From Ignavibacteria bacterium (GTDB lineage Bacteria; Bacteroidota; Ignavibacteria; Kapaibacteriales; UBA2268), in assembly GCA_026416955.1 (NCBI GenBank), contig JAOAEE010000028.1, positions 1 through 46,689 on the forward strand: a DNA stretch of 46,689 nucleotides. Reading direction: 5' to 3'. Of the stretch, positions 1 through 46,689 are shown piece after piece. A program made the position numbers and the translations under genes. The notes beneath the pieces were generated by a model, which saw only the letters and a program-made list of their open reading frames with translations, did no database searches and was not told the DNA's origin. The stretch's first letter is position 1; each line of letters begins with the position of its first letter.

Positions 1-1
1 A

Positions 2-3000
2 AAAGATATTACACCCCCAACAATTTCTTCGTTTTCAATGAGTTGTACACCATCGATAACTGGAACAATTACATTTAGCGAACCAGTTTATGCCAATAAC
101 AATGCTACTGGAAACCTAACTTCTGCAAATATTAGCGTAACTAAGTCTGGTGGTAGTGCAAGTATAAATACATCGAGTATTACCCATACTGCTGGTTCGA
201 ACACTGCAACCGTAAATATTAACTGGGCTGGAACATTGAATGGATTTGAACTTGTTCAAGTCAGTACACAAAGTGGTACTTCTGTTTACGATGCTGCCGG
301 CAATGCAATGGCACATCCAACCACAGCCACAGACTATGCAAATGTGGATATCACAATTGTTTCCCATCCGAGTAATCAATCTGGTTGCGTGGGAACGAAT
401 GTCAACTTTTCTGGCTCGGCAACTGGTGGTGCTGGTTTGCAGTATAAATGGCAATTATCTACAGATGGTGGAAATAATTTCAGTGACATATCCGATGGTG
501 GTGTTTATAATGGCACATCGACTACCACTCTTGCCATCAATGGTTTAACAAGTGGTATGAATAACTATCAATATAAGCTAAAAGCATATAATGAATGCGA
601 TACTAAATATACGAATGCAGCAACCCTTACTGTGCATCCTGCTACAAATATCACTACGCATCCTTCGAATACCACAATTTGCCAAGGTTCAACCGCTACA
701 CTAACAGTTTCTGCTGTAGGTGTTTCTCTAAGTTATCAGTGGCAATTCTGGAATGGTTCTTCTTGGGCTAATGTATCAAATAATACACCAAGTGGAGCAT
801 CATATACTGGTGGTAATTCTAATCAATTGCAAATAAGTGGGTTAAGCGCTGGAACTTATGATTATCGTGTAATTGTTTACGGTGGGTGCTCTCCAACCTC
901 GGTAACCTCAAATACAGCAACTGTTACTGTAAATGCTCAACCTTCTATTACTGGAAATCCATCGGATGCGACAGTTTGTAGTGGCTCATCAACTTCATTT
1001 AGTGTTAGCTCCGCAAGTGGTACACTAAATTGGCAAGTTTCAACGGATGGAGGTAATTCATACACTGATTTAACTAACAACCCGCCTTATAGCGGAGTAA
1101 ATTCTACTACTTTAAGTATAAATAATGTTACTACTGCTCTTGATGGTTACAAATATCGTTTGAAAGCAACTTCTGGGGTATGCAATCCCCAATTTTCTAA
1201 TGCTGCTACATTAACAGTACTAACTTCTCCATCAATTAGTTCACATCCCTCAAATGCAACACAATGTCAAGGGAATTGGACACAAGGATTCTCGGTATCT
1301 GCAAGTGGAGGTTCTTTATCATATCAATGGCAATTCTCTTCAGATGGAGTTAATTGGAGTAATGTAACTAATAATACACCAACTGGTGCCACATACTCTT
1401 ATGTAGGCCCAGAATCATTAGAGGTAAACAGCAATGTAATTGCTCCTGGAACTTACTATTATAGAGTAATCGTTTCAAACACTTGTGGTAGCGTTACATC
1501 CAATAGTGCTCAATTAATTGTTAATCCACCTACTTCTATAACTACTCATCCAACGAGTGCAACTATCTGCCAAGGTCATACATCTCAGCAATTTACAGTG
1601 GTTGCTAGTTACACTGGTACACCTACTTATACTTGGCAATTTAGTTCAGATAACTCTAATTGGTCTAATGTAACGAATGGAACACCCTCGGGGGCTTCCT
1701 ATTCCGGGCAAAACACTGCGACACTTACAGTGACCACAAGTTCAATTCCACCGGGAAATAATTATTATTATCGAGTTATAGTATCTGGTGCTTGTGGTAC
1801 TGCAACATCAAATTCAGCCCAACTAACAATAAATCCCACAACCAGTATTACAACGCAACCACCATCTTCAGTGTCTGCTTGCGCAGGTGGTTCTATCAAT
1901 GTAAATATTAGTGTTTCCGCAACTGGTACATCTCTTACTTACCAATGGGAATTTAGCTCCGACCATAGTACTTGGAATTCTGTTAGTAATGGACAACCAA
2001 CTAACGCTAGTTATTCTGGTGCTACAAGCTCTACTTTAACTATTACTGGAAATGTACCTGCTGGTACTTATTATTATCGAGTTTATGTTTCGGGTAGTTG
2101 TGGTAATGTTACATCGAATGTTTGCACTCTATATGTAAATCCTCCTGCAACAATTTCGTCCCATCCATCGAATGCTAGCCAACCACAAGGAACTTGGAGC
2201 CAAAACTTCAGTATCACTGCAAGTAATTATTCAGCAATTCAATGGCAATACAGCTCTGACAATACCAATTGGTCGAATGTTTCAAATGGTATTCCAACTA
2301 ATGCTCAATACTCTGGTGCTAATACAACCACTTTAACTGTTCAAAGCACTGGTTCTGGAATCCCCGCTGGAGTATATTATTATCGTGCGCAAGTAACAGG
2401 ATGTCAGGGTACTATTAATTCTAATTCTGCAATGTTAACAGTTACCAATACTCCAACAAAACTTGCGATAATAACAACCATTGGAACCCAAGTACACAAC
2501 CAGTCATTTAACATTCAGGTTCAATCCCAAGATAATAGCAACAATCCAGCTCCTGTGAGTAGTAATACCAATGTAACGATTAGCGTTAACTCTGGTTCTG
2601 GGACTGTCACTGGCTCGGGAACGATTTCTGCTGGTACCCATACAACAACGATATCAGTAACATATTCTCTAAGTGGTTCCGATGGTGAAAACAACGTTAA
2701 TCTAAAGGCTAGCGCTTCTGGACTAAGCGATGGTGTATCGAATACATTCACTGTGCTTCCAACCGAACCGACCACGCAAGCCAGCGGAATATCTCTTGTA
2801 AGCCGAACTCAAAGTAGTATAACGGTGTCCTTTACCGCTGGAAACGGTTCTGGAAGGTTAGTTGCTGCGACTAAGAATTCATCCACGTATAATGGAAACA
2901 CGCCCACGGATGGTACTTCATACAATATTGGCGCATCTTTTGGAACTAATACTGAAATCATTCAAAAGGGTAATGTGACAGGTGCAACTGTTACTGGATT

Positions 3001-3418
3001 GAATAATGACAGCTGGGCAACCTTTAGGGTATTTGAGTATAATGGTAATAATGTCCCGAATTATAGGACTACAACAGCAAGTAATAATCCACGGGCATTG
3101 AAATCACTTCCAAAGGAAGTGCAAGTGGATGCACCTACAGCAAATTACTTCTTAATTGGAGGATTAATGCCCAATCCAGTAACGGATGAAGGATTTACTT
3201 TACATCTTGTAACCGACGTTGAGGGAACAGTTGTACTTGAAGTTGTTAATGAACTTGGTCAGATAATTCTATCAAATACCAGTTACTTAGATGCTGGAAA
3301 TCATTTTATTAACTTGAATATGCCTAATAATGGTTCACCTAATCCAGCTGGTATTTATTTCGTTCGTGTAACTTTGAACGGCGAAACACTCGTGCAAAAG
3401 TTCGTGTACTTACCGTAA
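2..3418 (+). CDS. Secreted Ig-repeat protein with T9SS C-terminal sorting domain (5' truncated)
   Basis: The frame is open to the left edge (base 2, residues KDITPPTISSFS before the first Met at base 38), so the real start lies outside the window. About seven Ig-like repeats of roughly 90-95 residues follow between bases 360 and 2450, each opening with an HPSN/HPTS-type motif, then Cys-x-Gly, a central YQWQFSSD-like core and a closing ATLTV-like strand. A filamin/Big-like domain (about 2452-2760) and a fibronectin-like domain with the FEYNGN motif (about 2765-3110) come next. The last 90 residues (GGLMPNPVTDEGF, then LVQKFVYLP at the end) are a typical type A T9SS sorting domain, so the protein is probably exported through the outer membrane and anchored or released there. 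The binding partner is unknown; an adhesin or structural role is inference. Confidence 0.9.
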   Translation, partial: KDITPPTISSFSMSCTPSITGTITFSEPVYANNNATGNLTSANISVTKSGGSASINTSSITHTAGSNTATVNINWAGTLNGFELVQVSTQSGTSVYDAAGNAMAHPTTATDYANVDITIVSHPSNQSGCVGTNVNFSGSATGGAGLQYKWQLSTDGGNNFSDISDGGVYNGTSTTTLAINGLTSGMNNYQYKLKAYNECDTKYTNAATLTVHPATNITTHPSNTTICQGSTATLTVSAVGVSLSYQWQFWNGSSWANVSNNTPSGASYTGGNSNQLQISGLSAGTYDYRVIVYGGCSPTSVTSNTATVTVNAQPSITGNPSDATVCSGSSTSFSVSSASGTLNWQVSTDGGNSYTDLTNNPPYSGVNSTTLSINNVTTALDGYKYRLKATSGVCNPQFSNAATLTVLTSPSISSHPSNATQCQGNWTQGFSVSASGGSLSYQWQFSSDGVNWSNVTNNTPTGATYSYVGPESLEVNSNVIAPGTYYYRVIVSNTCGSVTSNSAQLIVNPPTSITTHPTSATICQGHTSQQFTVVASYTGTPTYTWQFSSDNSNWSNVTNGTPSGASYSGQNTATLTVTTSSIPPGNNYYYRVIVSGACGTATSNSAQLTINPTTSITTQPPSSVSACAGGSINVNISVSATGTSLTYQWEFSSDHSTWNSVSNGQPTNASYSGATSSTLTITGNVPAGTYYYRVYVSGSCGNVTSNVCTLYVNPPATISSHPSNASQPQGTWSQNFSITASNYSAIQWQYSSDNTNWSNVSNGIPTNAQYSGANTTTLTVQSTGSGIPAGVYYYRAQVTGCQGTINSNSAMLTVTNTPTKLAIITTIGTQVHNQSFNIQVQSQDNSNNPAPVSSNTNVTISVNSGSGTVTGSGTISAGTHTTTISVTYSLSGSDGENNVNLKASASGLSDGVSNTFTVLPTEPTTQASGISLVSRTQSSITVSFTAGNGSGRLVAATKNSSTYNGNTPTDGTSYNIGASFGTNTEIIQKGNVTGATVTGLNNDSWATFRVFEYNGNNVPNYRTTTASNNPRALKSLPKEVQVDAPTANYFLIGGLMPNPVTDEGFTLHLVTDVEGTVVLEVVNELGQIILSNTSYLDAGNHFINLNMPNNGSPNPAGIYFVRVTLNGETLVQKFVYLP

Positions 3419-3432
3419 GGTAGTGTTTTGCG

Positions 3433-3468
3433 AACCGCTCCGAGAATGCTTCTCGGAGCGGTTTTTTT
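3433..3468 (+). terminator. Rho-independent terminator after the Ig-repeat gene
   Basis: A perfect 14-bp stem (3433-3446 with 3450-3463, arm AACCGCTCCGAGAA) with a 3-base loop is followed at once by a T run. It begins 14 bases after the stop codon at 3418. Confidence 0.93.
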
Positions 3469-3480
3469 ATGTAGTATTTT

Positions 3481-3488
3481 TAATTTTG
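3481..3488 (+). promoter_or_regulatory. Putative Bacteroidota-type -7 promoter element (TAATTTTG)
   Basis: TAATTTTG matches the TAnnTTTG -7 consensus known for Bacteroidota. It follows a terminator directly, and the ATG at 3496 is only 8 bases after the final G. Transcription starting about 5-7 bases downstream would leave almost no leader if 3496 is used, or about 14 bases if 3508 is used. Confidence 0.6.
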
Positions 3489-3495
3489 CTTTTTT

Positions 3496-4554
3496 ATGGG
3501 TTTGCTTATGAAAAGATTTGTTTTTGTTCTTGCACTTTTGGTACCTTTTACTTTATTTACACAGATAAAATTTGATATTTTGGATGTAGGTTCCGATAAA
3601 ATCGTTTTGGAAATAAAAAACCAAACCAAGAATGATATCGAACTTTTTATTTCGCTTGAAAAGTTTAAAAAAACAAGTTTTTATTTCAAAGAGTTGTTAA
3701 ATCCAAACACTTCTGATAAGTTGGATTATTCAAAGCTAAAACCTTTCCCTGGAATAGGTAATTTCTTATCAAAAGTTCCTAAAGGAAAAGTTCAAAAGTT
3801 TGAAATATTTTCCTTGGAACCAAAAAGGGAGTATTATATTTATGCTTTCCAAAGGTCTAAAGATAGCGTCAAAGTACTCCAAAGCTTTCTCTTCAATACA
3901 TTGGCCGAGAAACCTTCGAGGCAAGCTTCGCAATTGGCATTTTCAGAGATTACCGATACTTCAATTGTTATGTCCTGGCTGAATGGCAATGGCGAAGGAC
4001 GAATTGTAGTAATCGGTCCCCCAAAAGATTTCTCTAAACCCAAGAATGGAACTGCATATCCATCATCGCAAGTCTATGGTAAGGAGTCTTCGAAATTAGG
4101 AAATTGCTATGTTGTTTACGATGGAAAAGACCTACGACCAAAAATTACTATTTCGAACTTGAAACCTGCTACTCAATATCAAGTTTCTTTGTTCGAGTAC
4201 AATGGAAACGGAAATTATAGACATTACAATTTCGAACAAAGTTCGAACAACCCAAGGGTATTTATAACGAAAATTTCCACACCTAAAATCATTTCAATCG
4301 ATGGAACCCAGGAAGAAACTTGGTTGGTTCGTTGGGAAAAAGTAAATGGTGCAAAAACATATATTCTTGACCTTGCGTTAGATAAAGAGTTCAAAGAATT
4401 AGTTGAATCATACCAAAATTTAGACGTAGGGGACCTTGGAGAGTTCGAGTTGAGCGACTTAAAGCCAAGGACTAAATATTTTGTTCGATTAAAAGCCAAA
4501 GGGGAACACAGCGAAAGCGCTTATAGCCCAGTCTTTGAGTTTCAAACAAAATAA
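3496..4554 (+). CDS. Exported fibronectin type III-like domain protein
   Basis: 352 residues. An N-terminal signal peptide (MKRFVFVLALLVPFTLFTQ, from the second Met at base 3508) indicates export. The body has about three beta-sandwich, fibronectin III-like units, with loops such as LEPKREYYIYAF, LKPATQYQVSLFEYNGN and LKPRTKYFVRLKA. The middle unit (residues about 140-255) resembles the next-to-last domain of the preceding Ig-repeat protein, including FEYNGNGNYR and a SNNPR tail. There is no T9SS sorting domain, so a periplasmic or surface-associated location is inferred. It has its own promoter-like element and lies after a terminator, so it is probably a separate transcript. Start is 3496 or 3508; neither has a clear Shine-Dalgarno sequence. 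No enzymatic motif is visible. Confidence 0.8.
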   Translation: MGLLMKRFVFVLALLVPFTLFTQIKFDILDVGSDKIVLEIKNQTKNDIELFISLEKFKKTSFYFKELLNPNTSDKLDYSKLKPFPGIGNFLSKVPKGKVQKFEIFSLEPKREYYIYAFQRSKDSVKVLQSFLFNTLAEKPSRQASQLAFSEITDTSIVMSWLNGNGEGRIVVIGPPKDFSKPKNGTAYPSSQVYGKESSKLGNCYVVYDGKDLRPKITISNLKPATQYQVSLFEYNGNGNYRHYNFEQSSNNPRVFITKISTPKIISIDGTQEETWLVRWEKVNGAKTYILDLALDKEFKELVESYQNLDVGDLGEFELSDLKPRTKYFVRLKAKGEHSESAYSPVFEFQTK

Positions 4555-4593
4555 ACTTAGTTGCAAAGGGTTAAATTAATTAGGAAATAAAGG

Positions 4594-4630
4594 CTGCAAG
4601 GCAAAGTCGAAAAATCTATTTGCCTTGCAG
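4594..4630. terminator. Probable bidirectional terminator between convergent genes
   Basis: A 12-bp perfect inverted repeat (CTGCAAGGCAAA at 4594-4605 with its complement at 4619-4630) around a 13-base loop lies between the stop codons of two convergent genes. A T-rich tract follows on the plus strand and a weaker one on the minus strand. Confidence 0.6.
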
Positions 4631-4640
4631 TTATTAATTT

Positions 4641-6578
4641 TTACTTGGTTAGATAAAGTACTAACCCCGCGTCTTTAGAGAAGTCAATTTGTTTGTATGT
4701 ATGGGTTTCCGTCTTTACACCAATAATGTTGTATTTGTCGTCTCTTTCGAGCCATTTTATTTTGCTAACAAGTTGAACTTTAGTAAGTAATTTTCTAATG
4801 TCATCTTTGTCCAGATGAATCCATTGGAGAATATCTGAATACCACATAATCTTGTCTTTTTGGGTTAATTCGATTTCAAATTCCTCCGTATCGGTAACAT
4901 CGTAGCCACCTTCTGTTTGGGGGTATATTATTTTGTGTTTATAAATGATTTTATTCACATAGTTTTTATTGAATGGGTCCATCTCGACATACAAAGTTTT
5001 ATCGGTTTCGGTATTGCTAGTAGTTTCTTTTAAATTATAATTGAATTTGTTTCCCTGCCAAACGATACTGTTTTTGGAAGTAAAATCGAAATTAAAAGAG
5101 GAAGTATTAGAAGTTCCTTCCTCAAACATTTCGAAAACTAAATTAATGAAGAATTGCTTTAAGTGGGAATAATCGGACTTTGTTTCGGTTGGCGACCAAT
5201 AAGTAATTCCCCAAAAGTTTACAAAGGCTTGGATTTTCTTTGCGTTCTCGACTTTTGATTTATCAACGGAAAGTTCAAATTTCCCGTCAATACATTCTAC
5301 CTTAATGTTTGAATTATCAATTACTATGTAGACCGGACCACTGTAATTTATTTTATTTTTGTATTCATCTGTTTCGACCGAGAAAACTTCGCCTTTTATT
5401 TCTCCCCTTGAATAGTCTATATTAGAAATATAGACACTTAATGTTGGCATAAACAAAGCAAAGTCTTTCAATGCACACCAAATGAAATTTGGAATTAATT
5501 CGGAAGCCTGGGATTTTACACATTCAAGGTCTATGTAAGGATACCCACGATTTCCAAAAAGGGATGAGAAGTAACCATCGTCTTTGCACATTTTGATCTT
5601 GCGGCCGCTAGGAAATGTTTTGTAGTAAGTAAATTCTTTACTGTCATAATCTAAATTTTCAAGTTTTGGAGAAGAATATGCTTTTTCTCCGTTCAGTGGT
5701 TTGATTACATTAGTTCCCTGCTTACCTGAAATTGTTTCACCAGTGAAAAAGTTTGAGTTAGTAAATTTAGCAAGTGCTTCGTGAACCTCGCGAATTGTTT
5801 TAAAGGTTGAGAGTTGTGCCTTTAGGTTTGGGTCGGGTTCGCCATTTGCGTATTCTTTTGCCCAAGATGTTTTGAACATTTCTTCGTAAGGGTCTGGGCT
5901 ACCAAAAGCCCATCCCCAGGAAAGTCCCAAAGGGGCAGCGTGACTGTCGTTGCGGACGTGGGGCGGGCAAGCCATATCGGCTAAGTTGTGCAATACTTCG
6001 CCGAAGCATCTCCAAGCCTTTGCAAGAAGTTGTCTTTTTTTATTATCATCTTTTTCTTGTATTGCTTGAACAATGTATTCTTTACCCTTTTCCAAAGACC
6101 ACTTATTAGCAGAGCCTTTTGGTGTATCTCCTAAAGCCCATTCTATTGCATCAATACCAGGATTAGAATAAAAACCTTCCCAGTATGTACCGCGATTAGA
6201 AAGGTATTTTTTCCCAGAGTTCAACCCTACAGGGTCGTAGAAGTGACGAACCGCAGCAGGAACTTCTGGTTCGTCTGCAGACATTCCGCCGTGTGCAATC
6301 CATTCAGCTGGGGTAAGACTTAAGTCTGATTCACCAGTAGTTGATTCGAAGAAACCCAAGTTTGTTACTCCCGGTCCATTCATTTTGTTCAAATTATCGC
6401 TTAATTTTAATTGAAATCCATTTTCCTCGATATTAGAGTTTTTAAGCAAATCTTCTAACCATTCAACAAAAACTTTGTTTAAAGTTGTGTGGGCTTTTGT
6501 ATTTTCATAACTTACCAATGAAAAATGGATTAATAAGTAGAATGCAATTCCTAAAAAAACAAAAATTAATCGTTTCAT
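4641..6578 (-). CDS. Exported zinc-dependent phospholipase C-like (S1/P1 nuclease fold) protein
   Basis: 645 residues with an N-terminal hydrophobic signal or anchor (residues 3-23). Residues 30-232 carry the metal ligand pattern of zinc phospholipase C such as the Bacillus cereus enzyme: H30 in an early helix, D102 in SADEPEV, H112 in the hallmark HFYDP, and H197-x3-D201-x5-H207 in GEVLHNLADMACPPH, the same spacing as H118/D122/H128 of the Bacillus enzyme, then E232 in PYEEMF. The Bacillus H142 equivalent is not obvious (D229 lies nearby), and the free N-terminal Trp ligand is not apparent. The last 400 residues are unlike that family as far as I can tell and may be a beta-rich extension. 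ATG at 6578 has GAGG upstream. It starts 10 bases after the 140-residue gene, so the two form an operon. The substrate (phospholipid or nucleic acid) cannot be told from sequence. Confidence 0.65.
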   Translation of the reverse strand: MKRLIFVFLGIAFYLLIHFSLVSYENTKAHTTLNKVFVEWLEDLLKNSNIEENGFQLKLSDNLNKMNGPGVTNLGFFESTTGESDLSLTPAEWIAHGGMSADEPEVPAAVRHFYDPVGLNSGKKYLSNRGTYWEGFYSNPGIDAIEWALGDTPKGSANKWSLEKGKEYIVQAIQEKDDNKKRQLLAKAWRCFGEVLHNLADMACPPHVRNDSHAAPLGLSWGWAFGSPDPYEEMFKTSWAKEYANGEPDPNLKAQLSTFKTIREVHEALAKFTNSNFFTGETISGKQGTNVIKPLNGEKAYSSPKLENLDYDSKEFTYYKTFPSGRKIKMCKDDGYFSSLFGNRGYPYIDLECVKSQASELIPNFIWCALKDFALFMPTLSVYISNIDYSRGEIKGEVFSVETDEYKNKINYSGPVYIVIDNSNIKVECIDGKFELSVDKSKVENAKKIQAFVNFWGITYWSPTETKSDYSHLKQFFINLVFEMFEEGTSNTSSFNFDFTSKNSIVWQGNKFNYNLKETTSNTETDKTLYVEMDPFNKNYVNKIIYKHKIIYPQTEGGYDVTDTEEFEIELTQKDKIMWYSDILQWIHLDKDDIRKLLTKVQLVSKIKWLERDDKYNIIGVKTETHTYKQIDFSKDAGLVLYLTK

Positions 6579-6588
6579 TATTGCCTCG

Positions 6589-7011
6589 CTAAAATCTCAC
6601 AAGTTTCCAAACCCCATCGCCGCTTTGAGCAAAAGCTATGGTATAAGTTTTGCCATCGATTTGAATTTCGTATTCTGCATAAAAGTTGTTTGCGAAGAGT
6701 AGTTTCTTTTTTGTTAATGCTTCACCAAATTTCTTTAACAAATCTGGGTCGTTTGGAAGGTATTCTTTTGTGACATTTGCGAATTCTTCGTATGTAACTG
6801 CTAAAACGCTATCCCGAGAACCACTTTGGAAAGCATTTTCCGCTCGCTTTGCAAATGATTTCAATTCTGGTGTTTCCATTCCTATGGAATTATCATCACC
6901 CGGACCAGTTACTTTATCTGGACAGTTCGTTAGATTGAAAAAGATAAAAGCCAGAAGGAAACCAAAAATAAAAGGTTGAATAGTATACACTATCAACTTG
7001 GGGAATTTCAT
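6589..7011 (-). CDS. Small membrane-anchored or lipoprotein-like protein, function unknown
   Basis: 140 residues. An N-terminal hydrophobic segment (about residues 8-28) ends in LTNC at Cys30, an imperfect lipobox, followed by a polar Pro/Gly/Asp-rich linker. The rest is a helical stretch (residues 48-105) and a short C-terminal beta part (EYEIQIDGKTYTIAFAQ then GVWKLVRF) that looks like the end of a small NTF2-like or DUF4878-like domain; this is only a resemblance. The start at 7011 has a good ribosome site (GGAGG, 6 bases before ATG). The phospholipase C-like gene follows 10 bases downstream, so the pair is probably cotranscribed and may act together in the envelope. Confidence 0.65.
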   Translation of the reverse strand: MKFPKLIVYTIQPFIFGFLLAFIFFNLTNCPDKVTGPGDDNSIGMETPELKSFAKRAENAFQSGSRDSVLAVTYEEFANVTKEYLPNDPDLLKKFGEALTKKKLLFANNFYAEYEIQIDGKTYTIAFAQSGDGVWKLVRF

Positions 7012-7157
7012 AAAACCTCCGTGAAGTGAAAAAATAAGTTAACAAATAAAACTTGTTTATATGGATAAAATTCGGGATTATTCTGTAAATGTATCCAAAT
7101 GTTGTTTGTTTGGAAACGCTTTCGGAATTGTAATCAATTAAGATGTAAGGATATATA

Positions 7158-7187
7158 AAAAAACAAAAGCCACCTCGAAAAGGTGGC
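7158..7187 (-). terminator. Rho-independent terminator of rny
   Basis: Read on the minus strand, GCCACCT...AGGTGGC (7181-7187 with 7169-7175, loop of 5) is followed by a T-rich run (7158-7168). It lies about 27 bases past the rny stop codon. Confidence 0.85.
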
Positions 7188-7213
7188 ATAAAATCGATAA
7201 TATTATTAAGATA

Positions 7214-8776
7214 TTATTTAGCAAAGGCGAAACTTCTTCTTTCGCGAATAACAGTAACTTTTATTTGTCCGGGATATTCCATTTCTTGCTCAATTTTTTT
7301 AGCAATGTCGTGTGCAAGTTGGTCGGAAGTAATATCGTCTACTTTATCTGGTTCGACAATAACGCGAACTTCTCTTCCAGCCTGAATTGCAAAGGTCTTT
7401 TGAACACCTTGGAAACTTTGGGCAAGAACTTCGAGTTTTTCTAATCTTTTAACGTAATTTTCCAAGGATTCTCTCCTTGCTCCGGGTCGGGCACCGCTAA
7501 TGCTGTCGGCTGCTTGGACAAGAACAGCATAAGGAGTTTCCATATCAATATCTTCGTGGTGGGCACCAATAGCATTGGCAACAGCGGGATGTTCCTTATA
7601 TTTCTTAGCGAGTTCATATCCAATCAATGCGTGTGGTCCTTCTGTATTCTGGTCGACGCATTTGCCGATATCGTGCAAAAGACCAGCTCGTTTAGCTATT
7701 TGTGGGTCAAGACCGAGTTCTGCTGCCATAATCCCACAAAGGTAAGCCACTTCGATGGAATGATTTAAGAGGTTTTGCCCGTAACTTGAACGGTATTTCA
7801 TTTTACCAACTAAACGTACAAGTTCAGGGTGTAGGTTATGGATACCAAGTTCAAGTGTTGTTTGCTCTCCAACTTTGATGATTTCTTCTTCAAGTTCGTT
7901 GCGTACTTTTTCAACGACTTCTTCTATACGGGCTGGGTGAATTCTACCATCTTGCATAAGGCGTTCAAGGGCAATTTTAGCGACTTCTCGACGGAACGGG
8001 TCGAAACCAGAAATTACAACTGCCTCCGGTGTGTCGTCAATAATTAAGTCGACACCAGTAGCCGATTCGAATGCACGAATGTTTCGGCCTTCTCTACCGA
8101 TAATTCTTCCTTTCATTTCGTCGGATTCGAGGGTTACAACAGATACTGTACTTTCGATGCTATGGTCGGAAGCAGTCCTTTGAATTGCTTCCAAAATGAT
8201 ATTTCTTGCTTCGCGTTGAGCGTTTTGCTTGGCTTCGTCGCGTATTTGTTTGATATATTGAGCAGCATCGGCTTTTGCTTCGTTGATTAGATTGTCCATT
8301 AAGATTTTTTTTGCTTCTTCGCTTGAAAGACCACTTATTTCTTCCAACTTTTTGATTTGTGCAATCTTTAAGCTTTCAATTTCATCAAGTTTTTGTTTGA
8401 TTTGGGCTTCCTTTTGCTTTAGGTCTTGCTCGGTCAGTTCGAGCTGCTTTTCTTTTTTCGAAAGTAATTCTTGCTTGGAGTTTAGAGCTTCTTCTTGCGA
8501 TTTAAGAAGTTTTTCTTGCGCTTGTATTTTGGTTTTTCTTTGCTGATATTCATTTTCAAATTCTTGTTTTCTTTTGTGCCATTCTTCTTTAACTTCGAGT
8601 AATTTTTCTTTTTTTAGGTTGTTAGCCTCTTTTTCTGCCTCTTTGATAATGTTATTTGCTTTTTCTTCTGCTTCTTTTATTTTCGAAGAAAAGGATTTTT
8701 GAGTAATAAAGTAAGCAACTCCAAAACCAAGCAAAAGCCCAACTATTGCTCCAACAACGATAATGACTTCGTTCAT
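7214..8776 (-). CDS. rny: Ribonuclease Y
   Basis: 520 residues, the usual length. Domain order is diagnostic: one N-terminal transmembrane helix (residues 4-24), a long charged coiled coil (about 28-200), a KH domain with [15 protein letters not shown] (223-237), and an HD phosphohydrolase domain with the metal-binding HD pair at H368-D369 (AGLLHDIGK). RNase Y is a membrane-tethered endoribonuclease that initiates mRNA decay and processing. ATG at 8776 is preceded by GGAAGG. It follows the 6S-like RNA, which ends in its own T run, so rny may be transcribed partly from a separate start in the 72-base gap. Confidence 0.97.
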
Positions 8777-8848
8777 AGTTCTACCTTCCGTAAACTAAAC
8801 CAAATAATAATAGACGAATAAAAAAATACAAATTAATAAAATATAAAG

Positions 8849-9072
8849 AAAAAACCGCATTATCGCCTTGCCCATTCACAATACTGAGTCGGAAAGAACC
8901 CAATCCGACACAGTGGGTACCATCCTGACTATATTTTGCTTCCACTGGACATCTTTGAAGATGTCGCCACAATAAGTGGCTGAGGCCTGCAATTTATAGC
9001 CAGAGCCTGGTTCCCTTTTATTATCACTAACAGTTCTTCCGCTCATTTGGGGGCAAGGCTCTAATGCGGCTT
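8849..9072 (-). ncRNA. ssrS: 6S RNA (regulator of RNA polymerase)
   Basis: Read on the minus strand, the segment folds as one long rod. The ends pair as GCCGCATTA with TAATGCGGT, then GCCTTGCCC with GGGCAAGGC. Further in, CGGAAGAAC pairs with GTTCTTTCCG, GGGAACC with GGTACCC, and TGGCTATA with TATAGTCA, around local hairpins GCCAC-TTATT-GTGGC and GACATCTT-CA-AAGATGTC. A T run (complement of 8849-8854) ends it like a terminator. An about 220-nt, rod-shaped RNA directly downstream of zapA is the classical context of 6S RNA, which binds the housekeeping RNA polymerase and mimics an open promoter. No clear -7 element lies just upstream, so it is likely processed from the zapA transcript (17-base gap). 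The assignment rests on fold and context, not on a database match. Confidence 0.75.
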
Positions 9073-9088
9073 AAAATTTCAAAGAACG

Positions 9089-9367
9089 CTATGTGCTTGT
9101 GTTTTCGATAAGATATAATGTTATTTTCTTTATTTCATCAATTAAATAATTTGTGTCGACTTTGCTCTTGAATTCGCATAGTTTGAGTTTTTCGGCAATA
9201 TTAATTGCTGTAAGTGTAAACACAGTTTGTATCGATTCGTCCTTATACTTTTCCATAATATGCTTCAATTGTTCTTCCACTTCGTTAACAGCACTTTTAA
9301 TGATACTTTCATTTTCGCCTTTTAATGTGTATTCGTTGCCAAGAATTTTAACTTTAATTTTTCCCAT
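9089..9367 (-). CDS. zapA: Cell division protein ZapA
   Basis: About 92 residues from the ATG at 9367 (a TTG two codons earlier, at 9373, is the alternative). The sequence opens with KIKVKILGNEYTLKGENE, the beta-hairpin front of the ZapA family, followed by a long helix (ESIIKSAVNEVEEQLKHIME) and the conserved middle segment TVFTLTAINIAEKL before a C-terminal helix. ZapA binds FtsZ protofilaments in the cytoplasm and stabilises the Z ring. The location upstream of 6S RNA, as in many bacteria, supports the call. Confidence 0.9.
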   Translation of the reverse strand: MGKIKVKILGNEYTLKGENESIIKSAVNEVEEQLKHIMEKYKDESIQTVFTLTAINIAEKLKLCEFKSKVDTNYLIDEIKKITLYLIENTST

Positions 9368-9432
9368 ACTCAAAAAGCAAAATAATAAAAAAAACTAAAT
9401 TTCAAATAAGTAGAAAACCAACCAAGAGTAAA

Positions 9433-10815
9433 TCAATCTTTTTTCGAGCCAATTATAAGTGTTTTATTTCTAAGTAGATGAGAATAATAGTTTAATACAA
9501 AAAAAACAAAGGATAAATCCATCCATAGGATAAAGTAAATAAGAATATTGGCAGTAAAAGAACATCGAATTATTTCGAATAATGCAATATATGGTGCAAT
9601 TCCTATGAGTTTTTTCTCTTCGACCGGAACTAAATTGCTTGCACGAACAATTTTATATAGTTTAATTGAACCAAAAAGTAGTGAATATAATAAAGCATTG
9701 AAAATAATGAAATTGAAAATACCACATTCTGCCAAAACGGAAAAAATTGTTGTATCACTAAAAAGTGCAACAAATTCTTTTTGATACCCTAACAGACCCA
9801 AACCTACGCCAAACAAAGGATTTTGTGCCCAAATTGAAATTGTTGCAAGTGTATTGTTTAGGCGGGTGGTAAAACTTTCGCCACCCATTTCGTCGCTTCC
9901 AAGTGTAAAAATGTTTTCGACACGGATAAAGAAAAGCTTTAATAAGTCTATCCCAAATAATTCAATCATTAATAAGTTCGAAACGATAATTATTACTATT
10001 CCAATAAGTATAATTTTAAAAATAAATTTATAGGATTCAAAATATTCCAGAAAGAAAACTAATAGAAGAACACCCAAAAGGCTTGCCAAACCTGTCATAG
10101 AGTATGTTAAAAACAAAGCGATAAGGCAAACACTTACAAAAAGGATTAGCAACTTGTTTCCTTTAACGAAACTTGAGCGGTGTTGTATCCAAGGGATAAC
10201 TAAAAATATAAAAAGAAAAATGTTGAAACTTGCCAAGACACTTGGTTCCACAAAAATTGAATTAACTCGATAAAAGGAACCAAAACCTATTGTAGTTTGT
10301 TGGATGTTACCAACAATTTCTAAGCGGGACATAATGGAAGTATTTGAGTATTCGAGCCAACCAAAAGGCAAACCTAATGCACGCGCAAAAAGTTGGTAAA
10401 TTCCATATAAATCGAAAATAAAGAGTATCCAAATTAAACCTTTTATGATATAGATAAATGTTTTGGGTTTCAAAAGTTCAGAGTAAAGTAGAAAAATATA
10501 GAAGATTATATAATAATAGTGTAAGGTCGACTTAATATTTTGGGTTATTTGTGCAGTATCACCGTTTAAAATTGGATTTAGCATTGTAAAAATTAGTAGA
10601 GTATTAAAGGTAAGAAACAAAACATTTGGATAATTTATCGCAATTTGCAACTTTTTTTTCATAAAGAATATAGAAATAAGCAATAATGTGTATGAAAATA
10701 AAACATTGAAGTCCAATGAAGTAACACCATAATTTAGAATAAAGAAAATTGCCCACCCAAAAAGGAATTGAGTGAAAAAGGTTAATCCAAAACTTATATT
10801 GTAAAGTTTTTCCAT
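9433..10815 (-). CDS. O-antigen ligase/polymerase-like polytopic membrane protein
   Basis: About 460 residues from the ATG at 10815, with 10-12 predicted transmembrane helices. A periplasmic loop contains Arg-rich, amphipathic sequence and the motif NPLFGVGLGLLGYQKEF, a hallmark of the Wzy_C/WaaL (O-antigen ligase or polymerase) superfamily, which transfers or polymerises lipid-linked glycans on the outer face of the inner membrane. A TTG at 10845 is the upstream alternative, but a TAATTTTG promoter-like element lies between it and the ATG, so 10815 is preferred. No glycosyltransferase cluster surrounds it; it stands between tRNA-Arg and zapA. Ligase versus polymerase cannot be decided. Confidence 0.75.
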   Translation of the reverse strand: MEKLYNISFGLTFFTQFLFGWAIFFILNYGVTSLDFNVLFSYTLLLISIFFMKKKLQIAINYPNVLFLTFNTLLIFTMLNPILNGDTAQITQNIKSTLHYYYIIFYIFLLYSELLKPKTFIYIIKGLIWILFIFDLYGIYQLFARALGLPFGWLEYSNTSIMSRLEIVGNIQQTTIGFGSFYRVNSIFVEPSVLASFNIFLFIFLVIPWIQHRSSFVKGNKLLILFVSVCLIALFLTYSMTGLASLLGVLLLVFFLEYFESYKFIFKIILIGIVIIIVSNLLMIELFGIDLLKLFFIRVENIFTLGSDEMGGESFTTRLNNTLATISIWAQNPLFGVGLGLLGYQKEFVALFSDTTIFSVLAECGIFNFIIFNALLYSLLFGSIKLYKIVRASNLVPVEEKKLIGIAPYIALFEIIRCSFTANILIYFILWMDLSFVFFVLNYYSHLLRNKTLIIGSKKD

Positions 10816-10832
10816 TTCTTCCAAATTAACTG

Positions 10833-10840
10833 CAAAATTA
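10833..10840 (-). promoter_or_regulatory. Putative -7 promoter element (TAATTTTG) for the O-antigen ligase-like gene
   Basis: On the minus strand TAATTTTGC ends 17 bases before the ATG at 10815 and lies downstream of the TTG that would extend the reading frame. Its identity to the elements before tRNA-Leu and rpsT helps decide the start. Confidence 0.55.
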
Positions 10841-10913
10841 ATCAATAAAAAATAGTTACTACGCTAAAAATAATTAGATCTGAACAATAAATGGATGGAA
10901 ATAAAGTAATGTG

Positions 10914-10987
10914 CACACCCGGAGGGACTCGAACCCCCAACCCTCTGATCCGAAGTCAGATGCTCTATCCAATTGAGCTACGGGTGC
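10914..10987 (-). tRNA. tRNA-Arg (anticodon UCG)
   Basis: 74 nt cloverleaf: acceptor GCACCCG with CGGGTGT (G-U at the end), D arm GCTCAATTGGATAGAGC, anticodon stem TCTGA/TCAGA with loop CTTCGGA (anticodon TCG), T arm GGGGGTTCGAGTCCCTC, discriminator G. CCA is not encoded. It begins only 4 bases after the rpsT stop codon, so it is probably cut from the rpsT transcript. Confidence 0.96.
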
Positions 10988-10991
10988 AAAT

Positions 10992-11258
10992 CTATGAATG
11001 AGAAACTTTCAACTTGTTTACAAGTCGTGCTAATTTGGATTTCTTATTTGCTGCATTGTTTTTGTGTATAACGTTGCGAGCAGCGATTCTATCGAATATT
11101 TTGTATGCTTTCTTCAATAGTTCGCTTGCTTCCTCGTAAGTTTTTGCACGACGAATTTCTTTTACTATGTCCTTTGCAATTCTCTTATTTGCTCGGTTAT
11201 ATAAACGTCTTTTACGATTTTGACGTATCCTTTTTAAAGCAGACTTATGGTGCGCCAT
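10992..11258 (-). CDS. rpsT: 30S ribosomal protein S20
   Basis: 88 residues, the usual size. The sequence starts MAHHKSALKRIRQNRKRR, is Lys/Arg-rich and helical throughout, and carries the conserved IHKNNAANKKSKLARLVNKL tail. S20 binds 16S rRNA at the base of the body of the small subunit. A TAATTTTG promoter-like element lies upstream (11292-11299), and tRNA-Arg follows 4 bases after the stop. Confidence 0.97.
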   Translation of the reverse strand: MAHHKSALKRIRQNRKRRLYNRANKRIAKDIVKEIRRAKTYEEASELLKKAYKIFDRIAARNVIHKNNAANKKSKLARLVNKLKVSHS

Positions 11259-11291
11259 AAAACTAATTTAATCCTAATTTTTTAGAAAATA

Positions 11292-11299
11292 CAAAATTA
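11292..11299 (-). promoter_or_regulatory. Putative -7 promoter element (TAATTTTG) for rpsT and tRNA-Arg
   Basis: TAATTTTG on the minus strand, 33 bases before the rpsT ATG. It stands back to back with the plus-strand element of tRNA-Leu(UAA) at 11349, making a divergent promoter region. Confidence 0.6.
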
Positions 11300-11348
11300 A
11301 GAATTTATTCTTAAAGAAAAAAGATTTTTTTTGAAAGAAATCTTTTAT

Positions 11349-11356
11349 TAATTTTG
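11349..11356 (+). promoter_or_regulatory. Putative -7 promoter element (TAATTTTG) for tRNA-Leu(UAA)
   Basis: TAATTTTGC ends 11 bases before the first base of the tRNA. The same element stands 12 bases before the other tRNA-Leu in the window. Promoters of stable RNAs fix the element better than those of protein genes because the product start is known. Confidence 0.7.
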
Positions 11357-11367
11357 CATTTGGTAAT

Positions 11368-11453
11368 GCTCGGATGGCGGAATAGGTAGACGCACAGGAC
11401 TTAAAATCCTGTGGGCATTCGTGCCCGTGCGGGTTCGAGTCCCGCTCCGAGCA
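11368..11453 (+). tRNA. tRNA-Leu (anticodon UAA)
   Basis: 86 nt with a long variable arm, as expected for leucine: acceptor GCTCGGA with TCCGAGC, anticodon stem CAGGA/TCCTG with loop CTTAAAA (anticodon TAA), variable arm TGGGCATTCGTGCCCGT, T arm GCGGGTTCGAGTCCCGC, discriminator A. CCA is not encoded. Confidence 0.97.
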
Positions 11454-11475
11454 CTTTTCTTTTGCTTCGTTTCGA

Positions 11476-11691
11476 ATGAATTTGCGTTTGGTTTTAATTC
11501 TTCTTGGTTTGATTTTAATTCTAATTGGTTTGTTTTTACCATTCTTTTCTAAAATTCCATTTGGAAGATTGCCCGGCGACATAATTATTGACAAACCAAA
11601 TTTCAAATTCTATATTCCTATTACTTCTATGCTTATTTTAAGCATCATTTTATCCTTAATTTTATACTTGATTAACCTTTTCCGTAAATAA
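11476..11691 (+). CDS. DUF2905 family small membrane protein
   Basis: 71 residues: one transmembrane helix (about residues 4-24), the conserved central motif FGRLPGDIIIDKPNFKFYIP (residues 29-48), and a second helix (about 49-68). This is the layout of the widespread DUF2905 family, whose function is unknown. It starts 22 bases after tRNA-Leu and ends 14 bases before the next gene, so it may be read from the tRNA promoter. Confidence 0.9.
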   Translation: MNLRLVLILLGLILILIGLFLPFFSKIPFGRLPGDIIIDKPNFKFYIPITSMLILSIILSLILYLINLFRK

Positions 11692-11705
11692 AAAACTCGA
11701 AAAAT

Positions 11706-13517
11706 ATGCTTTTTTTTAAAAGAATAGAGAGTGTGCTTTCCCAATGGAAATTATTTAATGTTTTATCAAAAGCTGGAAAAGTTGGTTTTGGTTCTTTGCT
11801 CTTGTTTGCTTTATTTTGCCTTTTCACAATAGTTTGGCATATTTTACCTTTCGAGCAAAAAGCAACAATAGCCGCGAATTTTTACTTCATTTTGATTTTG
11901 TCGATTATTTTTTCATTCTTTTTCTCTGCTTTAATTTTCTTTACAAGCGAATTTAACATCTATATTAGATTACTTATCTTGAGTTTTATTAATTATTTTG
12001 GTCTTAACCCAACACTTGGCACAATTTCAAACTACTTCCTTATTGCAACTCAATTGGCAATGAGTTATCCATTGGTGAAAGAATTAAATAAAGAAGGAAA
12101 AAGTTACTATTTGAAGTTGATGTTAATTGCACTTGTAATTGGACAATTTCCACCGTTCCCAATAGAAATTTATCAATCTCTTTTTTTAAAAATTGCTATT
12201 AAAGTAGCTCTGTTATTCTTTATTTTTTGGTTAATAAATCGTTTAAACTTTAAGTTATCTCTTTCAAAATTTTTATTCCCTTTCACTTTTTTGACAATTT
12301 CCTTCATTTGGTCATTATCTGCAAGTTATCAGGCGTACTTCGAAAGTTTTAAAATGTTGGTATTAACTTTGTGGAACACAATTACAATACCATTGTGGTT
12401 ATTGCTGGCTGGCGACTTAGTCGATGAAGTAGGAAGATTTGGAAAAATAATCGCAAAACCTACTTTTTCTTTCATTAAGAAACGAAAATTTTTAGTTTTA
12501 GAGATTGTTTTAGTTTTTTTAATCGCAATTTTGGTTTCAATTTCTTGGTTTTTTCCAAACAATTATTTGTTAACTTTTTTTGATTTGATACATTTACCCA
12601 ATTTTCTTGAAGATTACAAGTCCACTTTTGTAGTTACTCTAAGGTTTATTTCCCCAATTGTTGTGATAACCGCAATTATTTCAATATTCTTATTGAAAAA
12701 TGTAGATGTAATTGAGTTAAGAAATAGATTTAATCAAACTTTGTTTGCAATTTTTGTTTTCACTTTTCAGATTTTGTATTCTTACTATTTTACTAATGAA
12801 TTAGAAGTCCAAAAATCTTTAACGGGGTTTGCATTTGTTCTTCTTGCTTTAAGTTTGTTTTGGGAACCAATTAAAATAACAGGGTTAGCAAATGTTGATG
12901 AATTTAACTTATCTATTATACTGCTGGTAATTTTTCTCCTAACTGGGACCCTTATTGATTTAGGGTTAGTTTGGTACCCTTTAGATATTGCAAAGGTTAC
13001 TATTCTTTATCAAATTCTCGGAGGTATTGTTGTAGGTTTTCCAGTTCTTTTCCTTCGAGTTGTATTCGGTTGGGATTACGACGAAAAATTTATGTTTAGA
13101 AATTTTTTCTTAGGTTTTTCTACTACCTTGGTTTTTTTTATATTGTTTCCCAATAAGTATTGGATTTCACTTCCACTTGGTTATTTTACTTCAATCCTTG
13201 GATATAAAATGCTTACTCGTTCGGAAATTTCAGTATTTGTTTTCCTTGCATTAGGTTTTGGCACTATTGCACAATCATTTATTGTGTGGGTTGTACCAAT
13301 TCCAATTATTCCTTTGGTCAATACGATATTAAACAATCTTTTTTTGAATGTACCTTTTGGACTTTTTGAAGTTGAACATTTTCTTTTAACACTTTTTGTT
13401 TTAGTAGCATCTTTGATTTACTTTTTTGTAAGCAAGATCAAGTTTACAACGGAACTTTTATCTTGTACAATTTCAGTCTCTGTATTTTTTGCTCTTTGTT
13501 ACTTTTTTATTCGTTAA
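11706..13517 (+). CDS. Polytopic membrane protein of unknown function
   Basis: 603 residues, almost wholly hydrophobic, with about 14-16 probable transmembrane helices separated by short loops rich in Lys and Asn. A charged loop (residues about 237-263, DEVGRFGKIIAKPTFSF then a run of basic residues) divides two halves. I do not recognise a family signature; no transporter, glycosyltransferase or protease motif stands out. It lies 14 bases after the DUF2905 gene and probably shares its transcript. The C1 peptidase downstream has its own promoter-like element. Confidence 0.7.
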   Translation: MLFFKRIESVLSQWKLFNVLSKAGKVGFGSLLLFALFCLFTIVWHILPFEQKATIAANFYFILILSIIFSFFFSALIFFTSEFNIYIRLLILSFINYFGLNPTLGTISNYFLIATQLAMSYPLVKELNKEGKSYYLKLMLIALVIGQFPPFPIEIYQSLFLKIAIKVALLFFIFWLINRLNFKLSLSKFLFPFTFLTISFIWSLSASYQAYFESFKMLVLTLWNTITIPLWLLLAGDLVDEVGRFGKIIAKPTFSFIKKRKFLVLEIVLVFLIAILVSISWFFPNNYLLTFFDLIHLPNFLEDYKSTFVVTLRFISPIVVITAIISIFLLKNVDVIELRNRFNQTLFAIFVFTFQILYSYYFTNELEVQKSLTGFAFVLLALSLFWEPIKITGLANVDEFNLSIILLVIFLLTGTLIDLGLVWYPLDIAKVTILYQILGGIVVGFPVLFLRVVFGWDYDEKFMFRNFFLGFSTTLVFFILFPNKYWISLPLGYFTSILGYKMLTRSEISVFVFLALGFGTIAQSFIVWVVPIPIIPLVNTILNNLFLNVPFGLFEVEHFLLTLFVLVASLIYFFVSKIKFTTELLSCTISVSVFFALCYFFIR

Positions 13518-13566
13518 ATCAACACATCTATACTTACTTTACTAATTATTATCCATATCTATTTAA

Positions 13567-13574
13567 TAATTTTG
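13567..13574 (+). promoter_or_regulatory. Putative -7 promoter element (TAATTTTG) for the C1 peptidase
   Basis: TAATTTTGC, 26 bases before the ATG at 13601, where a GGAG ribosome site also lies. This argues against the longer reading frame that begins at 13463 inside the upstream gene. Confidence 0.6.
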
Positions 13575-13600
13575 CAGTTTGTGAATTTAATGGAGCAGTG

Positions 13601-14830
13601 ATGAAAGTAAAGTTTATTTTAGTTGCAATTGTAGCTATTTTCTCGTCTAGCTTGCTAACATTTTCACAGCAGAAACATAAAGGTAAATTTATCGAGTATA
13701 AAAATGAATTTTGGGACGAAATCCACAAATCGACCCAAGAATATTGGAAAAAACCCGATAAAAAGAAACCTCGGTACATTGTAGATTTCGAAGGTTTAGA
13801 TTTACCTAAATCAAAAGAGGAATTTAAATCCTTTTGGCACAATGAACCAAGGCCCCAAGGAGCAACTGGAACTTGTTGGAGCTTCTCCACTACTTCATTT
13901 TATGAAAGTGAAGTGCAAAGAACGAGTGGGAAAAAAGTGAAGTTGTCCGAAATGTACAACGTTTATTGGGAATACATTGAAAAAGCAAGATATTTTGTTC
14001 AAACGCGTGGAGAATCTTTTTTTGGAGAAGGGAGCGAATCAAATGCTATTAGAAGAATTTGGAAAAAGTATGGTTGTGTCCCTCTTCAAGTATATGAAGG
14101 TAAACTTGAAGGTCAAAAGTTTTACGACCATAGCAAAATGTTCGAGGAAATGAGTAATTTCTTGAAGAAAATAAAGGAAAATAACATTTGGAATGAAGAT
14201 TTTGTAATTCAGACAATTAAAAGCATATTAAACAAGTATATGGGTGAACCACCGACTAAGTTTAGTTTCGAAGGAAAAGAATATACTCCAAAATCTTTTC
14301 TTACAGATTATTTGCGATTAAATATGGATGATTATATCGATTTTATGTCTTTGATGGAAAAACCATACTATAAAATTGTTGAACTTGAAGTACCGGACAA
14401 TTGGTGGCACGATTCCTCTTATTATAATGTTCCTTTAGACGATTTTATGCAGATAATAAAGAAATCCATTCAAAATGGTTATACAATGGTTATAGGAGGA
14501 GATGTATCCGAACCAGGAATTGAATCCCACGCTGAGGTTGCAATAGTGCCTACGTTCGACATACCTTCGGAATACATCGACGAGAATGCAAGACAAATGC
14601 GATTTACAAATAATACAACTGGGGACGACCACGGAATACATATTGTTGGATATAAGTTCGACAAGAATAACAAAATGTGGTTTTTAATAAAGGATTCTGG
14701 AAGCGGTTCCTTCAATGGAAACAATAAAGGTTATTATTTTTATCACGAAGATTACGTCAAATTAAAAATGTTGAGTGTTACTGTACATAAAGATGCAGTA
14801 AAAGATACACTTGGAAAATTCAAAAATTAA
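13601..14830 (+). CDS. Exported C1-family (bleomycin hydrolase/PepC-type) cysteine peptidase
   Basis: 409 residues from the ATG at 13601 (GGAG 9 bases upstream). A signal peptide spans about residues 1-22. The papain-fold active site is visible: Q86 (oxyanion hole) and nucleophile C92 in QGATGTCWSFS, and H344 in DDHGIHIVG. The third catalytic residue, normally Asn in a VKNSWG-like motif, is Asp here (D365 in FLIKDSGSG). C1B enzymes are aminopeptidases that usually act in the cytoplasm; the signal peptide puts this one in the periplasm or outside. The 250 residues between C92 and H344 are the long insertion typical of C1B rather than papain. Its own promoter suggests a monocistronic gene. Confidence 0.88.
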   Translation: MKVKFILVAIVAIFSSSLLTFSQQKHKGKFIEYKNEFWDEIHKSTQEYWKKPDKKKPRYIVDFEGLDLPKSKEEFKSFWHNEPRPQGATGTCWSFSTTSFYESEVQRTSGKKVKLSEMYNVYWEYIEKARYFVQTRGESFFGEGSESNAIRRIWKKYGCVPLQVYEGKLEGQKFYDHSKMFEEMSNFLKKIKENNIWNEDFVIQTIKSILNKYMGEPPTKFSFEGKEYTPKSFLTDYLRLNMDDYIDFMSLMEKPYYKIVELEVPDNWWHDSSYYNVPLDDFMQIIKKSIQNGYTMVIGGDVSEPGIESHAEVAIVPTFDIPSEYIDENARQMRFTNNTTGDDHGIHIVGYKFDKNNKMWFLIKDSGSGSFNGNNKGYYFYHEDYVKLKMLSVTVHKDAVKDTLGKFKN

Positions 14831-14881
14831 TTTTTGTACTTTTTTTGAATTTACTAATAATGTTAATTTAATTTATTGTTT

Positions 14882-16135
14882 TTATGCGGCTCCGCGTTTG
14901 AACTCATATATTGGAGTTGACCCATTTTCTATAACTTCGCGGGTGATAATACATTTTTTTAAGTTACTCATATCGGGGACGGAAAATTGTATTGGTAGCA
15001 TAATTTCTTCCACAATAGCACGCAGACTTCGTGCGCCCGTTTTAAGTTGCTTTGCACGAGAGACAATAGCGTCGAGAGCGTCTTCGGTGAATTCAAGTTC
15101 AATTCCATCAATTTCAAACAACTTTTTGAATTGTTTAATTATAGCATTTTTGGGTTCTGTCAATATTCTTTTCATTGCTTCTTCGTTTAGGTTCTCTAAA
15201 GGTGCAATCACTGGAAGACGTCCTACTAATTCTGGAATAAAACCAAATTTGATTAAATCATCTGGCTCGACTTTTCTCAACAATTTACTCGTTTCTTCAA
15301 CCGAAGGCTGTAATTCTGCGGTAAAGCCAATTGTTGTTGTGCGTAGTCTTTTAGCAACTATTTGCTCTAAACCAACAAAGGCTCCTCCACAGATAAATAA
15401 TATGTTTTTTGTATTAACATAAAGTAATTTTTGTTCTGGATGCTTGCGACCACCTTGGGGTGGCACTCCTGCAACAGTACCTTCCAATATTTTTAACAAC
15501 GCTTGTTGAACACCTTCGCCAGAAACATCTCTCGTAATCGAGGGGGAATCGCTTTTTCGTGAAATTTTGTCTATTTCATCGATGTAAACAATACCAATTT
15601 CAGCGAGGCCAATATTATAATTTGCATTTTGCAACAAACGAACAATAACTGTTTCGACATCGTCTCCAACATAGCCCGCTTCGGTAATAGTTGTAGCGTC
15701 GGCAATTGCAAAAGGTACACGAAGAATTTTGGCTAAAGTTTGTGCTAATAGAGTTTTGCCTGTTCCAGTTGGTCCAATAAGTAGAATATTACTTTTGTCA
15801 ATATCGACATCTGTGGAGGAATCGAAATTTAATAGTATCCTTTTGTAATGATTATAAACTGCAACAGAAAGGACTTGTTTTGCATAGTCTTGCCCAATTA
15901 CATATTCATCGAGTTTTCTTTTGATTTCACTTGGGGTTGGGATTCTATCTAATTGACTTTCAATTAGAAATTTTTCTAAGCGTTTATTTTTAATTATTTC
16001 ATAAGTATTTTCTATGCAAAAATTACAGATTAGAACTTTATTTTGGGCCTCGAAGAAGCCTTCGACTTCAAATTGGCTGCGACCACAAAAAGAGCAGTAT
16101 CTTAAATCTTGGTTAAATGATTTTTTTTGCGACAT
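14882..16135 (-). CDS. clpX: ATP-dependent Clp protease ATP-binding subunit ClpX
   Basis: 417 residues. The N-terminal zinc-binding domain has C14, C17, C37 and C40. Walker A is GPTGTGKT (121-128), Walker B is IVYIDEID, and the sensor and pore elements follow, including the RKH loop (GGRKHPEQ). The IGF loop needed for docking on ClpP is present ([11 protein letters not shown]). ClpX unfolds tagged or adaptor-delivered proteins and threads them into ClpP. Its ATG overlaps the clpP stop codon by one base (TAATG), implying translational coupling. Confidence 0.98.
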
Positions 16136-16755
16136 TATTGTTTCTCTGCTTCTTTTGTTTCAACTTTCTGTGCTTTTGTAAGAATTTTATCAATTATACC
16201 ATATTCTAAAGCTTCCTGAGCCGACATATAATAATCTCTGTCAGCATCTTTTCGAATTTTTTCTATATCTTTGTTTGTATGCTTTGCAATTATTTCATAG
16301 AGCATATCTCTTATTCGGAGCATTTCGCGGGTGTAAATCTCTATATCTGTCGATTGGCCTTGAGTTCCCCCGGTTGGTTGGTGCATAAGAATTCTGGAAT
16401 GTGGTAAAGCATATCGTTTTCCCGGTGTCCCGGCGCAAAGAAGAACTTGTGCCATCGAAGCAGCCATTCCAATACAAATTGTTACAACATCTGGAGCAAC
16501 GTATTGCATTGTGTCGTAAATTGCTAATCCGGCTGTAACACTTCCTCCAGGCGAATTAATATACAAATGGATGTCTTTATTTGGATCTTCACTTTGAAGA
16601 AACAGCATTTGTGCGATTACAAGACTTGCTACTGTGTCGTCAATTGGTGTTCCGATAAAAATTATTCTTTCTTTTAGTAACCGAGAATAAATATCGTATG
16701 CTCGTTCTCCGCGAGGGGTTTGTTCGATAACAATAGGTACCAATTGGTCTATCAT
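16135..16755 (-). CDS. clpP: ATP-dependent Clp protease proteolytic subunit ClpP
   Basis: 206 residues. The serine-protease triad is intact: S100 in GMAASMAQ, H125 in RILMHQP, and D174 in [15 protein letters not shown], with the same spacing as in the Escherichia coli enzyme. It forms the double-heptamer chamber that works with ClpX. ATG at 16755 has AAGG upstream, and the gene lies 55 bases after tig in the order tig-clpP-clpX. Confidence 0.98.
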
Positions 16756-16810
16756 AATAATACCTTATGAATAACAAAACAAGATTGACGAAGTAATTGG
16801 GAAAAAGTTT

Positions 16811-18223
16811 TTATTGTCTTTTTTCTTGATTTTCAGGTTGAGTATCTTTCTCCGTTTCGGACTGGGAATCTTGGGTAGTTTCATTAGGTTCGTGATAGTG
16901 GGTATCTTCTGTTTCTTCCTCAGAGTGATGGAGAGTTTCTTGTAACATTTTTTGATAATCATCGAAATCGATTTCTGTGGTTTCGGCGAAACTAATTAGA
17001 AAATCGAGCACTTTTTTTTCCATCAAGGTGTCCACTATATGTGGGCTACTTTTAATATATTTTTTGAGTTCGTTTTCGTCTGCTTCTGGATTTTGCCTTT
17101 TATGTTCTTCAACAATAGATTCAATATCGTAATCTTCGAGTTGTAAATTTTCCTTTTCAATTATTTTCTTCTTTATTATTGCCCATTTTACTTGACTTTC
17201 TGCAATTGGGATAAAGTCTTCAATAATATCTTCTGGCTTCTTACCTTTAAGTTGTGGATAGTTATCACCATATTTTTTTAAGAAGTCATCGCACAATTTC
17301 AATGCTGTTTCGTAGAGAACTGTTTGGGGTAAGTCGAATTCGTGGCTTTCGACAAGTTTTTTAATAACTTGTTTCACCATTTCGTCGTTGGTTTTCATAT
17401 CCCATTTTTCTTGGAGGAAATAACCAATTTCTTCTTTAAATTCTTCTGTATTTTGCAATCGTCCATTAGTGTATCTAACAACAAATTCGTCGTTAAATTC
17501 CTCGAGTATTAGTTCGGAGATATGTTTGATTTTAATTTTGACCTTTTCGTCGGGGGCTGAAGGGTCTGTTGCGTGTGGGTAATAAATAATTTCGTCCCCT
17601 TTTTTCTTGTTTAATAACATTTGCTTCAAATCGGGAGGAACTGTCTCGGAATTCAAAAGAATTGTTGTCGATTGTACCTTTCCATTTGGAATAGGTTCAA
17701 AAGTTTCCTGGTCGATAGGAATTATGTCGATAGTAACAATTGTATGCTCATTTTTAATTTCTTCAGAATCTTGTACATTGGCAGAATAAAGTCTTCTATG
17801 GTTAATCTCGTGTTCAATTTCTTCATCGGTAACTTTGTGGATTGGTTCGTAAATTTTAAGGTTTTTGTAATCTTTCAATTCAAATTGTGGGATAACGTCG
17901 TATGCAAAAGTAAAAACAACTTTGTCGTCATTTTTCTTAATGTCTTTTAAAAAAGGCTTACCAATAAATGAAATTTCATTTTTTTCAGTGGCTTCTTTGA
18001 ATAATTTAGTAGCATAATCGCCAATAAAATCTCGCTCGATTTCATTACCATACATTTGTTTGATCAATTTTAAGGGAACACGCCCCTTTCTGAAACCTTT
18101 GATTGAAATATATTGCTGTGCAGTTCTAAATTCCGCTTCGAGTTCTTCTTCGAATTCGTTTTTTGGGACAATTATTTCTAATTCTCTTGTTGCCTCGTTG
18201 ACTTTGTTGATATTTATTTCCAA
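16811..18223 (-). CDS. tig: Trigger factor, ribosome-associated chaperone
   Basis: 470 residues, slightly longer than the usual 430. The N-terminal ribosome-binding domain has the signature GFRKGRVP (residues 42-49), followed by a degenerate FKBP-like middle domain and the helical C-terminal arms. The last 40 residues are an acidic, His-, Gln- and Thr-rich tail (HHSEEETEDTHYHEPNE and on) that is an extra. The start is TTG at 18223 with a strong ribosome site (AAGGAG, 6 bases upstream); no ATG is near. tRNA-Leu(UAG) lies 31 bases upstream on the same strand and is probably the first element of the transcript. Confidence 0.95.
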   Translation of the reverse strand: MEININKVNEATRELEIIVPKNEFEEELEAEFRTAQQYISIKGFRKGRVPLKLIKQMYGNEIERDFIGDYATKLFKEATEKNEISFIGKPFLKDIKKNDDKVVFTFAYDVIPQFELKDYKNLKIYEPIHKVTDEEIEHEINHRRLYSANVQDSEEIKNEHTIVTIDIIPIDQETFEPIPNGKVQSTTILLNSETVPPDLKQMLLNKKKGDEIIYYPHATDPSAPDEKVKIKIKHISELILEEFNDEFVVRYTNGRLQNTEEFKEEIGYFLQEKWDMKTNDEMVKQVIKKLVESHEFDLPQTVLYETALKLCDDFLKKYGDNYPQLKGKKPEDIIEDFIPIAESQVKWAIIKKKIIEKENLQLEDYDIESIVEEHKRQNPEADENELKKYIKSSPHIVDTLMEKKVLDFLISFAETTEIDFDDYQKMLQETLHHSEEETEDTHYHEPNETTQDSQSETEKDTQPENQEKRQ

Positions 18224-18254
18224 CTCAAACTCCTTGAAAAGAAAAATAAAAAAG

Positions 18255-18336
18255 TGCGGATGGGGAGACTCGAACTCCCACGGGTTGCCCCACTAGATCC
18301 TAAGTCTAGCGCGTCTGCCAATTCCGCCACATCCGC
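18255..18336 (-). tRNA. tRNA-Leu (anticodon UAG)
   Basis: 82 nt: acceptor GCGGATG with CATCCGC, anticodon stem CTAGA/TCTAG with loop CTTAGGA (anticodon TAG), long variable arm TGGGGCAACCCGT, T arm GGGAGTTCGAGTCTCCC, discriminator A. CCA is not encoded. It precedes tig on the same strand. Confidence 0.96.
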
Positions 18337-18348
18337 GGGAATGGATTA

Positions 18349-18356
18349 CAAAATTA
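18349..18356 (-). promoter_or_regulatory. Putative -7 promoter element (TAATTTTG) for tRNA-Leu(UAG) and tig-clpP-clpX
   Basis: TAATTTTG on the minus strand ends 12 bases before the first base of the tRNA, the same element and nearly the same distance (11 bases) as for tRNA-Leu(UAA). Confidence 0.7.
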
Positions 18357-18417
18357 TGAAAAAAAACAAAATTTTTGCCTAATAATTTCTATTATTCAGT
18401 TAAATTTGTAATTTCAA

Positions 18418-18425
18418 TAAATTTG
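18418..18425 (+). promoter_or_regulatory. Putative -7 promoter element (TAAATTTG) for the cyclophilin gene
   Basis: TAAATTTG ends 7 bases before the ATG at 18433. A second identical copy is at 18401-18408 and would leave a leader of about 18 bases. No Shine-Dalgarno sequence precedes this ATG. Confidence 0.5.
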
Positions 18426-18432
18426 GGTTTTT

Positions 18433-19026
18433 ATGAGGATAGGTTTATTAGTTTTTCTTTGGGTAATTTTTGGATTGTCTTTATTTTCCCAGGGGAAGGA
18501 AAATTCTTATGTTTACATAATTTCAGTAACTCAGGGTGGAAAAGACCTTGGAAATATTAAAATTAGACTTTTCCCCGATGTTGCTCCGATTCACTGTAGG
18601 AATTTCGATAGTTTGGTGAGTATTGGGTTTTACGATGGGCTTGCTTTCCATCGTGTTGTTCCAGGATTTATGATGCAAGGTGGGTGCCCCAATTCTTTAA
18701 ACAAGCCAAAAAGTACTTGGGGAATGGGGGACCCTTCGCAAAAGAAACTTCCAGCCGAGTTTAGTAAGTTGAAACATAAAAGGGGAACAATTTCTGCCGC
18801 TCGAACAAACGACCCGAATAGTGCAACCTCTCAGTTTTTTATTTGCTTCAAAGATGCACCTTGGTTAGATAATAAGTATACGATTTTTGGAGAAGTTATC
18901 GAAGGTTTCGATGTTTTAGATAAAGTAGAAAAAACAAAATTGGAAAAGCAACCGTATAGTGAGGAAGTTAGTAGCCCCGTAGAAAAAATCGAAATGAGAA
19001 TAACAAAAGTGTCGAAGAAGAAATAG
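18433..19026 (+). CDS. Exported cyclophilin-type peptidyl-prolyl cis-trans isomerase
   Basis: 197 residues. A signal peptide (MRIGLLVFLWVIFGLSLFSQG) points to the periplasm. The cyclophilin fold is clear: FHRVVPGFMMQGG holds the catalytic Arg, and SQFFICFKDAPWLDNKYTIFGEVIEGFDVLDKVE is the conserved second half, though the active-site Trp region is shortened as in bacterial PpiA/B. It catalyses proline isomerisation during folding of exported proteins. It leads a compact run of six genes; the next begins 18 bases after the stop. Confidence 0.93.
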   Translation: MRIGLLVFLWVIFGLSLFSQGKENSYVYIISVTQGGKDLGNIKIRLFPDVAPIHCRNFDSLVSIGFYDGLAFHRVVPGFMMQGGCPNSLNKPKSTWGMGDPSQKKLPAEFSKLKHKRGTISAARTNDPNSATSQFFICFKDAPWLDNKYTIFGEVIEGFDVLDKVEKTKLEKQPYSEEVSSPVEKIEMRITKVSKKK

Positions 19027-19044
19027 TTCCAAAAAATTTTCTAA

Positions 19045-19851
19045 ATGGTTGAAATTACTGAAATAGATGATCCAAGGATTTCTTTTTATAGAAGTCTTCG
19101 GTACACACCTCCATCGCATATTGAAGCAAATGTTTTTATAGCCGAAGGCGAAAAAGTTGTTCTACGACTACTTCGAAGTCCTTTGAAAATTCATTCAATA
19201 TTTGCAATTTTGGATTTTTACCAAACTTATATAGATTTGATTAATTTTAAAATGGTTCCCGAAGATTTTAGATATTATGCCGAAAAGTCATTAATGGAAA
19301 AAATTGTTGGCTTTCATCTTCATTCTGGTATAATGGCGATTGGTTTTAAACCACAAAATGCTAACATTGATGAACTATCAGGAAACATTGTTGCTCTGAA
19401 TAGAATTAATAATTCAGAAAACGTGGGACAAATTTCGAGGATTTGTCGCGCTTTTGCCGTGAATTCATTGTTGGTAGATGAAAAAAGCACTAGCCCTTTT
19501 CTTCGAAGGGCAGTTCGAGTATCGATGGGGAATATTTTCGATTTGAAAGTCCGAGAAACAACAAACATCTTAGAAGACATTGCTGAGCTAAAAAAAAGAG
19601 ATTTTTCCATAATTTCTTGTGAAGTTTGTCCCAGTTCAATTAACATCTACGACTTTTCCTTTCCAGAGAAATTTGTGATTATCTTTGGCAACGAACATTA
19701 CGGAATTTCGCCAGAAATTCTGGCAATTTCCGACACAATAGTATCAATCCCTATTCAAAAGGAAGTTGAATCATTGAATGTTGCGATTGCTACTGCAATT
19801 GTTTTGAATGAGTTTAATAGAAAGAAAAGGTATAGAAATGTGGCCAACTGA
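19045..19851 (+). CDS. TrmH/SpoU family RNA 2'-O-methyltransferase
   Basis: 268 residues. After an N-terminal substrate-binding region, the C-terminal SPOUT domain shows the three motifs: NRINNSENVGQISRICRAF (motif 1, with the Asn), VIIFGNEHYGISPEIL (motif 2) and IPIQKEVESLNVAIATAIVLNEF (motif 3, the SAM-binding trefoil knot). Such enzymes methylate ribose in tRNA or rRNA; which one cannot be told. It overlaps dprA by 14 bases if the latter starts at 19838. Confidence 0.9.
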   Translation: MVEITEIDDPRISFYRSLRYTPPSHIEANVFIAEGEKVVLRLLRSPLKIHSIFAILDFYQTYIDLINFKMVPEDFRYYAEKSLMEKIVGFHLHSGIMAIGFKPQNANIDELSGNIVALNRINNSENVGQISRICRAFAVNSLLVDEKSTSPFLRRAVRVSMGNIFDLKVRETTNILEDIAELKKRDFSIISCEVCPSSINIYDFSFPEKFVIIFGNEHYGISPEILAISDTIVSIPIQKEVESLNVAIATAIVLNEFNRKKRYRNVAN

Positions 19852-20929
19852 AGAAGTTTTGACCTTAGTTTTATCCAGAATTGCCCCACAGCCCAAACTA
19901 AAGTCAGTTATTGAAAATTTCCAAAATTTTGAACATTTCCTTGCATTTATTGTAGAAAATGAAAGAGAACAACTTTTACCCGATTTTGTGGGTTCATATG
20001 AAAAACTAATTTTTGCACGCAAGGAGGCTGAAAGTCAAATTTTTAAAGCAGAAAGTTTTGGTGCGAAAATCATTAGTTATTGGGATGAGGACTATCCAAA
20101 ACTTTTAAAGGAAATTCAATACCCACCTCTTATTCTTTTTGTAAAAGGGAATATATTAAATAATGGTACTTCCATATCAATGGTTGGAACAAGGAAAAAT
20201 ACTACTTATGGAAAGATTGTAGCGGAAAATTTTGCGCGGTGTTTTGCCGAGAATGGGCTTATTGTTACAAGTGGACTTGCCTATGGCATCGATACAATAT
20301 CTCATTTGACTACCATCGAAGCCAATGGCAAAACTTATGGAATTCTTGCCTGCGGGCTTGATTGTATTACTTCTTCTATTACAAGGAGTTTAGTTGAGAA
20401 AATTGTGGAGAATAATGGGGCAATTATTACAGAATATAAATTCGGTACAAAGGCTCTTCCTTCTTATTTTCCTCAAAGGAACAGAATAATTAGTGGTATT
20501 TCACTTGCTACAGTGGTTGTTGAAAGTGATATTAAAGGAGGTGCTTTGATTACCGCTCGTTTTGCTTTCGACCAGAATCGAGAAGTTTTTGCCGTTCCCG
20601 GGAACATCAATTCTCCTAAAAGTCGTGGTTCGAATTATTTAATTAAAAATAATTTTGCTAAAATAGCTACTTCACCCGAAGAAGTATTAATCGAGATAGG
20701 AATGTTAAATCAACAACTTTCCTTTGAAAACTCTGATGAAAAAATTACATTTGATGACCCAGTCGATTGCAAAATATTTGAAACAATAACAAATGAACCA
20801 AAGCATATTGATGTAATTGCAGAAGAACTTAAAATAGATATTTCCGACCTACTTTATAGGTTGTTGAATTTAGAATTTAGTGGGTATATTCGCCAATTAC
20901 CTGGTAAATATTATATTAGGGTGAAATGA
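19838..20929 (+). CDS. dprA: DNA-processing protein DprA
   Basis: 363 residues from the ATG at 19838 (an AAGG lies upstream; an ATG 30 bases earlier has no ribosome site). The Rossmann-like core has SMVGTRKNTTYG, then GLIVTSGLAYGIDTISHLTTIEANGKTYGILACGLD, then FPQRNRIISGISLATVVVES and GALITARFAFDQNREVFAVPG, the conserved signature of the family. A winged-helix-like C-terminus follows (about residues 300-363). DprA loads RecA on incoming single-stranded DNA in natural transformation. The stop overlaps the next start (ATGA). Confidence 0.95.
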   Translation: MWPTEEVLTLVLSRIAPQPKLKSVIENFQNFEHFLAFIVENEREQLLPDFVGSYEKLIFARKEAESQIFKAESFGAKIISYWDEDYPKLLKEIQYPPLILFVKGNILNNGTSISMVGTRKNTTYGKIVAENFARCFAENGLIVTSGLAYGIDTISHLTTIEANGKTYGILACGLDCITSSITRSLVEKIVENNGAIITEYKFGTKALPSYFPQRNRIISGISLATVVVESDIKGGALITARFAFDQNREVFAVPGNINSPKSRGSNYLIKNNFAKIATSPEEVLIEIGMLNQQLSFENSDEKITFDDPVDCKIFETITNEPKHIDVIAEELKIDISDLLYRLLNLEFSGYIRQLPGKYYIRVK

Positions 20930-21915
20930 TGGACGATTACGATTCTACTTTCAAGCATTATCTTGACCTTGTAGAAAACAAGCTAATACAAGTAATTAAG
21001 GATAGAGAACCAAAAAACCTTTATTTTCCGATAGAATATATTTTGTTAGATGGTGGGAAAAGAATTAGGCCTCTACTTTGTATGCTTGGCTGCCAATCTA
21101 CTGGGGGCGACCCCTACGAGGCTGTTGATGCGGCAGTTGCTATAGAAATAATGCACAATTTTACATTGGTTCACGACGACATTATGGATAATTCATCTGT
21201 TCGAAGAGGAAAAACTACTATCCATCTGAAATGGGACCTACCAACGGCAATTCTTTCTGGCGATGCAATGGTTGGACTTGCTCTCGAAGTTCTTTCAAAT
21301 TACTCTAACTATGCGAATTTCGGGAAAATAATTGAGCAATTTGTTTATGGCTATCTGGAGGTATGCGAAGGACAAGCGCTCGATATGTTGTTCAATAAGA
21401 AAGTGGATGTTACTTCTGATGATTATTTTACAATGATTCAAAAGAAAACTGCTGCTGTAATTCAAACAAGTCTTGCAATTGGCGGGCTTTGTTCTGGGGC
21501 TGTTGAAGAAGATATAGAAACTCTTAGGGAATTTGGTTTAAACCTTGGAATAGCATTTCAACTTCAAGATGATCTTCTCGACCTTACTGCTTCGAAAGAT
21601 AAGTTGGGGAAACCAATAGGAAACGATATTTTGGAAAAGAAGAAGACCTTGATTGTTATCTTAGCCAAGGAAAGAGCAAAAAATGCAAAAGATAAAGAAT
21701 TAATTGATTTAATTTTTTCTGAAACGCCGATTGCTTCCGAAACTATTTCTGATTATGTAAATCTATTCGAAAAGTTGGATGTGTTTTCTGATATACAGGA
21801 AATTATTGATTCCTATTTCGATAAGGCTCGTAATTCAATATTTGCTCTTTCCAAAAATGAAGGAACAAAAATGTTAAAATATCTTCTCGATAAGATTAAT
21901 GTTCGCTCGTATTAG
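20926..21915 (+). CDS. Polyprenyl diphosphate synthase (trans-isoprenyl diphosphate synthase)
   Basis: 329 residues. Both Asp-rich motifs are intact: DDIMD (84-88) in FTLVHDDIMDN, followed by RRG, and DDLLD (215-219) in QLQDDLLD; GGKRIRP (43-49) binds isopentenyl diphosphate. It condenses isopentenyl diphosphate units in the cytosol. The residue five before the first motif is the bulky Phe79, which in this family limits chain length, so a C15-C20 product is more likely than C40; this is inference. Overlaps dprA by 4 bases and the Omp85-like gene by 17 bases. Confidence 0.93.
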   Translation: MMDDYDSTFKHYLDLVENKLIQVIKDREPKNLYFPIEYILLDGGKRIRPLLCMLGCQSTGGDPYEAVDAAVAIEIMHNFTLVHDDIMDNSSVRRGKTTIHLKWDLPTAILSGDAMVGLALEVLSNYSNYANFGKIIEQFVYGYLEVCEGQALDMLFNKKVDVTSDDYFTMIQKKTAAVIQTSLAIGGLCSGAVEEDIETLREFGLNLGIAFQLQDDLLDLTASKDKLGKPIGNDILEKKKTLIVILAKERAKNAKDKELIDLIFSETPIASETISDYVNLFEKLDVFSDIQEIIDSYFDKARNSIFALSKNEGTKMLKYLLDKINVRSY

Positions 21916-23512
21916 TTTTCTTTTGATTTTTTTTATTCTCTCTTTTTTTGTCTCCTTTTCAGAATTTAGGGTGAATAACATTTACATACAAAGGATAAAC
22001 GTGTTCGATTCGACGAGCCACGATTGGTTTTTTGGTGCCAAAATTGCAAACTCTTTGCACTTTCTCACACGCGAATATGTGATAAAAGATGAATTATTGT
22101 TTAAGGAAGGCGATTTTATAGATGAATTTCAAATTTTAGAAACAGAGAAAAATCTCCGTTCCTTGAATTTGTTTTCCAAGGTCGAAATATTGTTAGATAC
22201 CATTGACCAGATTAATTCGGACGTATATGTTATTACAAAGGATAGATGGTCTACAAATCCTGCATTGTTATTTGGAACGGGTGGGGAAGCCTATCGAATC
22301 GGATTTCGAGTAGAGGAATTAAATTTTTTGGGAACTGGAACAACTTTGGTTCCCGAACTTTTATATAGAAGCGAAAACGACACTAGAATGCAATTTAGAT
22401 TCAAATTATACAAAAGAAGGACTTTTCGTTCTGATTTCTCAATTAATTACTCTTTCTTTATTAATAGGTTCAGGACTTTGCATAATATTTCTTTTTGGAA
22501 ACCCTATTTTTCGAGAAACTCAACGAATTCCTATGGCTTCGAGATTGTAAACAACTTTGGAAACGATTTGCTATTTTTTGGTAAAGGTGGTTACGAAAAA
22601 ATGAATTTTTATGAAAAAGGGGCAACTTTGTGGTATTCACATTCTTGGACAAAAGACGATAGGCTGTTTATTTCGGGATTATTAGATTTTCGTAGGATAA
22701 AGCGGGGAGAAGAACGATTTATTAGGGCTTTCGATAATTCTGCAAAAGTTTTTGTATCTTTTTCCTCTATTTCGGAAAGTTTCTACAATAGTACGAAATT
22801 GAATACATTTCTCACAGAAGACATTGTTTTAGGTGGTTGGGGAAGTGCTGTGCTTGGAAAAACAATTAAGTTAGATTCAACTGGGGTCGACGCCTTCTAT
22901 CTTGCTGGAATAGGGGAAAAATCGTATCTTTCCAACGATACTAGGCTTTATCTTTTTGGTAGACTTGCTGGTGGTAGTGCTTTTGCTCATTCGATGGGTT
23001 TCAATACTTACCAAGAGTTTTGGGGACTTATGTTTTATAGAATTTCTCAAAACCTTCTTTTTTCTACCCAAATTAAACAACAAACAGTTTGGAATTGGAG
23101 AGGGGTTCGCCAGCTTCTTTTAGACAATAATCACTATTTGCGTGGTTATACTTTGAATGAATTAGCTGGAGACAATCGCATTGTAACAAACTTGGAATTG
23201 CGTTTTTTCCCCGATTTTCGCTTTTGGATTTTTTACTTTTCAGGTGTTGTTTTTTATGATGGTGGAACCATTTGGAACCAAAATACAGAATTGATGAAAT
23301 CAAAATGGCGGAGTTCCGTTGGATTTGGTTTTCGTGTTCACAACGATAAAACCAGTGGTAAATTAGGTATTGTTCGGATAGATTTTGCTTTTAATTTCGA
23401 TAGAAAGAAATTTGGTGAAATAATTATTTCTTCCGACCAAATGTTTTCTATCTTTAAATCCCATCAATTTGAATTACCCAAAATTTTAGGAGAGGAATTT
23501 GAATATGAATGA
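21899..23512 (+). CDS. Omp85/BamA-family outer membrane protein
   Basis: 537 residues. A signal peptide (about residues 1-20) is followed by one POTRA-like unit (LLFKEGDFIDEFQILETEKNLRSLNLFSKVEILLD, then DVYVITKDRWST) and a beta-barrel of alternating aromatic strands. The Omp85 signature LRGY lies at about residue 413 (HYLRGYTLNELAGDNRIVTNLELRF). With a single POTRA it is too short to be BamA (usually five), so it may be a TamA- or TpsB-like translocator, or a family of unknown role. ATG at 21899 overlaps the previous gene by 17 bases, and the stop overlaps deoC by 8. Confidence 0.8.
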   Translation: MFARISFLLIFFILSFFVSFSEFRVNNIYIQRINVFDSTSHDWFFGAKIANSLHFLTREYVIKDELLFKEGDFIDEFQILETEKNLRSLNLFSKVEILLDTIDQINSDVYVITKDRWSTNPALLFGTGGEAYRIGFRVEELNFLGTGTTLVPELLYRSENDTRMQFRFKLYKRRTFRSDFSINYSFFINRFRTLHNISFWKPYFSRNSTNSYGFEIVNNFGNDLLFFGKGGYEKMNFYEKGATLWYSHSWTKDDRLFISGLLDFRRIKRGEERFIRAFDNSAKVFVSFSSISESFYNSTKLNTFLTEDIVLGGWGSAVLGKTIKLDSTGVDAFYLAGIGEKSYLSNDTRLYLFGRLAGGSAFAHSMGFNTYQEFWGLMFYRISQNLLFSTQIKQQTVWNWRGVRQLLLDNNHYLRGYTLNELAGDNRIVTNLELRFFPDFRFWIFYFSGVVFYDGGTIWNQNTELMKSKWRSSVGFGFRVHNDKTSGKLGIVRIDFAFNFDRKKFGEIIISSDQMFSIFKSHQFELPKILGEEFEYE

Positions 23513-24188
23513 TTTGTCTTCAATTGCAAAGTATATTGATTTTACCAACCTTAGAAATAATTTATATTTAGGCGAATTAGATAATTTTTGCAAGGAAGCA
23601 ATCGAGTACAATTTTTTTGGTGTTTGCGTACTACCATATTATGTTCCTTACGTTGTGTCACTTTTAAAAAATAGTTCAACTCGAATTATTTCGGTTGCAG
23701 ACTTTCCATATGGTTGTTCGCTATTAAAGACAAAAATTGATTTTGTAGAGGAATTGGTTAAAAATAAACTTGATGAACTTGATTTTGTAATGAATGTTGC
23801 AGCATTTATTAACAAAGATTATAAATTGGTAGAAGAAGAAGTAACAAGTGCATTAGAAATTTGCAGAGGTAATAATGTTAAATTGAAGGTGATTATCGAA
23901 ACTGGTTTGTTGTTGCCCGATGAAATTGCAATTGCAACTCGATTGCTTTGCGATATTGGAGTAGATTTTATTAAGACATCAACGGGTGTTGCTGCTCGTG
24001 GGGTTAAATATGAAGATGTAATGATAATAAAGGAAAATCTTTCGGGAAGTACTAAAATTAAGGCCTCGGGTGGTATCCGAACATTAGAACAAGTTATGAA
24101 ATTTTTAGAACTTGGTGTTTCGAGAATTGGGACGAGCGCTGGTGTTGAAATTTTGAAAGAACTCGAAGCAAGATTAAACACAGAATAA
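23505..24188 (+). CDS. deoC: Deoxyribose-phosphate aldolase
   Basis: 227 residues from the ATG at 23505 (AGGAG 12 bases upstream; a TTG two codons earlier is the alternative). The TIM-barrel active site is present: D93 (ELDFVMN), the Schiff-base Lys157 in FIKTSTG, and the proton-relay Lys186 in KASGGIRT. It splits 2-deoxyribose 5-phosphate into glyceraldehyde 3-phosphate and acetaldehyde. It is the last gene of the 18433-24188 run. A nucleoside transporter of the CNT family is elsewhere in the window (37072), which fits nucleoside use. Confidence 0.95.
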   Translation: MNDLSSIAKYIDFTNLRNNLYLGELDNFCKEAIEYNFFGVCVLPYYVPYVVSLLKNSSTRIISVADFPYGCSLLKTKIDFVEELVKNKLDELDFVMNVAAFINKDYKLVEEEVTSALEICRGNNVKLKVIIETGLLLPDEIAIATRLLCDIGVDFIKTSTGVAARGVKYEDVMIIKENLSGSTKIKASGGIRTLEQVMKFLELGVSRIGTSAGVEILKELEARLNTE

Positions 24189-24231
24189 ATATAGTTATTA
24201 CTACTAAGCAAATCTGTTTTTCCAATATTCT

Positions 24232-24239
24232 TAATTTTG
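24232..24239 (+). promoter_or_regulatory. Putative -7 promoter element (TAATTTTG) for the ammonia-lyase gene
   Basis: TAATTTTGC, 18 bases before the ATG at 24258, with GGTGAG as the ribosome site. The TTG at 24237 that would extend the frame lies inside this element, which argues for the ATG. Confidence 0.6.
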
Positions 24240-24257
24240 CTTTTTTTTGGTGAGAAA

Positions 24258-25781
24258 ATGGCAATTATTTTGGATGGTAAAAGTTTAACGATTGAGAAAC
24301 TTGTAAAAATTGCAAGATATGGTGAAAAGGTTGAATTAGCAAATGACACCCTTGAAAAAATCAAAGCTTGCCGCGAAATGCTTGAAAGAAAGCTTGCCGC
24401 AAAGGAAGTTATGTACGGAACAAACACTGGAATTGGGGAATTCTCTGAAATTGTGCTTTCAGACGAACAAGTGAGGGAGTTTCAACGGTATCTCATTTAT
24501 AATCATTCTGCTGGTATTGGGGAACCAATGCCTATTGAATGGGTACGCGGTGCAATAGCGAGTAGAATTAATGTTCATGCTAAAGGATATTCCGCCTGCC
24601 GTCCTGAAATTACCTTAACCTTGGTAGAAATGTTGAATAAAGGGGTTATCCCAGTTGTTTGCACCAAAGGCTCGGTTGGTGCTTGTGGCGACCTTGCTCC
24701 AATGTCGCAGATTGCTTTACTTATGATGGGTGAAGGGGAAGCATTTTACCAAGGAGAGCGTTTACCGGGCAAAGTTGCTTTTGAAAGAGCTGGTATCAAA
24801 ATTCCCGGCTTGCAAGTTCGCGATGGTCTTGCGATTATTAATGGTTCCAATTTTATCACTGCAATTAGTGCTTTACAACTTTGGGATATGAAGAATTGGA
24901 TAAAGCAAGCTGAAATCGCAGCAGCAATGACGCTCGAGGCTCTTCTTGCAAATTTAAAGCCCTACGACGAAAGAGTTCATAAATTACGTGGGTTCGAAGG
25001 TGCTATAAAAAGTTCCCGTACAATTATGAAGTGCATTGAAGGAAGTGACCTTTTGACTGGGAAAGTTAAAACTAAAGTGCAAGATGCTTATTCTATGAGG
25101 TCGACTCCACAAGTTATAGGTACTGCAAGAGATGCCATTGACTACGCTTGGAAACAAGTAGAAATTGAACTAAATGGTGTAGGCGACAATCCAATATTTA
25201 TTGTTGATGATAACCTTACACTTACAGGGGCAAATTTTCAAGGAACACCTATTTCGCTACCAATGGATTTTGTAGGTGCTTCGATTACAATGGTATCTGT
25301 TTTGTCTGAACGAAGACTAAATAGGCTTTTAAATCCCGCACTAAATCAGGGACTTCCTGCCTTTTTGAGTTTGGACCCCGGCTTTTATTCTGGGATGATG
25401 TTGAGCCAATATACAGCCGATATGCTCATTGTAGAGCAAAGAATACTTTCTGTTCCTGCTTCAATTCAATCTATCCCCGCTGCTGCGGACCAAGAAGATT
25501 TTGTTTCGATGGGAATGAACACTGCTTTAAAGAATTCACAAATACTGGACAATGCTTATGGTGTGCTTGGAATTGAGTTTATGGCAGCAGCCCAAGCTCT
25601 TGATATTAGAAAGTTCAAAGTTGGTAGGGGTGTCGAAATTGCTCGCAAAGTTATTCGGAAGTATGTCGATTTTCTTGATATCGACCGCCCACTTTATCCA
25701 GACCACAATGTGATGAAAGAACTTGTAAAAAGTTGCGAAATTTTGTTGGAAGTTGAAAAAGAAGTTGGTCCATTAGATTAG
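24258..25781 (+). CDS. hutH: Histidine ammonia-lyase homologue with Cys143 in the MIO motif
   Basis: 507 residues from the ATG at 24258. Lyase active-site residues fall at the same numbers as in the Pseudomonas putida enzyme: Y53 (YGTNTG), H83 (NHSAG) and N195 (INGSN), with Q275/R281 (QDAYSMR), F327 (NFQG) and Q412-E413-D414 following. The cofactor motif Ala-Ser-Gly, which cyclises to the MIO electrophile, reads Ala142-Cys143-Gly144 here (codon TGT at 24684-24686). The family deaminates L-histidine to urocanate; the His at position 83 favours histidine over tyrosine or phenylalanine. No hutU, hutI or other histidine-pathway gene is near, so the substrate is inferred. ptb follows after 8 bases. 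Confidence 0.85.
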   Translation: MAIILDGKSLTIEKLVKIARYGEKVELANDTLEKIKACREMLERKLAAKEVMYGTNTGIGEFSEIVLSDEQVREFQRYLIYNHSAGIGEPMPIEWVRGAIASRINVHAKGYSACRPEITLTLVEMLNKGVIPVVCTKGSVGACGDLAPMSQIALLMMGEGEAFYQGERLPGKVAFERAGIKIPGLQVRDGLAIINGSNFITAISALQLWDMKNWIKQAEIAAAMTLEALLANLKPYDERVHKLRGFEGAIKSSRTIMKCIEGSDLLTGKVKTKVQDAYSMRSTPQVIGTARDAIDYAWKQVEIELNGVGDNPIFIVDDNLTLTGANFQGTPISLPMDFVGASITMVSVLSERRLNRLLNPALNQGLPAFLSLDPGFYSGMMLSQYTADMLIVEQRILSVPASIQSIPAAADQEDFVSMGMNTALKNSQILDNAYGVLGIEFMAAAQALDIRKFKVGRGVEIARKVIRKYVDFLDIDRPLYPDHNVMKELVKSCEILLEVEKEVGPLD

Positions 25782-25789
25782 GAGAAATT

Positions 25790-26686
25790 ATGGTTTTAAC
25801 TAAGTTGGAAAATCTAATCGAAATTTCTTTGAGTAAACCAAAGAAAAAGATAGCAGTTGCTGCTTCCGAGGATGAGCAAGTACTTCTTGCTTTGAAACAA
25901 GCAAGCGAATTAGGAATTGTTGAGCCTATATTAATTGGTGATTTGGAGAAGACAAAGAAGCTTTCGGAGCAAATTTCTTTTGAAATTTCTAAGTATGAGC
26001 GTATCGAAGAGAAGAACCCATCTCTATCTGCAAAAATAGCTGTTAGACTCGTTAGGGAAGGAAATGCTCAAATAATTATGAAGGGTCTAGTTAACACTGC
26101 GGATTATCTTCGAGCAATCCTTGATAAAGAAATTGGATTAAGAACTGGAAATTTACTAAGTCACATTGGAATTTTCGAAATTCCAGAATATCATAAGTTG
26201 ATTGGACTGACGGATGCTGCTCAAAATATTTCCCCAAATCTTGAGGAAAAAGTTAATATCATTCTTAATAGCATCGATTTACTTCGTCGTTTAGGTATTG
26301 AAAAGCCAAAAGTTGCGCTCCTTGCGGCAGTGGAGAATGTCAATCCAAAAATGCAAGCAACTTTGGATGCTGCTTTGATAACTATGATGAATCGACGAAA
26401 TCAGATCAAGAATTGTATAATAGACGGTCCTCTTGCTTTCGATAATGCAGTTTCGAAAGAAGCTGCTGAACATAAAGGAATTGATAGCCCCGTTGCTGGA
26501 GATGTTGATTTACTCGTTGCGCCAGAAATAGAAACTGGAAATGCTTTGTACAAGAGTTTTACCTATTTTGCGAGAGGAGTTGTTGCTGCTATTATTCTTG
26601 GTGCATTAGCACCAATTGTTCTAACTTCTAGGGCAGATTCTGAGCGAAGTAAACTAATGTCCATTGCACTTGCTGCTTCCTTTTAA
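25790..26686 (+). CDS. ptb: Phosphate butyryl/acetyltransferase
   Basis: 298 residues, matching Ptb/Pta-fold acyl-CoA phosphotransferases: KIAVAASEDEQVLLAL near the start, KGLVNTADYLRAIL (about 104-117), GIDSPVAGDVDLLVAPEIETGN (about 225-246), and the GVVAAIILGALAPIVLTSRAD end segment. The enzyme swaps CoA for phosphate on short acyl-CoAs (butyryl, isobutyryl, acetyl). No butyrate kinase is adjacent. It shares the ammonia-lyase transcript (8-base gap, AGGAG before the ATG) and ends at a strong terminator. Confidence 0.87.
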   Translation: MVLTKLENLIEISLSKPKKKIAVAASEDEQVLLALKQASELGIVEPILIGDLEKTKKLSEQISFEISKYERIEEKNPSLSAKIAVRLVREGNAQIIMKGLVNTADYLRAILDKEIGLRTGNLLSHIGIFEIPEYHKLIGLTDAAQNISPNLEEKVNIILNSIDLLRRLGIEKPKVALLAAVENVNPKMQATLDAALITMMNRRNQIKNCIIDGPLAFDNAVSKEAAEHKGIDSPVAGDVDLLVAPEIETGNALYKSFTYFARGVVAAIILGALAPIVLTSRADSERSKLMSIALAASF

Positions 26687-26707
26687 TCTTTTTATAAGCA
26701 AAGAAAG

Positions 26708-26738
26708 AAAAGGGACGGAAAAATTCCGTCCCTTTTTA
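26708..26738. terminator. Strong terminator, likely bidirectional
   Basis: A 10-bp GC-rich stem (AGGGACGGAA with its complement, 3-base loop, 26711-26733) is flanked by A-rich and T-rich tracts on each side. It lies between the convergent ptb and T9SS protein genes. Confidence 0.9.
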
Positions 26739-26756
26739 TGCGATATTATTTTCTTG

Positions 26757-29700
26757 TTATCTTGAAATTACGATTTTCTTAGTTTGTGAATAACCTCCAC
26801 TTAGCATACGTATAGCATAAACTCCCGAGGCTAAATCCTTTGTCGATACATTCATTTCGTAATTTCCTTGCTCGACATAATCACTAAGGAGTGGAATTAC
26901 TATTCCAGAAGAAAGATTGACTAACTCTATTTTAGTAATTGCATCGAAACTTACACCAAATGATACGGTAAAATTATCCTCTGTAATTGGATTTTTGTTA
27001 ACTTCCAAGAAGTATCCAACTAAAGCAATTTCAATGGGTCTAATGTCGATAACACAAGTATTTAAGACAATTTTCGAAGTATCCCCATTAGGAACAACAC
27101 ATTTATTTCGTGTAAAGAATGTAATATTGTCGATATAAGGATTAAAAACTTTTGCATCTGTAAGAAGTAAAAGAACATTTGGACGCACAAATTCTCCATC
27201 GTTCGATATTGGGTTAGTTCCCGAGCCTTTAATGTGAATGCGAGAATAAGTGTTGTCGATCTTTGTTTGTTCTGCTGTAACGTTCCAGGAGTTATCTAGG
27301 ATTGAACCTTTTTCCACTGAGTTCAATTTTAACCAGTCGGTTTTGTGGATTATATCAAATTCAAAAGAAGTTATCTTGGCATCTTTCCAGTTATTGGATT
27401 TTGCATAAGTAGTGAGTGTAACAACGTAGCCAGGGCTTAAATGCAAATCTGCATCAAGGTCTCGAAGGGTAAGTTGAACATTAACATTGTAGCCAATTCC
27501 AACTAATTCAACGAAATAATTATTTCCAACATCACTAAAAACTCTTAACAATGCCCTAAAGTTTCCAGTTCGGTCTGGTTTAAATTTAACAGGTATTTTT
27601 ATAGTACTTTGTTGTTGAATAGTAATTGGGAAAGTAGTTCCAACTAATTCGAAATTTGTGATGTCGCCAGAAACAAAAACAATACTGTCGATAATAGCGG
27701 ATGTAGTTGTACTAGTGTTTGTTATTGAGAATTCTTTAACTGGTTCGTCGCATAACAAAACAAAACCATAGTTAATCGAATCAACTCTTATTCCTTTTTC
27801 AATTCCGTAGCCAATTACTTCTGTCCTTGTAGTAATAATTGAATCGGGTGCGGGTGAAGCATCGTTTATAACATCTACAAATGCGTTTCGTTTGTTTACA
27901 ACCTTAGGAGTAAACCTGACTGGCAGAACCAAAGAATCTCCCATTGGGAGAACAAAGTTAGATGGTGGTGGAGTAACCCACTCGAACTCATTGAGTGTGT
28001 TTTGGTTCCAATTGATGGATTGAATGAACAAGTCTGCGGTTTGGCTTGTGGATTTAATAACAACTTTTCCAATGTCTGGATGTTGCGTATTAACAAGAAC
28101 GGGGGGCAAGAATTCATAACCTGTTACTTCAATTTTGGGTAAGTAACCAAATCCGTGTAGATTTCCTACTACAGAATTTGGCGGGATATTATCATCAGGA
28201 TGGAATTCAGGAATCACTGTATTGTTGTGGTCAAATTCAGTCTTTGGTTCATAAAGTATTGTAATTTCAATTTGCGTCGTTCCTGTTTGGCTTGTTTCTG
28301 GCATTAGGTCAATAGGAACGCCTGGACTTGGTTCAGGGTTAATTCCGCCGGGTTTAATTCGGAAATTGGGGGAGACTTGTCCTAGGGTTATGTTTGTAAC
28401 CCGTACTCTCGAGCTTCCACCATTTTTCAAATATACTTTACCTTCATTAGAAGTTCCAACCCTTCTTCGATGCCAATCGTAACTAGTAATATATGGACCA
28501 GGTTGAACACCTTCGCCAGTCCAAGTTGAAATACTATCGCCACTACCAGCATTACTGTGAAATACAACATCAATTGAGAATGTTCCAACAGAAGTTGGTT
28601 CAAAGCAAGGTGTTTCTAGGTAGACAATACCTCTTGGTGGAATAATTATTGGTAGACTTGGGTTGTAAGGAGTTGAAAGGGAGAAAGGTTGAGTAACACC
28701 ATCAATTAAATCAATCACAAGAGTGTCTGTTCCGGGATTTTGAATTTGTAAGCCATTGCCAGTTTGTTGCAATTTGCAAACTTTTTTGTTTACCACTGTG
28801 GTACCAGCATTCCAATCCTCGACAAGTATCTTGGGAATTACTCCTCGTCCAATAACAGGGATTTTGAATGTGTCGCAATCTGTGATTGCAATTAATGTGT
28901 CAACATCGATAATATTTGGAGCGAGAGATTCATCTATCGGCGAATACTCAATTTCTAAATTGTGAATTCCTTTTGGTAACAATTCAATTGGTGGGGGTAC
29001 ATTTCCAGAAACAATTTTGAATACAGAAGCCTTTTGCAATTTAACTTCGAGTAGTTTTTCTGTTGTATCTGCATCATTTTTAATTTGGACTGGCAATGTC
29101 TTCGAGGTAAATAATCTAACTTTGCCAAAATTTAAAATTTTTGGGGTAATATTCAATGTGTCGGGGAAAAAATAAAGAGTATCTAATGAGAAATTTCCTG
29201 CTCTATCTGTAATTTGTAAATAGGCAATACCAGGTTTATGTTTGTCTATAACCTGTATAATAAATGTGTAATCATATAAAGGAGGGAAATTTTTAAACTC
29301 TTTGATAAATTTAATTTCGAAATTGTAAGAACTGTCGAGAAGCACAATATCGCTAACACCTTGGTCAACCTGGCGTGGGTTGTCACCGGGTTTACCATTG
29401 CGCAATTCGGTTGTTCTAATTGTGAATATTCCACAGTTTTCTTGGACAAAAATCTCTGGGGGTAAAGTATCAGTTTCATCTACTTTGTTAAAAGCAGTAC
29501 AAGCAGGCCACCCATAGCCATCGGCCTCGCTAAATCCATAAATGTATCCACCGAATTTTGTTTGGCTTCGAACAACGTGACACCCAGGTTGGACAGTTAA
29601 TTTTGCCCAATAAAGGTCGGTACCTGGTATTCGATTGAAAAGGAACTTTGGTTCTAATTGCCAAATTGGCTTACCATCGAGAGTAATTGATTTAAGCAGT

Positions 29701-30992
29701 TTATTTTCAGGGTCATTAGTGTCTCCCACAGCAATGATGTTGAAATAATTTGTTAGGAACTGGGCTTTTGCTTCTGGTGTTTGAAAAATTGTATTTGGTA
29801 CATATTGTTCGCGTGGAATAACAAGTATCATAAATGGGTCGAATTCGGGAGCGTTGTCCCAATCGGTTGAATATGAATATTGCATTACAAGCACGGGTTT
29901 GTCTGCTTCCCAAACAGAAGTTCCCTTTATGGATTCTTGATTGTTAGTTTCGTATCGGGGTACAAAAACTTCTTCGTATTCATCGAAATCACCAGATTTT
30001 CTAAGTAATTTCGGTCCGCGTTGTCCAAGGAATTTCCCGTCTTTTAAGTCGTACCATCTAACTACATATGTTGTATTGTCCTTTGCTGCAATGATTCTAA
30101 AGAAATCCCCACGACCTTTCCTTTGAAATTCAACAGTATAATATTTTTTCCCCCAGGCTTGCACGGGAGGCATCATTTCGCAAAGCATATTTCGACCATT
30201 CCACAAATCGAATGAGGGTATCAAAGTTCTTTTGTGGAAGGAAATGAAACCAACAGGCTTATTTGCAATTACTCTTGAACCAGAAAGGTCGAATTCCCCT
30301 CTTGTAGAACCATCCCCCATAACGCAATAAACTTCACCTTTGTTTAGAGTAACTTTCCATTTATCACCAATTTTTCTCCCACCAAGTGTTTTTCCAATTG
30401 CTTGTCCACGGCCTTTAAGTTCAATGAGTACATCTGTACCGTTTTCTGATGGAATAATAAGGAAGCCACCACCTCTGTATTCACCACCAGCATTGTTTTC
30501 GTAGAAATCGTAGTAGGAAAGGTGGATGTATTCGGTACCACAAGAGGAAATTGGAATTGCAAGATAACCGTCCGCGGTATAACCTCTGTGATTAAGGACA
30601 TAAACTGATATTGGTTCTGTGGCATATAGATGTATTGCTTTTGGGGTAGGTTTTTCGCTTTCTCTAACTTCTAAGTCCCAGTATAAATCGTTATTTACTG
30701 TGGAAAAAGTGGTAATCCGAAAGGCTTCTACTTTTTTTGTCTTGATTACTCCCATCCCTGGTATTTCCAAAGTAACATTGCAATTTTTAGAGGAAGTTAC
30801 GTAAATTTCAATAGCTATTTCACCAGTATTACCATATGGTTGGCGGTCGTCCTCATTTGGTGGGATTGCAATCCAAAACTCACGCCCTTGGGATGAGTTG
30901 AATAAAAGTTGTTCGGGCGTAATTTTTTGAGGAAAAATTTTGTATGAAATGAGCATACAAATGGAAAATAAGGTAATATAGAACATTTTCAT
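26757..30992 (-). CDS. Large exported protein with IgGFc-binding-like front, ASH and cohesin-like domains, T9SS sorting domain
   Basis: 1411 residues from the ATG at 30992, which has GGAG upstream (an in-frame ATG 12 bases before has none). A signal peptide covers residues 1-21. Residues about 25-490 resemble the IgGFc-binding N-terminal domain of some surface proteins (QGREFWIAIPPNEDD; later SSCGTEYIHLSYYDFYEN). Several ASH/choice-of-anchor-type beta-sandwiches follow (SITNTSTTTSAIIDSIVF type repeats), then a cohesin-like domain at about 1150-1310. The last 85 residues (NPITEDNFTVSF to SQTKKIVISR) form a T9SS sorting domain. It is probably exposed on the cell surface; the partner is unknown. 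Confidence 0.85.
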   Translation of the reverse strand: MKMFYITLFSICMLISYKIFPQKITPEQLLFNSSQGREFWIAIPPNEDDRQPYGNTGEIAIEIYVTSSKNCNVTLEIPGMGVIKTKKVEAFRITTFSTVNNDLYWDLEVRESEKPTPKAIHLYATEPISVYVLNHRGYTADGYLAIPISSCGTEYIHLSYYDFYENNAGGEYRGGGFLIIPSENGTDVLIELKGRGQAIGKTLGGRKIGDKWKVTLNKGEVYCVMGDGSTRGEFDLSGSRVIANKPVGFISFHKRTLIPSFDLWNGRNMLCEMMPPVQAWGKKYYTVEFQRKGRGDFFRIIAAKDNTTYVVRWYDLKDGKFLGQRGPKLLRKSGDFDEYEEVFVPRYETNNQESIKGTSVWEADKPVLVMQYSYSTDWDNAPEFDPFMILVIPREQYVPNTIFQTPEAKAQFLTNYFNIIAVGDTNDPENKLLKSITLDGKPIWQLEPKFLFNRIPGTDLYWAKLTVQPGCHVVRSQTKFGGYIYGFSEADGYGWPACTAFNKVDETDTLPPEIFVQENCGIFTIRTTELRNGKPGDNPRQVDQGVSDIVLLDSSYNFEIKFIKEFKNFPPLYDYTFIIQVIDKHKPGIAYLQITDRAGNFSLDTLYFFPDTLNITPKILNFGKVRLFTSKTLPVQIKNDADTTEKLLEVKLQKASVFKIVSGNVPPPIELLPKGIHNLEIEYSPIDESLAPNIIDVDTLIAITDCDTFKIPVIGRGVIPKILVEDWNAGTTVVNKKVCKLQQTGNGLQIQNPGTDTLVIDLIDGVTQPFSLSTPYNPSLPIIIPPRGIVYLETPCFEPTSVGTFSIDVVFHSNAGSGDSISTWTGEGVQPGPYITSYDWHRRRVGTSNEGKVYLKNGGSSRVRVTNITLGQVSPNFRIKPGGINPEPSPGVPIDLMPETSQTGTTQIEITILYEPKTEFDHNNTVIPEFHPDDNIPPNSVVGNLHGFGYLPKIEVTGYEFLPPVLVNTQHPDIGKVVIKSTSQTADLFIQSINWNQNTLNEFEWVTPPPSNFVLPMGDSLVLPVRFTPKVVNKRNAFVDVINDASPAPDSIITTRTEVIGYGIEKGIRVDSINYGFVLLCDEPVKEFSITNTSTTTSAIIDSIVFVSGDITNFELVGTTFPITIQQQSTIKIPVKFKPDRTGNFRALLRVFSDVGNNYFVELVGIGYNVNVQLTLRDLDADLHLSPGYVVTLTTYAKSNNWKDAKITSFEFDIIHKTDWLKLNSVEKGSILDNSWNVTAEQTKIDNTYSRIHIKGSGTNPISNDGEFVRPNVLLLLTDAKVFNPYIDNITFFTRNKCVVPNGDTSKIVLNTCVIDIRPIEIALVGYFLEVNKNPITEDNFTVSFGVSFDAITKIELVNLSSGIVIPLLSDYVEQGNYEMNVSTKDLASGVYAIRMLSGGYSQTKKIVISR

Positions 30993-31091
30993 ACAATTCT
31001 CCAAAAATTAACCTAGCAATATAACAAATTTTTTAATTTTATGTTACAAAAAATAATTAAATTTTATCTTAATATATACAAAAAAAATTCA

Positions 31092-31099
31092 TATTTTTG
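31092..31099 (+). promoter_or_regulatory. Putative -7 promoter element (TATTTTTG) for the histidine kinase gene
   Basis: Matches TAnnTTTG, with the final G 22 bases before the ATG at 31122. Confidence 0.45.
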
Positions 31100-31121
31100 A
31101 GTTTTCAATTGGTTTTTGGGT

Positions 31122-32360
31122 ATGGAGAATCTCTCATTGGATTTTTATAAAACTTTAATAAGGTCAGCCCCTATTGGATACGCACATCATAAAATTCTCT
31201 TAGATGAAAATGGAAAACCCATTGATTACATTTTTTTAGATGCCAATTTTTCTTTTGAAAAATTTACTGGATTGAAACTTGATGATGTATTAAATCGAAC
31301 AGTCCTCGAAGTTTTACCCGGAATAAAAAACGAAAATTTTGATTGGATTTCTTATTATGGTTCAATTGCTCTTAATGGTGGAACCCAAACTTTCTTGCAA
31401 TATTCAGAAACATTAAAAAGATGGTATAAGGTTACAGCATTTTCTACTCAAAAATATTATTTCACGACTTTCTTTTTGGATATTACAAGGGAATATAATC
31501 AACTACTCGAATTAAAAGAACGAGAAGAAACTGTCGAAAAATATATGGAGGATACTCAAAAGTTGGCAGAAGACCTAGCAATTTCAAAAAGTATTCTCGA
31601 AGAAGCTCTTTTCGAAAAAAATTTACTACTCCATGAACTTACAATTACAAAAGAAAAACTTGAAGAAAGTAATAAGGAAAAGGATAAGCTTTTTTCGATT
31701 ATTGCCCATGACATTAAAAGCCCATTTTCTGGATTCCTTGGAATTGCAAATATGCTTTCGAGCGATATTGAAAGTTTTAGTAGAGAGGAATTGATAAAAA
31801 TTGCAAAATCTTTAAAGGAAACTGCTGAGAATGTTTATAAATTAATAGAAAATCTTTTGGAATGGTCAAAAATACAGATGGGATTGATACCTTTTAATCC
31901 AGATAGATTTAATATTTATTATTTAGTTGAACAAATTTATCAATTACAGAAGGTAAATATTGAAAGGAAGCAAATCAATTTTCAAAATCAAGTTCCAATG
32001 GATTTAGTTGCTGTTTTTGATTGGAATATGTTATCGACAGTTTTTCGAAATCTAATATCAAATGCAATAAAGTTTACCCCACGTGGGGGATATGTGACTG
32101 TAAAGGCAAATTTAGATGAAGAAAGATTATTGATTTCTGTGGAAGATACTGGTATTGGAATACCCGAAAGTATGCTTTCCGAAGTTTTTAAGGTGGGAGC
32201 TAAAACATCTCGTCTTGGAACCGAAGGAGAACCTAGTACCGGACTTGGATTAATTCTTTGTAAAGAATATGTAGAGCGTCATAATGGCAAAATTTGGGTC
32301 GAAAGTGAGGTTGGAAAAGGGACTAAGTTCTATATTACTATACCAGTTCAAAATTTATAG
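31122..32360 (+). CDS. PAS-domain sensor histidine kinase
   Basis: 413 residues from the ATG at 31122. A PAS-like domain spans about residues 5-125, a coiled coil 126-190, then the HisKA domain with the phospho-acceptor H196 (FSIIAHDIKSPFSGF). The ATPase domain has the N box (FRNLISNAIKFTP), G1 (VEDTGIGIP) and G2 (GLGLILCKEYVERHNG). There is no transmembrane helix, so it is a cytoplasmic sensor. No response regulator is next to it, so its output partner is elsewhere. It ends 26 bases before the stop of the convergent phosphodiesterase gene. Confidence 0.92.
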   Translation: MENLSLDFYKTLIRSAPIGYAHHKILLDENGKPIDYIFLDANFSFEKFTGLKLDDVLNRTVLEVLPGIKNENFDWISYYGSIALNGGTQTFLQYSETLKRWYKVTAFSTQKYYFTTFFLDITREYNQLLELKEREETVEKYMEDTQKLAEDLAISKSILEEALFEKNLLLHELTITKEKLEESNKEKDKLFSIIAHDIKSPFSGFLGIANMLSSDIESFSREELIKIAKSLKETAENVYKLIENLLEWSKIQMGLIPFNPDRFNIYYLVEQIYQLQKVNIERKQINFQNQVPMDLVAVFDWNMLSTVFRNLISNAIKFTPRGGYVTVKANLDEERLLISVEDTGIGIPESMLSEVFKVGAKTSRLGTEGEPSTGLGLILCKEYVERHNGKIWVESEVGKGTKFYITIPVQNL

Positions 32361-32386
32361 TGAATTCAAAATTTATTGTGAATTTT

Positions 32387-33586
32387 TCATTTTAAAATGA
32401 ATTCTATTCTTTCAAGCTTACCATCAATATTACCTCTTGGAGTAATATTGAGGATTTTGCAAATCAAAGGGTAAATATCGATATTCATTATTGTTCCAAC
32501 CTTGTAGTTTTGCTTGAACTTTGGACCACTTGCGATAAAAATGCCGTGCATATCGAGCCAATAATTATCATAACCGTGATTTCCAAGCAATTTATAAGTA
32601 TATTCGCTAGAATCTTTTGAAACTGTCCATCCAATCTCTGGTATTACTAAAACTTCTCCTATCCAAGGATTTTGAGAAAAGTGGTAGAAAGATGGCAGTT
32701 CTTGTTTTTTATAGACTTTGAAGTTTTTTTCTTTTTGTTTTAATGTGTTGTATAGTTTTTCCAAAGAGTCTTTTTCACCAGTAATTGAAATTAAGTATCC
32801 ATAGGAATTTACTTTTATTTTGCCAATATTCAAATAGTGGGAAAGGTTGATTATTTTGTTTTTTTGTATTTCAGTCATTCCGTGGTCTGAAACCACAATT
32901 ATGTTAATGCTATCTTGAAAGTTTATTCTTCTTATTTGCTCAATTAAATAACCGAATAAACTATCTAAGCGCATAATTGCTGTATCAACATTAGGTGAGT
33001 TTGGACCGAAGTCGTGACCTTTGTTATCTGCTTCTTCAAAATAAAGAGTAATAAACTTTGGTTTTACCTCGTAAGGTAATTTTAACCAACCAATGACAGA
33101 ATCTATTCTGTTTTTGTAAGGAATTTTTGGATTAAATGGAACAAAATAATTAGGCCTTCGATATTCCAACTTTAACTCAGAACCGGGCCAAAAGAAAGAA
33201 GCGGTTATTATTCCATTCCTTCGTGCAGTTTCCCAAACTGCCTCGCCAATATACCAGCGTGGGTCGGAAACTGCATCATTATCCTTTAACGAGTATTCTG
33301 TCTTATTAATTGGGTTGTATATGTGATTACCAATTATACCGTGGTTTTCTGGATATAAACCTGTTACTATCGAGTAGTGGTTTGAAAATGTTACGCTTGG
33401 ATAGGAAGGTTGAAGAGAAATTGCACGAACTCCTTTTTTGGCAAATTCGTTTAGGTTTGGAGTTATCCCTCTTTCAAGATAATCCCAACGAAAACCATCG
33501 AAAGATATTAAAAGCACATAGTCGCTTGAATAAGTGAATTGAGCAACTACTAATATTGAAATAATTATTTTGATTATGTTATACAT
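32387..33586 (-). CDS. ENPP-type alkaline phosphatase superfamily phosphodiesterase/nucleotide pyrophosphatase
   Basis: 399 residues with a signal peptide (about 1-20). The two-metal site of the ENPP family is complete: D30 (ISFDGFRWDY), nucleophile T66 (YPSVTFSNHYSIVTG), D187 and H191 (EEADNKGHDFGP), D234 and H235 (VSDHGM), and H337 (GNHGYDN). Members cleave nucleotide or phospholipid phosphodiesters outside the cytoplasm. Sequence alone does not fix the substrate. It is followed upstream by the 1.1 kb gap, where its promoter must lie. Confidence 0.9.
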   Translation of the reverse strand: MYNIIKIIISILVVAQFTYSSDYVLLISFDGFRWDYLERGITPNLNEFAKKGVRAISLQPSYPSVTFSNHYSIVTGLYPENHGIIGNHIYNPINKTEYSLKDNDAVSDPRWYIGEAVWETARRNGIITASFFWPGSELKLEYRRPNYFVPFNPKIPYKNRIDSVIGWLKLPYEVKPKFITLYFEEADNKGHDFGPNSPNVDTAIMRLDSLFGYLIEQIRRINFQDSINIIVVSDHGMTEIQKNKIINLSHYLNIGKIKVNSYGYLISITGEKDSLEKLYNTLKQKEKNFKVYKKQELPSFYHFSQNPWIGEVLVIPEIGWTVSKDSSEYTYKLLGNHGYDNYWLDMHGIFIASGPKFKQNYKVGTIMNIDIYPLICKILNITPRGNIDGKLERIEFILK

Positions 33587-34710
33587 TTTATATTAATGAA
33601 CTTAAAATTTTAAAATTACTAAATTTTTGTGAAGAATTAGAAATATTATTCTTAACGAAAATTAAATTTTTTACATAATAAATATTAGTTATTTCGCTTG
33701 AAAGTTAATTTTTTTCTTTTTTGAATTTTCTAAGTTATATATTAAATGATTGTCGATAATAAATTTTGCCTTTTGCCTTGCAAAGATTTGTTCTACCGTT
33801 TTTTCCAGCAATATTTTTTTCCATTCTAAGGAGGAAACTTGAAATTTAGAAGGGAGAATTTTCAAGTTTAAATGAAATAAAATTATTTCGAACAAAAAAA
33901 TTTGGGAGGAACACAGCGGATTTCTTATTTATATTCTAGCATTGAATATGAGTTTATGAAACCTAATAGGCAAAATGAGCATTTGTGGAGGAGCCGTAAT
34001 GGATGTGTCCAATTCTTCAGATTACTGGCAGCTTGAATATTAAAGGAAATTAATCAGAATTTGTTTTTGTTAGATATTTTTGTTTGAAAGTGTGAACTAA
34101 AAATGGAATTTATGAGTGTGTTGCTGTTGCTTGCTTCTTTTTGGGAAAAAGGGATATGTTATGTTCGCACCTTGCGGTTATTCCTTCCCTAATTTGCAAA
34201 CTTAAACCGATTCCAAAACCTTTGGTAATAAATTTCTACGACACTTTCGATGGTGCTACTATTGACACTACTTTTGAAGAATTTTTTGGACAATAAACAA
34301 CAAAAATTTTATAAAAAAGGAACTTAATTTTACAAAAACAATAGGAAAACAATTGATTAATAGGCAATAGTAGAAAAAACAATTTTAATTAAAATAAATT
34401 TATTAGAAAATTTACTTTTGCAATTTTTTTCAAATAATATCTACGAGAAAAATACTGGAATACAATAATGAAGAAAATTTCGAGGTGAAAATTTTTTTAG
34501 CTAACCTTTTTTTTGCAAAACAGATAGTAAGATTACATTTGAAGGGTTCAAATACTATTAATATACTTTAAGCAAAGATTATTGTTGATTAATCTAAATA
34601 ATTTTTCAATCTATTGTAAATAAAAGAATTTAGAAAAATTTATTTAAAAATAATTTTTTTATAAATGAGGAAACATTTATTTTTCCAAATCTTTAGAATG
34701 AATCTTTTTT
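33587..34710. other. 1.1 kb AT-rich gap without a convincing gene
   Basis: No long reading frame, tRNA or strong hairpin is visible. Local islands of less extreme composition (about 33900-34050 and 34080-34300) contain only short frames: one of 46 codons at 34156-34296 (FYDTFDGATIDTTFEEFFGQ end), one of 26 codons near 33956, and a minus-strand frame of 68 codons at 33689-33895. None has a recognised domain. It must carry promoters for the minus-strand phosphodiesterase and may hold decayed gene remnants or a small RNA. Confidence 0.5.
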
Positions 34711-36912
34711 CTATTTCCACTTTTTAATTAATTCGATGTACACAGTACGAGAGAGAAATCTTTCTGCTGGGGTAGAATATGAAAATATTCCCGGGGGAAA
34801 GGTTGAGGAACCAACTCCTTTCATTTCAATAATTTCAATATTTGGGTCGAAACTCTTAACAAGTTCTAAGGTTTTCTCGGCTCGTTTCTGTGAAAGAGAA
34901 TAATTGAAATCTTGGTCACCAAGAATATCAGAATATCCAATAATCCTTGCTTGAGTTAGTTCAGAATTAACTGTAAGGAATTTTTTTATTTCATTTTTGG
35001 TATTTGTTGGAATTTCTGCGCTGGATACATCGAAAAGTATTAACGAAAGTCTTTGGATTTCTACTTCATTCGTGTCGTTGATAATATTTATTGTTTTTTG
35101 GTCGACAGAAATGTTACCCTCGATATCTTCAAGTTTGAAAAGTACCTCGAGGGTGTAATTTTGTTTTAGTAGGTCAATGAGCTTTTCTTGAACATTTTCT
35201 GTTATTTCGAAAGGATTACCTTGACCAGAATAAGAAAGAACTGGGTTGTTTTGTGCGAGTACTTCTAATTTCCAATTCTTAATACCGAAAAGTTTAGAAT
35301 TATTTGGATTGAATTGTAGAATCTTGGGTTTAAAATCAAGAACCTCGAGAAATCGCCTTTTGGCAATTGGTTGTAAAATTTCTGGGTCTGTCGATGTAAT
35401 TAGTATCCTTCGATTTTCTGCGAAACCGCTGTCATTTTGGGTTATTGTTCTATTTTTGGGGTAACATTTTTCTTTCCCAGTTTGCACATTAATTCTATTA
35501 GGCTCAATTTTCCACACTTCGACAAGGTATTTTTTAATTGAATTTGCCCTACGAAGTGCAAGCTCACAATTTGCTTTTTCTGTTGTCGAATCTGTGTAGC
35601 CAACAACTGTAATTTTACTTCCGGGTTTTTGTTTAAGCCTATATCCGACAATGTTTAAAATTTGTTTGTTCAATTCTAAAGGCTTTGTTGGGAGGCTATC
35701 GTAATTAAATTCTTCGGGTTTTGAAATTTTTTTGTAAAAGTCCAAAATCTCGTCTGAATTGAATTCAAAAAAGACTATAGGAAGCAATGGAAACGCTTGT
35801 GTAACAAATTGAGTTTCGAGGTAAATTGTTCCAGTGTTTATTTGGATGTTCGCAACTGGTTTTGGTTTACGGAATATTGTATCACGACGGGTAATATTAA
35901 TATTGTAAACAATTTTGTTATCTTGCCGGGTAATTATTGTGTCGATTTTTTCAACACCGGTTGCAAAATGTGTCTTTTGGACTTTTTCATTTTCTACAAT
36001 AATTGTATCAAATCTTATTTTTTGTTCGTATTCTATTTTAGGTGGCTCTATCTTTGGTTTTTCAATTTTGATTGGTAAATATTTCAAAGAAATACCAACA
36101 CGGAAAGAATTAATTTTCCAGATTATGCTATCTGCGACATCCGTTAAACCAATATGGTATGAAGCGAACGGACTAAGAATAATTGACTTTTGTTTGTTTA
36201 TGGGAAGGTCGTAGCAAAGACCGAAGTGTAAATCAGTTTGAACTGGTTTTGCTTTTGGAATATCGCCCGAATATTTATTCCGAGTGCGAGATTGGGTATC
36301 GACAAAGATCCCTCTGTCCTTCGGTTCGACAATTTGTTCCCACTGTTCGAAATTTTTTACAAAAGGAAAAGCAACCCTTCCCCCCAAAAAAATGCTTAAA
36401 TTTTCGTGGAAATTGAAGTAATATCTAACATATGGTTCAAAACCAAAAGTAAAAATATTAGCTTTAAGGTTATGTTCAAAAATACCCTCTATTATTTGGT
36501 TTCCATCACGAATAAAGGTTTGTTCCCATTCCTTTAACCATCCATCCAGTTTGGAAAATGAAGTTCTTAACCCGCCAAAAAGTGAGTACGGTAAGGGCAT
36601 TTCGATGAAAAGGGCAAAGGATAAACCCTTGCCAGACCCATTAGTAAATCCTTGGCAACAGTTGGGTATCCCGGGTAACTTCGAAAAATTGGGATTATGG
36701 TCATTATAATTGTAACTTAAAAAAATTCCGAACTGTCGGACGGTGTCGGGTATCGAGGTTTTTGTTTTTATAGTATCGGTGGCTAAGGAGACATTTGGTA
36801 TTAAGAAAAACAATAAAAAAAACACACCAAGAAATTCTAACCAACTTTTCAATTTTTTTATGTAATAAAGTATACAAAATTTTAAATTAACAAAAGAAAA
36901 GCAATTTTTCAC
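34711..36912 (-). CDS. Outer membrane protein with N-terminal barrel-like region and two OmpA domains
   Basis: 733 residues from a GTG at 36912 (no ATG fits better; the start is uncertain). A signal or anchor helix lies at about 20-44. Residues about 60-290 look like outer-membrane beta strands and include a double-Cys GIPNCCQGF (C85-C86). A linker of about 100 residues follows. The first OmpA-like domain (about 385-515) has GYTDSTTEKANCELALRRA and ENRRI; the second (about 640-733) has GYSDILGDQDFNYSLSQKRA. OmpA domains bind peptidoglycan. It is a paralogue of the protein at 42559-44589, with the same domain order. Confidence 0.85.
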   Translation of the reverse strand: MKNCFSFVNLKFCILYYIKKLKSWLEFLGVFFLLFFLIPNVSLATDTIKTKTSIPDTVRQFGIFLSYNYNDHNPNFSKLPGIPNCCQGFTNGSGKGLSFALFIEMPLPYSLFGGLRTSFSKLDGWLKEWEQTFIRDGNQIIEGIFEHNLKANIFTFGFEPYVRYYFNFHENLSIFLGGRVAFPFVKNFEQWEQIVEPKDRGIFVDTQSRTRNKYSGDIPKAKPVQTDLHFGLCYDLPINKQKSIILSPFASYHIGLTDVADSIIWKINSFRVGISLKYLPIKIEKPKIEPPKIEYEQKIRFDTIIVENEKVQKTHFATGVEKIDTIITRQDNKIVYNINITRRDTIFRKPKPVANIQINTGTIYLETQFVTQAFPLLPIVFFEFNSDEILDFYKKISKPEEFNYDSLPTKPLELNKQILNIVGYRLKQKPGSKITVVGYTDSTTEKANCELALRRANSIKKYLVEVWKIEPNRINVQTGKEKCYPKNRTITQNDSGFAENRRILITSTDPEILQPIAKRRFLEVLDFKPKILQFNPNNSKLFGIKNWKLEVLAQNNPVLSYSGQGNPFEITENVQEKLIDLLKQNYTLEVLFKLEDIEGNISVDQKTINIINDTNEVEIQRLSLILFDVSSAEIPTNTKNEIKKFLTVNSELTQARIIGYSDILGDQDFNYSLSQKRAEKTLELVKSFDPNIEIIEMKGVGSSTFPPGIFSYSTPAERFLSRTVYIELIKKWK

Positions 36913-37043
36913 ATTGTTACTTTATTGTAATAAAAAATGATAATTCGCCAATATCATTATCAAGGATTTTAAATATAATTTGAGTTATTTTCAATATTGA
37001 GCTGATTTTTTGAAAAAATTTTTGAAAAAATTTATGTTTTGTT

Positions 37044-37051
37044 TACATTTG
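37044..37051 (+). promoter_or_regulatory. Putative -7 promoter element (TACATTTG) for the nucleoside transporter
   Basis: Matches TAnnTTTG, with the final G 20 bases before the ATG at 37072. Confidence 0.45.
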
Positions 37052-37071
37052 AATTTTTTTTGTGATGGAAA

Positions 37072-38319
37072 ATGCTAGTAACAAAGTTAATTAGTATTTT
37101 GGGTATATTGCTAATATTTCTAATAACATACCTTATTTCGGAAAATAAAAGGAAATTTCCGTTTAGAATTGTTTTGTGGGGTTTAGTCCTTCAATTTGCT
37201 TTTGCCCTTCTTGTTCTTTATGTTCCTTTTGGGGTAGCTGCTTTTAAGTGGATGGGCGACCGTGTTGCAGAGTTTCTGGATTTCAGCAAGAAAGGAGCGG
37301 AGTTTGTTTTTGGAAATGCGAGTAAACCCGAGTTCCAAACCACTTTTGGTTACCAATTTGCGATAATTATTTCGTCGACAATAATTTTCTTTTCTGCTTT
37401 TGTTTCGATTCTATATCGATATGGTATCATTCAACGAATTGTCTATGCAATGGCTTGGGTGATGAACAAAACTATGGGGACAAGCGGGGTTGAATCTCTT
37501 TCAGCTGCCAGCAATGTTTTTCTTGGGCAAACCGAAGCTCCGCTACTAGTTCGCCACTATCTACATAATGCAACTAGGTCCGAGTTATTTTCGATTATGT
37601 GTGGGGGATTTGCAACTATTGCTGGTGGAGTAATGGCTGCATATATTCAAATGGGAATTTCTCCAGTGATTTTGATAACAGCTAGTTTAATCTCGGCCCC
37701 GGGTAGTTTAATGCTTTCGAAGATTGTAATTGAACCGAAAAGTTCTGTGAAGGACATTAGAGAGGTGAAACATATTTCTGTTCCCGAGACAAAGAATATT
37801 TTGGATGCAATAACCCAAGGTGCAAGCGATGGAATGAGGCTTGCAATTAATGTTGTTGCAATGTTAATTGCCTTTATTTCTTTAATTGCAATAGTTGATG
37901 CTGGTTTGCAACTTGTTCACAATTGGCTTCAACCAGTGGGGATTTATTTCCCGCAAAGCCTTAAAGAAATATTTGGGTATTTATTTCTCCCTTTTGCCTA
38001 TATTGTTGGGGTACCATCTAACGAAGCCCAAATTTTCGCAAGTTTACTTGGGACTAAAATTAGCATAAATGAGTTTATTGCTTATGCAGACTTAGCAAGT
38101 TTAATTCGTAATGGTGCAATTTCGCAAAGGACTATCGATTTGGCGACTTTTGCTCTTTGTGGTTTCGCAAACTTAGGTTCTATTGCAATTCAAATCGGTG
38201 GAATTGGTGCTCTCGTTCCGGAGCGCCGTACGGAAGTCGTCCAACTTGGATTTAAAGCAATGATAATCGGAGCACTTACGAATTTATTGACTGCAACTAT
38301 TGCTGGAATAATTATTTAG
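37072..38319 (+). CDS. Concentrative nucleoside transporter (CNT/NupC family)
   Basis: 415 residues with about 9-11 transmembrane segments. Family motifs are present: GQTEAPLLVRHYL (about 152-164), the ELFSIMCGGFATIAGGVMAAYI helix, and VGVPSNEAQIFASLLGTKISINEF, the second substrate- and ion-binding region. It imports nucleosides with sodium or protons across the inner membrane. deoC in the same window can use the deoxyribose part. It stands alone between convergent or divergent envelope genes. Confidence 0.94.
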   Translation: MLVTKLISILGILLIFLITYLISENKRKFPFRIVLWGLVLQFAFALLVLYVPFGVAAFKWMGDRVAEFLDFSKKGAEFVFGNASKPEFQTTFGYQFAIIISSTIIFFSAFVSILYRYGIIQRIVYAMAWVMNKTMGTSGVESLSAASNVFLGQTEAPLLVRHYLHNATRSELFSIMCGGFATIAGGVMAAYIQMGISPVILITASLISAPGSLMLSKIVIEPKSSVKDIREVKHISVPETKNILDAITQGASDGMRLAINVVAMLIAFISLIAIVDAGLQLVHNWLQPVGIYFPQSLKEIFGYLFLPFAYIVGVPSNEAQIFASLLGTKISINEFIAYADLASLIRNGAISQRTIDLATFALCGFANLGSIAIQIGGIGALVPERRTEVVQLGFKAMIIGALTNLLTATIAGIII

Positions 38320-38357
38320 ATATTTTCTAAAAGAATAAATCTAAAAAAATTCATCAA

Positions 38358-38927
38358 TTAAAGTGGGAAATGAAGTCCAAATAAAATTCCAATGAATGTA
38401 GTATTTTCACCCTCAGTAAATATTATTGTATACTTAAAAGTACCTCGGAGTTCCATTGTTGGACTAATTTTATAAGCAAAACCAACAAGGGGGACAAATC
38501 CAAATTTTGTTTCACTATCACTTTCAGAATAACCTAAATAACTAACCTTTGCAGAATTGAAAAAAAGAAAAGTTTCTGCGCCGATAAAAGGAATAAATTG
38601 CACTTGGCCAAACCTATATTGAATACCAGCATTAAATGGTATCGTGTTGAAAGTGAAATCGACACCCCCTTCTTCTTTCTTAAAAGACCAATAACCTATT
38701 GTACCAGTAAGGAGCAAATCACTTTGAAGGAAATAAGAAAAGACTCCATTTAGTCCATATCCAGTATTTACAACGTCGCCAAAGTCCCCTGTAGGAATAC
38801 CTAAACCTATTTCTGCACCTAACATAATTGGTGAATATTGAACTTTTTTTCCTCGCTGAGCAAATGAATAAAACGAAGTCGAGATAAGAAATAGAACAAA
38901 AATTGCGAAGAACAGAGCTTTTTTCAT
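38358..38927 (-). CDS. Small outer-membrane beta-barrel protein
   Basis: 189 residues with a signal peptide (residues 1-24, ending SFAQ). The rest is alternating short strands with Gly and aromatic residues (GAEIGLGIPTGDFGDVVNTGYG, LFGLHFPL at the end), typical of eight-stranded OmpW/OmpX-type porin-like barrels. The ending in a hydrophobic strand with a final Leu fits BAM recognition. ATG at 38927 has AGGAGG. It is the third gene of a minus-strand operon with the vWA and OmpA genes (37-base gap). Confidence 0.8.
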   Translation of the reverse strand: MKKALFFAIFVLFLISTSFYSFAQRGKKVQYSPIMLGAEIGLGIPTGDFGDVVNTGYGLNGVFSYFLQSDLLLTGTIGYWSFKKEEGGVDFTFNTIPFNAGIQYRFGQVQFIPFIGAETFLFFNSAKVSYLGYSESDSETKFGFVPLVGFAYKISPTMELRGTFKYTIIFTEGENTTFIGILFGLHFPL

Positions 38928-38964
38928 AAAACCTCCTAAATTGTTTAGAAAATTAAATAAAGTA

Positions 38965-41900
38965 TTACTTTAACCACAGAAATTTCTGGGTTCTAATTGA
39001 TGTAGGTCCTTCTATACGAAGGATGAAAACTCCTTCTCCAAAATTATTAATAAATATTGGGATATTCTGTTCTTCATTGCCTTCGACAGCAATATCCAAT
39101 GAAATCAAGGAATTACCTAAAAAGTCCGAAATAACAACTCTGTGCAAACCTAATTCAATGGGTGAAAATCTTAAGTTTATTAAATTATTTTTTGGTTCTG
39201 TAAGAATTGAGATAACAGTTTTTGGATTGGGTTCGAATAAACGAAGTCCACCACTTTCGCAAATATTTTTTAAAGTTAGTTTTCCAGGTTTTTCAATGAA
39301 GTTTACGAAGCCTTTTGCGGTTTTAGTGTTTTGGATAATAATGTCAGTCCAAGGGCTATTCCCTAATTTTGCTTTGAATAACAGTAAAGCTATTGCTGAA
39401 TCGTTACCTATTGGTTGGACTGGTAAGTTATCTATTTTAATTGTATTTGTGTTGTTAGTGATATCGAGAGAACCTTTTGGGGTTGAACCGATTGGTTCCA
39501 TAAGGCTGTAGTTAAAACTGAGTTCAGTTGAAATGCTTGTATGGAAATTTGTAATGTTTTTTGGTTTTTTCAAATAGATAGGTAGCTGAAATTCATCACC
39601 AGTATTTGCTTGGATGTTACCAACAGAAATTTCAGCAGAAGAGGGCAATACTTCGAACAAACCGTCTTCCTCTGTAAAAGCAATATATCCGTCTATTGTT
39701 TGCGAAGAATTAACATCCAAGGTTGTTTGTAAAACTCCTGTGTTAAGAACTTCAAACTTAACTTCGATAAGTTTTGTAGTTGTTGGGGTGAAGGGAATGT
39801 TATCCAATAGTATAGAATTTGTACCAAGAGTGGAAGAGACATTTGGGTTGGTCCCAATAAATTTTAGGACATTTTGGTCGAAATTTATTTTTGTTCGAAC
39901 TTTTGTTGTTCCAGATTTATCCAGCATTACCGCATTTTTTATAAGAATTGGTATTGTAACAATTTCACCAATCAAGCCTTGATGCTTTTCGATTGCGATT
40001 GTTGCGCGAGAAGCTATTGGGTTGCTTGTAAAAAGTAAAGAATCGGAAAAGTTGCAAGGAGTACCGAGTAAACGTAAATATGCATTTAAAGCATTGGAAC
40101 TTTGGGGGTTAAATCTGATGTAAATTTGAATAGAAGACATCGGAGCGATTGTCCAAGGCAAATTTGGTGACAGAATTACAAGTTGTGGGTCAGAGAAACT
40201 TGCACTGTTGACTATTAATTGGCGATTGGTAATATTTTTGATTTGGATTGAGGTATCCTTTGGAACACCAACAACCCCAGATATAGGAATTGGTTGCTTG
40301 TCTATTTTAGGTTCAAGTATTATCGCCTTTAATTGTATTTTTTTTGTAAAATTACAGTGAGTATCGGAAAAAGTAACATCGGTTGTATAATTACCTTCAC
40401 TTGAAGATTTTACAAAAACTTTAACAATTGTTGATGAACCTTTTGGAATGTAAATTGGGGTGGCTTGTAAAATAGAAAATGGTTGGTTAATAACAGAAGA
40501 TATGCTGATATCAACATTTCCAGTATTTCGAATTTCTAAATCGAAGGTTTTTTCTTCGTTAAGACAAACAAAACCAAAATCGTATGAATCGAGATTAGTG
40601 GTAAAAGAATAATCAGCATTAAACACTGTAATTGGAATATTCAATACCGGATTGTTTTTAGCATTACTGGTAATTACCAAAGTAGCTGAAAGATTACCCT
40701 TTGTCGATGGATTGCATCGTATCGTCAAAGAGTATTGCCCGTCTGGAGGAATTGAAACTTGACCGGGATTTGAAGGTACAAAAGAAAATCCACTTGAATT
40801 TTGGCCGGTTATTTCGAATTTAGAAATTTCAAGATTTAAAGCACCTGTATTCTTAATTACAATTGTAGTGTCGTAAATTGGTTTCTTACAATCTAAATCT
40901 GGGAATGTTAGTGTAGAAAGAGTAACAATTTCTGGGAAACCACTTCCATTTCCAAAGATACGAGATTCAAATCTGCCTTTTTGAGTGTCGAAAATAAGTT
41001 TACTTTCGCGATTTGTAGCATCTCCCGGAGTAAAAGAGATGTCAAATTTCAAGCAAGAAAGAGGTTGGACTGTAATATTTGTTGTTCCCCCAAGAATTCT
41101 AAAATCTGATTCATTACCACCAGATATTCGAACGGAATAAATTGTAATAGGTTCATTCCAATTGTTACAGAAAATAGTTTGTTGTGGAATTGTTTTGGGT
41201 TGGCCAACAACACCAGAACCACAATCCACATCAACAGCATAAATCCAACCAGTATTTACAGTTGCCTCATTCCCATCGCAAGCAGAACTTACAAAGTTAA
41301 AGTTGAAAGAGTGGAAGAGTGAATCTTGAAAAGGAGAAATTGATAATTTAATAGTACGGGTTGAATCTTTATCCAATTTGAAAGGAGGTGGGGAACCACC
41401 CCAATCGGTAACAGTGATGTTGTTGAATGGTGAAGAAACTCCGGGTGGGTCGACCAAGACAAAATTATTCCTTGCTTTTAAAGTAATAATCTTTTCATAA
41501 GGGCTAATTTGGTTGTAAAAGTTTATTGTTCTATCAGCCACATCTAAGGAAGGAAGATAAATCTTTGGAATTTTGTATGTAAATGTGTCAGTAACTGAGA
41601 GAGGTTTGTATACAACTTGTACGTTGCCACCATTACAATCGGAGATGAATCTAATTCTACATGGAGCGGGTGGCCCAATTGTTCCTATTGTATTTAGAAT
41701 GTTAGAATATAGATTATTTAACTCTTCTTGATTTGGAACCGATTGGTATGCTTGTCCGTAAGGAGTTCCGGTGCAAATTGAATTCAATTCAGGTGGAACT
41801 GGAAATCCAAGTGTAATTGCATATATCGTAACATTGTATTTCTTTGCTGAGTCTAAAATCTCACTTACCCAAATATTAACCCTACTTGGCGGAGGCGAAG

Positions 41901-42525
41901 CTCGTCCTTCGTGTTTGCCATCGGTAAGGAAAATAATAACTGGTTTGTATTTTGCTTTTCTTGCTACAAGGAGTGCACCGGGGCGCCCAGTCCAACTATA
42001 CAAAAAAGCGGCGTTGTAGTCTGTTCCGGCTCTTGGATTTAGTAGAAATGTATCGAGGCCTTTATTTAGCCACCACTTACTGTTTGTAAAGTCGCGAATC
42101 AATTCGTTTTCATAGTCGAAAAGGGTAATAGCTGCTTCCCAACGCGTACTGTCTTTCGGTAAGGATTGAATAGCATTTCGGGCGGCTTCTCGAACAACAT
42201 CCATTTTTGTCTTTCCCGGTATCGTACTAGGTTCCGACATTGAATATGAAATATCTATTGTTAATATTAACGAGAACTTAGTTTGTCCAACCGGAGGACA
42301 ACTAACACTTTGTATTGCTCTTGAAATAGAGTTTTCGAGCACTTGCATATCGTTGACAGAGTAATTACGGACCTCGTTTCCATCTTTATCCCATACTTTA
42401 AATTCCAGCATAATTGTAGGATAAGTTTCGGGAAATACATCAGAAATTTCCAATCTTTGTGCTTTTAATTCAATTATTAAAAGGAATACTAAGATTGGAA
42501 TAACAATAATGTAAAATCTATTCAT
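38965..42525 (-). CDS. von Willebrand factor A, ASH-type and cohesin-like domain protein with T9SS sorting domain
   Basis: 1186 residues from the ATG at 42525 (GGAGG 4 bases upstream; an upstream ATG at 42549 lacks a site). Signal peptide about 1-22. The vWA domain (about 80-285) has the metal site DISYSMS (D91) and FLTDGKH. About four or five ASH/choice-of-anchor repeats follow (NTGNVDISISSV, NTGALNLEISKFEIT), then two cohesin-like domains (about 830-960 and 965-1090). The last 90 residues are a T9SS sorting domain ending RTQKFLWLK. It is probably a surface protein holding or sensing partners through the vWA metal site. It lies 33 bases after the OmpA paralogue. Confidence 0.88.
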   Translation of the reverse strand: MNRFYIIVIPILVFLLIIELKAQRLEISDVFPETYPTIMLEFKVWDKDGNEVRNYSVNDMQVLENSISRAIQSVSCPPVGQTKFSLILTIDISYSMSEPSTIPGKTKMDVVREAARNAIQSLPKDSTRWEAAITLFDYENELIRDFTNSKWWLNKGLDTFLLNPRAGTDYNAAFLYSWTGRPGALLVARKAKYKPVIIFLTDGKHEGRASPPPSRVNIWVSEILDSAKKYNVTIYAITLGFPVPPELNSICTGTPYGQAYQSVPNQEELNNLYSNILNTIGTIGPPAPCRIRFISDCNGGNVQVVYKPLSVTDTFTYKIPKIYLPSLDVADRTINFYNQISPYEKIITLKARNNFVLVDPPGVSSPFNNITVTDWGGSPPPFKLDKDSTRTIKLSISPFQDSLFHSFNFNFVSSACDGNEATVNTGWIYAVDVDCGSGVVGQPKTIPQQTIFCNNWNEPITIYSVRISGGNESDFRILGGTTNITVQPLSCLKFDISFTPGDATNRESKLIFDTQKGRFESRIFGNGSGFPEIVTLSTLTFPDLDCKKPIYDTTIVIKNTGALNLEISKFEITGQNSSGFSFVPSNPGQVSIPPDGQYSLTIRCNPSTKGNLSATLVITSNAKNNPVLNIPITVFNADYSFTTNLDSYDFGFVCLNEEKTFDLEIRNTGNVDISISSVINQPFSILQATPIYIPKGSSTIVKVFVKSSSEGNYTTDVTFSDTHCNFTKKIQLKAIILEPKIDKQPIPISGVVGVPKDTSIQIKNITNRQLIVNSASFSDPQLVILSPNLPWTIAPMSSIQIYIRFNPQSSNALNAYLRLLGTPCNFSDSLLFTSNPIASRATIAIEKHQGLIGEIVTIPILIKNAVMLDKSGTTKVRTKINFDQNVLKFIGTNPNVSSTLGTNSILLDNIPFTPTTTKLIEVKFEVLNTGVLQTTLDVNSSQTIDGYIAFTEEDGLFEVLPSSAEISVGNIQANTGDEFQLPIYLKKPKNITNFHTSISTELSFNYSLMEPIGSTPKGSLDITNNTNTIKIDNLPVQPIGNDSAIALLLFKAKLGNSPWTDIIIQNTKTAKGFVNFIEKPGKLTLKNICESGGLRLFEPNPKTVISILTEPKNNLINLRFSPIELGLHRVVISDFLGNSLISLDIAVEGNEEQNIPIFINNFGEGVFILRIEGPTSIRTQKFLWLK

Positions 42526-42558
42526 ACTACCTCCACAAAATCTTATCAAATAACAAAA

Positions 42559-44589
42559 TTATTCAATTGGAGTTACAATTTCGATGTTAACAGTTCTGCA
42601 ATAGAATCTTCCTTCTGGCAAACTGTTATCGTAAAGTAAACGAGTCTCGCCCAAACCTTTTGCAAATCTGGGGTCAACACCAAGTACTTTTGCAGTCTCA
42701 AGTGCTCTTTTAGTTGAAAGTTCCAGATTTGATTGCTCGCTTCCAATTCTATCGGTAAAACCTTCGATTTTTACAGTTGAATTGGGTTTAATTCTTTTCT
42801 TTGCTATTTCTGCAATTTTTAAGTTATCGCCAGTTACTTCGGATTGACCAAAACCAAACAAAATTAAACTGAATCTATCGATTTGCTTGTCGGCAACTTG
42901 CTCGATTATCTTCTTTTCAATTGTCATTACCTCTACGGGAAGTTCAAGTGTTTGTGATTCCCATTTCTTGTTGTCCTTGTCATACACAATTAGTTTATAT
43001 TTCAAAGCTTCATCTAATTTAGGTACATTCTGTTGTTCATATGCTACGTTCCATTCAATAACTTTGGGTATGTCGCCTTTCCCTTCGAATACTTTTACAA
43101 CTCCTTGGCTTTGTGAAGTAACCAATTGCCATCTATCGATTCCGATTTGAGTTTTGACTTCGGGTTTGAACCTAAAAGTTGGTGGGTTAACTTCTCTTAG
43201 AGTATCTTCAACCACTAAAGGTTCGAAGATTTGAGGGATGTTTGCTATTATTTCTACTCTGCGATTTTCTTGTATTCCATCAGGGTCATTAGGATTCGAA
43301 GGGTTGTCGGGCAAGTTTTTTGCAACTATTTTTATTCGTTCTGGTTCAATTTTCCAAGTATTAACAAAATAGTTTTTTACCGTTTCTGCGCGCTTTCGCG
43401 AAAGTTCAATATTCCCTTTTTCTACTCCTTGGTCTGAATTGTAACCAACTATCGTAAGTTCAGCTTGGGGGAATTGCTTTACTCTTCGTCCAATGATGTT
43501 TAAAATGTTATAGTAAATATCTAAAGTTGACAAGCCATACAACTTTTTTATGGTAAACTCTCGTGTTTCGTTTTCTGAAATTAGTTTGTATCGCTTTGGT
43601 ATTTCGCTCGAATTTTCCTCAAAAAATATATAACCCAAAAGTGGGTGCATCTTAGTGGATAAGAATTCTTCGATTTTGAGTAATGTTACGGGCCTTTCGT
43701 TGCCTTTTTCGTCTAAACTAACTGCAACAATAGTTGCCTCGAGTGATGGAGAAATAGGTGGTTCTGGTAATTCAGCAAGTGGTGGGGTAATTGGTGGTGG
43801 AACTGGTGGCTTTACAACTTTTACTTTTCGGGGAGAAAATATTACAGATAGTCCACCAGAAAATGAATATGATTTCCATTCGTGGTTTTTGGCTATCTCG
43901 TTAAATCTCGCTTTGATTGAGAGATTTGGTACTAAAAACAAAGTATTTGTTTCATTCATTGGCAAATAATAACTTGCACCTAAACCTAAACCGAACAAAA
44001 TTTTGTTTATGTTTGGTATTTCGCCTTTGGTATGATTTCTAATTCTTGTTTTTTCAATAGCAAAAACACCATAAGAAGGATTGACTATTTCTTCCTTTTG
44101 CTCAAATTCGTTTTTAATTATTAAACTTATTGAAGGTCCGAAAGAAATTCTTAATTGGGGATTTAAACGATAGGAAAGTAAAAGGTCAGCAGATATTCCA
44201 TTGAGTGTAGTTTTAACGGAATGTTCAAATTCACCCCAAACTCCTTCTTGACCTTGGGTCGAAAAATATTCTTTTTCGGTTTTCTTTAAAGTTGCACTTA
44301 GGTTTTCTAGCCCTCCACGAACAATTATGGATATTTGTTCCCCAAAAGGAATTGATAGGGAAGGTCCAATCGAGTAGTTAAAACCTAGTCCAGTTTCGAA
44401 CCTCGGACAACAACTTGGTATATTTGGGAAGTCAATTCCTTTGAAATTTGCTGTGTGGTAATTCAATCCGAAATTTAGACCAAGTCCATATGAAAGCCTA
44501 TTTGACCAAGGTAAATCGACGTACTCAACTGAAAAAAGAGTAGAAAGTATTAAAGGAAATAATAAAATTGAAATATAAATTTTTTTCAT
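42559..44589 (-). CDS. Outer membrane protein with N-terminal barrel-like region and two OmpA domains (paralogue of 34711-36912)
   Basis: 676 residues from the ATG at 44589 (GGGGAG upstream; an ATG 21 bases earlier lacks a site). Signal peptide about 1-20. The N-terminal part shares with its paralogue the double Cys in NIPSCCPRF (C60-C61) and a GVFAIEKTRIRNHTKGEIP-type segment. A Pro-rich linker (PPVPPPITPPL) and two OmpA-like domains follow: GYNSDQGVEKGNIELSRKRA with ENRRV, and GFTDRIGSEQSNLELSTKRA. The first lacks the usual Thr-Asp at the motif start. It leads an operon with the vWA T9SS protein and a small barrel. Confidence 0.88.
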   Translation of the reverse strand: MKKIYISILLFPLILSTLFSVEYVDLPWSNRLSYGLGLNFGLNYHTANFKGIDFPNIPSCCPRFETGLGFNYSIGPSLSIPFGEQISIIVRGGLENLSATLKKTEKEYFSTQGQEGVWGEFEHSVKTTLNGISADLLLSYRLNPQLRISFGPSISLIIKNEFEQKEEIVNPSYGVFAIEKTRIRNHTKGEIPNINKILFGLGLGASYYLPMNETNTLFLVPNLSIKARFNEIAKNHEWKSYSFSGGLSVIFSPRKVKVVKPPVPPPITPPLAELPEPPISPSLEATIVAVSLDEKGNERPVTLLKIEEFLSTKMHPLLGYIFFEENSSEIPKRYKLISENETREFTIKKLYGLSTLDIYYNILNIIGRRVKQFPQAELTIVGYNSDQGVEKGNIELSRKRAETVKNYFVNTWKIEPERIKIVAKNLPDNPSNPNDPDGIQENRRVEIIANIPQIFEPLVVEDTLREVNPPTFRFKPEVKTQIGIDRWQLVTSQSQGVVKVFEGKGDIPKVIEWNVAYEQQNVPKLDEALKYKLIVYDKDNKKWESQTLELPVEVMTIEKKIIEQVADKQIDRFSLILFGFGQSEVTGDNLKIAEIAKKRIKPNSTVKIEGFTDRIGSEQSNLELSTKRALETAKVLGVDPRFAKGLGETRLLYDNSLPEGRFYCRTVNIEIVTPIE

Positions 44590-44711
44590 AAAATTGCTCC
44601 CCAATAGCAATTTTTAAATTTTACCAAGAATATCATTATCATATCAAAATCAAAAAGAAAATTACAAAAAAAACATTTACAAATCAAAAAATCTTTTCAA
44701 ACTATATTAAT

Positions 44712-44719
44712 TAATTTTG
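44712..44719 (+). promoter_or_regulatory. Putative -7 promoter element (TAATTTTG) for the arsR operon
   Basis: TAATTTTG, 20 bases before the ATG at 44740. A repressor of this type normally binds at or near its own promoter; no clear operator palindrome could be seen. Confidence 0.55.
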
Positions 44720-44739
44720 TTATTTAACTAAATGACAAA

Positions 44740-45132
44740 ATGAAAAAATTAGTAAAACTACTCAAAGCGCTTTCAGATTTTCAAAGACTCAGAATTTTAT
44801 TTTTGCTTTATCATAAAGAACTTTGTGTATGCGAAATAAACAAAATTATAGGCTTTACTCCAGCCACTATTTCCCAACATTTGTCGATTCTAACGGACGT
44901 TGGGATACTTAAGCCCAAAAAAATTAAAAGATGGGTGTTTTACAAAATAGATTGGAACAATTTCGACCAGGATTTAAAGCAGATTCTAATGACTATTTTT
45001 AGAAATCTCAAGGGAGACCCCGAAATTATTCGAGATATTGAAAATCTGAATATTATAGGGAAGAATAAATTACTCAACCAAGTTATTGTTAACGATAAAA
45101 GTATGAAGGAAAAAAATTATGAGAGTAAATAA
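44740..45132 (+). CDS. ArsR/SmtB family metalloregulator
   Basis: 130 residues with the winged-helix fold of the family: ALSDFQRLRILFLLYHKELCVCEI, then recognition helix TPATISQHLSILTDVGI. The CVC metal-binding pair (C29, C31) in helix alpha3 is the arsenite/antimonite site of ArsR. It represses the operon and lets go on metalloid binding. The permease start codon overlaps its end by 14 bases. Confidence 0.93.
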   Translation: MKKLVKLLKALSDFQRLRILFLLYHKELCVCEINKIIGFTPATISQHLSILTDVGILKPKKIKRWVFYKIDWNNFDQDLKQILMTIFRNLKGDPEIIRDIENLNIIGKNKLLNQVIVNDKSMKEKNYESK

Positions 45133-46414
45133 AGAAATCCAAACGCTCCTTCTTTTTATACTCATTTTCATTTTGTTTTACTTTCTTCCAGTTGGGTATT
45201 CAAAGTTTGACAAAGCTGTTTTCGAAGCCTTTGAATTAACTAAATGGTATGCTCGGGAGCACGTATTGTTTTGTTTAATTCCAGCATTTTTTATCGCTGG
45301 TGCAATTAGTGTGTTTGTCAAACAAGAATCAGTTTTAAGGTATCTTGGAAGTGGTTCTAACAAGATTCTATCCTATGGAGTTGCATCTATTTCTGGGGCA
45401 ATACTTGCGGTTTGTTCTTGCACTGTTCTTCCATTATTTGCTGGAATATATAACCAAGGTGCTGGAATTGGACCGGCAAGTACTTTTCTTTACTCGGGTC
45501 CAGCAATCAATGTCTTGGCCATTATTTTAAGTGCAAAAATTCTTGGGCTCGACATTGGTTTTGCAAGGGCAATTTTTGCAATCTTGTTTAGCATAATAAT
45601 TGGTTTGCTAATGCAATATTTTTTTAGTAAAAGCGATACGGAAAGATTGAACAATATTGTTTCTCCTAAAGGAGCAAAAAATCACCGAAAGTTGTGGCAA
45701 GATATCGTTTATTTTGTGACGATGGTTGCAATCCTGGTTTTTGCAAATTGGGGGAACCCATCGTCGGAAGATAATGTTCTTTATTGGATTTTTATTAATA
45801 AGTGGATTTTAACTACTTTCTTTTCAATTATCCTCGCATTAATTTTAATCTTTTGGTTTAAGGCAAAATGGCAAATAATAATACTTTCATCTTTACTTGT
45901 TTTATCAGTAGAAATACTTTTTGCAAATGTTACTTTATCCTTTTTAGTTGGTTTGATTGGTTTTATTTTTTCTCTTTTATGGGGAAGTGAAGAACTTAAA
46001 GATTGGCTCTGGAGTACTTGGGAATTTAGCAAGCAAATTCTTCCACTTCTTTTTGTAGGAGTGTTGTTATCTGGCTTTGCTCTTGGAAGACCGGGAAGCG
46101 AAGGAATAATCCCCAGCGAGTGGGTTTCTATGCTGTTAGGAGGAAATTCTTTGCTTGCAAATTTTTTTGCTTCTGTTATTGGAACTTTTATGTATTTTGC
46201 TACTCTAACGGAAGTTCCAATTGTTCAAGGGCTGCTTGGTAGTGGTATGGGTAAGGGTCCGGCCCTTGCTCTTTTGCTTTCAGGTCCTGCCTTATCATTG
46301 CCTAGTATTCTTGTTATAAATAGGATTCTTGGATTTAAGAAAACATTAGTTTTTGTCGTTTTGGTAATAATTTTCTCAACTTTGATAGGTTTTGTTTTTG
46401 GTTCTTTTTTCTAA
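45119..46414 (+). CDS. DUF318/ArsP-like permease
   Basis: 431 residues, about 8-10 transmembrane helices, with two similar halves. The motif VCSCTVLPLFAGIYNQGAGIGPASTFLYSGPAINVLAI (about residues 98-135) is the signature of the family; C99 and C101 are the Cys pair implicated in metalloid handling in ArsP. The second half repeats GKGPALALLLSGPALSLPSILV. Members export trivalent organoarsenicals or have unknown cargo. Coupled to the ArsR gene, arsenic-related export is likely. A CxxC protein follows 38 bases downstream. Confidence 0.85.
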   Translation: MRVNKEIQTLLLFILIFILFYFLPVGYSKFDKAVFEAFELTKWYAREHVLFCLIPAFFIAGAISVFVKQESVLRYLGSGSNKILSYGVASISGAILAVCSCTVLPLFAGIYNQGAGIGPASTFLYSGPAINVLAIILSAKILGLDIGFARAIFAILFSIIIGLLMQYFFSKSDTERLNNIVSPKGAKNHRKLWQDIVYFVTMVAILVFANWGNPSSEDNVLYWIFINKWILTTFFSIILALILIFWFKAKWQIIILSSLLVLSVEILFANVTLSFLVGLIGFIFSLLWGSEELKDWLWSTWEFSKQILPLLFVGVLLSGFALGRPGSEGIIPSEWVSMLLGGNSLLANFFASVIGTFMYFATLTEVPIVQGLLGSGMGKGPALALLLSGPALSLPSILVINRILGFKKTLVFVVLVIIFSTLIGFVFGSFF

Positions 46415-46452
46415 CTTAATAATTATTGATAAGTTGATTTTTTGAGGTAGAT

Positions 46453-46689
46453 ATGAAAAAAATCAGTATTAAAGTTTTAGGTACCGGATGCATCAAGTGT
46501 AACACCCTTGCTGAAAGAGTAAAACAAGCTATTGCAAAGAACAATTTTGATGCCGAGTTAGAAAAAGTTGAAGATTTGATGGAAATAATGAAATATGGAG
46601 TTATGGTAACTCCTGCTTTGGTAATTAATGGCAAAGTTGTGGCGTCGGGTTCCCCTCTACCAAGTACAGACCAAATAACTCAATGGATA
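46453..46689 (+). CDS. Thioredoxin-like small CxxC protein (3' truncated by window edge)
   Basis: 79 codons without a stop. The sequence KKISIKVLGTGCIKCNTLAERV has the redox CxxC at C13-C16, and MVTPALVINGKVVASG is the cis-Pro strand of the small thioredoxin fold (redox-active disulfide protein 2/MTH895 type). GAGG lies 6 bases upstream of the ATG. Its place after arsR and the permease is common in metalloid operons, where it may reduce or deliver a thiol-bound substrate. The end is outside the window. Confidence 0.85.
   Translation, partial: MKKISIKVLGTGCIKCNTLAERVKQAIAKNNFDAELEKVEDLMEIMKYGVMVTPALVINGKVVASGSPLPSTDQITQWI

Follow-up and report, generated by a model that had tools for sequence, protein, structure and literature searches.

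The tripeptide that forms the MIO group of ammonia-lyases is described in one study (PMC3903478) as strictly conserved Ala, Ser and Gly. The window analyzed here, a stretch of 46,689 nucleotides considered at its full length, encodes an ammonia-lyase that carries Ala-Cys-Gly at this place. Can such a protein still build its cofactor, and if so, what does the enzyme do? We consider it probable that it is a working histidine ammonia-lyase (HAL) in which Cys143 acts as the MIO precursor, with H2S lost on the way to the ordinary cofactor.

The Ala-Cys-Gly tripeptide and its active site

The lyase gene, the positions discussed below and the adjacent downstream gene are as follows:

24258..25781, + strand: ammonia-lyase gene, 507 aa, of a subfamily resembling histidine ammonia-lyase in which residue 143 is Cys or Ser (open reading frame, PF00221, NCBIfam)
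24414..24416, + strand: Tyr53, active site (alignment; invariant in 123 subfamily rows)
24504..24506, + strand: His83, active site (alignment); its neighbor 82 is Asn where HAL has Ser
24681..24689, + strand: Ala142-Cys143-Gly144, the MIO-forming tripeptide with Cys replacing Ser (DNA GCT TGT GGC; alignment)
24684..24686, + strand: Cys143 codon, TGT (DNA; pattern match)
24840..24842, + strand: Asn195, active site (alignment)
25494..25496, + strand: Glu413, counterpart of P. putida HAL Glu414 (alignment)
25790..26686, + strand: phosphate butyryltransferase-like gene, starting 8 bp after the lyase stop

The lyase reading frame starts with the ATG at 24258, and a further in-frame TTG lies upstream at 24237. 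Its product matches the PF00221 profile with 534.4 bits over model positions 1-465 of 466, as expected of a full-length family member. Among NCBIfam models, those for histidine ammonia-lyase fit best, although the protein stays narrowly below both cut-offs. Against TIGR01225 (HutH; cut-off 539.15 bits) the window protein scores 488.8 and four other members of its subfamily score 493-505. Against NF006871 (cut-off 524) the window protein (519.7) and the relatives L076 (523.8) and L173 (521.3) fall below the threshold, while L041 (527.8) and L178 (527.9) lie above it. An AlphaFold2 model (pLDDT 90.2, lowest at residues 140-142 and 406-410) has the predicted fold of the MIO enzymes HAL, PAL and TAL. 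Searching the PDB with this model returned HAL first (TM 0.91-0.92, approximately 32% identity); other MIO enzymes fit nearly as well, tyrosine aminomutase and ergothionase reaching TM 0.92.

To place residue 143, we aligned the protein with P. putida HAL (residues 38-493 of 1gkm chain B). There are no gaps between residues 53 and 195, and Cys143 stands opposite Ser143; beyond residue 270 the window numbering runs 1 to 2 below that of P. putida HAL. The motif around Cys143 is KGSVGACGDLAPM. A preliminary description of this DNA had read the codon as TGT, residue 143 as Cys within Ala-Cys-Gly, and Y53, H83 and N195 as numbered in P. putida; the DNA and the alignment bear out each of these readings. 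Y53, H83, A142, G144, D145, N195, Q277, Y280, R283, F329 and E414 of P. putida HAL are all identical in the window protein. They include Y53, H83, N195 and E414, the counterparts of Y52, H82, N194 and E411, which a study of G. kaustophilus HAL lists as essential (PMC11432326).

The same study names a Ser-His motif at 82-83 for HAL (PMC11432326), whereas 123 of 123 subfamily rows have Asn-His there, Cys and Ser members alike. In all, three positions set the subfamily apart from HAL throughout the 123 rows, one row having a gap at position 416: Asn82 for Ser, Gln for His330 and Phe for His416. Ala142, Gly144, Asp145, Asn195 and Phe329 are unchanged across these rows. Compared with P. putida HutH (PDB 1b8f, 1gkm and mutants), the window protein is therefore alike in length, fold and the catalytic residues checked, but it differs in Cys for Ser143, in Asn82, in Gln at 330 and in Phe at 416.

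The MIO group forms when the nitrogen of Gly144 attacks the carbonyl of Ala142, accompanied by eliminations, one of which removes the hydroxyl of Ser143. The side-chain heteroatom of residue 143 thus leaves and is not retained, so Cys should give the same MIO with loss of H2S. On this chemistry, the sulfur-based cofactor raised in the preliminary description finds no support. We propose that the backbone of Ala142-Cys143-Gly144 would cyclize during folding and that the Cys143 side chain would leave as H2S, where Ser would give water. The product would be an ordinary MIO group that strips ammonia off histidine, and the resulting urocanate would pass to HutU, HutI and FtcD, whose genes lie in other parts of the genome.

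The S143C mutant of P. putida HAL (Langer, Lieber and Retey, Biochemistry 1994) was reportedly processed to fully active enzyme. It has Ala-Cys-Gly at the same place, as an engineered single change, whereas the Cys of the window subfamily is natural, occurs in many lineages and is reversible. Our best reading is that Cys143 is a natural, recurrent counterpart of that laboratory mutant. Replacing Ser143 of P. putida HAL with Ala, by contrast, lowers activity more than a thousandfold according to PMC3903478, which suggests that an enzyme with residue 143 unprocessed would be nearly inactive.

Cysteine and serine at position 143 across the subfamily

Each of the five genomes of the genus, the window's own included, has one match to the window protein, and each match carries Cys143. 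The four other lyases are 83-93% identical to it, and the codon is TGT in some of the five genomes and TGC in others. The preliminary description had proposed comparing homologues and had named the outcome that would count against it, relatives that all have Ser around one lone error; instead, the Cys is common to the genus and to many genomes beyond it. A contig scan for relatives, limited to the best-matching 80 loci (73-91% identity, many phyla) and hence leaning towards the query, yielded, together with the genus members, 85 distinct places among the matches listed, of which 57 have Cys and 28 have Ser.

We then sampled two phyla, with 395 genomes from the window's own (Bacteroidota) and 400 from that of an Anaerolineae genome (presumably Chloroflexota). 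The 395-genome sample holds 33 proteins at least 69% identical to the query, and the next lyases are at most 43% identical; in the 400-genome sample, 26 are at least 71% identical and the next at most 44%. Because of this gap (at least 69% versus at most 44%), the window lyase is, judged by its sequence, a member of a separate subfamily that occurs widely among bacteria. At residue 143, 29 of the 33 proteins have Cys and 4 have Ser; of the 26, 4 have Cys and 22 have Ser, and no third residue occurs in either sample. Across both samples, Cys143 accounts for 33 of the 59 members and Ser for the other 26, so Ser is not obligatory in the subfamily.

Outside the subfamily, the Cys appears to be rare. 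We searched for DNA encoding Gly-Ser-Val-Gly-Ala-Cys-Gly-Asp-Leu, a pattern that misses Cys after Ser142 or in a Gly-Ser-Leu context. It occurs in 29 of the 395 genomes, always at the subfamily gene, and in 6 of the 400, corresponding to four subfamily genes, one classical HutH (in genome G543) and one site on contig C7 of G464 that does not coincide with the lyase of that genome, itself a Ser form. Among 436 genomes with other lyases only (239 + 197), the pattern falls inside a lyase in one. By this pattern, Cys seems nearly confined to the subfamily, with the G543 gene as a lower bound for classical lyases that carry it.

Classical HutH proteins of the same phyla, such as L026:5565-7109, which scores above both HAL cut-offs, belong to the same family as the window lyase but are only 35-44% identical to it, and 49 of the 50 read have Ser143. 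The G543 protein (L237:2256-3770, within 2169-3773) has a natural Ala-Cys-Gly with codon TGC, as in the subfamily, although it is 40% identical to the query and of the Ser82-His83 type. It adjoins a second lyase with Ala-Ser-Gly (L237:674-2221), the first gene of this tandem HutH-like pair, which scores well above the HutH cut-offs. At the positions aligned with Q277 and Y280 the Ala-Cys-Gly protein has Arg and Leu, and it could be a diverged partner subunit. Many classical HutH genes of the window's phylum (several among L197-L213) read Ser-Ser-Gly in place of Ala-Ser-Gly, and L234 reads Cys-Ser-Gly, so residue 142 varies in genes where 143 does not.

To follow residue 143 through the subfamily, we built trees from 123 distinct rows (74 Cys, 49 Ser) with that residue masked. 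Before counting, we removed L001 and L003-L006 (genus members, all Cys, and the window copy), L132-L165 except L145, L148 and L158 (duplicates of genes already included), 14 identical rows and matches shorter than 1150 bases. With an outgroup in the tree, residue 143 changes 16 times, or 17 if the rows of the outgroup are counted; without an outgroup it changes 17 times. Strongly supported branches alone force 9 changes without the outgroup and 8 with it, the latter count including the outgroup, one row of which is Cys. An earlier tree of 88 rows gave 14 changes, 5 of them forced. Cys and Ser are thus interleaved, and the preliminary suggestion that the Cys might mark one clade has to be abandoned. 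The most similar proteins with unlike residues at 143 are L173 (Cys, codon TGC) and L178 (Ser, codon AGC), which disagree at 15 of 506 positions (97.0% identity).

By contrast with residue 143, none of 19 other motif and active-site positions changes on the tree. For context, 152 of the 506 alignment columns show no variation, and the median is 5 changes per column. Column 347, outside the catalytic motif, is also mixed (80 Cys, 42 Ser), so Cys-Ser exchange is not peculiar to position 143. What calls for explanation is toggling between just two states, each with a side chain that elimination can remove, at a catalytically needed residue in an otherwise frozen site, and as far as sequences can tell, this is best explained if both Cys143 and Ser143 are processed. 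In a separate column, residue 135, Cys occupies 116 of the 123 rows.

The direction of these changes is not derivable from the codons, because Ser is mostly AGY (42 of 49 subfamily Ser rows; 43 of 49 Ser rows of other lyases), one step from TGY either way. Nor did 560 column-residue tests over 9 independent pairs demonstrate a partner residue that follows the switch. The strongest co-varying candidate, Val364, is present in 54 of 74 Cys rows versus 6 of 49 Ser rows; on average it differed in about 5 of the 9 pairs, which is not enough to support a claim. One could imagine that Cys143 is kept on purpose, with a maturation (H2S loss, or a thiol held unprocessed until needed) that is faster or slower than that of Ser or reacts otherwise to redox state or sulfide, and that lineages switch adaptively between Ser-matured and Cys-matured forms, which would make cofactor formation a controllable step. 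We give this idea only a slim chance.

The lyase and the histidine pathway

The preliminary description had noted no hut genes nearby. This is true of the window but not of the genome, in which hutU (911 bits), hutI (431) and FtcD (425) lie on other contigs (C32, C42 and C22), each above its curated cut-off. All five genus genomes have hutU, hutI and FTCD. The window's genome has one PF00221 match; a second lyase was found neither in that search nor in the five genus genomes, for which all candidates were scored. Taking a urocanase of the thiourocanate type as the sign of an ergothionase, we found that the genome's own urocanase is not of this type: it scores 911 against the hutU cut-off of 375 and 680 against the thiourocanate hydratase cut-off of 930.

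The association extends to other carriers of the subfamily gene. All 33 carrier genomes of the class have urocanase. A single lyase match was obtained in 24 of them (21 of the 24 being Cys), a count that is provisional outside the genus because at most three candidates per genome were scored. The other nine have a second match, which in G176 is an end of the subfamily gene split from the rest, so the HAL of these genomes could be another enzyme. Among 50 further carriers, mainly from other groups and sharing at least two genomes with the class set (G440 = G200 and G444 = G039, with the same urocanase coordinates), urocanase accompanies the lyase in 46 (27 of the 29 with Cys and 19 of the 21 with Ser) but not in the other four. 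Given this, and the likeness of Cys and Ser members at the 19 checked positions, the altered substrate that the preliminary description had tied to the Cys finds no support.

As a comparison, we examined 68 genomes with no lyase match (48 of 123 such genomes in one sample and 20 of 177 in the other), which gave three strong and three weak urocanase matches; G333 and two others have urocanase with no lyase found. Fisher's test on 24 of 24 versus 3 of 68 gives p near 4e-19, with relatedness ignored. Co-occurrence alone is nonetheless weak, because 44 of 47 non-carriers of the class also have urocanase, most of them with a classical HutH. The argument for HAL is a different one: these genomes need some HAL, and the subfamily lyase is the one found. 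In combination with the 16-17 exchanges in an unchanged active site, its place as sole lyase beside a hut pathway lends support to the preliminary suggestion that a natural Cys can still yield MIO.

In three loci the subfamily gene has company. An Ala-Ser-Gly HutH lies approximately 0.9-2.5 kb upstream on the same strand in L026, L030 and L076; in L026 the classical gene spans 5565-7109 and the subfamily gene 8001-9521. The subfamily member is Cys in L026 and L030 and Ser in L076. Such pairs may reflect redundancy, assembly into a mixed tetramer or a division of labor.

Competing readings and significance

Several features would suit an MIO enzyme that uses a different substrate (an aromatic or modified histidine) or acts as an aminomutase, with Cys still the MIO precursor. 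The window protein lies under the curated HAL cut-offs, Asn82, Gln330 and Phe416 run throughout the subfamily, nine of 33 carriers have that second lyase match, a classical HutH stands in tandem in L026, L030 and L076, and the gene neighbors are not conserved. Yet every listed HAL contact is kept, E414 included, HAL models outscore the remaining curated models, searches of genomes with complete hut genes found no lyase besides it, and its own genome's urocanase fits the hutU model but none of the thiourocanate models. On balance we hold a different substrate to be unlikely. Still harder to credit is a protein in which Cys143 stays unmodified and which uses other chemistry or acts as a redox or sulfide sensor or a regulatory subunit. 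No observation favors it. Repeated exchange with Ser while 19 checked positions stay constant argues against it, as do the unchanged Ala142, Gly144, Asp145, Asn195 and Phe329 in 123 rows and the hut-pathway genomes without a second lyase; moreover, the S143A result implies that an unmodified site would be nearly dead. We judge this reading very improbable.

An error in sequencing or assembly, or decay of the gene, would make the question moot. Many source genomes are metagenome bins, and two subfamily genes (L158 and L145) are split or cut, but Cys is present in five of five genus genomes with both TGT and TGC in use and in 74 of the 123 distinct rows, and the reading frame is open, without stops. 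Its presence in relatives rules out a lone mutation or error, and the open frame and 73-93% identity to relatives rule out a pseudogene; the chance that the Cys is an artifact is negligible. We therefore return to the working HAL with Cys143 as MIO precursor.

Our search of the open-licence literature found neither a natural Ala-Cys-Gly ammonia-lyase nor S143C, and an earlier report elsewhere is possible. A HAL-like subfamily in which the putative MIO precursor is either Cys or Ser appears to be new within a known family. In effect, nature has mutated the precursor of an autocatalytic cofactor time and again, leaving pairs up to 97% identical, and such pairs make the leaving groups usable in MIO formation directly testable. 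Motif rules that demand Ser would call the Cys143 enzymes dead, and histidine breakdown in such genomes should not be counted as incomplete.

No conserved operon was found around the subfamily lyase, the commonest neighbor clusters occurring in 8-10 of the 84 loci compared. The phosphate butyryltransferase-like gene is a possible operon partner with no part in the cofactor question, and a homologue lies downstream of the lyase in 8 of the 84 loci. Beyond it, on the minus strand at 26757-31004, is a reading frame of 1415 residues with an IgGFc-binding-like domain, Cep192/HYDIN-like Ig domains and a weak Por secretion tail, which we read as a large surface or secreted protein.
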